A stretch of DNA of 64,000 nucleotides from assembly GCF_000003815.2 (NCBI RefSeq), contig NC_049979.1:7978217-8042216 (forward strand), written 5' to 3'. Below the pieces are notes generated by a model. It was not told the origin of the DNA and did no database searches. It saw only the letters and a list, made by a program, of their open reading frames with translations. Of the stretch, positions 1 through 64,000 are shown piece by piece; within the stretch, counting starts at the first letter, position 1, and each line of letters begins with the position of its first letter. Source of the DNA: Branchiostoma floridae (Eukaryota; Chordata; Leptocardii; Amphioxiformes; Branchiostomatidae). The position numbers and the translations under genes were made by a program.

Positions 1-16
1 GTGTGTTCTATAACAG

Positions 17-3000
17 GGTGTGGTGGCAGAAACTCTGGGTCTGGCAGATCTGCCTCACTTCCATGTGGGAGGCACAGTACACTTCATCGCCAACAATCAG
101 CTGGGTTTCACCACTGATGCAGAAAGGGGGAGGTGGGATTGACATTTTCTGTTCCAAATAAAACTTTTACGTCCGTCTAAAGGTTTTGTAGATTATGAAT
201 GGGCTTTGCCATACATGTCTTTGATTTGAAAGTCGTCAGAACTGGTATTTGAACTTTTAACCTAACATTAAGTGAAATGAGTTACTAGTATTATGAAATG
301 AGACTTCCAGTTTAGCATTGTCTGCAATATGAATGTAGTACATGTATATCGTTTATGTGATTAGGTGTTCCATGTGAGATGGAATGCCAGCAGGATAACA
401 TGTTCAGAGCGTTCAAAATCATTGTTCCTACAAACTTGTTTTACTTTTATCTAACTTTGCAGATCAAGTCGTTACAGCAGTGACATTGCCAAAATGATTG
501 ACTGTGCAGTTATACATGTCAACGGGGACTACCCAGAGGTAAGTTACATTACTTATGCCTGTACATAATATTTTTGAAGACATTCCCTTAAATTTTCATT
601 GTTACTTTTTCATGCTTTTCCAAACCACCTTGTTGCACTAAACATGCAATCTATCCTATGCTATGTAACCTATGCATTTTAGATAAATGTACTGTTTGCA
701 ACATGAAAGGATGTTGTGTGCATCCCAATCAAATTTGCCTTTTAGAGATAGAATGTTTAAAGTATATATCAAGATAGAAATCCACCTGGTGTTTTTTTCT
801 ACACTGTCATAAACAGCTTTTGTTCTGCAGAGTCACATGTACTTGGTGGGTTGCATCTTTATGTATTTTCCTTTAATCTTGCATTTTTTTTTCTTGCAGG
901 AAGTCATCAAGGCAACCCAGCTGGCCATGTCCTACAGACAGACTTTCCGTAAGGATGTTATAGTGGACATGCTGTGCTTCAGAAGGTGGGTACATAATAG
1001 TTCTGTCCATGTGAGACTTAGTGCTCCAGAAGACAAGAGGGTGGACAAGGAATTGCACACCCCTCCTTCACCATAAAAAGTCATGTGCAGGTCAGGCAAA
1101 CAGGTTGCCGAACCCACCGGCAATTGCCTGTTTGCCTGCTCATCTGTCGAATCGACAGGAGAAGCCCAAAACATAGTAGTAAGGATGTATATATCTGGCA
1201 CGCTGATGATGTGGCATACGTGATACGTTTCTTTGGCCTAAGCCTGTCCAGTGTCAAAACTTTTTCGTCAGTTATAGTCCACTTAAAAACTTCTCTGTGG
1301 ACGCAAACACTCCTCCTTTGGAATGTAACATCAACTTTCATATTATCATAATCCCACCGGAATACTCAATACCACCACATGAGATAAAATACACAAATTT
1401 AAAAAGAGATGTACCAAGACAGCACCAGTTATTCGAGGTATACTACCGTAGCATACACTTCAGATATTAAGGTGTTCAAGGCAATCTTGAGAAGGCCTCT
1501 ATTACAATGTTTTTTGGTGTGGCAGTATTATGACAACTGATGGAAGTAAGAGAGTTGATGTTATGTATACCAGCATACATATGCTGCATTTATTATATTA
1601 GGTCATGATAATTTGCACTGGTATCAATGCTGACTACTGATGATATTTTTGCAGATGGGGGCATAACGAGTTGGATGACCCATCTTTTACTCAGCCCATC
1701 ATGTACAAAATCATCAGGGGAAGGTACGACACAGGGAAGAGTGTTCCTGATGTCTATGCAGATCAACTTGTGGTAACAATTTTGTATATCTTATACAAAC
1801 GTATCTGGCATACCACACTAGACTGTAACACAGTTCTACATTTCCTGTAAACTTTCTATCTGATACTTGCTATTCTATCACCATTCCAGCAAATGTCAAG
1901 AAGATAGATGATTTCTCAGAGAAAATTGAGGTGCATAATTAAGTGTTATATATTATATGTCTATTGCTTGTAGAGACATAGCCATAAAATTTTCTAAGTT
2001 TGGAACAACTTCTTTTTCATTTCAGAATGAAGGGTTACTTACAAAAGAAGAGGTTGGTAAGATCAATGCTGACTGCATGGCAAAACTTGGAGAGCACTTC
2101 AGCAAGCTGGAGAGTTTCCCACCTGAGGCCAGACATCTTCAGAAACAATGGACAGGACTTGTTCAAGCTTCCTCTCAGATAACTACTTGGGACACAGGTA
2201 AGGTTCTTGATTGTTTTTTAAATGATTTTCTGTACTACATGAAGTAGGTTAATGACATGTATTAGTAAATTCAGCTGAAGTTCAGCACATAAATATGATT
2301 TAAAAGTCATAGTTTAAAGTACCTTTGAGAAATACTGTATAAAAATTAATGCCCTTTAAATGATATAAATCCTTTCTCTGTGTTAAGTATAACTTGAAGA
2401 TAATTTCTATCTATGTGTTTTTTCTCTTCTTAATACTGATGTTAATAGCCACAATAATTCTGTAATCCCTGTCCTTGGTGCTGAATGTCACTTCCAGTCA
2501 AGATGATGTACATGGTGGACATTTTTGTTTACATTTTGAATCTTATGGTTCTATAGGTGTTGATACCAGCCTCTTGAAGTATGTGGGTGCCAAGTCAGTG
2601 GAGGTGCCATCAGACCTGGTAAGCTAGCAACCTTGTAACGTTACATCTCATGACTTATTCTCAGTTCATCTGTATCAGGAAGAAAACCTGTGCCTGTACT
2701 GGGCTGTATTTGCAGATTTATTGAAACAAAGAAAAATGGCAAGGCATTATCTTTTTACTAGCCTTTTATGAAATCAAGCCTGGTAAATAAAATGTTAACA
2801 TTGACCTCCAAACCCTGTTTGTAGGTAGTCCATCCCCATCTACAGAAAACGCTGGTTGATGTTCGTAAGAAGAAGATGGAAGCAGGTACAGGCCTGGACT
2901 GGGCTACAGCAGAAGCCCTTGCTGTGGGATCTCTGTTATATCAAGGTAAAAACTTGTTTATGTCAATGCTATGAAATAAAGCTGCATGCAAGAAAAAGTT

Positions 3001-6000
3001 TTTGATACCCAAATACCAGAGCGATTGCATGTAATGTAATAATGCTGTTATTATGTAAAAAATTCATGTATCTCACTGCAACGTTTTACTTCAGTGTAAC
3101 TATACATGTATGAGACATTCATGATCAATACATGACATACATGATCAATTAGTTTTTGGCCTTGTCTCATAAAATGTTACAGAAGGAAGATTTTTTACAC
3201 TATTTTTCAACATAGTCCCTTCAATGCACTTGGTCCATTGATGTTCCAGTTTTGATATTCTTTGCTGGAGAAAGGTTGCATCTTGATCCTCTAGATAGGC
3301 CTCATCAACTTGGATGACGTCATCATCAGTCTCAAAATGATGACCATACAATTGGGACTTCAGTTTAGGAAACAGGTAGAAGTACGACGGTGCCAGGTCA
3401 GGTGAGTAGGAAGGATGAGGTAAGGCTTAGGGGAAAAATGTGTTTTTTCCTGTTTTAGTCCTAAAAAAATTAGAGTTGGTAGATAGGAATTACAAAAATG
3501 TATCTTTTTTTTTAAGTCTTTTTTTTTAGACTTTGGCCAAAACTCTAGTTGTACAATACAGTTTAACAAAGTAAGTGTGAATTGCTTGAGGACACTTATA
3601 TTTTCAATGTCAAGCTTTAATTTTGTGCATAACGCTTACAAATCTGTGGAAAGGTACATCCTTCATTAGACAGGACAAGCAGTTTTTTTACCTGCATTGG
3701 AAGCAGGCTGAATAAAAATTCTAACTATATCCACCCATCAAAAAAAGGCTAGGGTTGGCAGGTTTTTATAGGGTAGGTTGGGAAACAGGAAACACAACAT
3801 TTTTTCCCTTGGCCTAAGAGTTCAAAGTCACATTCGGTTGCTGCTGCCACTGCCACCTGTGCTGACCTGCGTGGACCTGTGCATTGTCCTGGAGCAACAG
3901 TACACCAGCTCGAAGCTTTCTTCTCCTTTTCTTGTTGATTGCTGCAGTTCAGAAGCATAGTACTCTCCTTTGACAGTTTGACCCTTCTGTAAGTAGATGA
4001 CCCCCTCGCAGTACAAGAACACAGAGGACCTCACCTTGCCAACTGATGTCACTTGCTTGAGCTTCTTGGGCAGCTGTGACCTTGTGTGTCCATTGCTTTC
4101 TCTGATCTTTGATTCTGGATGACGTAGTGAAGCCATGTCTCATCTTGGGGCACAAGTCTCTTGAGGAAGATGCTTGGATTTGACTGGAAATGGACCACTT
4201 CCATCCAACCTGTCCAACTTCTGAGGACAAGTCAACATTCGTGGCACCCACCTTGCAACCAGCTTGCTCCTCACACAAAAGATGTTTAACAAAACATTTT
4301 GAACTGCACCATAACTGATGCCTAATGAATGCCCGGTATGTTGGATAGTTACACATCCGTCACTCATTACCATGCTGCATTGGATGACCTCAACCTGATT
4401 GCCCGTGGTGCTTGATCTTGGACGTCCAGGCCTTGGCTCATCTTTTGTGCTGTCCTTTTGCTTACAGTTAGCAACCAACTTCTTTACAGTAGAGTAAGCA
4501 GGGGAGTCCTCACCAAGTGTCGTAACCATGTCTTCATGGCTTTCATTGATTTCCTTTTTTATTAAGATACTTCAGCACGAGCTTCTGTCTTGTCCATTTT
4601 GTGATTTCACCTTACTCTAATTCTGTTGATACTGACAAAGTTCTTCCCTCTTGAAGGATTCAACGTCCGTATAAGTGGGCAGGACGTTGGAAGGGGAACC
4701 TTCAGCCACCGACACTTCATGCTGATTGACCAGAACGATGACAGGATGCACATTCCACTGAACGACATAGTGGAGAATCAGCCTGGATATCTGGAGGTGA
4801 TGTATCATATTTTGGTCTACGCAACATGCACTCTTTCTTCTCAAAGCATTTGACACAGTCAATTATAGCCTATTGTCTAGTATACTATGCTACTTTCACT
4901 GTTACCCCCTGTATGCATTTGTCATTCATCAATTTCAGTAGTCAGCTTCGTCTTAATGTCTAGTAAACTATGCTACTTTCACTGGTACCACCTGTATGCA
5001 TTTGTTGTTCATTATTTTCAGTACTTCTTTGAGCACTTGCACAGTAAGAAGAATACATGTACCAGTATATATTTAGCTATGCACATACATGTACTTTCAT
5101 GTGTCTATGATTAGTATGAAATGTGAGCAAATTTTATTTGACATGTTGTTGACTTCCCTCCATAGGTGGCAAACAGCTCTCTATCAGAAGAGGCAGTGCT
5201 TGGGTTTGAGTATGGCATGAGCATCGAGAGTCCCAAGAACCTGATTATATGGGAGGCACAGTTTGGAGACTTCTTTAACGGTGCTCAAGTCATCATTGAC
5301 GCCTTTGTGGCCTCTGGAGAAAGTATGTTAAGTTTCATCTTTGTTGTGTATGTAGATCCGTATTTCTTCATCTATAGGTGTCTGTCTTTTGGGAAATAGG
5401 AATTTATGATTTATATATGTAACAACTTAAGATACAGTCAAAACCTACCAAATAATACCCAAGTAGACAACCACCGAAATTTCTATGTGGAAGGGGGGTA
5501 ATTATAAACTTGATTTTTGCTTTTGTTGATGAAAAAAAAACTAGAGGACCATCAAAAAGTGGTCACATTGGCATGGTTGTCCTTATATGTAGTAGTAGTC
5601 ACTTGTAGAAGTTTGACTGCATGGCATTTGGAGTGTTGCTATGTTATCTAAGTCCATCCTTTATCGTGTAAGTATTTTTCTGTGTTCCATGTAAGAGCTA
5701 ACATCAGCAGTTTGTATATCTGATGATTGTGTCAACACCCAACTTCTCACCAACGGATGTTGACACAAGCAGGCCTAATGGCTGACCATTTTCCCATCTG
5801 CTCTAGAAGAAAAGTTAACACCAGAAATGCCAGTAGCTTTTTTTATTACTTCTACATCGGCAGTTTTTTCCCATACAATACTCACTATAACACAACAAAC
5901 AACATATGTTCTATGAACTTCTAAAAACAATTGCATTCAATTTTAGATACTTTTTGTAACCTCAAATTAAAGTTACTCAATCTCTGTCTATCCTGACATC

Positions 6001-9000
6001 ACAATCTCTGCCTTGACTTGTGCATAGAGGCCTCTAACATCCATTATATCAAAGCAGCATTTTATATGAATTGAATTGAATTGAAAGACATTGTTATATC
6101 ACAAAATATCAGAAGCCTATTTCTGTTGTCAGAAAGTACTCAGTAATGGGAATTCATGCCGTATTCCACAGTACACATTACTACATTGAATAGAACTGCC
6201 CATAGTTATAATGAATAAGGGATGGGTTCTTTTGGATTCATGTCTGAAATTTGATACTACTGATGCCTTTGATGTTCTGATTATGATATATATATGTACA
6301 CCACTGTGACATCAATATTAGCGTAAAAATACTGTGATTCACATTACTATAGCAGGGTTATATGCCCGCTGCAGTTGAATTAATTGCAACTATACTGCAT
6401 ATTGGTTAGTTGCCAGCTCATGTTTTCTGATTTTCTCAAAGATTAACTAGCCCTTGATCAAAGCTAGAAGGAGCTAACTTACCCTGGAACAAATGGTATC
6501 TAGTTCAATTTGTGATATATGTCCCACTGTGTTCCTTGACACTCTAGACGATTGTCTGTGAGCCAATATGTTGTTATCCTGTCCCTGTTTTCTACATATC
6601 TTACAAAAAATGCTGTAAAATGACTTTCTAAATACTTTGTCCCTGTAGGCATACACAATAGGGTTAACAGCAGAATTTGTAAAAGGCAAGGTATACACTA
6701 GAGTAAAGAATATCTTTGGATCCAAGCCTGTATTTCCAATGATAATGGTGAGCCACATGATTAGTATCATCGGCAGCCAGCATATCAGCAGGCAGCCCAA
6801 GATGATGCTCAGCGTTTTGACAGCTTTCATAGTGCCAAGGAATACGTTCTGCTTTCGTTGCTCTATTGTCATCATTGGTTGCACGGCTGAAATCCTTTGG
6901 GTCTGCCTTCGAGCTGCCCGGAAAACCAGACCGTACATGACAATGATGCAGACCAGTGAGATGAAGACAGGGGTGATGAAGAAGTGACCTACGCTGTAGT
7001 GGTCGAATATGTCCATCACACTGCATTCTCCCGTCTTCAGAAACTGTTGTGGATAGCACAGGCCAAATAGCTGTAAAGAACCCAGACCACATGCCACCAG
7101 CCACACAAGAACTAGCAGTCCTGTCCTGGCCTTCCAGGTCATTATGTTGTGGTAGTGTAGCGGTTTCATGACGGCTATGTAGCGGTCGATGGACAAGGCG
7201 AGCAGGTTGAAAACGGAGGCGCAGAAGATGCTGATGAGTGCGATCCAGTAGAACAAGCAGCTTCCATAGTTTTCTGTCACAAGTGGATGCCCATGGACTG
7301 TGTTATGGATATGGAATGTTGCAGCAACCACACCGATGATCAGGTCTGCCACTGACAGGCTGACGATGTAAAAGTTGGTAGCAACTTGTAGCTTTCGTGT
7401 GACAGTAACGGCTATAATGACGAGGCTGTTCCCTATCAGTGTGATCAGGCATATAGGGCCATTTACAAACACTAGCAACACTATCCTTGTTTGCGTGCTC
7501 GAATAGAGTTCATCTGTCCATTCTGTTTCACCATTGCACCCCTCTGTTGCATTTTGGATGGAGTCATTTTTTAGATATGAAAAGTTAGCAACTCTCAGAC
7601 ATGAAGACATACTCGTTTGTCTTGTAAGTAATTGTACTCCTTCAGAAATGGGTTCTTGAATCTATGAACTTTTCAGTTCTTAGTCGTATAACATGGACTT
7701 TATTCAGGTGTCTTCCTTATCGTTGGTAAAGCTCCTTTGACAAATATGCAGTTCTCACTAGACAGCAAAGATGGGAGCTTACCTGCTCCTTGCCTTGATT
7801 TAGAGATGTCCTGCCTTGTCGTGAAGTGTATTACCAGTAACAATTTTCTTGAGATGCTGTAGAAGAGATTGTTGCGAGCAAAAAGTCTATGCTGTTCTCA
7901 CGTCTTTTGTCTTGTTGATGAACCAGGTGTCCTCTTTCCATACCCGATGTGTCCGGCAGTCTTGCCACTTGTTTGAGTTTGCTTATTTCCTTTGCTTTAT
8001 ATCCCCACGTTAAGTGGGTATTTGACCAGTCCTGCATAATCTGCCTGGTGCTTGTTTACCTTGCTAATGGGTGGTAATTTAGCTGGAAGGTAGCTATGGA
8101 AAAGTATAGGAGGTAGTTTCCATGTAGTTCTAGGAAAGCTAACCACCAGTTTACTCTGCTCTTACTACCGTGACTCATAATTTCTTCCGTCTTGACGATG
8201 ACCATCAAAAACGTCATGACACAGGAATACATGGCATCATTGGAAATGTTTAAGTTGTGATAATGCTCTGTATGACATCAGAGAAGTTCGAAAAACTGAC
8301 ATTTTATGCTACTGTATTTGATTTGACTTGGTTGTGCGTAAAAGACAACTCAATATTTGCAATCAATGAAGTTAGATACAACTGCATGTGTACATAAACC
8401 TGGAGTCACAACATCAGTGAAGTGATTTATGGATAGTGAGCTACTGGGTATGTCTAGACAATTTCTGACTTAATTGGCCCGGTATTGTTAAGTTTTTGTA
8501 GGAAGCTATTCTCAAGTGGTATATGGTTATTCTCAATCTCCATCTGTTTACTCAAATCCTAAAATAGGAACCTTTTAAGAATTATGTTATAATCAATTTT
8601 TAGCAAAGACTATGGAAAAATTAAAAAGTAACATGTTCAAGAGTTGTCTATTCTACTTCTTAAAGAACTTTTTATGAAAAAAATTGAGCAAACCAATACT
8701 TTTATTCACGCTATACTAACACTAACAGTTATCAAAAGAAAAATGAAGCATGGGAAAAGTCAGGATGTCTTTCTTCTTCTTGTAGTTATCATTTGATTAC
8801 TAAAGTACCTGTCCCATTTGTCCAGCAAAATGGTTACTACAGAGTGGGCTGACCATCCTACTTCCTCACGGCATGGATGGGGCTGGACCAGAGCACTCTT
8901 CATGTAGGATAGAGAGGTGGCTGCAGGTTTGTACAATGTATTAGTCTTACTAATACTATGAACTGTAAATACAGAAATGTTCGCGGTTTTATGTTGGCGT

Positions 9001-12000
9001 TTTTTTAGTGGTGGAAACTTCACTACAAACTTAAAACCCACAAACATTTTTTCAATGGCAGTAAAAGAGTACCTTTTCCCCTGTAAAATTAAATCCCCTT
9101 GAACTTAAATGCATTTACAGTATGCTGATAACCATTGTACAATCAAAACTGCCCAAGGAGACCACCAATTGGACCAATAAAATCTGATCTATGAGGACAG
9201 GTGATTTTTGATGCTAAGGTCAATGGGAAGAACTTATTCAAGGGACCACCATAGAGCGGTCACATTTGCTAGGTACAAATGCATAATTACATTTTGTATG
9301 TAGTCTGTATGTAGCTGATACAGTTTTGACTGTATGTAACATTTTTTGTGCAGCATTATATAATTAGTGCCCACAGGGGGTATTTATTTTTAGACTTCCA
9401 TGAACCGTTATTTGAGAATCAATTAACAGACAGTAAACAGTATGTATTTTGGTCAATGAGTAAATGTGTTCCCCACTTCTGTATCCTCTCAGCCAGGGAT
9501 CAAACACTGAAACCTGGTGTACAAATGTACCTAGATTTAGTTCTCGCACACATTTAGGATTAACTTCCAACTTCCTACCTAATGACGGGGGTAATTTTAA
9601 CACTATTTAGTGTATTATCAAGAGCTATTATGATGCAGGTCTAATTTCAAGAACAAGCTGAACTTCATTTCCCAGCATGGATGGATTCAGAGCAAACACA
9701 CTGTACTGAGTCAAGACAAAATGTCCTGGAAAACATCATGAATGGAAGGGATTTGCCATCAAATTTTGGCCCTTTTGTATTCCTTCCATCACTGTGTACT
9801 ATCTGGTGGAATGTTATATTTCCTCTGCTGTAACAGTTCTGAACAAAAGTAGTGATATTTCAAACTGTGTTGTGTTGTCACCCCCAGTTGTGTGACAGTA
9901 AGGAGGATGCAGCGGATGGAGATAACATCAACATGCAGGTGGTAAACCCCACCACACCTGCACAGTACTTCCACCTCCTCAGGAGACAGGTCAGGAAACA
10001 ACACTTTGTACAATCTCTTACACTGCTGAATCTTCTTTCATGCTATGCCCACATGTTATAATCTATCAACAGTCAACTAATGAGAAGGCCTTTGCCTGGC
10101 TGCAGTACTGGCATGGAACGATATGATGATGAACATTCAACTTTGTGTAGAATGACTGCTCTAAGACAAGTGTGTAACTTTTAATTAGCAGTAGTAGTAG
10201 TATCCAGTTTACAGGTGTCAAAAGCCTATCAATTCACTCTGTTGACAGGCCAACAGATTAATATCCCATGTGGTTCTCAATTATTTTCCAATACACAGAT
10301 GGTGAGGAACTTCAGAAAGCCTTTGGTAGTTGCTGGGCCCAAGATTCTTCTCAGACTTCCAGTGAGTTTGCATGTGCTTTCTTAATGTTCAGTATGTGTA
10401 AAGATGAGTTAATGTACATATAATTTTTAGAATGCTTCCATAATTTCTTGTAAATCGGTGTTGTTTGGATGTATGATTGCTGTAGCCTGTAGATCTGTGC
10501 TAATTCTGAAATGATGGTACATTTCAGGCTGCTACCTCCACACTGGAGGACATGGCACCAGGTACCTTCTTCAAACCAGTGATAGGAGAACAAGGTGCAG
10601 ACCCGTCAAGGTAAAGCGGCATCAGATTGAGCAAAGTAGTGTGAGATTGATTTAAATTCTATACCACCAATAAGTTTTCTCTGTTATGTTTGTGCATCAC
10701 CCGGATGGAGGCCTGGCGACCTCTGTCTCGTATCAGCCACATGGTGATCTACATCATTCACCCGGACGGGTGTGTCACCCCATAAGGGGCGGTATAACCC
10801 GTCGTTGTGCGAACATGTGCGAACATGTATATAGGGCTCCCTTGGAAATCAGTTACTACGTTAACTGAAGGGACTACCCTAAAGATCAATAAATAAATAA
10901 ATAAATCATCAATGTTATGGAGAAATATGCACTGCAAGTGACAAAGATATTGTACATTATTTGATGACTTCTCTAGTGAAAAAATAAAAGTTGAACAGAG
11001 TTCATCTCTGCTTTGGAATGTTTGTTACATCAATACATAATTTTGGCAAATTGTTATGATCATTTCCTCCTGTTTTCAGAGTTACCAGAGTGGTGTTCTG
11101 TAGTGGCAAGCACTACTATGGGCTGGCTAAAGAGAGAGATGCCAGAGGTGCTGACAATGTGGCAATCATCAGAATAGAGGTAGGTATGAGGATATGTGTA
11201 AATCTAACATGTGGGATCACATGGCTGCTCTTAGATATCAGTGGAGGATATGTGGAGGACTAAAATCCAGGATAAATTTTCTATTATCAATAACTTGTAT
11301 ATCCTTGCAGTAGCCTTTGTTTACGCAATCTCTCGCTGACTGGGGTCAATGACCTGTAGGGCAGGCTGCTAGAAGTACTAGCAGCACGATTTTAGTCATC
11401 CTTGCAGTATCCGAGTACCATTTAGGAGCAAGAGAATCAGATTGAGTAAAACAAATCGATTTGTGACTTTTGTCTTCTCCATCAATACAGGAGTTGTGCC
11501 CATTTCCAATGGAGGCTATAAGGGAAGAAATGAAGAAATATTCCAAAGCTACAGGTAAAACCAACAAATCTTGTGCTTTTTCTAATGTTTAAGGCCCCCA
11601 CATCTAGCAGGTACAATGCACGTCTAACCTCTGAAAGGCTTGGGACGACAATTAACAGGATGGTGAGTGTGATCGTGCTTCCTGTGGGCCTCTAGTCGGA
11701 CTTTTATTTGATTTTGAACTATCATTAGTACGGCATAATTACTCGGCGCTTCACGTTCAACTCCGAATCTAGAATACTTGCCCTGCATTGTCAGCAGTAA
11801 TGTTTGCTTTGCCCTCACCATCATGCAAACCAAAACAAACAATAAGTGGGTGTTGCATTAAAGTAGCCTAAATTGAAGTCCTGGCCTCCTGGCCAGAGAC
11901 TGTGGAGGCAGGATGTTGTGTTTCTGAAACTTACTAAAGGAGAAATTTGAATCCATGCTTTAATACATAATCAACTACATGTACTACTAACTCAAATGCA

Positions 12001-12769
12001 CTTTGATGCTCAAGTCATGTGCAGATGGGGTTGGCATTGTTTCATTAAGACTTTTGTGGAATCTCAGCAGGAAATAATTATTTACAAATTTGAGCAAAGA
12101 CAACATTTCCCGAATTAGGCAAAAATCCTATGTGCTTAAGATACATATTTAATGCCTTGAAGAAAGTTGCAGTTGTACTGTAATCATTCATGTGGCACCC
12201 ATCATGTTTTTTTTTATCCCCACAGAGTTCATTTGGAGTCAAGAGGAGCATAGGAACATGGGTGCATGGTCATTTGTTCAGCCAAGATTCGACAACCTGT
12301 TAGCATGCAAGGCAAGTATCAATGCACACTATCAAGGTGTTCCTGATTGAGACATAGAAAAATATTGACTTGTAAAAGTGCTGAGGGGATGCCATTTTCA
12401 TTGTAGGTATTCTTTAATGTCATGATTATTATTCAAAAGCACCAACTTGACATATCAAGCCAAGGCAAGAAGATAAAATGTATGAACCAGCAATTCCTTG
12501 ATGAACAGGCAAGTTTTTATGATTTAAATGTGTGTCGTAAGATATGTTAACATGCCATCGTTAAAAGCAATTTCAAATGGGTGTGCACCTGTACATGTTG
12601 CTTACGTGAACTATGGCACATCAGATCATTCCATTAATGCCCCAAATGTTGTCCTTTTGTTTGATAGCTGAAGTATGTGGGCCGTGGTGTCCTGGCAACC
12701 CCAGCTGTGGGAGTGGGGGAAGTACACCAGGCTGAGGCCAAGCAGGTCATCACTGATGCCTTTGCATAG
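17..12769 (+). CDS. DHTKD1: DHTKD1, probable 2-oxoadipate dehydrogenase E1 (3' 17 exons; 5' end outside window)
   Basis: This is a thiamine-diphosphate E1 subunit of a mitochondrial 2-oxoacid dehydrogenase complex. By family knowledge it acts in lysine/tryptophan breakdown (2-oxoadipate to glutaryl-CoA). I placed exons at 17-132, 463-538, 900-985, 1655-1772, 2026-2197, 2557-2618, 2825-2945, 4657-4796, 5166-5322, 8826-8926, 9888-9989, 10299-10361, 10528-10610, 11080-11179, 11491-11554, 12226-12311 and 12668-12769. They sum to 1749 nt, giving 582 residues plus TAG, with all phases agreeing. Visible blocks in order are [101 protein letters not shown] and [15 protein letters not shown]. The match is closer to DHTKD1 than to OGDH, which is an inference from remembered family sequences. 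The 8826-8926 exon lies 3.5 kb from its neighbours. The penultimate intron has a GC donor. The N-terminal third, with the transit peptide, lies upstream of the window. Confidence 0.95.
3149..4600 (-). pseudogene. Degenerate mariner/Tc1-type transposase in a DHTKD1 intron
   Basis: Read on the minus strand, fragments in several frames line up in order with a mariner transposase. An N-terminal helix-turn-helix part lies near 4529-4200 ([13 protein letters not shown], then [12 protein letters not shown]). A middle part follows near 4136-3828 (KQWTHKV, then [11 protein letters not shown]). The C-terminal part lies at 3406-3149 ([20 protein letters not shown], then [11 protein letters not shown]). 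Frameshifts and stops break it. About 370 bp of unrelated A/T-rich sequence (roughly 3425-3795) separates the segment ending FELL from the YSPDLAPS segment, so something has inserted into it or the region has been rearranged. It lies antisense within the intron between the exons ending at 2945 and starting at 4657. I did not find clear terminal inverted repeats. Confidence 0.85.
5435..5619. mobile_element. MITE, CAGTCAAAAC family, copy 1
   Basis: A 185-bp non-coding element lies in a DHTKD1 intron. Its left end reads CAGTCAAAAC after a TA, and its right end is GTTTGACTG, close to the reverse complement. Internal phrases (gaccac, ggtcacatt) recur in the copy at 9140-9332. A TA target site and short inverted ends suggest a Tc1/mariner-type non-autonomous element; this is inference. 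Confidence 0.55.
6474..7610 (-). CDS. Class A (rhodopsin-like) GPCR, single exon, nested antisense in a DHTKD1 intron
   Basis: An intact intronless ORF of 378 residues encodes a seven-transmembrane receptor. The N-terminus (1-40) carries three N-glycosylation sequons (NFS, NDS, NAT). Class A landmarks are present: GN at 60-61 in TM1, LSVADL (Asp89) in TM2, Cys118 before TM3 with a partner Cys in the second extracellular loop, DRY at 142-144, Trp170 in TM4, CWLP at 277-280 in TM6 and NPIVY at 316-320 in TM7. The position equivalent to 3.32 is Leu125, not Asp, which argues against a monoamine receptor. Overall it looks like the adenosine/melanocortin/orphan amphioxus receptors, but I cannot name a ligand. 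It lies wholly inside the intron between DHTKD1 exons at 5322 and 8826, on the opposite strand. An upstream non-coding exon cannot be excluded. Confidence 0.9.
   Translation of the reverse strand: MSSCLRVANFSYLKNDSIQNATEGCNGETEWTDELYSSTQTRIVLLVFVNGPICLITLIGNSLVIIAVTVTRKLQVATNFYIVSLSVADLIIGVVAATFHIHNTVHGHPLVTENYGSCLFYWIALISIFCASVFNLLALSIDRYIAVMKPLHYHNIMTWKARTGLLVLVWLVACGLGSLQLFGLCYPQQFLKTGECSVMDIFDHYSVGHFFITPVFISLVCIIVMYGLVFRAARRQTQRISAVQPMMTIEQRKQNVFLGTMKAVKTLSIILGCLLICWLPMILIMWLTIIIGNTGLDPKIFFTLVYTLPFTNSAVNPIVYAYRDKVFRKSFYSIFCKICRKQGQDNNILAHRQSSRVSRNTVGHISQIELDTICSRVS
8963..9120. mobile_element. Small palindromic MITE, 'AAATGTTCGCGG' family, copy 1
   Basis: The left end CTGTAAATACAGAAATGTTC is roughly inverted at the right end (gaacttaaatgcatttacag). 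The element is about 158 bp and non-coding. It starts 36 bp after a DHTKD1 exon. Better-preserved and poorer copies lie at 26032-26208 and 16190-16330. Confidence 0.6.
9140..9332. mobile_element. MITE, CAGTCAAAAC family, copy 2
   Basis: The ends CAATCAAAACTG and CAGTTTTGACTG are inverted and flanked by TA on both sides. The element is 193 bp and non-coding. It shares its interior layout with 5435-5619 (two gaccacc/ggtcaca blocks). It is probably a Tc1/mariner-derived non-autonomous element. Confidence 0.6.
10686..10915 (+). mobile_element. SINE/LINE 3'-end-like retroposon with (AAAT)n tail
   Basis: A segment begins near the CACCCGGATGG phrase. It contains ggggcggtataacccgtcg and a short stem (GGAAATCAG, then CTGAAGGGACTACCCT), and it ends in AATAAATAAATAAATAAATC. 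The simple-repeat 3' tail indicates retroposition in the plus orientation. A fragment with the ggggcggtataacc phrase recurs in reverse near 55840-55900. I cannot assign the family with certainty. Confidence 0.6.
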
Positions 12770-13741
12770 CAGGATTTCACACTTATCATGATGTCTTGTC
12801 TTATCACATCAGATCTTATCACAAAAATACAGTCCATCCTCATACACCTTACCATGATCAAGCATTCATTATAATTTATTTAATATTTTATTTTATTTAA
12901 TTTTTAATTAATTCTTAAAATATTCAGCTCGAAGGAAGAGATTTAAAGTTTCTGAAAAGAAATTTTCATTTATGCTCACAAACCTGATAGTGCCTTGTTT
13001 TGTTAATTTACTGCCTTTACTGCCTCAATATTAGCATATCGAAGTTGATGACTTCTCATGCTAAATTCAGCACTGTTGATGATAGGTTTTATGTTTGATA
13101 TCCTAAGTAGGGTAAAACTCATTGAAAATCCTAGAATATGTTCATCACCTTTTCTTACTAAACATTCAGTAGGATATTGGGTCCAAATGATTTCCAGAGA
13201 ATTTTTGTTAAGAGCATGTTTATTCTGTGTGTGTGTGTGCGTGTGTATAGTTTCGTCTTGAAATGAATGAAAAATGTGAAGAGATAACTTAGCTCCCAAC
13301 TCTACAATACAAATGATACAATAGTGGTATAGTATTTAATATGTAACCTTGTATATCTTGGGAGCTGAACTTTTTCCCTCTCATGCTTAATTTAAGAATT
13401 ATTTAAGTGCAAAGCATGTTTACAAGGCATGTACAAGTTACATGTTGTCAGAATTACAAGACAAAGATTTTAGGAAGAAATTTTATGCTTGTTTCTTTTA
13501 TGTATTGGAATTAGTGACCATTATCTAACTGGCATTATAGTAAAATGTTTTCTGTTATGGCTGTTTGTGATATAGAATACTAGTACTATGACCTTTTATG
13601 TTGTCAAATCATTTGATTTTTACAGATGTGGAAAAAGATGAATGAATGAAAAAATACATTAGAACTCAATGAAGGTGTTTTTGTTCATGTAATGTTTTCT
13701 TAGAATAACCAACATGAACAATTACTAGCACTCTAGAGGTA
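12770..13741. other. DHTKD1 3' region / spacer to RNASEH2C
   Basis: A/T-rich sequence follows the DHTKD1 stop and is presumably its 3' UTR. A short GT microsatellite with a GC interruption lies near 13230-13250. I see no second gene here; the ORFs are short and unsupported. Confidence 0.6.
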
Positions 13742-13913
13742 CAGTGCAAAACTTTCTTCCAACACAAAGGTATACACAGATCAAATGTTCAACGACCACT
13801 GTCGCCTTCTTCAGGATCAATACTGATCATAAGTATCATCCTGGAGAAAGCGACAGAAGTCATTGAAAATTTCATCCCTGTATACTTTTGTGTTGGAAAA
13901 AAGTTTAGCACTG
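13742..13913. mobile_element. Fully palindromic MITE with TA target duplication
   Basis: The element is 172 bp. Its left arm CAGTGCAAAACTTTCTTCCA and the continuation (acacaaaggtatacac) reappear inverted at the right end (gtatacttttgtgttgg, then aagtttagcactg). Terminal repeats are about 35-40 bp with few mismatches. TA dinucleotides flank both ends (13740-13741 and 13914-13915). The interior carries ccttcttcagga and atcctggagaaag, also roughly inverted. The TA duplication suggests Tc1/mariner-type mobilisation. Confidence 0.75.
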
Positions 13914-13941
13914 TACTATGTTACCACTTTCTTAAAAACTA

Positions 13942-15130
13942 CTATGGTGATGAATCTTCAAGTTTGACTCTGGTGTGTGAACCATTTTGGCTGATGTTCC
14001 TGTCCACAGGTGCATGAATCTGAAAAGGCAGAAAAGTATTCATTAGTAATGATAAAATAGTGCAAAAAAACAACAACATAAGAATATTTACAAGATAAGT
14101 ATTGAACATGGTTAACAGACTCCAAACATTGTCACATTGTAACATTTAGCATTTTACTTACTGCCTTGGAGATGTCCAGCCAATGCATGGCCTTCTGCAG
14201 AGCATCATTCCTACTGGGAGGGGTCTCCATGTTCCAGTAGGTGAACTCCTGGAATTTCTGCCCTGCATGGAAAACTCTGGCCTGGCAGACCACATGGATG
14301 GAAAAGTTGTTATACATTAGTCTAGTGTTGACCAGTAAATGATGTGAAAATAAATGAATGCCGTTATCAATTAAGGGAGGAGGGTGCAATAAATCAATCA
14401 TTATGATATTGATAACATTGATGAAGGCAACAACCAGGTTAGCCGGGGACGACTGTTGGTTATCGCGTATAGCTCCCGACCTATAAGCGATAACCAACAG
14501 TCGTCAGCGGCTAAGCGATAACCAACAGTCCGCAGCTACATCCAGGTATTAGAGCTTTAATAGTACATAATTCCACATGTTACTCATGCAATTGGATCAG
14601 TCAATTTCAAAAGACAGTTGACGTTGTCTGAAACGTCTGCCACTGACTGCCAGTTTACAAAACTTCTCCAGTTGCTGGACTTAAACTTTTGTAGCGACAA
14701 GGACGACCTCACCTCCTCATCTGATACTGCCTTGTGTTTTTCCTTCAGAACCAATCCAGTGTAACCGTCTGGCAGGCTAACGGTCCCTCCTCTCAGCTCC
14801 CGTCCACGAAACGATGCTTGGAGTACTTCATGAAAGTAAAATGACTGTGTCAGTTGCAGAAAAACCTAAGCTGTAATACAAAATTTAATGTCAAGTAAAT
14901 ACCCTCGTGTCTGTAGATACCAGTTTCTATAGGTAATGAAGTGTTGTTGTTGTTTTCAGATAAAATGAAGTAGTTAATTTCTCACCTCCTTGTCCATTGT
15001 CTCTTATGCTCGGTGTGAAATACTGGGCTACCTGCGCGGGCCCGGTGTGTTCTATCTCGCACGGAAGAAGGTGCAACTTCGGCGGGGCCGTCTCACCATT
15101 CACCCCGCTCAGGTCAACTTCTACAGACAT
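13942..15130 (-). CDS. RNASEH2C: RNASEH2C, ribonuclease H2 subunit C
   Basis: This is a non-catalytic subunit of the trimeric nuclear RNase H2, which removes ribonucleotides from DNA and hydrolyses RNA:DNA hybrids. Four exons in transcript order (15130-14986, 14825-14713, 14281-14162, 14019-13942) join with matching phases into 151 residues. The family pattern is clear: [56 protein letters not shown], and a C-terminal part with [20 protein letters not shown]. Length is close to the human protein. It is transcribed away from the gene starting at 15606, with 475 bp between the two start codons. The intron between its second and third exons holds a three-part hairpin (14449-14530). Confidence 0.92.
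14449..14530. repeat. Hairpin with third repeated arm in RNASEH2C intron
   Basis: ACGACTGTTGGTTATCGC (14449-14466) is perfectly inverted at 14487-14504 after a 20-nt spacer. A third copy, GCGATAACCAACAGTC, follows in direct orientation at 14515-14530. No coding sense was found. Confidence 0.85.
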
Positions 15131-15605
15131 GTTAGTGGCTAGACAAGCTTATTCCTTTCCCAAGAGATTGGGGATTCAGGTTTACTATGTATACCGACCA
15201 GTCAGGTTGCTCTTTTACTGGAGCTGACACAAACCATACCACAGTGCAATGAACACACAAATATTTCCCGCGTTTATTTGGGTCAAGGGTCATTTGAGGT
15301 ATGGTTGATACCATTAAACTGCAGGAGATTTATATTTTAAAACATATTTAACAAAACATAACATACACTTATATGAAGTACATTATGATCATACTATTAA
15401 AACACACTAGTTTGGCTAATTTGCATACAATACATAGTAAGGTAGAGGTTGTTTGGAAACCACTTATGACTTTCATTAGTAAGGCTTACCTTATACATAA
15501 TAGGCTGGTCCATGCAATGGCAGAGCCATGTGAACCTTGGTGCATGGTGTCTTCGACCTTCACGTGAAATCGCAATCATTTAGCTGAAGAAAACTGTTAT
15601 TCGGT
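15131..15605. promoter_or_regulatory. Divergent promoter region RNASEH2C / small membrane protein
   Basis: 475 bp separate the two opposed start codons, so both 5' UTRs and promoters must lie here. No TATA box is evident near either start. Placement is inferred from gene orientation only. Confidence 0.5.
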
Positions 15606-16739
15606 ATGTCGGACGACAAGTGGCACTGGATGAGGGATGGTCCACCAAAGAAGGACGCACAGAAGGGATTCTTCTCCAGTCTAGCGGACGCTGTCCGAGG
15701 GAAAGGCCCCAGTCCTGACAAGGCTTCCCGCATGGTTACCAGCATTTCCAAGGTGTATGCCCTCGGTGCATGGACGCTGTGTGTGGCCGCTGGTGTGCAC
15801 TGGTATTACCATAGAAAAGACAAACCAATAAGTGACGACAATATCTCAAGTACATCGGCAGAGACACCCGATAAGAGGTGGGAGAAGAAGACAATTGTAG
15901 GGACGTTCACTTATGAACAGTTCAGACCGTCAGGTAAGGAAGTCAGAATTAAATGTTTAACGTTACTTGTTTTTTTATCTGTACAAGGAGGTTAAAGAAA
16001 GAGTGATTCTTTAACCTCCTTGATCTGTACAAGGATGATAGATTTCCAAATGCGTGTAATCTTGACCCATCATGATGGATGTTTGTTGGAACTTTGATTA
16101 CACAGTTGTGAAGTGGCACTAGATCATCTGCAAATACACGCAAACAATATCAAATGTGCAATTCTTCCACTATGAAGCAAGGGGTTCTGTTACTATAAAA
16201 GAGGAAATGTTCACAGTCGTTTTATGTTCATGGTTTTCAAGGGCAAACTTAAAAACCACCACCGCAAGTGCTTCATATACCTCCCTAACACAAAATCAAA
16301 CCCCTGCAGGCTTCCCCTTTTACAGTGTATAATTTCCAAATTTGATTATCTTGCTTTACAGTCATGTCTTGCCATGTGTTGTACCCTGGGTATGAATGAT
16401 ACCTAAGATCAAATCATCATCATCATCAAATACGACATAGAAATGTTTGCCCAATATCATCATCGGATGATATTGTTGAAATATATTTTCAATGATATTA
16501 GATGAGATGAACAGCATGAACTACTCATAGATTATATTGTACTGTGATGTATGATTTGACTCTTAAACTGACAACTTGTGTCCTATATAACCTTGTTGTT
16601 CCCAACTCTTTTCACAGATACCAATCCAAACAAGTTGCGATTATTAAAGTGGAAAATCATAGCCAAACTAGATGAGTGGTGGAACGGTGATGCCAATGTG
16701 GACAAGAGACCTGCAGACCAAAACAAGGGGACAACATGA
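15606..16739 (+). CDS. Small single-pass membrane protein (possible SMIM26-like mitochondrial microprotein)
   Basis: Two exons, 15606-15933 and 16618-16739, join in phase (gt donor at 15934, ag acceptor at 16616-16617) into 149 residues. The N-terminal third is polar and basic (about 1-46). A single hydrophobic segment follows near 50-67 (VYALGAWTLCVAAGVHWYY), then a polar linker, and a C-terminal tract with TFTYEQFRP and KIIAKLDEWWNGD. From memory, vertebrate SMIM26 shows a similar order: VY-G-W membrane segment, YY, TY-x-F-x-P, then a Trp/Gly-rich end. The match is short and I treat it as a hypothesis. AATAAA at 17132-17137 is a plausible polyadenylation signal, about 390 bp after the stop. 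Confidence 0.7.
15984..16022. repeat. 39-bp perfect palindrome (CAAGGAGGTTAAAGAA arms) with ATCTGTA duplication
   Basis: Sixteen-base arms (CAAGGAGGTTAAAGAA and its exact complement) enclose AGAGTGA. ATCTGTA occurs immediately on both sides, like a 7-bp target duplication. The arm resembles the ends of the element at 17961-18183, so it may be an extreme internal-deletion derivative. It lies in the intron of the small membrane protein gene. Confidence 0.75.
16190..16330. mobile_element. Degraded MITE, 'AAATGTTCGCGG' family, copy 3
   Basis: GGAAATGTTCACAGTCG, ttttatgttcatggtttt, acttaaaaaccacc and the terminal ttttacagt follow the order of the copies at 8963-9120 and 26032-26208. Divergence is high. 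Confidence 0.4.
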
Positions 16740-17697
16740 AGACTGTACTGGTTACCATATACCATGGGTATCAGACATCCTATGGAGACTTCAGCTTTGA
16801 TGCAAGTCTGCAGAAGAAAATTGTTGTTGACAAAAAAGAAATGTCCAGATTTTTTAGGCTATTGTATTGATCTGACAATGAAGTATTTTGTTCTTCAGAA
16901 TCTGCCCCTAAAAGACAATGATGCTAGAGAAACAGAATCAGCACTGCTGCGGCCATTACAATCTACCTAGCCTGGTTAACTCATGATCGTTAAGAGCGGA
17001 GAGGGGGATAAAGCATAATAACTGTATTGTTTTTGTTTGTTACCTAGAGGCACTGTCATCTTGGTTTACTGTAAATTGAGGTCATAAAGATAGACACTTC
17101 TGTTGCAGGAAAGGTTACTTTCCTCTATCTCAATAAAATATGAAACAGATGGGTACTGTATTAGTACTTTTTCTTTTCATTTAATGTTAGTCAACATAAT
17201 TTACATATCCACCTGTTACCTTTGTCAAATGAGTGATGAGCAATAAATGTTTCTCATTGACAACGCAAATGAGGTCCTCATTTACATAGAATATGTCAGT
17301 TAATTATCTTTGCTACCTTGATAACACAAGTTATTCAAAGTATAAAAGTCTAATCTTTGATAGCAAAGGAAAGGGGCTAATGTAATGGGATGTAGGAGCG
17401 GACTTTGGATTAGTCCATTTGTGTAATGGGTTGGAATACGGGAGGGAGACCTGCTGGAAAATGTAGTGAAATATGATCTGTTTGTTCACAAATGCTATCT
17501 TGCCAGATGTTGTTATATTTGTAGTATACACAATACAACAGCGTTATAGTGCTAAATACGATTACCATTATGCATATCTGACGGGACGAACATCCCCTTA
17601 CGTGTAATGAAATCGCCCGAAAACAAAATGGCGATCACAAGACAAAAATCATACTCGTAGTTCACAAGTTTACCGCTTCGTCGTCTGTGGTTTGCCT
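16740..17697. other. Intergenic: 3' UTR and promoter of next gene
   Basis: 3' UTR-like sequence runs to about 17150 (AATAAA at 17132), followed by A/T-rich spacer. CAAAATGGCGATCA near 17623-17636, about 65 bp upstream of the next start codon, resembles a YY1-type promoter motif. No further gene was seen. Confidence 0.5.
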
Positions 17698-20148
17698 ATG
17701 GAAGCACAGAAGACAGCTACACTGGTCCACCTGAAAGGATGGGCTCTTCCAGCCAAAGATCTCAGGATGCTGCACTTCCATCGCGCCCAGCAGACGTTCA
17801 GCACGGACTCGGAGGTGTGTGACCCTTATAAAAGTTATTTATCGAGGATTTTGGATGAACGTAAAGTAGCCAAATTATATATATAGCCAGGATCGAGGTC
17901 TATTAATCTTTTATGTCTCTACTAGAAGTCGAAGGGTATTTTATTTTTCCGGTCCTTTTGCAAGGAGGTTAAAAAAGGTTTTAACTTATCTCCAAGCAGA
18001 TCCTATGTTCCATATAAAAAGATAGTCGGCCAGAGGGAGTCAGACGGGCACCTCTGGTCGCATACACACTCTTTATATCAAGGAGCTTTCATATATTATT
18101 GGCCGGCTTCACTCCTCTGCCAGCTTTTGATAACATCTTATGCTACCGTAGGATCTCATTGGAGTTTAAGTTTTAACCTCCTTTAATAGTATAAGCCCAA
18201 TCATATTCTACTTGCACCATCCACAGGCCTCTGACCAAGCAGTTCCGCTGTTCCTGGGTGCAGACGTCCTGGCAGGGTCAGGGATTGCCTGTGATAACCA
18301 GCCAAGGATACATGCAAGATATGCCAAGAAAGGACTGGCAACAAAGTTACACTTTGAAGCTGGTAGGTTTGACATTCATAATTCCACATCTGAAAAAATA
18401 GTGAGAATTGTAGTGTTTTGAAAGGTTATGGCTATGAGATGTTCATATATGCATGTTATATTTGTAATATCAGTATTTTACCTTTCATCTTTTGATGGTA
18501 ACATCAGGATCCTAACATAACTGTCAATGGGAAAAATTTCTTTTTCTTCTTTCATACTGCCAAGCCTCTGATACTAGAGATTTAGTTAAAATCAAAATCA
18601 GTGAAATACAACAGCAAAACTCTAGTAGAAAGTAATTATACAAATTAGGCATCATGTAGCTAGGATGTCAACTCTGATGGTTGTGCATAGTCCCAGCAGA
18701 AAACCATGCAAGTTTTAAAACCATGCTTTTCCCCCAGGTGTGAAACTTGCAGGCATCCATGGCACCTGTAAAGGTGTGTGGTTCTACAGCATCCAGGGCG
18801 TGTTCAGGGCAGTGTTCGAGCTTCACAACAGGCAGAGCCAGCTGGAGTGTCTAACTGTTCTACAAGTGAGTCATGATGATGATATAGGAAGATGTCAGTG
18901 TAAAGTTTATGTCTGTGTCTTTGTAAAGGATACAGAAACATCTATGATCACTGCAACATCAATACCATTACAGATTGAAAAACAAAACCTTAAAGTAAAT
19001 GAATACATGTGTTCCTAACCTCCAGAAGGTGAGAGATCAGTATCTGACTCTTGGAGGTCATACTAAGTACATTTTAATGTGTACATTTCATGTGTAGTTA
19101 ATGTATTACATTTCATACATTTTGATATCGTAAGCAGGACATTACTCAATGCATCTAATTGCTTGTACTTTATTCTTATGAATAGGAGCTATGGAGATTA
19201 AGGTTTGATGATGACCTGCTACAAGAATCCTACCATATAAAACAAGACACAGAAATTGAAGAAACTGGACATCAACCAGCCAGAAACCCAAGTCAACATG
19301 TTGCCTCCATTAAAAAACAGTCCTTGGCAACGTATTCTGTTGCTCAGTCTGATTTCAAACAAACTGCCATGGCAGCAACCTTTCAGCAAAATACCATGCA
19401 ATCCTGCGGACTTAAAGGTCATGGGAAAGCATCGCAGACTAATGCCTTAAAGCAGACTGCTCATCCACAGCTGCAAATTGGTCCTAACGAGGCTAAACAG
19501 GACTATTCTGCAGATGCTAATGATACAGAGAGCAGGAATGACGATTCTATCACAGATCACAACTACAGCAGCTCACATCCAGATGACGTCTTGTGCCAAA
19601 TAATCAGGACATTAGACAATTTAGCAGAGCAACAACAGCTGGATGTCTTCTTAAGAAGATGTATTGAGTTACTGACTAGCCTTGTTTCCATTCTGAAGGA
19701 CACGGGGAGCATGGGGTTCCCTCTAGATCTGTTAGGATGTTTTGTGACAAATGTTAGGCAGCTGACAGAAGATCAGCTGCAGGATGAAAGTCACATGAGG
19801 CAGATGTCAATGGTGGTAGTCAGTGAATGGTTAGGACAGCAGTTCCAAATGAGTAACAAAGACATTGTCAGAAGGGTGGAGGATTTTAAGAAGAGACACA
19901 TTATGTGTGTGGACAACCTTCCACCAGCAGAGGAAATAATTGATGAACTTTTCCCTCCTGCAATGAAAACATTATTTTTGACGTGGATGGCCTCATCATC
20001 TGGTAACAAGGAGTCTGGTGGTGGGTCTGACCACCTCATGTTTGACAGTAGTCAGTTTCCAGTCTTACAACTCATCTTAGAATTTGCCAATCACACCCTG
20101 ATCTCTGGTGTGGCTCATGTATTATACAGCAGGTTGATACACTCCTGA
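17698..20148 (+). CDS. Uncharacterised four-exon protein (447 residues)
   Basis: Exons 17698-17814, 18227-18362, 18738-18865 and 19186-20148 join in phase with GT-AG signals into 447 residues and TGA. I chose the ATG at 17698 because upstream in-frame codons give no better start. The first 127 residues (exons 1-3) look like a compact globular domain (PLFLGADVLAGSGIACDNQP, GIHGTCKGVWFYSIQGVFRA). A low-complexity polar linker rich in Gln, Ser, Asn and Asp spans about residues 140-260. The last 190 residues look like an all-helical domain (LAEQQQLDVFLRRCIELLTS, ELFPPAMKTLFLTWMAS, LILEFANHTLISGVAHVLY). There is no signal peptide or membrane segment. I do not recognise the family. The order globular domain, disordered linker, helical domain suggests an adaptor or scaffold, but that is a guess. 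Confidence 0.8.
17961..18183. mobile_element. MITE with AAGGAGGTTAAAA inverted ends
   Basis: The left end CAAGGAGGTTAAAAAAGGTT and the right end (ttttaacctcctt) are inverted over about 13-14 bp. It is about 223 bp, non-coding, and lies in the first intron of the uncharacterised gene. The same arm forms the small palindrome at 15984-16022. Confidence 0.55.
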
Positions 20149-20922
20149 GTGCTCTATATGGGGCAGTATTACAGTGGTCGTCTGCCAGTTCAATCTGCTC
20201 CCCCCTGTCAGGTATTATTAAAATACATCCATCATTTGTCATGACTGTCTATGTTTTATACATTATCTTCATAATGAGATTTTCAAGATCCATTATAGTT
20301 GCATTGTTGAATGGATTAGTAGCCTTCGATCATAGATTAGATCATGCTGAATTATTACTTACTATAGTTTGCATGACGTTCATGGGAAATCATTGATAAT
20401 TAGATTTGGATGTTACATTGGTCCCAAAAATGTTGGTCAAGACTTTGATTGCAATGTAATCTCCAAGAGGAGGTGGCTCATCCTTTATCATTGGGATTAC
20501 ACATTTTTATTCCTATATCGCTATTTTTTGTGGGTTTTTTTTCCTGTACTAATTTCATCATATCACTTTTGATTGAAATGGTTGCACTTTTTCAGATGAA
20601 AAAGATAACATATACCCATTTAGTTCTGTCGGGAGTGGTCCCTCCGGTCTGGACTGCAATTTCGCACTGATGATGTTTACATACCTTTCATGTACCGAAT
20701 GTTTCCTGTGGTTTGTTTACATTTTTTTCCTCCTGGAGAATGACATACTAGTAGTTAAAACCAGAGAACAATTTGATAATCCCGGCCACTTCTTTTACTA
20801 TGCTGTATCTAAGATAAGATGTTTGCCTTGGAACTCGTATTAGTGTATTAATTGGGGAAATAATAATAGCAAGAAAACGGTACCAATAGCAAACACCGTG
20901 TCTACACCACACGCATACAGCT
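20149..20922. other. Convergent intergenic region
   Basis: This region contains the 3' UTRs of the plus-strand uncharacterised gene and the minus-strand ninjurin gene. Nothing coding was recognised. Confidence 0.5.
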
Positions 20923-22143
20923 TTAGGAGGGCCATGCCTTTGGTTCACAGCCAAACACAGCCACAAGAACATTGACAATGGTGATCACCAAAACCAGTGA
21001 AGCAATGATATCGTTTGTTATGTGAGCTTTCCGCCCGACGGTCTCGTATATGTTGTCTCGCTCTATGTTGAAGGTGGCCATGTAGAGTAAGACGGCGGCG
21101 GTCGCCACAAGGAGGATGATGGACAGTCCCAACATGACCATGGTGAACCTGTACACTCCCAGGTCCTCTTCATTGTAATTGTGCCGCACGAACTTGACCT
21201 ACAATACGAGCAAAACCAGTCATAAACAGTGCGTGCTTCGAACGATTGAAAAGTAGTGTTCATCACAAGCCATCCATTATTTTTATATTGGCACGAAATG
21301 GACATATTTTTAATCCTCGATCTTAAACGTTGACGTATAGACGTTAAAAAAGATTCATGAAAATAAACACGTGGTTATGATCAATTGTTTTATTAGACAG
21401 CCTTTCCACTAGACGACGATCGCAGAGCGACCGTCTAGAGGCCGTTGGATTTGCGTTCCCCTTGATTTCATAATTGTTAGGGACTGACCTGTGCTGTGTT
21501 CGCGGCCAGAACGGTGATGTCAAACAGGGCGAGAGCGACGGTCTTCTTCAGGGAGAAGAGATTCACATCTCTAATGGGGCGGGTAGCCAGTATATTCTGT
21601 CGTATCAAAGACAAATCAAGGCATTAGCCGATGATGTCCATCAAATGAGACAACCACCCATAAATGGTTGCAATTAAAGCCTGCTCAGCCTCACATACTA
21701 ACTATACAGCGTATCCCCGAGAGAGTGCTGAGCGTCATGATATGCAAGTGCTATTGTGTCCAGTTGGAATCGATAAAATACGTGTATTTGATAAGTGTAA
21801 GATATATGTGGCCAAGATTTCTGTGCAAAAAAAATGATGGTATCATGCATACTTATTCGGTTCTATATGTTAGAACGCTTTGTAATTTGGGGGTCATCAG
21901 ATCAGATAAGGTAATAGGTCTATTTCAAGCGAATCATCTCAGTTTGGAAATGGGTCCACTTGAAGCGTTTGTTGTTGTTTTTCAGATGAATAGCTAGATA
22001 CAAATAAGAGAAATGACGAAACAGTAACTTACTATTACAGTAATGGAGCTCTCCTCCGTGTTCACACCGACATCAAAGGATTTCAACTTGGACTTCCCTC
22101 TAAAGTCACCGTTGGCGTTCACAGTTCGGTTCGTGGATAACAT
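20923..22143 (-). CDS. NINJ: Ninjurin-like membrane protein
   Basis: Ninjurins are small plasma-membrane proteins with extracellular amphipathic helices and two transmembrane helices. NINJ1 in mammals oligomerises to rupture membranes in lytic cell death and also acts in adhesion. Three exons in transcript order (22143-22033, 21596-21489, 21198-20923) join in phase into 164 residues. Exon 2 holds the ninjurin signature region (NLFSLKKTVALALFDITVLA, then NTAQVKFV), matching the conserved ASKKS-AESMLDIALLMANASQLK segment. Exon 3 encodes two hydrophobic segments (TMVMLGLSIILLVATAAVLL and IIASLVLVITIVNVLVAVFG). The N-terminal 40 residues are polar and not conserved. Whether it is orthologous to NINJ1 or NINJ2 cannot be decided; the invertebrate gene probably predates that split. 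Confidence 0.88.
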
Positions 22144-23762
22144 TACTCTGTTTAGGCCTTGCCCATGGCGTTGACGGCTATGAGACAGCCTGTCACGTCA
22201 GCTTGAGAATTCCAACAACAAAAAGGCTTGTTCCGTATACCTTCTTGTGGCTGCCCGGTGCAGAGGCCCTCCCTTAACTTTCAGGAGCTGAAGGGTTGTA
22301 ACAGCATGCCCAATACCTCTCGGACAAATACTTCACCAGCAGAAAGCAATATTCCTCCTACCGAATACCGCACGGTGACAGAGAGCAGCCGCTCAGCCCC
22401 GTTATCAGGAAATTAAATTTGAGTCTGCATCGCAGCGGACGATCTCGGGCGGCAGACAACTGTCCCTGCGGTAGCGCTAATGTAACTGTTACTGATGCGG
22501 AGATCAGGAATGTTACGGTGTTTTTATGTTTGTAGAAATTGTACATAGAAGTAGCACACGTAAACAGAAAAGTTGTCCGACGGTGGAGTTAGTCCACCTG
22601 TCAGACACCCTCTTGAGTTTCTTCATTAACTTGTCAAGTAACGATGAAGACAGTCCCGCGCGCTTTGTTGTCAGCTTGGATGAAGAAAATCAAAGTTGAC
22701 ATCTTCGTCTTAACAGATGGCATTGAGTAATTACATTCTCTAGACCGTCTCAATGACCAATTGATGACTGTCTTCTGTACTCGTAGTCAGTATTGACACA
22801 CACACTGAATGAAGGCCTACCGGCCTATATCTGCACGCAGCCAAAAGTGATTTATGGAAAATGGAATGATCTAACCGCGTTGTAATCAGTAATTTTCAAT
22901 CACCCGCTCTCTATTGGACATAACTCATATAAAGGCGCCCCTTAAGTGTCATTTGACAACTGACTGCTCACCGATCTTGCCAAGCGTCCCAAAAATTCAA
23001 TCTCATCCAATCGAGGTATTACGATGACATTTCGGTTGCTACACGAGTTTAGATACTGCTTGGAAGAATACGGTATCTGGCAAGGCGTTTTAATAGCAGC
23101 AACCGTTGATTCTCGTCACGTCCTTTCATGTTAATTGTGAGAATCACATTACGCATTAGTGAATTCCGGTAGCCAAGGAATGGGGTTATGAGATATGCGA
23201 CGGTGCCGAGTAACTCCAGCAGAACCGTGGGGACTTCTTCCGCGCTGCGTTCACTCTTACCGACCATCAGAATCAATGTTAGCTGTGGAACTGTTGCCTG
23301 GATTATTCTCATCTCTCTATAACAAACGTCATACCATACTATTTCTCACACATTTCTGTGGTTGAGACATTTCTCTGCATAGGCGCACGCAATATGCAAT
23401 ATTTTAACTGAACTTGAATTATGTCTTGAAATTGTTCAGTGAATTTAATTTTCCTAACATCATTTACATTTGTTTTCTTTAATGTATAATACATTTAGAG
23501 ACCATTGATCTCATGGCTACTAAGCCAAGCTACTAGAGCCTCCCCCATTTCTTGGTACATTGTAGCTAAAATAGTTTATAAGGTATGACAGGTATAGAAA
23601 GTGTCCTTTTTGGATAGAATACCAGTAGGCTTTTTTAAGCTCTAAACTTCCACAATGTGAACCTGAAAAAAACTTGTGCTAGTCAAAGTACTTATAGCAC
23701 CTCATAGTTACCTCATAGCAACATTATGTCATCTGTCATGTAAGCAAAGTCACGGGAATTGG
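22144..23762. other. Intergenic, ninjurin upstream region with an orphan TATA box
   Basis: This region includes the ninjurin promoter area. TATAAAGGCGCC at about 22929-22940 (plus orientation) is a good TATA-box match with no recognised gene downstream. A minus-strand ORF at 23049-23312 (87 codons) has hydrophobic stretches, but no family or splice context supports it. Confidence 0.4.
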
Positions 23763-23822
23763 AGAGTTTCCCGTACGGGAAATGCACCATATAGTCGGTG
23801 CATTTCCCGTACGGGAAACTCT
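23763..23822. repeat. Perfect 26-bp inverted repeat with internal palindrome
   Basis: The arms at 23763-23788 and 23797-23822 are exact complements, separated by 8 nt (atatagtc). Each arm itself contains the perfect palindrome TTTCCCGTACGGGAAA. Outside the arms the sequence is only weakly related. No coding sense was found. Confidence 0.95.
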
Positions 23823-24687
23823 TGCAAGCGAAAGTCGTGAGCCAGCGGTTACTACTGAGGATGATACTCAGGCTAAGTTGGACCTCCTTGGTTGGACAGA
23901 ATGCAACAGTTTGGTCATATTTATGGGGTGGGTGGTTTACAGCAATGTACAAACATCGACACTGTACATGTACTCTTTCCTGTGTCAGGCCTACAAGAAG
24001 TATGGTTGAGCCTCTGATGGAATTTCCTTTAATAATGGGCCCAAAAAGGTACCCTGGCTAGCTTGCAGGATACAGATTAGTCTGTTGGGTACAGGCTTTT
24101 CTGCAAATCCCTTGACAAAAGAGAGCTAATGTATGGAAGGTCCAAATTGAACCAAATAATACAAATATTCCATGTCATAACTGAGGATGATCAGGACAGC
24201 TTTCACAACATTAAAATGCAGGAATAAAACAAAATTTGATTTAAAAAAATTGGTAATCAGGAGAAACGAGGTAGCCAGATGTGTGTTCAAGATATTTCCA
24301 TAGGCCTCATTTTACAATGATGTAGCCCTGCCCCTAGTGCAGCAAAGGGTCATGACACATGGCTTTCTTTCTTTTCAATGTACCTCCTGTACATTACTCT
24401 AGCAAAAGTATTGTCTGCCATGCTTGATTTAAATAATAAACAAACTTGAATTTGTACATGTAACTATAGTTACATGATTATCATACATACCTATGCTACT
24501 GACTCTTACACAGTCAAGCAACCAGTATGGCAGCTGTGATGTCATGTAAAGACACCTGAGTATTTTCAACAACTTAAATTAACAACATGGGCTGCCAAAC
24601 AATGAGTGGGCGGGAAATAGTTAAAAGTTTAGAAGTTTAGTTACATGTATGAAATGCTATATCATAGATTTGCTATTCATCACATTT
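23823..24687. other. Intergenic, 3' of CCDC86
   Basis: A/T-rich spacer and probable CCDC86 3' UTR. No gene or structured RNA was recognised. Confidence 0.4.
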
Positions 24688-25877
24688 TTATTTAACTTCA
24701 TTAACAACCCTCCCAATGTTGCCAGTGTCCCGTTTCTGTATCTGTCTCAACTGCTTCTTCTTCATCCTCTTGATCTTTGCTGTGTTCTTGATCTGGAGAG
24801 GAGTATTGAGAGAAAAGGGGGTTAGCAACTTGTGTTATAATAGGAAAAATAATAGGAAGATAAAGACAGAAAATAAGGAGATATGATACAACAATCAGTC
24901 ATATGTGTGATGCTATGTATAAAAGCAAATCAGTCTACACTTACAGGCTGTACAATCTCTGATTTCCTCTCATTTTCAAGCTTGTGTTTCTTGTGTTCCT
25001 CTTGTCTTTTTCTTTTCTCCTGAAATAACATTACATGTAAACAACAGGTTATGAGAATTCATTATACCCAAACAAAAAGTAAAAGGAATGACTGCCATAT
25101 TCTAACCTGACAAATCCAATTAACATTATATTACCTATTGTTTGAGTTGTTGAATACAACAAATACAATGATACTGTCATGATGTAATTTATTGGTAAAA
25201 CCTAGAGATCCCTTGTTCATGATTAGGCAGTTCATTTGAATGTTACAAAAGTAGGCTCACTCACCTCCAATTGTTTCTGTTTCAGCTCTTTCAGTTCCTT
25301 TTCAAAGGACTTGATGGACTGTTTTTCTGCTCTTTGCTGCATCTTCTTGTTCCAGGTGGTCCTCAAGGGTTTATCTTTTTTGATGTTTGAATGTCTTGTG
25401 CATAAAACAAGGGAATATACATTTCTGTTAAGTTTTATAAATAAATCCGAGGGCAAATTTTCACCACATTTCCATTAGTTCTAGACTAGGAGGTTGTTTC
25501 TGTGTATTAAACCAGGTGCACATGACATGTGTTAAATAGGCTCTTTAAATCCGCCCCCCTCCCCCATGGTACCATGGCGTGCAACTCATCTCCCAACTTA
25601 GCACCAACAGCCAAGCTTAAACGAAAAACCATGATATTTTTGTCAATAATCAATCTGAATACCTTTCCGATCGCACAGTTTTCCAAAATTTCCCAGACTT
25701 GGGCTTCCCCCGAGGAATGACTACAGTGGTCCCGTCTACTGCCTCGTAGGTTTGTGCGGGCACGCCACCAACGCTGCCGCCGCGAGTTGACGGCTGATCT
25801 CGTGCTTTTCTGGCCGTCTCTTGGTCTCCATTTTCCTCTGAAGAAGGATCACCCTTCCCTTCAAGTTGTACGTCCAT
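24688..25877 (-). CDS. CCDC86: CCDC86 (cyclon) homologue, nucleolar/perichromosomal protein
   Basis: Four exons in transcript order (25877-25663, 25394-25265, 25019-24945, 24792-24688) join in phase into 174 residues. The conserved C-terminal part of CCDC86 is obvious: IPRGKPKSGKFWKTVRSER, DKPLRTTWNKKMQQRAEKQS, a long Lys/Glu-rich coiled coil with HKLENERKSEIVQ, and IKNTAKIKRMKKKQLRQIQK followed by RDT. In mammals CCDC86 is nucleolar and relocates to the chromosome periphery in mitosis. This protein lacks the long acidic/repetitive N-terminal half of the human version (about 360 residues). The N-terminal 50 residues are low complexity. Confidence 0.92.
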
Positions 25878-26031
25878 GTAGAGGCGTTTAAACAGGTAAC
25901 AATGGCTAAATTATATCGTGTTGGCCAGCCTGAACTTTCCAACGTGAAAACGTGGTTTGCTTTGCCGCAAAATGGCAGGATACACAATTTGTCGTAAACA
26001 CCCAGTAAACATTGCCACCTACCGGAGAATA

Positions 26032-26208
26032 CCGTGAATGCAGAAATGTTCGCGGTTTTCGCGTGGCCGCTTCAACGCGAACTTAAATTAAATCCACCGC
26101 GACCATTTTCCATTACAGTATGTGACTACAGCACTACTGTGAACTAAAAAAACACCGCGAACACTCCATTTCTATTCGCGGTATCCCGCGAACTTTAATA
26201 CATTTACA
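26032..26208. mobile_element. Small palindromic MITE, 'AAATGTTCGCGG' family, copy 2 (best preserved)
   Basis: The left end reads CCGTGAATGCAGAAATGTTC followed by gcgg, and the right end is ccgcgaactttaatacatttac. The ends are inverted over about 24 bp with mismatches. Further internal CCGCGAAC motifs make the whole element palindrome-like. It is non-coding, in the CCDC86 upstream region. Confidence 0.7.
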
Positions 26209-26239
26209 TAGGAATTTGATGCCAAATCGATCTGTTCTT

Positions 26240-26337
26240 AGTTTGTGTGACACAAACTCTGCTGTCTGGGGGGCTGCCCCTCTAGAAGGCCAGCGGATGT
26301 TGGGCGGACTGCTATAAGCGAGATTAAATCAGGCTAG
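26240..26337. repeat. Interspersed repeat copy (inverted partner at 28861)
   Basis: The block from gtttgtgtgacacaaactc to ctataagcgagattaaatcagg is found in reverse at 28861-28952, with about 80 percent or better match by eye. It is non-coding. Confidence 0.7.
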
Positions 26338-27922
26338 ATATATAACGTTATGTTCTCTGGAGTGCAAGAAACATTTAATCATTAAGTGCGTGTGTAATGA
26401 GTTTCTGTTGGACCTTACAGTACAGTTGTAGAGATTGAACTGCTTCATGTAACGGTACAGCCGTGAAGCACGTGAAGCATCTCTACTTTTGGCGACGCCT
26501 TAGAGGCGGAACCTGTCTGTCTAACGTTAGAGCAATGAACAAATAGGACAAAAAGGAAAATCCAAACTTCCTTGAATAGAAATAACAAATATTCCCCTGC
26601 TTGTAAGTTTGGGCAGCAAAAAGAGATCGTGTTGTTGTTAATAAATCTGTGACTGGAGGGTAACCTGCAACAGAGTCTTGTAATCACTATATCTCTATGT
26701 TCCGTATGCCGCAATCGCATGTGGATTGGCATGTCGTCTGTACTCCGTTGCGAAATGATGTACGTTCTTTTTTTTTCGCCGTAGCTGTTTTTATTATGGA
26801 TGTAATAATTTTAGTTTTCACCCCTACGCCGTCCGGTATAGTGGTTCAAGTCTTCCTTATGATCGCGCCTTAATTCTTGTGGTAATTGGATACCGTCAAG
26901 TAGATGTTGTCCTCGTCGGAATGTGCCATCTCGTTCGGGCTTTGCGTTTCCAGTATTGAGGTTGGTTTGACATAGCATACTGTTAATATTTTGCGCGGTT
27001 GATAGTCATATGCATTTTATGGTTAGAACGTGTTTGATCCTTGGGATCTTTTTTTTCGCGGTAGCTGTTCTCATTATCGATGTAATGATTTGAGAAGTCA
27101 CCCCAATTTCCCTGGTATTGTGGAACAGCTGGCCTATAGACGATTGGGTTTGGCAATTACTTATCCCCAAGCAGATATGGGGTCATGTGGGCATCTGTCC
27201 ACAGCTGTGACTGACCCACTTTTTAAAATGGTGTGCGTTGTTGTTTTCATTTGGTGTCGTTCGATTGAAACGCTGATTCCGCTGTTAATGCGTACAGGAC
27301 TGTTTTAAATTTGGCAGTGATAGGTATGTTAGTTTTTGGTATAAGCTGATGTGATGTGTTCTGTGTGCGATATAAACACCAAGTCATACACCACAGAAAA
27401 CATTGAACCGACATAAACTATAACTAGGTCACAGAGTCTGTTACCTACGGTCACTTGTTTGTTTTTGAATACAAGTCTAAAGTAAAGTGAAGTGTTCAAC
27501 GGTCCTGAATAGTAACTTACAAACCAATCTCCCAGGGGTAATGTTGATTGTCTAAGATTGTTAAAACAAAATAAGAATGAAAAAAACGACAAAGAGAAGT
27601 CGATATTGATTTATTATTGTTAACTTTATTACGCAAAGTGAAAAGATTACATTGCAAAGTTGTGAAAAGAACATGGACTTCAAGCGCACAGTAGGAATGC
27701 ACTGTTCAAACTAGACTGCATCCGGTATCGACCGTACCTTGTACTATTCTATGATTAAGTAACGATCGGCAGCATGACAACGTCAACTTGAATGTACAAC
27801 GGCTCACATGGAGGACCATTTTATTAGGATGAAAAGATAGACTCAGAGCATGTGTTGCGAAGGTTGATCCATTTGTGAACGACTGCAGCTACATCTCTCC
27901 CTAACTGTGGCTACATCTCTCT

Positions 27923-30900
27923 CTAACCGGTGATGGTGAAGTTGGTCATCCCCTGGTCGTAGATCTGGCTGTGAGGATGCTTACTCCCACACTCACCATT
28001 GCAGATGGCTGTCAAACAGATACATTTCAGTAGCGTTAGATAAGAAACGTCATTCTAATTGTACAATAAATATGGCCTCTGTGTATGGTAAATGCATCCG
28101 AAGAAAAGCTGCATCGCATTTTAAAACTGTTCGTTCTTTTCTTTACTCGGTACAACTGTCTCACAGTGACCTAGCTGCAGCTGATTACCTTGATGTGTTC
28201 ATTATAACTATTGGAAGACTGATGAAGTTATACCATAACTCACCGATTGAGACGTTGTAAACGCCCGGCAGAAACTGTTCGCACGGACCCTGGGTGGGAT
28301 CACACTCTGGGTTCGGCTCGGCCTTCAGGGAGATCTTCTGTCCGTATGACCCTGCTTCTTGTGCCTCGAGAATGAAGCCCTGGCCTGGAGAATTAAATAT
28401 GGATAGAAATAAGTGAGTGAGAAACATTAAAGGCAAAGGATGAGCTTTTCGGTCCGTCCGGTAGTGATATGGTTTACTCGGTCCCGACAATATTGTAATT
28501 CCAATTTTATTCCAAATAATATTTTGCAGATCAAAACAATGGTGTAGATAACATATCACACAACTGCCTCAGTTTATAGAGTCACTTCGTGTGTTCTTAC
28601 CCAGCGGAATGCCGTCCACCGTGTCGATATCTATCACCATTTCACCTGTCCCCGTGCCGTTCTTGGACGTGTACTCAACGTCGATCATGAAAGTTCCTGA
28701 TGGTGCAGAACGGGACAACTATATATGATTAGTGTCTGAATGTAGCAAGAGAGCTGCGAGTAACAAAGATAAACCCAAGTTGGTCAGCATGTACAACTAA
28801 CGACGGCCAAACTATCGGGTATCATCTATCCAGCCAGTGTCCAACGTACCTCCCTCTTACTAGCCTGATTAAATCTCGCTTATAGCAGCCCGCCCAACAT
28901 TCGCGGGGAGGGGCCAGTTACAGCCCTGGACAGCGGAGTTTGTGTTACACAGACTACCCTCTTACCATGGCATCTCATTGGCAAAACGCTACTTCTATCA
29001 ACATCTTATGTTAACATGATAAAGCTCATTTGTGTAAGGGTCAAGCTATGCCATTCTCCCACGGATCAAGGAGCTCCTTGCACGGATATAGACTAAACTA
29101 GCGTTGATGGTGTTTGTTGGGAAGTTAGCTGTCTAACATCTTCATAAGTGAGCTTGAACAAATGAGCTAAGGACGTCATAGGCATGCGGTGATGACGGTA
29201 AAGCTTCGAATTCGACAACTTGAGTACCTTGTGGTCCAGACTTGGGGCTGACGTCAAGAGAGGTGATTTTGGCGTCGCCATCGTCCTTTATCGTGCACTG
29301 CTTCAGCAGCTCGCAGTAATAGATCGGGTCCAAGTCAGCACTACAAGTACAGGGACAAAACAGGAGTATGTCAGCCAACCAATCTACGAAGTAGGCAACT
29401 GTATCTAAGAATGTATAATGGAAAAAAGTGATGGGCACAGCTTAGGAAAACATTCTCATGTGAGGTAAGAAATCTTTGAGTTTACTTTTCGATTATTTTG
29501 ATGAATTCCTTCACGCCCTCGATGTCACAGAGCAGGTTGCAGGCCACGCCCAGCGCCTGGCTGCCGGTCTTGTCTGCCAGAGCTTGGCACAGGTCCCCAC
29601 ATGTTCCCACCACACCGACCTCTGTAGGCAGTAAGAGTTGGCTGAGTCTATATTACTCTAGAAACCAGACTTTTAGCCAGGGCCTGCAGAGCATCTGTTC
29701 TGGGTATTTCGCCGGCCTGCAAACTCTCCTTGCATGACCCCTCCCTGGAGTGCTTATCTAAGGTCTTTGGGACTTCCTTGGCTGCCGAACAGATTCTTTG
29801 CCGGCCCTGGCTAAAATCTGGGTTTCCGTGTTAAGTCTATATTAAATCACCGCAGATACGGATGAAATGCCGGCAAACGGCATCACCAGCTCACGGCTAC
29901 CCTTCGTTAGCATAATTCATGCACAAAAACCACAGCAAAGTCTTTGGTGCCATATTTTCATACATACGCCTCATATTTTACAGAGTTAGCAGTTTTCCTT
30001 CCCTATCATGTTGGAGAGTAGACAGAAAGAGACACAGCACAATACCGCCGTGGCAGTACATCTCAATATAGTTTTAAACGTATTTCCTGTATTTATTTAT
30101 CGTGATAACGTTTTGAGGTACTCACGAAGGATTATGTTGAGAAGCTGGTTGAGTGCCTGCTGACTAAAGTCTATGCAGAACTTGCAGAGATCCAAGTCCA
30201 CTTTGCTGGGCTTGAAGACCTGACCGATGGACAAACCACCGGCCCGAACCAGTGCCGGTCCCCGGCGGGAAGGGGGTCGGACAGCCAGGCACTGGGAAGC
30301 CAGGAGAACGGCAAGAACCACGGCGACAGACTGGGGTTGCGGAAAAAACACATTTATAGGCACTGTAACCTTGCTTGCAAGTGTCAATACAAGTAATTAG
30401 AAAGCCTAATAAAAACTTTCATTTGAAATCTATACGGCATTTTTTAAGTCTTTTTTTTATGTTTATCATTGTCAGCTGCTTACATGTACGTATCGCATGA
30501 AATGTACCAATGACATATACATTAAACCGTGAGAGAAAACTGGAACATTAACGATTTTTCATCGCAACAGGTCATATGACGCCAGTCACGTCTTTATCAC
30601 AATGGTAGCCTTGTCGAGGTAAAAGTACAACCAAACCAACATAGCAGACCTTTGGCCCCGTGTATGCTGACCTCATAGGTAGACGACATTGGTATGGAAA
30701 TTTACAGCAGTTTCTTTCAAACGCATTATCCTCGGTAAAGACTAGATCAAATCCAAGAGAATAACAGCATAACACAATGTGATACGAGGCAGTTATATCC
30801 CAGTTGTTGACTACTTGTTCACATTAACATGCGCAAGAAATGTATAAATGATATGCAAATGTACATGTAATGTTACCCACTACCCTATCTCACAAGAGAG

Positions 30901-31057
30901 GAACTGAGAATTTTCCATTAAGTGGATCGTCTATCGCAAGAATATCGTTTGTATTCCTTTTAAGGCAACTAAGCTGTAGTCTATATGTACTTCCTTCAAC
31001 TGTATTATCTGGATGAGATCACAAAACACGTATTTTATAAGCGCAGCTTACCTTCAT
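27923..31057 (-). CDS. Secreted saposin-B-domain (countin-like) protein, paralogue 1
   Basis: Seven coding exons in transcript order: 31057-31052 (only Met-Lys), 30330-30126, 29621-29486, 29340-29228, 28696-28601, 28384-28244 and 28008-27923. They sum to 783 nt (260 residues) with consistent phases. A signal peptide (MKSVAVVLAVLLASQCLA) is created by the splice after the second codon. Residues about 50-132 form a saposin-B-like fold with eight cysteines in pairs (LCKFC, TCGDLC, ACNLLC, YYCELLKQC). The second half (about 135-260) is a cysteine-poor extracellular domain with SPKSGPQG, EYTSKNGTGTGE and LPGVYNVS. SapB proteins bind lipids, and the layout recalls Dictyostelium countin-type proteins; that link is from memory. 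This copy is the most diverged of the three. Confidence 0.88.
28861..28952. repeat. Interspersed repeat copy (inverted partner at 26240)
   Basis: This is the reverse-orientation partner of 26240-26337 (cctgattaaatctcgcttatagcag, then cgcccaacat). It lies in an intron of saposin-B paralogue 1. Confidence 0.7.
29661..29827. mobile_element. MITE with AGCCAGGGCC inverted ends
   Basis: The left end GAAACCAGACTTTTAGCCAG followed by ggcc is inverted at the right (ggccctggctaaaatctgggtttc), about 24 bp with two mismatches. It is about 167 bp, non-coding, in the second coding intron of saposin-B paralogue 1. Confidence 0.75.
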
Positions 31058-31126
31058 GTTGTCCTGTTCGTGCGATGGCGTCGTTAGAAAAAAGAGCGTT
31101 ACGTTGACCACGTGTGTTCCAAGGTG

Positions 31127-31140
31127 CGCTTTTTATCTCG
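31127..31140 (-). promoter_or_regulatory. TATA-like box of saposin-B paralogue 1
   Basis: On the minus strand the sequence reads CGAGATAAAAAGCGC, about 75 bp upstream of the ATG. It is conserved at the same distance in paralogue 2 (38597-38610) and less exactly in paralogue 3, within a duplicated upstream block. Promoter function is inferred from position and conservation. Confidence 0.55.
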
Positions 31141-32359
31141 TTATTGTTGACACATATTTACCCATTAGTAACTCAGTACTCCAACACCCAAACCTGTGGG
31201 TTGGCTGTCTCATGGCCTTATCACACTTAGCTTATTGATTCTCATTAATCTGAACCCCCGACATGACAAGGGTCAAAAAACAATTTGTTAGTGGCAAACA
31301 ATACCAGCATAGAACCGAGACGTGGTGGTACATGTATTTGTTTGTTTGTTTGTTTGTTTGTTGCTTTAATTGGCGGATGCAATAAAATAAAGGCGAAAAC
31401 TCAGTGGGAGTATTATGGCGGGGTACCCGTATTCTTCCTTGAATGCTAAACAATCCCATTATAAACAACTGCTCACCCTCGTCTTGTACTGTTCTTTTGT
31501 TAGCGCGATCGGAATGACAGATCTACCGAGGACTGCGCATGTGAACTTGCTGTGGTTGCTATAACATTATTGTTGATATATATTTATACACTACTTAATT
31601 GTGCAGATACGGTAGGGTAAGGCAATAAGGATTTAAGTAGCGAAAGAATGTGGCGCTGCGAGAAAACGCAGTCGATCTTTCCAACCGTTCACCTTACAAG
31701 GACTGCAGGATTCGTACCAGATGCAGACTGAAACACCAACCAAGCAATAGGGTCAAATAAGTTGCCATGGGATTTCAGTCAGTCTTCTAAAGTCTGTCCA
31801 GCTATCCGCCGGCCGGTCAGTTCACCCCAGGACAAATCAAGTCCTACTGGGCTTTTATTCCTAACCTGGTCAAGTCCCCTATTTACTTGCTCCGTGATAG
31901 CAATAGGACTTTAGACTATTGTAATGCTTGACGTTATACTAGCCTTGAGAAACGAGTACTAGTATACGTAAAAAGACAAACAGGAGATGTATTCGCTTTT
32001 ATTCATTTATTCATCTTCGAAGTTCAACGATAGAAGAAAGGGACTTTAATCAGTCTTGATATAAAGTGACCACCAAGAGTTTATCAACAGTGAGTACACA
32101 CTTACAGACATAGGGAAAGCAAAAAAAAGTAGACGAAACAAAGCAAACAGATACTAATCAAATGACGAACTCAATTTCACTGTCGTTCCATTCAAGTAAC
32201 AGGTGGTCGTTTCAATGAGCCTGAAATGACAATGCTCTTCAGTGCTTGGTAAATTGCGATAGGCGAGGTAGCCAGGTTTATTTCGTAACTTTGACAATCG
32301 TATTGAGGCCAGGCAAGCAGCGCAAGTGGGAGTCAGCGTAACGTTTATTAGTTTGTTTC
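31141..32359. other. Intergenic between saposin-B paralogues 1 and 2
   Basis: Upstream sequence of paralogue 1 and downstream sequence of paralogue 2, largely repeated between paralogues 2 and 3 at about 38611-40108. It contains a TTTG microsatellite (about 31338-31364, shorter near 38815). AATAAA on the minus strand near 32000 is a candidate polyadenylation signal for paralogue 2. Confidence 0.55.
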
Positions 32360-35300
32360 TTACAGCCGTGGCGGATCTGTTGGTGCTGGTCCAGTGATGG
32401 TGAAGTTAGTCTTCTTCTTATCATAAATCTTGCTGTGGGGATGCTGGCTCATACACTGGCCATTGCAGATATCTGTCAGAAAAAGGCAAGATCTTCATTA
32501 AAATACTTTGCTTGGTAATGGCAATATGCCTTCTACATATCATATGCCATTCTTCTCTCCGTGATTCGACGTGAATAGTTTCATCTGTTTGGTATGTTAC
32601 TGAATAAAGAGATTCTTTTTACACAACCCACAACCTAACTTTCCGTGACGGATGTTTCAGTGGCCGTCTGTCACCTTCCTCAGGGCAATTCTGACTGCTT
32701 CACACTGCTTCATTAACGTTAATTTTCTGTCCTAAATATTCTTATTCGACGTTAGTTTTTCGTCTATCGTTTTGCTCCGTATTCCAAGTTTCGGAAATAA
32801 CTCACGCATAGTGACGTTGTAAACGCCCGGCTCAAAACTTTGGCAAGGGAACACGCAGTCTGGGTCCGGCACTGCATGCAGCGTGATCTGTGCGTCGTAC
32901 GTCCCTGGGTCCTGGGGCTCGTTCAGGAAGGACGCACCTGATGTGTTGAACGAGCACGGATACAGATAACTATGTGATCGTAGTGTAAGCCTCCAAACTT
33001 ACTAAATCTACATCCCCTGCTCTCTTTGAAGATAGAAATTTACAAGGTATTGTCTACCATATGAACCTACGTAAACATGATTTTCTAGTTAGATGTACAT
33101 GTATTGAATTGTTTTCACCAGTTCATTCTAGTGACGCTGAAGAAGAGTGATGGATGTCTCTCGAAACGTCTGGAAGTAAATATCCGTTGAAACTTACGAG
33201 GTTCCTCAAATATGACAACCCTCAGTATCGGCGCCTACAGGAGATCTTACCTATCTGAAGGCCATGATCCGCAGGGTCGATGTGAATCAGCAGCTCGCCT
33301 GTCCCCGTGCCGTTCTTCGTCTCGTACTCCATGTCGATGAGAAAATCTCCTGACGTGTACAACAAAAGAAGTGTATGGATGTGAGACAATCAGAAGCAAC
33401 GAAAACGGCAATAATGAGTGGGTAATTTCAGAATTTCAATAGCATATATGATAAACTAACTACAGGGAGGAATGTAATAATGTTGACTGTTGAGTGGCAT
33501 GCCCGAATGGAAAATTGTGAACAGCATGGTAGTTTTTGATGGGGTTTGTTTAAGAATTGAGATTTTGAATGGCTTGATTACCTTGTGGCCCAGACTTGGG
33601 AGTGACGGTTAGATTGGTGATTGTCGCATCGCCGTTGTCGACTATCGGGCACTGCTTCAGCAACTCGCAGTAGTAGATCGGGTCCACGTCAGCCCTGCGA
33701 ATGGAACAAGAGCATACTGGTGTAGTGGATTGTTTCATTCCTACCAGGACACCAGTCATATTCAGGAGCAACCTTATTATGCTGTAAGAAAGTTCAATGA
33801 AGACTGGCCATAAGCGTGGCTTAAAATCGTCTGTAAACTGATATTCTTGCGAAGGATGTAGATATTTTAAACGGCACATTGAACAGGATAAAAGTATTTA
33901 CTTGTTAAATGCATGGACGAACTCATCAAAGCCGACGAGGAAACACAACGTGTCACAGGCTACTTCCACCGCCTCGCTGCCGGTTTTGTTGGCAACGATT
34001 GAACACAGTTTTTCACAGCCTTGCGTTAGGCCACCCTCTGTGAAAAAGAAGGACACAGAACTATTTAAAAACTGCAATATACACAAAACTACAATATCTA
34101 AAGTACTTGCATAACCACCAAGAAGCATTAAGATTTGTTTGTATTGCTTCGTGTTATAAAGGATATCATAAAGTGTCATTCCCAATGGCACAACGTCAGC
34201 GGAACATGTAATGGGATTCGGATCTCTGGGTTCTGGGTCAAACACCCTGCCATTACGCCACTGGACGCCAAGATTATCTAAAACATTAATGATGATAACA
34301 ACACTGCAGTAATAGCTCACCACGTCAATATAATCATTCCAGGAGTCTGGGAAGGTTTGGGTCTCTGCCGGGCAGTGCACGGGCTGGTTTTTTTTTTTGC
34401 ACTTTCGGGTGTGGCTCCTACGTGGCCCTGTGTGACACCCTGCGGCTGCCGGGGTATTACGGAGTATTGGGCCCGGCCAGACCCCGGGTTGAGTTTAAGT
34501 CGGACTCAAAACTAACCCGGAACCCAGTAAGAAGTAGATGACCTGACCTACCCGTGGGGTACACCAAGCGGTAACCCCCCGCCCCCTCCTCCCCGGTATT
34601 CGGCAGTCCACCTAGGCTTCAGAGCCCGGTGAGGTGAGGAGCCCGGCCGGGGCGACATCCCTGACGGGCACCGATGCAATTGACCGAAGCTTTAATGATT
34701 ACTCCTGCCCATCAGACAGAACAAATTGAAGACAATTTAACTGTTATTCGGTGTACTCACGGAGAATGGCCTCTCCAATCGTTTCGATAGCGTCATATGC
34801 AAAATCCACGCAGAACTTGCACATGTCCCTGTCGTTCACGTTGCTAGGCTTGGAGGCCTGGCTCAGAGACCAGCCGCCATGGCCAGTCCGAACCAGGGGC
34901 ACCTGGCGGCGGGGTGGGGGTCGGCCAGCCAGGCACTGATATGCCAGGAGAACGGCAAGAACCACGGCGGCGGACTGGAAAAATAGATAAACGCATCGAC
35001 ATCGTCTATAAGGATCTTNNNNNNNNNNNNNNNNNNNNNNNNNNNNNNNNNNNNNNNNNNNNNNNNNNNNNNNNNNNNNNNNNNNNNNNNNNNNNNNNNN
35101 NNNNNNNNNNNNNNNNNNGTTTCTCGATTTTGGGTCACGTCTGGTCATTAGTTAGGCTTTGTCAGTTGACATTTTATGCTAACGCATTACGAGATATAAG
35201 GGTGTGAATTAGTATAAGAAAAAGTCTGATGAACACTTTCCGTCATACCGTCATGATTCGAACCGGTGCCATAATACCGCCACATCAAAAACATTGTTAT

Positions 35301-38300
35301 ATGGGCCTTCTCCAGATTGTCTTGAACAACTTCTGAAGTGTATATACCTTACTGATACTGTATTGGTACATCCGTGAAAACTTTCATCAGGTTGGTACGT
35401 CACTAAATAAAGAGACTCTTTTTACACAACCATTGCTTTATTCATACCGACGTTTCGGTGACCGTCTGACTTGGGAGTAGACCCAAAATGTCAAAGAAAC
35501 CGAAACTCACCTTGTTTGCTGACGGATGTCCTATACAACAAGTAACAACAATGAAGCTACTTGGGAGCACCTTGGATGAGTGTCTCACGTGGGACCTCCA
35601 TGTAGAAGAAACCATAAAGAAAATGGCTAGGTCCCTGGGCGCCATCAGAAGGAGTGTTGCATACTTGGATCAGTCCTTAGTGAAAATGTTAACAGAAACA
35701 CTTACCTTGCAACATCTTGACTACTGTGCAGCGGTTTGGGCTTCTACTACACAAAAGAACATCACCGCACTACAAGTGATGCAGAATAAAGCAGGCAGAC
35801 TTACCTTGGGAACCAACCGCACCCCGATCAAGCATATGCACAATGTCTTATCATGGTTGACTGTAAGCGAAAGACTCTATGTAAGCAGCATGTGTACATT
35901 TCACAAGGTACTCCTTGCCAGGGAGACGTCTTCATTGTACAGTAGACTACATTTGGTATCGGACCAGCATAGTTATCACACGAGACACGCGGCACGGAAA
36001 AAATTAAGAACTGAAAAACCAAAAACAAACAGCCTGAAAAAATCCTTTACATATAGAGCAGCATTAGATTGGAACAAACTATCACATGAGCTGCAAACTG
36101 CGAACACATCCAGGATTTTCAGACGGCAGCTGGTGAAACATATGCGAGACTTAGCTAAAGACACATGAGGGGCTTGATGATTATTGGATAAGGCACATGT
36201 GTTTCGTTTAATGATTTTTTATTGACATGTTGTATGTGTGTATGTTGCAAACTGTATGTGTCCAAGTATTATGCGTATTACTCCTGGAAGATTAGTTGTT
36301 GCATTGTCATTGATATGTTAACGACTAAAGGAGTGAATGAACAATAAACAATAAACAATAAACAACTAGAGTTCGGGGACCTCATACCTCCATGAAATAT
36401 TCATTGCTTCTTGTGGATGTTATGTATGTTGATGGTCGGTTGTATTTGAGAGTAATGGATATTACTGCTATGGGTATCTGCTTGGAGCTAAGCCCATTAA
36501 CAAACACTTAAAGCATGATGCCTGTTCCAATATATCGCAGATATAGGGGTGATTTCTGATATTATTACATCGATTATAACGACAGATACGGCGCCCAAAA
36601 TCTCATCGATTCGAGCTTTCATCACACCCCACCAACACAACAAGTATGAAACCAATCCATCCAGCCGTTCTTGAGTAATCTTGTACACAGACAGACAACA
36701 TAACAGAAAATATAACCTCCATTCCATGACATTTCATGGAGGTAATAAACCTTCTTCAGGGCAATTCTGACTGGTTNNNNNNNNNNNNNNNNNNNNNNNN
36801 NNNNNNNNNNNNNNNNNNNNNNNNNNNNNNNNNNNNNNNNNNNNNNNNNNNNNNNNNNNNNNNNNNNNNNNNNNNNGCCCTGAAGAAGGTACATCTCTTT
36901 AAATCACTTGAAATTTCATGTTTTCTCATGTGGCAGTATTATGACATCCGCTGGAATTATGAGAGTTTTGTAATTATTAGACCCCTTTCGCATGTTAATA
37001 AGAGTTTTAGACCTCAGAGCGCAGGGAGCGGCTAGAAACCTTGATAGAAGGTGGAAGTTTGATATGAAGGGTTTGATTTTAGAGAAGGCGTCAGGTAGAA
37101 GATTACAGTGACATCAGAAAAGACAACGACAGTCTGTTGGAAGGTCTGGTCAACTTTGATAGGGCCTTCACACTGAAACCGAATCAGCAGGAATCAAGCA
37201 GAACCAGCTGGAATGAAGTATTTGCAAAATTCGTGCCACATTCGGGGCCAGTCGGGTGCGATTTCCAAATGGACCTTTTATCCTCTTCACACGTGAAGGA
37301 ATGAGCCCAAATGCAGTCAGAATGAAAATTGTTGTCTATTTATGTGAATTCGTAGTGTATTCTAGAAATTCCACTCCATTCCAGATATTCTTTTGGCCAC
37401 ATTCTGGCAGTTCGAAGTAGGTTGCCGATTCAGTTCTCCATCGAATGAGATACGAATGTGTCGAATAATGTTAAAATGCCGTAGAATGCGGTCATGCTGC
37501 AGTTAGAATAGTTAGAATGCGCTCAGAATCCACTTTGAATGCCTCTCGATATTTCTCCACTTTTTATGATGCACCTCGACAGTTTTTAACATGTCAAAAA
37601 CTTTCGGGCCAGCCAAAAGAACGGGCACAAATGACTGGAATGCAGTGAGAATTTCTGGAATACACTACGAATTGCCAGGAATTGCCAAGAATAGAAAAGA
37701 ATTTTCTTTCTGACGGCATTCCGGCCCATTCTTGCTCTCGTGTGAAGGGGGTGTACGGAACCAGCGGACCAAAAATGGTGTCTGTGACCTTAGTCTTGCA
37801 CGCATGCAGAATTTTAGACATTATAGAACAGGGAACAGGTTGATAAATGATAAGTTTGATATAATTTAGAGAAACGCTCGATGTAGTAGGCACGGCGGCA
37901 CCCCTACCACCAGTCTGTTGGAATAATCCTAGTCGTCAAGTCTAAGATTACATGACACGCGCGTAAAACATTTTGGTGCTAGTATCAGGGCAAACGTCAG
38001 ACTCGACCTCATTATGCGTATTAACAATAACGTACCTTCGCCCCGTGGTATGAACTGACCATAAATGTAGGCGCATGTGGAAATGTGTATAGATCATGTC
38101 TTAACCCGGTAATGCTGACCTCATAGGTAGACTACTTTGGCATGGAAATTTATAATGAACGTTTCTTGAAAACGCGTTACCATCGGTAAAGATTCGATCA
38201 AATACAAAGCAAAACATAATGTGATACAAGGCAGTTAAGACTCATTTGTTGCCTACTTTTCGCATCAAAATGTGCACGAAATGTACGATGTACAAATGTA

Positions 38301-38528
38301 CATGTAACGTTACATATAATTTAAAATAAACAAATATAATGTTACCCACTGGCTACCCTATCTCACAAGAGAGGAACTGAGATTTTTCCGTTACATAAAT
38401 CGTGTATCGCAAGAAGATAGGTTATATTCCTTTTGAGGTACCTAAGCTTTAGTCTATGTGATTTCAACTGGATTACCTGGATGAGATCAGGAAACACGTA
38501 CTTTATAATAAGCGCAGCTTACCTTCAT
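32360..38528 (-). CDS. Secreted saposin-B-domain (countin-like) protein, paralogue 2
   Basis: Seven coding exons in transcript order: 38528-38523 (Met-Lys), 34974-34761, 34037-33902, 33694-33582, 33349-33251, 32937-32806 and 32472-32360. The total is 813 nt, 270 residues, all phases consistent. The signal peptide again arises by the MK splice (MK, then SAAVVLAVLLAYQCLA). The saposin-B cysteine pairs are kept (MCKFC, GCEKLC, ACDTLC, YYCELLKQC). The second domain holds VTPKSGPQG, YETKNGTGTGELLI and FEPGVYNVTM, and the tail is extended by GPAPTDPPRL. The first coding intron is about 3.5 kb, swollen by a LINE fragment, a DNA element and two assembly gaps. It is very similar to paralogue 3. Confidence 0.88.
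33042..33196. mobile_element. Insertion specific to paralogue 2, carrying a CTGAAGA...CGAAACGTC motif
   Basis: Paralogues 2 and 3 match on both sides (gatagaaattta and gaggttcctcaaatat), but paralogue 2 has about 155 extra bases. The insert carries GTGACGCTGAAGAAGAG and CTCTCGAAACGTCTGG. A second copy of the same sequence lies at 46455-46565. It is a short non-coding mobile repeat; its class is uncertain. Confidence 0.65.
34150..34270 (-). mobile_element. tRNA-derived SINE-like fragment
   Basis: On the minus strand it shows an A-box-like GTGGCGTAATGGCAGG, a B-box-like GATCCGAATCC about 35 nt on, then GTTGTGCCATTGGGAATGAC followed by actttatga. The last phrase resembles the conserved central block of some metazoan SINEs. 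It has no counterpart at the same place in paralogue 3. Confidence 0.5.
35019..35118. other. Assembly gap (100 N)
   Basis: One hundred unresolved bases in the first coding intron of saposin-B paralogue 2; probably a fixed-size placeholder. Confidence 0.99.
35475..36366 (+). mobile_element. 5'-truncated non-LTR retrotransposon (LINE) with RT C-terminal ORF
   Basis: An open frame of 226 codons (35488-36168) encodes the C-terminal part of a reverse-transcriptase ORF2 of the CR1/jockey type. It begins in the KPKLTLFADG strand after the catalytic region and shows KLLGSTLDECLTWDLHVEE, LDYCAAVWAS, LQVMQNKAGRL and YHTRHAARKKL. The catalytic YADD-type motif lies in the part that is missing. The 3' end is a short tandem tail (aataaac repeated, 36339-36366), typical of such LINEs. 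The absence of stops suggests recent insertion. It lies antisense to the host gene in its first coding intron. Confidence 0.88.
36777..36876. other. Assembly gap (100 N)
   Basis: One hundred unresolved bases in the same intron. The flanks are inverted to each other (ccttcttcagggc before, gccctgaagaagg after), so a hairpin-like repeat probably caused the break. Confidence 0.99.
37160..37752. mobile_element. DNA element with CCTTCACAC inverted ends, absent from paralogue 3
   Basis: The left end (GGGCCTTCACAC) and right end (GTGTGAAGGGGG) are inverted. In paralogue 3 the flanks are continuous (aaggtctggtcaagttta, then ggaaccagtggacc, at about 42873-42912), so about 590 bp were inserted. The interior has many GAATG-type short repeats and no recognised transposase. 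Confidence 0.65.
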
Positions 38529-38596
38529 GTTGTCCTGTTGGTGCGATGGCGTCTTAAGAAAAAAGATCGTTATTTAGGCCACGTGTGTTCCAAGGT

Positions 38597-38610
38597 GCGC
38601 TTTTTATCTC
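38597..38610 (-). promoter_or_regulatory. TATA-like box of saposin-B paralogue 2
   Basis: The minus strand reads GAGATAAAAAGCGC about 75 bp upstream of the ATG at 38528. The whole upstream block is nearly identical to that of paralogue 1. Confidence 0.55.
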
Positions 38611-40108
38611 GTTATTGTTGACAGATATTTACCCATTAGTAACTCAGTACTCCTACACCCAGACCCGTGGATTGGCCGTCTCATGGCCTTATCCCGTGAC
38701 TTAGTTTATTGATCCTCATTAATCTGAACCCAGACATGACAAGAGTCAAAAAACAATTTGTTAGTGGCAAACAATACCATCATAGAACCGAGACGTGGTG
38801 GTCCATGTATTTGTTCGTTCGTTTGTTGCTTTACTTGGCGAATGCAATAAAATAAAGGTGAAAACTCTATGGTGGGGTATTTGTATTCTTTCATGAATGC
38901 TGGATTAACCTAGAAAAGTAAACATCAGCTCAACTTTATCTTGTCCTGTTCTTTTGTTAGCGTGATCGGAATTACTGGTCGATCGAGGACTGTGCATGCG
39001 AGCATGCTGTAGTTGTTATAACATTATTGTTGACATATACATTTACACATAAGTTACTTAGTGTGCAGATACACAGACTAGTGGATCGTCCGTCCGACGG
39101 CTTATATTCGACCAGAAACCCTGACAAGACCATCATAAGGGTAAGGCAATAAAAATTTAAGTAGCGAAAGACTGTGGTGCTGCGAAGAAACGCAGTCAAT
39201 CTTTCTGGCCGTTCACATTGCAAGCAATGTAGGGTTCTCACCCGTCTGAAACACCAAGCAATACTAGTAGTCTGAATAGTGTATTGTTAACCACTGTAAG
39301 CACGTTTGCTTCATTACATACGGTACACACCGGGGTGGACGGATATTTACATGAAGTATCCAATGAGCCGCGTCAGCTGGATGAAAAAAATAAGAATTTC
39401 GTTAAAGAGGGACAAATAAGTTGCCATGGGATTTCAGTTATCAGTCTTTTGCAGTCTATCCAGCAATCCGACGGCCGGTCCGTTCATCCCTAGGCCAATT
39501 TACTCCTATTAGGCTTTTACTCATAACTTTACTAAGTCCCCTATTACTATTCGACCAGGCGAGAGTCTGTGGTAGAGACTATGGAGCTCTGGCTATGGAG
39601 CTCTGGCTCCAGTAATGGCTTAGCAGCAGCTCCGGTCAAATTTGCTTGCAATAGGACTTCAGACTATTCAGACTATTGATGTTATATTAGCCTTGTGAAA
39701 CGAGTATACTTAAAAAAAAAGACAAACAGGAGATGTATTCGCTTTTATTCATCTATTCATCTTCAAAGTTCAAAGATAGAAGAAATTTACGTTCAGTCTT
39801 GATATAAAGTAAACACCAAAAGTTTTTCAACAAGTTCACAATTACAGACACAGGGAAAGCAAATAAAAGTACAACGAAAGCAAAAAAGACGCTAATCAAA
39901 TGACGAACTCAAGTTCGCTGTCGTTTCAATCAAGTCATAGGTGGGCTTTTCAATGAGGTGAAATGACAATGCTATTCAATACTTGATAAATTGCAATAGG
40001 CGAGGTGGCCAAGTTTATTTCTTAACTTTGACAATCGTTCATGTGGCCAGGCAAGCAGGGCAACTGAGAATGAGAAGTGGGGGTCAACGTTGTTTATGAG
40101 TTTGTTTC

Positions 40109-43100
40109 TTACAGCCGTGACGGATCTGTTGGTGCTGGTCCAGTGATGGTGAAGTTAGTCTTCTTCTTATCATAAATCTTGCTGTGGGGATGATGGCTCA
40201 TACACTGGCCATTGCAGACATCTGTTAGGAAAAGACAAGATCCTCATTACAATACTTTGTATGGTAAGAGCAATATGTCTTCTACATAGGCCATTCTTCT
40301 CTCCGTGATTCGACGTGAATAGTTTCATCAGTTTGGTATGTTACTGAATAAAGAGATTCTTTTTACACAACCCACAACCTAACTTTTCGTGATGGACGTT
40401 TCAGTGGCCGTCTGTCACCTTCCTCGGGGCAATTCTAACTGCTTCACACTGCTTCATATGTCATTTTTTGTCCTATATATGACGTTTTGCTCCGTAGTTA
40501 AACATAGTTTTAAACATAACTCACGCATAGTGACGTTGTAAACGCCCGGCTCAAAACTTTCGCATGCGACCTCGCAGCCTTGTTGCGGCACTGCATGCAG
40601 GGTGATCTGTGCGTCGTACTTCCCTGGGTCCTGGGGCTCGTTCAGGAAGGACGCACCTGATGTGTTGAACAAGCACGGATAAAGATAACTGCGTGATCGT
40701 AGTGAAGCCTCCGACGTAGAAACTTTACAAACCTCTACATTCCCTTGCTCTCTTTGAAAATAGAAATTTATGAGGTTCCTCAAATATACAACCATTAGTA
40801 TTGTCCAGTGTTCTAGCCAGTCTGAATTTTTTTCTGTCCCCTGTCTATTCTATTTCGAATAGAAATCCTGTCGAGCGCAGAAGGTGCAACGATACGCGGG
40901 GGTCTGAGAAAATTTTAATATCTAGACCCTCTGAAACATTATTTCCTGCATTTTGGAGACAACTTTTGCTGGTAGAGTAGACTAAGCTTGGTTCAATGGT
41001 ATCTGTGCTAAATTTCTGGAGATCTTTGCAAAATTATTTTTTTAAATATGGCGAGTTTGTCCGTCACAGAGGACAGAATGGCCATTTTTTTTCCGTCCCC
41101 AGCACTAAAATTCCATCAAAAGACAGAAGGACGGGCACTGGATAGAACCCTGGTATTGTCTCGTCCCCATGGCAGATCTTACCTAACGGCAGGCCGTCCA
41201 CAGGGTCCACGTAAATCAGCAGCTCGCCTGTCCCCGTGCCGTTCTTCGTCTCGTACTCCATGTCGATGAGAAAATCTCCTGACGTGCAAAACAAAAGAAG
41301 TGTATGGATGTGAGAAAATCAGAAGCAACCAAAACGGCAATAATGAGCGGGTAATTTCAGAATTTCAGAGAGCATACATGATAAACTAACTACAGGGAGG
41401 AATGTAATAATGTTGACTGTTGTGTGGCATACTCGAATGGAAAAGTATGAACAGTAACCGGCTAGTTTTTGATGGGGTTTGTTGAAGAATTGAGATTTTG
41501 AATGGCTTGATTACCTTGTGGCCCAGACTTGGGAGTGACGGTTAGCTTGGTGATTGTCGCATCGCCGTTGTCGACTATCGGGCACTGCTTCAGCAACTCG
41601 CAGTAGTAGATCGGGTCCACGTCAGCCCTGCGAATGGAACAAGAGCATACCGGTGTCGTGGATTACTTCATTCCTCACTACTAGGACACCATTCATATTT
41701 AGGAGCAACCTTATTATGCTGTAAGAAAGTTCAATGAAGATTGGCCATGAACTTGGCTTAAAATCGTCTGTAAACCGATATTCTTGCGAAGGATGTAGAT
41801 ATTTTAAACGGCATATTGAACAAGATAAAAGCATTTACTTTTCAAATGCATGGACGAACTCATCAAAGCCGACGAGGGCACACAACCCGTCACAGGCTAG
41901 ACCCACCGCCTGGCTCCCGGTTTTGTTGGCAACGATCGAACACAGTTTTTCACAGCCTTGCGTTAGCCCACCCTCTGTGAAAAGAAGAAGAAGAAATTGA
42001 TTTATTAAATAAAACTGCAATATACAATATACAGAAAACCACAACATCTAATGTACTTGCATAACCTCCAAGAAGCACTGAAATACAGTCCAAGATTTCC
42101 TTGTAGTTCATTTGTATTTTATACTGAAAAGTACAAACTGCATATCCTGACAGATTTGTTTGATCCACTCACACACATCATCGTCAACCGGGGCTACATC
42201 CCTGACGGGCACCGGCGCAATTCTGTGACCGAAGCCTTAATGATTACTCCTACCTATCAGTCAGAACAAATTGCACACAGTTTAACTGTTATTCTGTGTA
42301 CTCACCGAGAATGGCCTCTCCAATCGTCTGGATAGCGTTATGAGCAAAATCCACGCAGAACTTGCACTTGTCCCTGTCGTTTACGTTGCTAGGCTTGGAT
42401 GCCCTGCTGCTCAGAGACCAGCTGCCGCCAGTCCGAACCAGGGGCGCCTGGCGACGGGGAGGGGGGCGGTCAGCCAGGCACTGATGTGCCAGGAGAACGG
42501 CAAGAACCATGGCGGCGAACTGGAAAAGTAGATAAAAACATCGTCCATCTTAGGATATAGGAGTTTTCTTGTACACAACCAGTTAATCTCACCATAACTG
42601 GTTGTGTAAAAGAAAACTCCTATGATCTACCAACGGCGGTATCCATCCAGCATCCACTGGCCATCGGTGGCCATCCAGCATCCTCTGGAGAGTTCATGCT
42701 AGACCCCGCCCTTTCGCATGTTTATAAGAGTTTTAGACCTCAGAGTGCAGGGAACAGCTAGAAACCTTGAAAAATGGTATGAAAGTTTGATATGAGGGGT
42801 TTGATTTTAGAGAAGACGTCAGATAGAAATTACGGTGACACCTGTTAGTTATCTCCCAACCCTAACAACAGTCTGTTGGAAGGTCTGGTCAAGTTTAAGG
42901 AACCAGTGGACCAAAATAGCGTCTGTGACCTTACTCTTGCACACATACAGACTTGCACATGTGCAGGGTGTTAGACCTTTGAGAACAGGGAACAGGTTGA
43001 TAAGTGATAAGTTTGATATGAGGATTGTTAGAGAAAGACTCGATGTAGAAGTCACAGTGGCATCCCTATCAGCTTGGTGGAATAGTCCTGGTCATCAAGT

Positions 43101-43882
43101 CTAAGATTACATAACTCATGACACGCGCGTAGAACGTGGTGGTGCTCGGTTCAGTTCAGTTCAGTGGTGCTATCAGGGCAAAAGTCCGAATCGACCCTAT
43201 TATGTGTCAAAAATAACAAACCTTCGCCCCGTAATGTGAATCGACCATAAATGTAGGGGCTTGTGGAAACGTGTATAGATCATGTCTTTATATATATATA
43301 TCTAAAGATGTTCCCCTTCTTGACACGAAGCCCTCATGAACTTCAATGCAATACAATAAAAGCTATCTCCCATTTAACGTTGGCGGATGGATTAACACTG
43401 ATAGACCGACCAGCTTGCACAGCGTAATAACGTAATGTATCATGAAACCTCTGTCTGTATGGTTGGAGGACGTCGTGGTCTTGCAAGGATGGAAATACTG
43501 CAGATGCAAAGAGTCCTAATGCAATTAGTCATTGGAAAGGGGAAGTAACGCAATATAAAGGGTGCAGGGTAAACGTTTTACAAACGCTAACCAAAGGCGG
43601 GATACGTAACGTTATGATTACATGCAACACATCTAAAGTTATCATCATGGGGCAGCTGTGGGTCTATAGGTAATAAAGGTATTGTGTTCTAACGTACCTC
43701 TATCTTAACTATCAAGCAACAAATCTGAATTATATCTCCATCTGCTTCGTATTCTACATCTTTATGGGAACATGAACTGTCTGGATGATAGATATATAAT
43801 GTATCCCCGAATAAGTGAGATTTTCTCATTGGCACTATGTTATCCTAGAAAAATAACCTTTTTAAGCGCAGCTCACCTTCAT
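40109..43882 (-). CDS. Secreted saposin-B-domain (countin-like) protein, paralogue 3
   Basis: Seven coding exons in transcript order: 43882-43877 (Met-Lys), 42519-42306, 41974-41839, 41627-41515, 41278-41183, 40656-40525 and 40221-40109. The total is 810 nt, 269 residues, all phases consistent. The signal peptide is MK then FAAMVLAVLLAHQCLA. The cysteine pairs KCKFC, GCEKLC, ACDGLC and YYCELLKQC are kept, and the second domain and GPAPTDPPRL-type tail match paralogue 2. Differences from paralogue 2 cluster in the acidic loop of exon 6 (PQQGCEVACESFEPG versus PDPDCVFPCQSFEPG) and around DPVDGLPLG. Exons are complete with no stops, so all three copies look functional. An hAT-like MITE sits between its fifth and sixth coding exons. 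Confidence 0.88.
40806..41152. mobile_element. hAT-type MITE with 8-bp target duplication GTATTGTC
   Basis: The ends are CAGTGTTCTAGCC and GGATAGAACCCTG (inverted, 11 of 13 matching). GTATTGTC occurs directly on both sides (40798-40805 and 41153-41160). Eight-base duplications and CAG-type ends are hallmarks of hAT transposons. Paralogue 2 shows the unoccupied site (gtatcggc near 33226). It is 347 bp with no transposase. Confidence 0.85.
42555..42622. repeat. Long hairpin, about 29-bp arms
   Basis: ATAGGAGTTTTCTTGTACAC followed by aaccagtta is inverted as taactggttgtgtaaaagaaaactcctat, with an approximately 9-nt loop and one mismatch. It lies just upstream of the signal-peptide exon of paralogue 3, in its first coding intron. 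Related ends (TTTTTACACAACC) occur near 32610, 35410 and 40360. Confidence 0.8.
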
Positions 43883-43946
43883 CTTTTCCTGTTGGTCTGG
43901 TAGCGCGATCAGAAGGACAGGTCGATCACTGCGCGTGTGAATATGG

Positions 43947-43960
43947 CGCGCTTCTTATCA
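43947..43960 (-). promoter_or_regulatory. TATA-like box of saposin-B paralogue 3 (diverged)
   Basis: The minus strand reads TGATAAGAAGCGCG about 70 bp upstream of the ATG at 43882, matching the position of the GATAAAAAGCGC boxes of paralogues 1 and 2 with one substitution in the A/T core. Confidence 0.4.
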
Positions 43961-46900
43961 CTTTATTGTTGACAAATATTTACACAGTAGTTACTCAATG
44001 TACAGACACAAACAGACCAGCGGATTGGTTGTCAGGTAAGTATAATTAGAGACCCTGGCAAGGGTCATAAAATGATTTTTAGAGAAATGATGTGAGCCCG
44101 CTTAGGGACGCAATTACATGACGATAGGATACTTTTTGACTCTTCGTCTTGCCAGGACTGCAGACCCAAGCGATAGTGACATAGTCGGAATAGTTTATGG
44201 ACGGACACTTTAAACACATTTGCTTCATACAGGAGCGGACTAGTGATATATCAGCATTACATATGTTAGAAAAGGCATGTTTTGCAAAGCTAATAAGATG
44301 GCAAACTGTAGGCTCTTAGAAATGTAAGAGGTGGCTATTAGTAAAAAAAAAAACTTCGTGTAGTCCCTTTTTATTTCTCCACTGCTTTAATGGACAGGGT
44401 ATTTTTAATTAATCAAGATAGCCTCACTACTACCCTTCTGCAAACGTTGGATCACCGCCATAAATAACACCTTATCTCGATGTTGCCCCCTTACGTTTTG
44501 CTGACACGTCGATACGCAGGTGGGCTGACCACTGCGTTTGAGACCAAAGTACACGCGTCACCTCATCTGCTAACAAAACATCGTTCATCTGGAGGGTCAA
44601 CCTTCATTATTGAGCTGATACGTGATTGGTTACTCGGTGGGTGTGCCTGTGCAAACGCCAGTGGATTGGCCACCTCTTTAAAAATATGATCATGTTTGAC
44701 TAGCAAACGGTCACGAGGCCATCACGAGGAACACGCCCGACGTCTGGCCATGGAGTCAAGGAGGGGTTGCTGATAGTCTCTACCATGTTAGGAATAAATG
44801 ACATCAAGTTTATTGCAAATTCTTGCCCGTGGGCTAATTGCAGGTAACATAGATTCAAACAGTGTAAAAGACAATATCACAAGTGTCTACTCTAGTAATA
44901 AACGTCTAGTAGGAGTTAATTGGCCTAGGAGTGAACTGACCGACCGGCTAGCTGGATAGACTGACTGCAAAGACTGACTTAAAACCCATAGTGACTTATT
45001 TGTCCCTGTTTGGCCAAATTCTTCTATTTTTTTTGTCCAGCTGACACGTCTGCCTGAAGACTAGGTTGCTGATATCAAAGCAGATACTGACAGAAAAGAT
45101 CGCGCTTGTGGAAGACTTGAATAAACTGGCACAAACAGGCGCCAATACCTCGCCTTAAACTACATTTTTTTTCTAAATTAAAAAAAAAATCAAAGTTGGC
45201 AAATGGCATAAATGGACGCCAAATTTGCAACTGCAAAAGTAATTTGTCAATTTCTAGGCTTCTTTGTTTGTTCGAACTTTGTTTATTCATCGGTGAAGCT
45301 CAAATTATGTCGCATGCATGTCACTTTTTATTGTGGTCATGAGGGTGATAAGGAGTATTCAAGTCCGTATGAGGTCCGTATGGAAGTCTCAGCCTCTACC
45401 AGGCTTCACGGGTCACTGGAAAAATAATAGAAATTGGACAGCTAACTCCTATGGCATGCTGTGTGTCTATATTTCTCCGATTTCTGCTGTTTTCCTGACG
45501 AAATATGGAGCCTAACAGAGGCTAAGAATTCCATACGGACCTCATGCGGATCTGAATGTAACCTTATACGCTTTGAACCCGGCTTTACCTGCTTTATTTG
45601 TCGACTTTTGTCGGGAAGATCGCAGATGATGAAGTACGTAATCATCCCCTGCAACACCTGCATGAAGATGAAGACATCTACGATTTCGCTGACCTCATAC
45701 CTCCATGGAATATTTCAAGTCCCTTTTTTAATTGTATGAGAAGCAACATAGCCCACATGTACAATTACCAATCAGCTAGAAGTTGGTGGGGAAGATTGCC
45801 ACCAAACTGTCCCTGCAGTTCAAGTTCACGGTGCTAGGTGGCCCAAACTTACACCACTTCGAACGTACATCAAAATCTATGTACTGCCAATAATAAAAAC
45901 CACAGCATGGCCATGGCCAAAGGCATCAAAACAGCAGGTCCAGCCAAGGTCAAACACCAGGAGACCCCAAATTGAACCTCACCGTCATGTCAACAACACC
46001 AACACATGCGTCAAATTTCATCGCAATCTCGCGTGACGTTCTAGAGATAAACCGACGGAAATGCAAGAAACAAACAATCATGCTCAGTAAAACAGAACCT
46101 CCATCTCATGGACATGACAATCACCAAGAGCATATAATTGGGACGGGAAACACTTCATGTGATGATGCCATGGCGCGAACTGGTAATGCACAGCAAGACA
46201 CTATGGCATAGTAAGGGATTATTTAAACTTCTTCGTACACTTCGTACAAATCAAAATCAGTGTCTGCGTCCGTCAGAATCAAAGTCATCTATCTGTATAT
46301 AATACGTATCGTTATGTTTTCTTCTAGCCAATTTTTACTCAGTGTCACGTCGATGCCACAGCCCATGCGTGATATGCCTGGCGTATATTCCAACCCTGAA
46401 CAAGACGGGCGAAAAATCCAAGTGTTTTGTTACGTTTATGAAGGTTAGACATCCAGGTAAACAATATTCTAGTTAGCTGTACTTGTATTGAATTGTTCTG
46501 CTAGTTCAGTCTAGTGACGCTGAAGAAGAGTGATGGATGTCACATGAAACGTCCGGAAGTAAATATCCATTTTTTTGTTTGTTTTATCTGGTCAGGTAAC
46601 ATTATAACAGGTAGTCCGGGACGTCAAACGTATTTCCCGTGATATATACCGCGAGTGATTCGGAGCCGCTTGAAGCAGTCCCCTGGGACGGGTTCAGGAT
46701 CAGGGCTTGCAATCATCCGGTAAGTATGATAAATCTGTCTGAAACGCGCCGGTAATCAGCGCTTAATGGCTTCCAAAGGGATTGTGAACCTCATGGCAAA
46801 TTAAAAGCGACAGTCGTTCAAAAATCTAGTTCAGTGAAATATCTTTATCTAAACGTTGCTGTTCGATGGTTATTTTCAAAAGGTGTGCAATTAAGGTTTT

Positions 46901-47307
46901 GCCTGTAAGCCGGACTGTGTGTACAGCGGCCTCCGCGTTTGACGCATAATTCAGAAAAAAATAGGTCAACAATCTTGAATGAAACGCCGGGGGCCATTGC
47001 CAAAGAGCCCTCGAGACTGCGCAGTGACATATCATCTACCTGAATTATATATTAGTATCCAGACACGGTACCATCATAGTGACGGGTGATACCTCTAGCG
47101 TAGCCCAGCTCAGACCCATTATTTAGGCGCGAAACGTAATAGTGCAAAATTCGATCTGCCCAGGTCTTCCCGCCAACGTAAGACATCACGCAGCACGTTC
47201 TCACTGTACATCAAAGGCACTCGGGCAAGGTGGGAGAGGAGAGGAGACGGTGGCAGAACGAACATCTCATATCAGTCTCAAAATACGGGATATCAGATAG
47301 AGGAGAC
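43961..47307. other. Intergenic region with inverted repeat and dispersed repeats
   Basis: An inverted repeat with roughly 80-90-bp arms spans about 45350-45570 (GAGGTCCGTATGGAAGTCTC on the left, inverted near 45510-45550) and makes overlapping ORFs on both strands that I do not believe. A copy of the CTGAAGA...GAAACGTC repeat lies at 46455-46565. No gene was recognised. The methyltransferase promoter must lie near 47100-47300. Confidence 0.5.
46455..46565 (+). repeat. Second copy of the CTGAAGA...GAAACGTC repeat
   Basis: ATTGAATTGTTCTGCTAGTT, GTGACGCTGAAGAAGAGTGA, GAAACGTCCGGAAGTAAATA follow the same order as in the insertion at 33042-33196. Confidence 0.7.
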
Positions 47308-50300
47308 ATGAATCCGGATTCGTCCGGCGGTGGGTACACGAAGGCCCGCTCGATGCAGCACCGGGACGCGCTCCTGCTGCTCGGGCAGCACCTGGCCTGG
47401 CGGGACGGGGACGTCGTGCTTGACGTTGGCTGTGGAACAGGGGAGATAGCAAGGTACGATTCATCTCCGGGGAGGTACTGAGGGATCATGAGATGTCACT
47501 GAGTTCCATGATTGTCTTGTCACTTTCTGATGCCGCACACTCTGTGAGACAGGCTGGTGAAAACTTATCAGGTAAGGCAGAAGATCTGAGACGGTCTGGC
47601 CGTCATGTTTAGTTTAGGTCAAGGCTTCCAATCTGGAGCTCATTCGGGCTTGCATTTGTCTATCGAGCTCGACGATGGGCATTTTTGAACCCAGGAAGCA
47701 ATGAATTTAAAAAGACAGGACGGGTTGCCTATTGTATGCTCGGTGAATGGCTGGGTCTATCATCTCTCGAATCAACGGCATCTGTTTTTCGGCACTGGTA
47801 AGTTAGTTGCTCAGGCCTACTGGAACAGATTTATTGCCATCAGCACTGAACGCATCACGAACAAAGCATCGCAATAAACCAGTCGAGTTCCCTCAAATGT
47901 AGATGGATAGGTAACCACACGCACATCATTGCGATTGGCAGTTGAGGCAAATATGTTTTGGGCAATGTTTCTAAATCATCATCATAATAGGTGTAATTTC
48001 AATCCTCGCTATAACAGTGTCATTGCAATATTTTTCTTGTACAGGTAGGAGTGAAATATTCAATTATGTTGCAATAACAGGAGAGGCGCGCAGTCAGCTA
48101 GCTCTCGGGTATGATGGATGTTGTGCAGTGGGGGAATGGTCTCCCCTGCAGACCTTTCACTGCTTTGTCTCCATTCATCCGGTCTACGGGAGAGAGGCCT
48201 CTATTTGGGCCGGCTCATCTTCAAGTGATTTCCATTGTGATTTGCGGCGTCCCATTCTCTATGCAAGGCTGATGCTCGTAATGGTAGACTGTGCTTTATC
48301 ACCCGTACTCTTGTGGGAAATCAGTTATTCCATCATGCCGTGATATACGTTTAGTAGTGGGAAATAACTGGCGACTGCAAATCCAATAACGATCAACATT
48401 ACTACTGTTTTGGTTCCCGGTAAAAGACGCGTTCGCTATGGCGTGCAGTCTAGGTGATATTTGGCGGAATGTTTCAGCGAGTGATAAATTAAATCATTTG
48501 TATTCGTGCAGAAGTGTCCGGTACAATCAAGTCACAACAGTTAAAAACATTACAATCGAACCTCGCATGATGCGATTAAGAAATTACAGTTTGTCTAATC
48601 CCTAAGAGACAACGGAATACAGTTATGGTCCTTAACGTTGTTACAAGCCGCCAGAGGAAAAAGCCTCTTACAGAGAAAATTCTACAAACTGTAGATCATT
48701 AAGTTTTTATAACGATGTTAAACACTAAGCCTTCCGCATGTGTCTCCATGGTAGCTAAAGCTCTCATCGCATCACGAATTTTCATGACCTTGGATCGCCC
48801 CTGGCGGGATGTTTATGATGTTATCTACAATAATGATGTCTACCTGTCCTGTGGTGCAAGACAAAATAAGGGCTTGCTTGCTGAGGCCACGTTGATGTTG
48901 TGAGTTTTCTCTGGGTGTTTTACGGAGTTGGTTGAATATTTCAGTAACGACACTTTGAAAGTGGCGTACGGAGCACCTTTTTCACGCCACCATACTGCTC
49001 TTCGTCGGCACCAACGTTCTCCCCAAAGAAAATAAAGGTATCGCTAGATGATAATGTTTGTCACGTCAGTCCCGTAACGCGTATACGTTATGTTCAACAT
49101 AGTTTATAATTTAGAACGTCCTGTTGCAGCGTTGCATCAACCACAACGGTCTGAGATTTGATGTACAAACATGGCGCTATCATTCTATATTTATTGCAAA
49201 AAGAAAAGACGGCAAGACATGATGACAGAACATTAAGAATAGAGTACTCTATTGAATTATTTTGCATGCCATTAGACACATCGCAGATCGGAAGGAGGTC
49301 GCGACAGTGGTGGGGCTGGACATTTCCAAGGACATGGTCAACTTTGCCACCTCCAGCAACACGGCGGAGAAAGCCTCTTTCCACGTGCTGGATATCCAGG
49401 ACGAGTCTGGCATCAGGGAGGACTGGCGGGGGAAGTTTACAAAGGCCGTCAGCTTTCACACTGTGCACTGGATACCGAACAAGGAAAGGTTTCTGGCGAA
49501 TGTTCACATGTGTTTGGAGAAAGGTGAGTAATATGATGTGTAGGTAGAAAGATATTTTTATACTTTTTCTCATCTCAGAAGAATCAATTTGTCTTTTAAG
49601 AAATGAGATATTGGGGAAATACTGGTGTAAAGATGATGATCTTTATTTGCTCTCTGCCGCCAATGGGCCATAGCAATGTAACATAGACATAGACATAGAC
49701 TCAACAAAACAATGAAATACTTGTTGATGATCGATGGGAACAGAAACTGATCCGTATTCCCAGCTTCCGGAGAGCGGTCAGCCGCGACCGGAGTAAAGTG
49801 CTGGCGCGTCCGTGGGCGATGTCCTTGGTGCTGAAACGGAGATCCCTTAAGCCAAGGGCACAACCCGCCGTACGTGCAATTTGTCCGTACGTTTTTTTTT
49901 GGGAGGCCACGTCCGCCACGTATTTCTGAAAACGTTCAGGCGGCGCGTCGCCCGTGCTGGCACGTACGGGGGCGAATCCGCAGCCCGATGGCACACAAAG
50001 TTTGCATGCACGTAAAGTTCTACGGCGTGTCTGTGTGCTCCCAAATCCGTCGGATTCCCTACGAGTTCGTACGGAGGCGGTACTTACCACTTACGGATCC
50101 CAAAAGATTGCCCACGTTTTGGCACGTAGACAGTCTGGATGCATAAAAAGCGCGTGCCCGTTTACCGCAAAGGAAAAAAAGAGCGGTAGCGGTGAAATGT
50201 AAAATCTGAAGAAAAAAAACAACTTCGTCGCCAGATAGCGAAACAGACTTCTTGGTATCAAACATTTGCTATAAAGTGAAACAATCGCAGGTTAGTCACG

Positions 50301-50739
50301 TAAGTTTGACATGTGTCCGTTTTTGCCACATGCAGGTGGGGAACTCCTCTTCAACTTGTTCGCAGGGGTCCCAGCGATCAAGGTGGCGCGTGACATCAAA
50401 CACCACCCCAAGTGGCGGGAATATCTGACGGACTACGCGCTGCAGTTATACGAGTGGCCAAAAGGGGACGTTGCTGGCATGTCACACCTGCTGGAGGAGT
50501 GCGGCTTCGAGGTGGTGACGTGCGAGGTTCACACTCTCACCTTCAAGCTCGATTCCTTGGAAAAAGAAAAGGCTTTCTCTCGCCCACTTCTAGGACATCT
50601 ACAGTACATTCCCGAGGAAAAGCAGGACGACTTTCTGGAGGATGCCATCAGTATGGCTCGTGAGTTGTACCAGAAAGACGAAGAGGGACGAGTTGCTTGG
50701 GAGATGCCTCAAATCGTGGTGCACGCGCGGAAGTTGTAG
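47308..50739 (+). CDS. SAM-dependent methyltransferase, JHAMT-like group
   Basis: Three exons (47308-47453, 49276-49523, 50336-50739) join in phase into 265 residues. Motif I of class I methyltransferases is at residues 36-49 (VVLDVGCGTGEIAR). The acidic end of beta 2 follows (VVGLDISKDMV), then FHVLDIQDES and a FHTVHWIPNKERFLANVHM tract. The C-terminal exon carries GELLFNLFAG and ends QIVVHARKL. This layout and length fit the family annotated as juvenile hormone acid methyltransferase-like in deuterostomes. The true substrate is unknown, since these animals are not known to make juvenile hormone. I chose the ATG at 47308; the frame is open further upstream to 47230 without a better ATG. No signal peptide; cytosolic by inference. 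The second intron contains a CpG- and TACG-rich block (about 49850-50110). Confidence 0.88.
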
Positions 50740-52733
50740 GCGTCTTTTGGGCGAGTGTCCTGCGGTTAGGTTTCGTTAGGTAGTCACACTACCTAAAAAA
50801 ACAAACTCGTGCAACCTACAGATATCGCTATTCCTCAAAGGAAGACTTCTGGCGAGATGCTCATGATGAAGATTCAACACACCGCTTATCATAATAAGCG
50901 CATTCATACTTATCAAATGTATCAAAGCCCATACCGCCAAGTTGCCTTTAACATGTACTGTTATTAAGACCTACGATCACAGCAAAGACTCATCTCAAAG
51001 GTACAAAACGAGTTTCATGACTGGATTTCGTGTGCACAGAGATGATCTGTGGTAAGTCTGACTGGCTCCAACACGCAGTTTTCACTCTCAAGCTACATTA
51101 TTTATACTCTGAACAAAACCAGCACGGATGTTTTTCATCAAAGTGTAAGGACTTTTGACACATTTATTGGTGTACAGAATGTACATATTTATCGATAATG
51201 AAAATAACGTATTTGAGTTTTGATACCACAATGACGTCATCATTGGATACAGCGCAAAGTCGCCTTTGTAAAGTAACCTAATAGATGGCAGACTAAATAG
51301 ATTAGACAATCACAGAAATAGTATTTCATTGCCCAACTCTTTTCAGTATAAACAGGTACTAGATCAAATGTTTGAATCATGTCAGTGATTCAAACTTTTT
51401 GACCCGGAGATCTTTTACTAAACTATTTCCCTATACCTGATTTGAAACATCAGTTATTGTTCCTGAAAGTTGACTTTTGTACTATTCAAAGATCAGTGTG
51501 CATTACATGGCCCCATCTCTCTTACATGGACAAGTTGGAGATGCCTTAATGTACAGCTGAATTAGGACTATCAAGATAGAAATGTTTACATCTTGTTGAA
51601 TATACTGCACTTCATGTATAAAACCATTGATATTGCAAAAGATAAATCTCTTCACACAATTCTTGTATCATGCTACATATAACTCAACACACAAATGATA
51701 AGCAGATCCCGGAGTCACAATGAAACATGGCTTCCCTGATCAACACTTGCACTGCACTTCTAACAGAGCACTTAGCACTGACACCCACACATGAGAACTA
51801 CTTAGTATATATCTATATCGCTGCAATGTTTGCTGCAAAATCAAAGTATTTTACACACTTAGGTGCTTTCAAGACAGATTAAAAATCACAATTGTGTTGT
51901 AAAGTGCAACTTATACTTATTGTGCGCCCCACTTTGTACTGTGGTCAATATAACACTACATGTAACATATCTTCTGTTCAACTTATCAATTATACAGCTA
52001 TATTGCACCAAATCACCCTGGTAGATGGTAATATCCAAAATATACATTATAATCAGCACAGATTGATAAAACAGGTCAGTTGTGGCTGTTGAATGCTGCG
52101 TATCTCAGGGCCTGCTGTTGCCATCTTTACTGTTATGCAGATTCTACACTATTTGGTGGTTCTTGACAATGTGTCTGTTTGTACCTTTCCTTGAGGTAGT
52201 CCTGTGCATCTCCTTGACATCAATTACCCGGTATTGCAATATGTCTGATCAGTAAAATACTTGTTAACACAGCTGCAATCATGTTTTCGCTTTTGTAACC
52301 ACATGGAAGACAAAGGAAATTCCCTGAGGTTAGTCATGTAGTATCAAATACATTAGTCATGACACGAATCACAAATCTTAGAGTAACTCCGAGAAACACA
52401 TTTAAGCAACAATTCTAAATGAAGTCAGATACTAGTAGGTTCCTTTGCCATCATATCAATAGCCTTAGTCTTCAATATCTACAGTATAGAAACTGCACAT
52501 TTACATAGAATTTGCCGAGTATGAAAGTTTAAGTGGATCAGGTAAATTGTAGAGGGAATTTTGGCTGACAGCCTATCCACAATTAGCAACAAAAGGATTT
52601 TTCCACAAAATTCTACTGTTTTTTACTTCCGTCACCTACCCACCCACCAACCATGATCAGATGACTAAAACCTGTAGTCACCTTTCATTTAGTTACCTGT
52701 CAATCAAAGCTTGCAGTTATTACTGTTACAGTA
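50740..52733. other. Convergent region: 3' UTRs of methyltransferase and L2HGDH
   Basis: No gene was recognised. AATAAA on the minus strand at 51163-51168 is a candidate polyadenylation signal for L2HGDH, which would give a 3' UTR of about 1.6 kb. The rest is A/T-rich. Confidence 0.45.
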
Positions 52734-55700
52734 TTACAGTTCAAACTTGCTCTGGACCTCATCAGCGATCATTTTAGCGATGGCGAGAGACGAGGTAGCG
52801 GCAGGAGACGGGGCGTTCCTGACGTGTAACATCCGACTGCCCAGCTCTCCGACTCCGCCGTCAAACACAAAGTCATCCACCAGCTGCCCCTCCTCATCTA
52901 GCGCCTGGGCACGCACTCCTGATGGGCCCCTGGGGAATACATGCAGTACTGTGAGCTGTGGTTTAGAGTGGGTTAGAAAATATACTGATATAGACTGAGT
53001 GAAATATCTAAGATTGGTGGGTAAGATTCACAACTTGTCTGGTAAGTGCACATTTTTACTGAGTGAATACTAGTAAATGTGAAAGTGATCTTGATCTGAT
53101 CTGATTCAGCTCACTGAAGCACTGTTTTTCTACTGGTTGTGACAGATAATACAGATGCTATGTACAATATTTACAGGTTTATTGTATGGGTGAAATTCCA
53201 CTAGCTCTTTTCCACAGGTACAATGAACCACGTCTTAACCTCCAATGTAAAGGACTGCGACTGTTTCCAATACCATGCAAGTTAAGTGATTGACAACAGC
53301 CGGGATTCAAACTCTTTGGTCCACAGGCAGTTTCACTAATGCATGCTACACTAGTGAGTGCTGTTGGTTTACAAGTTTTAGATGTCAAAAGTCATGTCAT
53401 AAAAAGTTGAGGAGAGCTGACCTGGTGACATCCTGCACCCTGAGTTCAGGCACATATCTCTGCAGCTTCTTGACCTGAGCTGCCATGTTGAATCCTCTCC
53501 AAAGCTCCCCCACGCCAAACTGCCAGTGTTTGTACACCAGTTTACGCAGACCCCTGAAAACCAATGGCACACATAACACTAACAGCAGGAAGCAAGGATA
53601 ATCTACAAAATACCCCACCACAGAAATAAAGATTACCAGTGAAAGAAAGGGATAAGGAATGCGTGCAAAAAAGTATAGGAAAACTTCTGGTGTGTTGGTA
53701 CCATGATTTGCAAAATCTGCAATAAAAATCTATCTGCCAGTTAAGCAAGCTGTGTACTACTGCTACAAAACTACAGAAAACTTCTTTAATGTCTTCACAC
53801 AACATACTTGAATGCTACAGCATCTAACGTGTCAGTCAGATCAAAATCCAGCATCTTGTAGCCCTCCCTCTTGAAGACTAACACAGCGTTTGGACCGAGC
53901 AACACGTTTCCATCCAGACGGGGGGTGAAGTGTACACCGAGCCATGGGAACCGGGGGTTAGGCACCTGGAAAGGGAGCTCTTATAAAGTTCCACATCCTT
54001 ACACCCAGAAATGCACTCAGTTAGACCAGACCAAGTTTGCTACTTGTTTCATTGACTTTCGAGATATAGGAGCATTTGTACATGTTTATACTGAGCTGAC
54101 AGAAACAGTTGTTACTGTAGCTGAGACACCTGTAATGATACTGGACAAGGAGAAATGTTTGTTTGGATTTATTTTTGTGGTTGTACGAGAATTAAGTACA
54201 TACATGTAGACAATGTCAGCAGCAGTTGAAACGGTCATGCAGGGTTTTGCTGTTAAAGGGGTAATGTTCGTGATGGTTACTGCAAACAATGCAAGCCTAG
54301 AACCACCACAAACACTTCCCCTTTCTCAGAGTAGGCATACAAAAAGTCAAGATATATCAAGTCATAAGATTAGGACAGATGCATCCAAGAAAGAAGCAAC
54401 CAAGCTCAGTCTGGTCTACCTGTAGAAAAGTCATCACTAATACTTACTTGAAGCCTAGAGCATCTACAGTATCTTTAAGGTTGAAGTCCAGCAGTTTATA
54501 ACCTTCTCTCTTGAAAGCGAGGACAGCGTTTGGCCCGAGCCACATGCTACCGTCCATCCTCGGTGTGAAGTGGACACCCAGGAAGGGGAAGGCAGGGTTG
54601 GGAACCTTGGCAGGGTTGCAATGATTTGTCATGATAAGCAAAAAAAAACAGAAAGAAAAGAAGATTTCAAACAGAGAGAAGAAAAAGTGTTTTGAAAACA
54701 AATTATGATTATGGTACTTGGATGATGATGTTAATCAAGTAATTCAATCAATCAATCAATCAGTCAATCAAATAAATTAAGTAAAGCAAGTAAAAATCAA
54801 GCAAGAAGAGTGGGGGAGCATACCCTAGGTAGCCTTAATCAAAATGAAGACAACCTATAGACAGGATTTGAACACAACCTATAGTCAGGAAGCAATACAT
54901 TCATCTCACAATGTTATTGGCCTGGAAAACATTTGAGGTCCCCATCATGTGTTTGAATCCTGTGACTGGGACTCTCCTATGGCACACTTACAGGGTAGAT
55001 GTTGCCCTTAACCAGGTGGCACTTCTCAGGCTTCAGCAGCAGGTAGTCCCCGCGGAAACCCACAATCTTCGGCACGCTGCTGCAGCCGGACTTCTCCGCC
55101 AGTCTGTCTGAGTAAAGGCCTCCGCAGGACAGCACATACCTCGCACTGACTGTTTGCTGAGAGATGATAGTGACATACTCACTTAAGTACGTTAACAAGA
55201 AAACAATTTGCTACTCTCCAGGCTCCTCTACAGGAAAGAAAATGAAAAGAATTGCAGTCACCACTAGGGAAACGATAGAATGATATTAAAGACCACAAAA
55301 AAGCAAAACCCCTCATATGAAACCTCTGCTTAGAGAGTAAGAATTTGTCACCCTCTGAAATCATTTACAAGCCNNNNNNNNNNNNNNNNNNNNNNNNNNN
55401 NNNNNNNNNNNNNNNNNNNNNNNNNNNNNNNNNNNNNNNNNNNNNNNNNNNNNNNNNNNNNNNNNNNNNNNNNCTCATGACCGGACTATCCATCGATGTA
55501 ATTTTGAAGTCTGTTACCTCAAACTCAGTAAAAACCTGCCCCCCACTCTGCTGAAAGTTCCTGCCGTATGACCTTGCCACCACACCCCAGTCCACTATTC
55601 CAGTGTTAGGGGAGTCCAGAGCTTTTACCCCCTGGAATACAAAGTTGCAAAAGAACAACAGCTTTGTAACACATCTCTGTGAATCATGCATGGTAAGCTA

Positions 55701-56822
55701 AGCTTCACTTTCTCAATGTATCCAACAGTTGTTTGTATTCCATTTTTCTTCCTGACAATTTCTGCTATAAGCCATACAAGTTTTGTGCATGGATAGCTAG
55801 TGTGACCCTTAGCAGTCAGTCAGTCATAGTCATACGGTGTATTACAGCACTGTTGGGGTTATACCGCCCCTTACAGGGTGGAATGCCCTTTCTTAGCTGA
55901 ATACAAGACAGGGATGCACCAGGTCTCCCTTCGCAGAAGGTTTGAAAGGGTGCAAAAGTTTCAAAGAATTTGTGAGATCCAATCTTAATTCATGAGATCC
56001 AGCAGCAGTGCATAGGATACAACAGATGGGTATGCTTGCACAAATGCAGACCCACCCGACAGTGAGGCTCCATCTCCCTGATCTCCTGTGCCCCGATGAT
56101 GCGGAGTCCCTTCACACCGTTCTGCTGCCCTCGTTCATACAGCTTCTCCAGCCTGGGCACCTCCTCCTGATCCACCGCTACTATCAGCTGGAAGGGCAAA
56201 AAAATGGTCAGCTCTTACAGTGGTAAATGATGTCACATCTTTGTTTTGTATGCTAGTTTAGTAACAACGAGACAGAACTATGTATTGCCATTTTCTTATC
56301 CTGAACATGTACAATGTATATTCATCATCAATGTATATTCCCTTCAATTCTTTCTCCTGATCATCTTTAGCTCCATTGAGGTCATCCAGCTTATACTTAT
56401 AGCATGGTGTAGCTATGTTACACTTGGTATTTTGTGTTCTTAGAAACTACACAACACACAATGAAAGTTAGGTAACAAGAATTAAAGTTATTCATACAGA
56501 TATCCAGTAATTGACAAAAGAAAAAGGATGCTATCTGAAACGTCTAATACTGAGTATAAAACCTATCCAGTTGCTTTAGTAACTTTTGTACTGTGTTGAA
56601 TGATGACAGTTCAGACCAAAATTATGGCTTCTGACAACATGTGCATTGTACTTGGCTCAAGATAACCAACCTTTCCTGTCTTCTTGTATGGAATGTTGTT
56701 TTCATCGCAGTACTTGTAGGCCAGGTCCAGCCCCTCCACACACAGCCGTGCCTTCAGGGAGCCGGGTGTGTAGTAGATGCCGCTGTGGATCACTCCACTG
56801 TTGTGCCCACTCTGATGAGATG
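52734..56822 (-). CDS. L2HGDH: L2HGDH, L-2-hydroxyglutarate dehydrogenase (N-terminal exon(s) not found)
   Basis: This mitochondrial FAD enzyme oxidises the metabolic by-product L-2-hydroxyglutarate to 2-oxoglutarate. Exons in transcript order: 56822-56671, 56187-56056, 55631 to at least 55474 (runs into the gap), 55149-54992, then either 54605-54448 or 53965-53808, then 53553-53422 and 52929-52734. Visible blocks are [79 protein letters not shown] and [13 protein letters not shown]. Phases agree throughout. The FAD-binding GGGIVG exon and transit peptide are missing; they are probably in the 58620-58900 gap or beyond the window. The end of the third listed exon is lost in the 55374-55473 gap. 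The striking feature is a duplicated exon, listed separately. Confidence 0.94.
53808..53965 (-). other. L2HGDH: L2HGDH alternative exon, version B (downstream)
   Basis: 158 bp, with an AG acceptor (cag|gtgcctaac) and GT donor (aa|gtatgt). It encodes [20 protein letters not shown] and continues [20 protein letters not shown]. It starts in phase 0 and ends two bases into a codon, exactly like version A. Invariant stretches GVHFTPR, GPNAVL and FKREGYK are kept, so it looks functional. Substitutions relative to A include Met to Leu, Ser-Met-Trp to Asn-Val-Leu, and the last 15 residues. Confidence 0.9.
54448..54605 (-). other. L2HGDH: L2HGDH alternative exon, version A (upstream)
   Basis: 158 bp, with an AG acceptor (aag|gttcccaac) and GT donor (aa|gtaagt). 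It encodes [20 protein letters not shown] and continues [20 protein letters not shown]. It is closer to the vertebrate sequence (RMDGS-W) than version B. A 482-bp intron separates it from B. Because each exon is 2 mod 3 in length, splicing both would shift the downstream frame. Confidence 0.9.
54745..54772. repeat. Microsatellite (TCAA)n
   Basis: CAATCAATCAATCAATCAGT and neighbours form a short tetranucleotide repeat in an L2HGDH intron. Confidence 0.8.
55374..55473. other. Assembly gap (100 N)
   Basis: One hundred unresolved bases. The gap removes the 3' part of an L2HGDH exon that begins at 55631. Confidence 0.99.
55840..55900 (-). repeat. Fragment of the 10686-10915 retroposon family
   Basis: On the minus strand it reads CCTGTAAGGGGCGGTATAAC, matching ataaggggcggtataacc in the copy near 10780. 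Only the central part is present. Confidence 0.5.
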
Positions 56823-57259
56823 CTGTGGACAGAAGATTTCATTATGTCTTCCCTGAGAAAACTAACAGTACTGAAATGTGACTGTCAGTAACTAAACAGT
56901 TACTGACAGCTATATTTCAGTAACATTTCAGTAAATAAGGACTACTGCCTCTTGAGTCTTCTGTAATATTACTGACAAGTACTTATGGCTTCTTAGTTCT
57001 TATTACTGATTTCTTATGGTTGTTTACTGTTGGTTCATTGGAACAATGTTTGTTGGCTGACCCAACAATGCAGATCCATCAATAGTATTGACAATAATCA
57101 TAACTTCATTTTGAATGCAACATATGCCAAGACAATGTTTTTTATCTAATGTTACACCTAGTGCTGATCCTTGTGTATCCGGCTGTCTGAATCCAGCTGA
57201 CATAACTAATGGTCTGCTACTGATCCATTACTGAAAATATCTGCATATTTTGTGAAATA
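56823..57259. other. Intron or upstream region of L2HGDH
   Basis: A/T-rich, no exon recognised. The first listed L2HGDH exon begins with two bases of a split codon, so an upstream exon must exist, but no GGGIVG-coding exon is seen in the readable sequence here. Confidence 0.6.
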
Positions 57260-57475
57260 GCTACGGCCGCGTGGCGCCTAGGTACACCCGATCCCTCGAT
57301 CTCGGAAGTTAAGCAACGCGCGGTCCAGACAGCTCTTGGATGGGAGACCCCCAACCAAGGACGACCGGATTGCTGTAGCCTCACAAAACTTTCCACGAAA
57401 TCGTACTTCCGGGAGGGACGTAAAACGGGGGTCCCGTGCTCGAGGAGGTGCCTCGACCACGTTAAACAGCCTCAT
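57260..57475 (+). repeat. 5S rRNA-derived sequence with SINE-like tail
   Basis: 57260-57380 (121 bp) has the length and order of a 5S rRNA gene. It begins GCTACGGCC, has GATCTCGGAAGTTAAGCAAC (box A region) and CTTGGATGGGAGACC (box C region), and ends GCTGTAGCC, which pairs with the start. Many bases differ from normal 5S. It is followed by CTTCCGGGAGGGACGTAAAA, a short hairpin (gctcgaggaggtgcctcga) and CCACGTTAAACAGCCTC, which resemble the body and tail of 5S-derived SINEs (SINE3/Deu type). I read it as a SINE or retro-pseudogene rather than a working 5S gene. Confidence 0.7.
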
Positions 57476-58556
57476 TAACGGGAGGGGGCCATACTTCGAC
57501 AGGGGTCCAAATTTCGACAGGTTTTAAAAATCATTGTTGCGGAGAAATGCATAGATGCCTGCACATGAGAAGTACACTAGCTGTAGACTAAACCTTGTTG
57601 TAAATAACTACAAAGACGGGGTATGTGTCGAAGTTAGCAAGTCCCACAGATAACGATTGAAAAACTTGCTCAAGTTTGACGCCTTCCGTGCAAGTTGACG
57701 AGCGAACGTATCGAGACCATGGCCCGGGAAACTCTTGAATTATTCTTCGCAAAATACGACATGTGAAAAAATACCACCACACATGATGTTTATTAGCCTT
57801 CCGAAAAATAATACCTGTGTTCTGTTCTGCCTTTAACTGGGTTGGATAAACGGAGCTAAAATGATGCCACAATGTTCACGCAGTCGGGGCCCCGCCATTT
57901 TACTATCACGCACGAAGGCGGGCGAGCGATGCTCAACACGATGAACTCAGTCAACCCGTCCGTCGAGCGACAAACATTAAAGAAAAATCGATCCCTACCG
58001 ACTAAAAAATCCTGTAGCCATTGCTGCTGCCAAAAGACAGGATGAAAAGGCGACCAAGGAAGCCGAAAAGCGAAAATGCCATCACAGTACAACGTAACAA
58101 TGCGCTGCCGTTTTGCGGCAAGTTGGTCTCACCGTGAGAGGTAAACGTTTTAACACACCGTATTTGAGTAAGTCGCGTAATACAAAATATGACCCATATA
58201 TGGTACAAAAAAATTATAATGAAGACTTTTAGTGCTATTCTATTTGCATAGGTTGTTTAAAAATGCACGGCGATGGTCTGGTTGTTACTATGTCGGAGTT
58301 TGGACCCCTTTTTTGTGTTGGAACGTTCTGCTAGGACGCAAGCCGAAAACCTGCCATAAGTTTCGTGCGCTGTCAAAGTACAGTGCGGAACGCTACTGTT
58401 AAATGAAATATATATCTGTACAGCTTCAATAACAGTTATATGGATGTATACAAGATCTTAACTTGTTTTTGATGAGTTCACTGTAAAATGTACATTGACA
58501 AAAGCCATGCGCATCCGCACTTAGAACGGGTGTCGAAGTATGGCCCCCTCCCGTTA
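57476..58556. mobile_element. DNA transposon-like element: 26-bp perfect TIRs, 5-bp target duplication CTCAT
   Basis: The left end TAACGGGAGGGGGCCATACT followed by tcgaca (57476-57501) is the exact complement of 58531-58556. CTCAT flanks both ends (57471-57475 and 58557-58561). A second internal inverted pair (ggggtccaaatttcgaca near 57503, and ggagtttggacccc near 58294) adds subterminal symmetry. The element is 1081 bp. Two minus-strand ORFs (about 95 and 79 codons) show no recognised transposase motif, so it is probably non-autonomous. It inserted in the tail of the 5S-derived repeat. Confidence 0.85.
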
Positions 58557-58619
58557 CTCATAATTAGGGTACCTACTGGCTGGCAAAATACAACTGGTGA
58601 TTACTAATAGCTGATAACT

Positions 58620-58900
58620 NNNNNNNNNNNNNNNNNNNNNNNNNNNNNNNNNNNNNNNNNNNNNNNNNNNNNNNNNNNNNNNNNNNNNNNNNNNNNNNNN
58701 NNNNNNNNNNNNNNNNNNNNNNNNNNNNNNNNNNNNNNNNNNNNNNNNNNNNNNNNNNNNNNNNNNNNNNNNNNNNNNNNNNNNNNNNNNNNNNNNNNNN
58801 NNNNNNNNNNNNNNNNNNNNNNNNNNNNNNNNNNNNNNNNNNNNNNNNNNNNNNNNNNNNNNNNNNNNNNNNNNNNNNNNNNNNNNNNNNNNNNNNNNNN
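58620..58900. other. Assembly gap (281 N)
   Basis: 281 unresolved bases. It could hide the first L2HGDH exon; it also spawns meaningless long ORFs. Confidence 0.99.
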
Positions 58901-59049
58901 CGGCACAGACCCGGAAGACAATTTTTCCGTGAGCCGCCATATTTACAGGTTTGCGGTAGCAAAACCTGTTCTGTGTTTGTTGGCATTTATGGGCGCCGCC
59001 ATATTGTTTTACGGTGTATGACGGGAAGGGTGGCGCTGGCGCCATTTGG

Positions 59050-59868
59050 ATATGACGGATTAGTGTGCTGTATGAAGTTATGAGATGACTAAGAAACGTG
59101 ATCTTGTGGTCTTGTCGGAAACGGCAGGACGGCAAGAGACACAAGCATGAAGTTTTAGTGTGTTGTATGAAGGGATTGAATGGGATGGTTAGGAAATATG
59201 ATCTTGTATTCTTGTCGGAAGCGGCAGGACGGCAAGAGACACAAGCATGAAGTGTTAGTGTGTTGTATGAAGGGATTGGATGGGATGGTTAGGAAATATG
59301 ATCTTGTACTCTTGTCGGAAGCGGCAGGACGGCAAGAGACACAAGCATGAAGTGTTAGTGTGTTGTATGAAGGGATTGGATGGGATGGTTAGGAAATATG
59401 ATCTTGTGGTCTTGTCGGAAGCGGCAGGACGGCAAGAGACACAAGCATGAAGTGTTAGTGTGTTGTATGAAGGGATTGGATGGGATGGTTAGGAAATATG
59501 ATCTTGTACTCTTGTCGGAAGCGGCAGGACGGCAAGAGACACAAGCATGAAGTTTTAGTGTGTTGTATGAAGGGATTGGATGGGATGGTTAGGAAATATG
59601 ATCTTGTATTCTTGTCGGAAGCGGCAGGACGGCAAGAGACACAAGCATGAAGTGTTAGTGTGTTGTATGAAGGGATTGGATGGGATGGTTAGGAAATATG
59701 ATCTTGTACTCTTGTCGGAAGCGGCAGGACGGCAAGAGACACAAGCATGAAGTGTTAGTGTGTTGTATGAAGGGATTGGATGGGATGGTTAGGAAATATG
59801 ATCTTGTACTCTTGTCGGAAGCGGCAGGACGGCAAGAGACACAAGCATGAAGTGTTAGTGTGTTGTAA
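59050..59868. repeat. Tandem satellite, exact 100-bp period, about eight units
   Basis: The phrase ACAAGCATGAAG recurs at 59141, 59241, 59341, 59441, 59541, 59641, 59741 and 59841, exactly 100 bases apart. Each unit contains CTTGTCGGAAGCGGCAGGAC, a ggcaagagacacaag tract and GTGTTGTATGAAGGGATTG. Units differ at few positions (gtggt/tattc/tactc; gttttag/gtgttag). The first unit (about 59050-59150) is diverged and the last is cut at 59868. No ORF runs through it. Confidence 0.97.
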
Positions 59869-59943
59869 AGTTAGGAAAGTTACGATAAGATCCTAACGAT
59901 AGAGGCTTAGACATGTAACAAATATATACAGGTTCCTTTAGTT

Positions 59944-60174
59944 GCCAACTGGAATTCGAAGATCAGCACATGAAGGATAAAGAAATGACGCAGAGACAAG
60001 AATTTCCGCACGCTGGGTACAGAAGACTTTTAACAATATAATAGACTTCATCATAATGCTATCTCTCTTTGGCCTTAACTGAAGTTCTCTATTGTCTCTC
60101 CTGAACTGAACTCTCTTACCTTAGAAATCTCTTGTATTCACATTCTGTCTCAGTACTAGACAAATATCTGCTCT
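59944..60174 (+). repeat. Long direct repeat, left copy
   Basis: AGATCAGCACATGAAGGATA and the following roughly 200 bp recur at 63465-63675 in the same orientation: aagaaatgacgcagagacaag, aagacttttaac, gttctctattgtctctcctgaactgaa, tctgtctcagtactagacaaat. The left copy has an extra internal piece. The two could be long terminal repeats or copies of a dispersed repeat. Confidence 0.8.
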
Positions 60175-62520
60175 CCTGAACTGCCGTAGAAATCTCTCGT
60201 CTTTGTATTCTGCCTTACCTGACAGACAGCTACACAATATCGCTCATATTACTAGACTAAGTACATCTCGGTCTGTTGTAGTTCACGTCATCAAACGAAT
60301 AACCGTTGAAGAATAACAATCATAGTACAATACTACAGACTAATTGCATCTAGCAATCGTTGCGTTGTATCTTCTTGTAAGTGACGGAGTTAAAGGCTGC
60401 TACAGCCCAAAAGTTAACGGCTGCTACAACCCAAAAGTAAACGGCTGCACGGACGTGTATTTTTATCGTTGAGAAACTCCCGCAAACGTTAGATTGGTAA
60501 AAGTTCGTTTGTAACTCAAGACATTTGCAGGCAATGTTCGAATTATGTAAATTACATGCTAGAAACAACATGTTGACTTATTCATATCTGTAAATATGCA
60601 CATCCGTCTGCTTAGCTGTAGTCTGTAAATAGTTGTTATAATCCTCACGAAAGTCGCTGTACTTTTGTCGTGTCAATAAAGTTTCCATATACGTTTGGTT
60701 AGGATGTCCACCATTTGTATATCCATCGTTGTCTAGGTGAATTGAATTATTTTTTACATGACTAAATATGACCTTATAGAATAGACAACACGTATTCGTA
60801 TAAGTCAAATAACGCAGATAGTACGTGTACGTCAGTCCATGAATTCTCTAACTGCACTCAGTTTTTCCCTCAAAAGCAGCGCAATCGGTTGGCCGCCCGC
60901 GGCTCTGCTGCCGGTCTGGCATTTCCCTGTCATGGCCTTGCTCCTTCGGGCGACGTTGTTTCGGGTTTTGCATATGGCTCTCAGCCTCGATCCCCTTGTA
61001 GCAATTTGCACACGGATGTCCTTCCCTTCAGTGATACAGCTCGTCTTTCAGTGAAAGCCACCGACGTCCCTTGAATTCGTGTGCATGGATCTCATTTGCC
61101 CGACCTGTGCAAAGATCAGAGACCCACACATGTTAACCTGTACCTGAACCCTTTAGCCCAACGAAATATTGAAAATATTTCAAAATGTTGATTCGCTTTT
61201 GAATAAGAATAATAAAAGTGATAAGAAATAGAATAAGAAGTCCATGACGATGAGATGTTTCCTTTCCACTGCAAGTATTATAGTTGTACTTCTTTTGATC
61301 CTGTTTATCTTTATGATGAGCCCCTGAAACAACAATGCCAAAAAGGACAGGTCAATTGCAGTATGAATTTGAAAAATCCCAAACTAACAATTAAATCAAG
61401 TTCATAATCTAACTATACCTGGCTCTGACCAAAGAACGCGATCCATTATTCTAAGATCCTCTTGACTATGCAGAAGTAAAAGCTGAGTTACTTACCGAAG
61501 TGCAGGGGAGTGCGTTGACTTCGTGGGGGCAGTTGTAATCAATCATCAGAGACCGGTCCCAGACACGTGTTGTCTCCCCTCTGTCTGGCAGCGAAATGAC
61601 TGCTGTGTTCGTAATCAGCTTGGTTTACGTTTCATCTGCATTACGCAATATGAATACTAGGCAGCCCATTGGCCAGCGACCATGGGTTATTCCATAGCGG
61701 AAAAGGGGGAGCTAGGAAAGAGGAGAAAGATATCAAACAACCGGCCAACATGTAAAAAAAAAGAATCACACCAAACTTGAAAGCTTGGACATATTCTCCA
61801 AACATTCCATTGGCCGTGGCGGGGACTGCGGGCGTGCTATAAGCCACAGCGACATACTAGTACCATGTGTAAAACACACGTATAAAAAAACACCCTAACG
61901 TTATAGCGTTCTTACATTATCTGTATTCATAGCCATTATGATAGTCGCACTGGCAAGGTTACACTAGCTAGGTTATACGAATTTCTGTGTGCATTAACTT
62001 ATCGGATCGGTGTTTTTACAAAAGCGGTTCTATATGTTAATATTTCAACAGGGCAGTTGTCATTTGAGTGATCTTTGCTTCAGATCTCAATAGCATATAA
62101 CATTATAGACTTGATACATGCATTATCGAGTTTAAGTAGGGCCTTAGGGAATAACGCAGTCTGAATGAGAGTTTTGATACGGAAGGCGGCTTTCTGTGCC
62201 TTTCAAGACTGTTGACTCAGCTATAACTGCCTGACGATCGCGAGGACAGGCCTGGATAAAGAGTGTAAATGCGTCATTTGGAAACTTGATGTTCCTGAAA
62301 GTGCATCCTAATTTTTGAAAACTGCCACTTTAGTTTTCTTTAGTCTTGAATCTTCCATTTCACACAAAAGACGTTAAGTTTGTCCAGTGCACGCAACACA
62401 AAACACGCTTCTCTACGTCTACGGCGACAGTGGTGTCGTGTCTGAACATGCAGCTGCATGATCATGAGTCATGGGAAATTCCCTGACGAGGTGACGGCCC
62501 AAAACCCCCACGCCTCCATA
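60175..62520. other. Sequence between the direct repeats: nothing recognised
   Basis: This stretch has several short ORFs. The longest pair overlaps at 60839-61074 in a GC-richer patch, but it shows no reverse transcriptase, protease, integrase or other family motif that I can recognise. Confidence 0.4.
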
Positions 62521-62524
62521 CATG

Positions 62525-62890
62525 ATCGTAAATTCGCGATTCTTTTCTTCACAAAAATGCAATTATGACGATTGCGAATAAAAGAAATGTGGGATTTTTT
62601 TTATAATTGCAGATATAACGATAGTGAATGAAAGACGTGGGATTTTTATTTGCGAATGCCAATATGACGATTGTGTATGAAGAAATGCGGGAATTTTACG
62701 AATGCGATTGTGAATAAAAGAAATGGGGGATTGTTTACAAATGCAATTACAGTATGTCAATTGCGATTGAAAATGTGCGATTTCTTACAAATGCAAATCT
62801 GACGATTGTGAATGAAAGAAATACGGGATTCTTCACGGATGCAAATACAACTACTTTGAATGAAAGAAGCGTGGGATTTGTTACAAATGA
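62525..62890. repeat. Degenerate tandem repeat, roughly 55-65-bp unit
   Basis: The phrases gacgattgtgaatgaaagaaat, gggatt and acaaatgcaa recur in order about six times with drift (for example near 62567, 62620, 62660, 62705, 62805 and 62855). No ORF was found. Confidence 0.7.
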
Positions 62891-63464
62891 TGACAATGAA
62901 TGGTGAATGATGAAGACATGTGTAAATATTTAGATTGTTCGGCCCTGGCCCGGTTTATACAAAAGTATGAGGGCTGATTTTTCAGGGTTGTGGAATGAGC
63001 TATTGAACTGCATGGCGTGTTAACGATGACGAAAAATGTTATGAGGTTGTTGTTACGACTTGTCGGAAATATAGGGACGACAACCGCACATAAATGAATG
63101 ATTAGTTTGAGGTGGAATGGTGTTTTTTAATGTGATTTTGACTTGTTAACGATGACGTGAATGTGGTTGGCCAAGATTTGTTATTTGATATGATGTTTGA
63201 CTTCAAAGTGGTTGGGATGTGATTTATATGTTTATGATATGGAATGAAGAAATGAAAGTTAATAAATAGTGTGGTGGTGGTTACTTGTCATGATGGACGG
63301 TAAGGTCCACAAAAGGACGACCAGGCTCACTCGGCATCATGTTGTTGTGATCCTGTTAGGCACGACGAGATTCCCAACAATAGAGTGTTAGTCTAGATTT
63401 GTTAGTTGATGTGATGCGATCTGTATCACAGTCTCCTGGCTTCCGGAATCAAAGCCCGGGCCGG
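62891..63464. other. Non-coding stretch with degenerate short repeats
   Basis: TTAACGATGACG occurs twice (about 63021 and 63147), with other loosely repeated phrases. Some words (cttgtcggaa, gacgacaac) echo the 100-bp satellite. No gene was seen. Confidence 0.4.
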
Positions 63465-63675
63465 CCAGACTGGAAGATCAGCACATGAAGGATAAAGAAA
63501 TGACGCAGAGACAAGGGTTTCCGTACGGTGGGTACGGAAGACTTTTAACGTTATAACAGACGTCATAATATTGCAATCTAAGTTCTCTATTGTCTCTCCT
63601 GAACTGAATCCACTAACCTTAGAAATCAAGAGGTCTTTACATTCTGTCTCAGTACTAGACAAATGTCTGCTCCCA
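63465..63675 (+). repeat. Long direct repeat, right copy
   Basis: Partner of 59944-60174; same orientation and same order of conserved phrases, with small indels. Confidence 0.8.
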
Positions 63676-63802
63676 CAACACAACACAACATTGGTGACTT
63701 CACCATTGCAGAACAATACGAGTGTAATTACAAACGTTCCAAGGTAGTGTCGGATTGCACTGTACACGTATCTCATTCCACGTATATGACAGAGTATGTA
63801 AG

Positions 63803-64000
63803 ATGAGAATCAGCGCTCACCCTCGAGAGATAGAAAAGGGTAGTTATAAAAAGTTGTCAGTTCAAGATAGATTGTGCAAATACTGTGCGACGGATGCAGT
63901 GGAAGATGAAATGCATTTATGAGTAACTGTCCCCAATATGAGGATGAAAAACAACCTTTTTGACACAATCAAAACAATATTTCCGACTTTTCATCAGCTA
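63803..64000 (+). pseudogene. LINE reverse-transcriptase C-terminal remnant
   Basis: The frame reads MRISAHPREIEKGSYKKLSV and then RLCKYCATDAVEDEMHL. A stop follows, and after a one-base shift NCPQYEDEKQPF. This is the Cys/His-containing C-terminal motif common in non-LTR retrotransposon ORF2 proteins (LCKYC, EDEMHL, CPQYE). It runs to or past the window end. Confidence 0.7.

Follow-up and report, generated by a model that had tools for sequence, protein, structure and literature searches.

A tandem pair of probably mutually exclusive exons in the L2HGDH gene of the amphioxus Branchiostoma floridae

In the amphioxus Branchiostoma floridae, an internal exon of a one-locus L2HGDH gene was very probably duplicated in tandem long ago, with both copies kept as mutually exclusive alternatives. 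The copies, here called A (upstream) and B (downstream), lie in a stretch of DNA of 64,000 nucleotides that was analysed as a whole (the window). Equal-length homology, frame logic, constraint on the encoded protein, usable splice sites and occurrence at one locus all support the tandem, mutually exclusive pair put forward in the original prediction, and we regard the pair as a strong prediction from sequence. Amphioxus thus probably has two forms of the enzyme at its disposal. The human counterpart is the only one reported to be specific for L-2-hydroxyglutarate, and its loss results in neurometabolic disease (PMC10726252).

The L2HGDH gene and the frame logic of the exon pair

The gene was read exon by exon on the minus strand (Table 1). 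When the joined partial protein containing exon A was compared with the solved Drosophila L2HGDH (PDB 8w75), the match had an E value of 7e-143. The top NCBIfam match was the L-2-hydroxyglutarate oxidase model NF008726, which came first for three partial pieces of the protein (256.7, 252.6 and 173.6 bits); all three scores fall below the whole-protein cut-off of 299, as is expected when the queries are pieces. By its similarity to known members, the gene is assigned to the L2HGDH / LhgO family.

Two runs of N lie within the gene, one of 281 bases (58620-58900) and one of 100 bases (55374-55473), and gene models built from this sequence are therefore incomplete, although the exon pair is untouched by either run. 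A possible start codon is located at 58940, shortly before the longer run, where the portion of exon 1 that encodes the FAD motif is probably concealed. A GxGxxG-like FAD motif was absent from the minus-strand frames searched, and its expected place is this run. The shorter run probably masks the last part of exon 4. A 100-bp minisatellite (59099-59867) of 7.7 copies with 97% matches lies immediately upstream of the possible start codon. The first intron holds, on the opposite strand, a 5S rRNA-like segment (57259-57381, plus strand; Rfam RF00001, 38.8 bits, the gathering score being 38), which is probably a 5S-derived pseudogene or a short interspersed element.

Table 1. Coding exons of the amphioxus L2HGDH gene and predicted elements around exons A and B, in order of transcription (positions are those of the window)
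Feature	Position	Strand	Remarks
Exon 2	56671..56822	-	exon-by-exon reading
Exon 3	56056..56187	-	exon-by-exon reading
Exon 4, visible part	55474..55631	-	frame and fly similarity continue to the N run 55374-55473
Exon 5, common upstream neighbour of A and B	54992..55156	-	phase 0 end ...GNIYP; Tyr289 and Pro290 (fly numbering)
Pyrimidine stretch, 50 nt	54636..54685	-	86% pyrimidine; ends ~30 nt before A's acceptor, in the 109-nt AG-free zone
Exon A, upstream copy, 158 nt	54448..54605	-	conserved, standard-like version
Hairpin 5' arm (predicted)	54389..54440	-	starts 8 nt into the inter-exon intron
Hairpin 3' arm (predicted)	54005..54050	-	ends 39 nt before B; has a CTAAC branch-point-like motif
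Exon B, downstream copy, 158 nt	53808..53965	-	derived version, F298W (fly numbering)
Exon 7, common downstream neighbour of A and B	53422..53553	-	gives the third base of a split Lys codon
Exon 8, last coding exon	52734..52929	-	contains the stop codon; exon-by-exon reading

The geometry of the pair proved exactly as first described, in its coordinates, the 158-nt length of each exon, the 482-nt gap between them, their phases (0 in, 2 out) and their stop-free frames, and the boundaries given for the adjacent exons, 54992 and 53553, were also correct. Both exons encode the same L2HGDH segment, as had been claimed, since each aligns to fly residues 291-342. Transcripts joining exons 5, A, 7 and 8 or exons 5, B, 7 and 8 each stay open to one common stop codon. 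Joining A to B produces the anticipated frame break, with a stop 28 codons beyond the junction codon, and joining exon 5 directly to exon 7, with both copies skipped, leads to a stop after 3 codons of exon 7. Because inclusion or omission of both exons brings an early stop, a working mRNA must hold exactly one of them. Exon junctions lie downstream of both early stops, so nonsense-mediated decay of such mRNAs is expected. In the mechanism that we propose, an ancient tandem duplication of one internal exon would have given rise to A and B, the spliceosome would pick one or the other, and mRNAs with both or neither would meet an early stop and be removed by nonsense-mediated decay.

We searched the assembly (a 513-Mb genome in 431 contigs, with the L2HGDH locus on the minus strand) for further copies of these parts. 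Exon A had two matches, A and B themselves; the inter-exon intron had one, itself; and exons 7 and 8 were each found in one place, a single-copy result that is valid at the sensitivity of searches that score best candidates only and, for the intron, skip very common words.

Splice signals and the intron between the copies

The splice sites of both exons had been described as good. Their AG/GT edges are present as claimed, but "good" is too generous for A's acceptor and B's donor. The donors read GTAAGT (A) and GTATGT (B), and the acceptors end in AAG (A) and CAG (B). On a score table of human site frequencies, applied here to an amphioxus gene, A's donor scored 5.3 and B's donor 2.3, compared with 1.9-3.7 for four other scored donors of the gene.

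The first AG upstream of A's acceptor lies at a distance of 109 nt, compared with 10-28 nt at the gene's seven other acceptors, and 9 of the 3678 AG-to-AG intervals on the same strand of the window are that long. This zone contains the pyrimidine stretch listed in Table 1, and a CTTAT motif 29 nt from the acceptor leaves the usual branch-point distance possible. In published duplicated pairs the repressed member generally has the longer pyrimidine tract; exon 6b of TPM2 has a tract of 106 nt and an AG-free zone of 131, the values for exon 6a being 16 and 34, and ACOX1 goes against the rule in Table 1 of that paper (PMC5224494). By analogy, the long, displaced tract may mark A as the regulated copy and B as the default where pyrimidine-binding repressors are active. 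This step of the proposed mechanism is among the less certain, and regulation of A would be a little unexpected given that A is the conserved isoform.

Known routes to exclusivity are a frame break followed by decay, incompatibility of U2 and U12 sites, RNA structure, and crowding of the donor against the branch point (PMC7969005, PMC5740500). A frame break on double inclusion, which is a common but not universal feature of exclusive exons, is present here. Incompatibility of U2 and U12 sites is not supported: by eye and against the consensus, neither the donors nor the acceptors look U12-like. The branch-point route operates in vertebrate OGDH, where exclusivity is imposed by a distant branch point that lies close to the intervening intron's donor (PMC7969005); in contrast, the AG-free zone before B in L2HGDH is only 10 nt within a 482-nt intron, and an arrangement of that type is not supported for B. 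Pairing between introns of the docking and selector kind seen in Dscam was tested and not found, as 15, 53 and 13 of 60 shuffles were as good for the combinations of the exon 5-A intron with the A-B intron, the exon 5-A intron with the B-exon 7 intron, and the A-B intron with the B-exon 7 intron, respectively.

RNA structure within the inter-exon intron is a more tentative case. Its two ends are predicted to fold into a hairpin of 41 pairs (intron positions 8-59 with 398-443), which leaves 7 nt free at A's donor and has a 10-bp core with pair probabilities of 0.58-1.0. Such an end-to-end hairpin could make the intron effectively too short to splice and so block the joining of A to B before decay comes into play, although we consider it rather unlikely that it does so. 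The arms include a 22-nt pair that is 82% complementary, and ungapped pairing scored 38.0 against 23.3 (sd 2.6) for shuffled sequences, none of 60 shuffles being as good. Among 1184 windows of equal size taken from elsewhere than the locus, only 3 had an equal end-to-end helix. The duplex energy of the intron ends was matched by 1 of 400 shuffles in one test and by 5 of 1000 in another. For the five remaining introns with complete sequence, z values ranged from -0.26 to 2.04. The intron ahead of exon 5 contains a gap, and a fragment of it gave -2.13. For one pair of control introns the figure was as low as 1 of 60 shuffles.

Other comparisons were less favorable to the hairpin, which was itself spotted post hoc. 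Of 610 windows compared by duplex energy, 25 were as stable and 12 had z <= -3.0; for pairing between intron halves, 15 of 1184 windows were as good; and when all halves were considered at once by energy, 10 of 200 shuffles were as good. The arms also come apart once the pairing span is limited to 150 nt. In U2AF1, mutation of predicted inverted repeats had no effect (PMC5224494), and a hairpin in L2HGDH may be superfluous, since the frame break and decay alone may suffice. Because the intron matched the genome once, at itself, in a search that skips very common words, it is not an evident repeat element, and a transposon origin of the hairpin was rejected. Taken together, these data make an intron hairpin that hinders A-B joining suggestive, and it enters the proposed mechanism as another of its less certain steps.

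Age of the duplication and constraint on the two copies

Exons A and B are identical at 39 of 52 residues and at 70.9% of nucleotides. The 46 changes between them are distributed 9/7/30 over codon positions 1/2/3, such that 15 of the 52 codons are identical, 24 differ synonymously and 13 differ nonsynonymously. The dN between the copies is 0.164 by NG86 and 0.167 by YN00, and dS is saturated, being undefined by NG86 and 2.4 by YN00. When 46 changes were placed randomly on A in 5000 runs, a mean of 24.1 residues and a maximum of 33 were kept and 60% of runs gained a stop, so chance is excluded as the source of the similarity between the two proteins. The ungapped repeat extends 6 nt past one exon edge and 10 nt past the other. 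Beyond the exons, similarity between A and B is absent from the 200 nt upstream, where 323 of 500 shuffles did equally well, and is weak in the 200 nt downstream, where 15 of 500 did so. Saturated dS combined with a constrained protein indicates an old duplication with constraint on both copies rather than two alleles.

The fly chain 8w75, read with an offset of 40, agrees with the published numbering (Tyr289, Leu299, His302), and the duplicated exon thus corresponds to residues 291-342 of fly L2HGDH. In the fly enzyme, bound 2-oxoglutarate is held at its C1 carboxylate by the His302 side chain, with H302A abolishing activity, and at its far (C5) carboxylate by the Leu299 main chain (PMC10726252). 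Two changes equivalent to disease mutations also fall in this region: P290L, in the neighbouring exon, is inactive, and E324K, in the A/B exon, was not expressible (PMC10726252). The ligand-contacting residues Leu299 and His302, as well as Glu324, are present in both A and B.

We compared both versions with a bacterial profile built from the best 80 of 574 confirmed relatives. In this set of 80, conservation reaches 90% or more at 22 of the 52 columns. All 22 are kept by A and by the fly, and 21 by B. B's one exception is the replacement of Phe298, which adjoins Leu299, with Trp. Position 298 is Phe in 79 and Trp in 1 of the best 80 of 574 relatives, a ratio that compares those two residues alone, since the seed pattern FP[FW]LGVHF, which fits at least 79 of the 80 loci by column counts, admits only Phe or Trp at this site. 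With its single W298 row, this same set of the best 80 of 574 was uninformative regarding covariation of F298 and W312. Of the 13 residues by which B differs from A, 11 are also present at the corresponding site in one or more relatives among the best 80 of 574, the two absent from those 80 being S310N and L328M.

A is identical to the fly at 38 of 52 residues (14 differences) and B at 32 of 52 (20 differences), and 8 residues common to A and B differ from the fly. With the fly as the one animal outgroup on which the branch comparison rests, seven sites set B alone apart and one sets A alone apart (residue 295, where B keeps the fly's Arg; two-sided p 0.07). Given this greater divergence, B could be under weaker constraint. 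A is the conserved version, and we infer that it encodes the standard enzyme and B a tuned version of it, with F298W beside Leu299 being the likeliest single candidate for a functional difference. Functional differences between the isoforms, whether in substrate use, in kinetics or in stability, are plausible, as the original prediction had suggested.

The divergence of B also bears on whether only one exon is now in use, with the other a relic in decay, intact in appearance only. B has diverged further than A, and neither A's acceptor, which lacks a close pyrimidine tract, nor B's donor is strong. However, even with dS saturated, neither copy has lost the frame, the splice edges or the residues Leu299, His302 and Glu324, whereas in the neutral simulations most sequences acquired a stop and none kept as many residues as the actual pair. 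We therefore consider a relic improbable, while a recent loss of use of one exon is conceivable. A mis-assembly, in which two alleles of one exon would have been set side by side or exons from two copies of the gene falsely linked, is very unlikely indeed: although the N runs reveal an imperfect assembly at this locus, and one of them (55374-55473) is 768 nt upstream of A, there is no N between the two exons, dS is far above allelic variation, the exon, the intron and exons 7-8 were found at the L2HGDH locus only (best candidates scored), and the flanks are as dissimilar as described above. A haplotype or joined-paralogue error was rejected on dS, the single locus and the flank comparison.

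Related exon pairs and possible metabolic consequences

Mutually exclusive exons, the explanation that we favor for A and B, have counterparts in other genes. In vertebrate OGDH, which like L2HGDH is a mitochondrial enzyme acting in the metabolism of 2-oxoglutarate, the tandem exons 4a and 4b are mutually exclusive, their combined length is not a multiple of 3, and a long pyrimidine tract is among their splicing signals (PMC7969005). The OGDH exons set calcium sensitivity, whereas the L2HGDH exon bears ligand contacts. In C. elegans and parasitic worms, the exclusive exons 6a and 6e of coq-2, whose product is a quinone-linked mitochondrial enzyme, alter the region of the active site (PMC8659336). 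For coq-2 a substrate switch is described, whereas the L2HGDH pair is known from its sequence, and the two proteins are unrelated; that paper names L2HGDH once, in another context (PMC8659336). The tandem homologous exons of U2AF1, FYN, TPM1, TPM2, ACOX1 and further genes resemble A and B in being unequal in pyrimidine-tract length and AG-free zone, although these are vertebrate genes with expression data (PMC5224494). Finally, the fatty-acid gate exons of ACSL6 generate isoforms of a metabolic enzyme by switching a gate domain (PMC1543647), but this is another enzyme, and the likeness is one of description, not of sequence.

In the open-access literature searched, we found no report of a duplicated exon pair in L2HGDH, and no paper that brought together L2HGDH and amphioxus or a hydroxyglutarate dehydrogenase and the duplication of exons. 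Among the papers listed on tandem exon duplication and Branchiostoma, there were studies of mechanism but none linked to L2HGDH. Both exons may already be present in a published gene model. Tandem exons that exclude each other are a familiar class, to which the pair would add a further example in an enzyme for which we found none described.

L-2-hydroxyglutarate is known to inhibit 2-oxoglutarate-dependent dioxygenases. A far-reaching and improbable extension of our reading is a metabolic switch, in which B, through F298W together with W312L, would take another 2-hydroxy acid or have a different affinity for L-2-hydroxyglutarate, splicing would tune the level of this inhibitory metabolite, and the hairpin would enforce exclusivity. 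More generally, if A and B do yield two natural isoforms that swap an active-site segment, these would provide a ready-made mutagenesis experiment on substrate recognition and would suggest that L-2-hydroxyglutarate removal is tunable by splicing in a chordate, and L2HGDH would join OGDH and coq-2 as a case of alternative exons tuning mitochondrial metabolism.

Elsewhere in the window, several open frames were noted by eye. One looks like a fragment of a mariner-type transposase (4140-4571, minus strand), another like a fragment of a LINE reverse transcriptase (35470-36168, plus strand), and a 395-residue frame resembles a single-exon rhodopsin-type GPCR (6474-7661, minus strand). Two related segments on the minus strand, at 28185-28568 (PGVYNVSIGEL) and 40454-40849 (PGVYNVTMREL), look by eye like GM2-activator-type domains and possibly arose from gene duplication.
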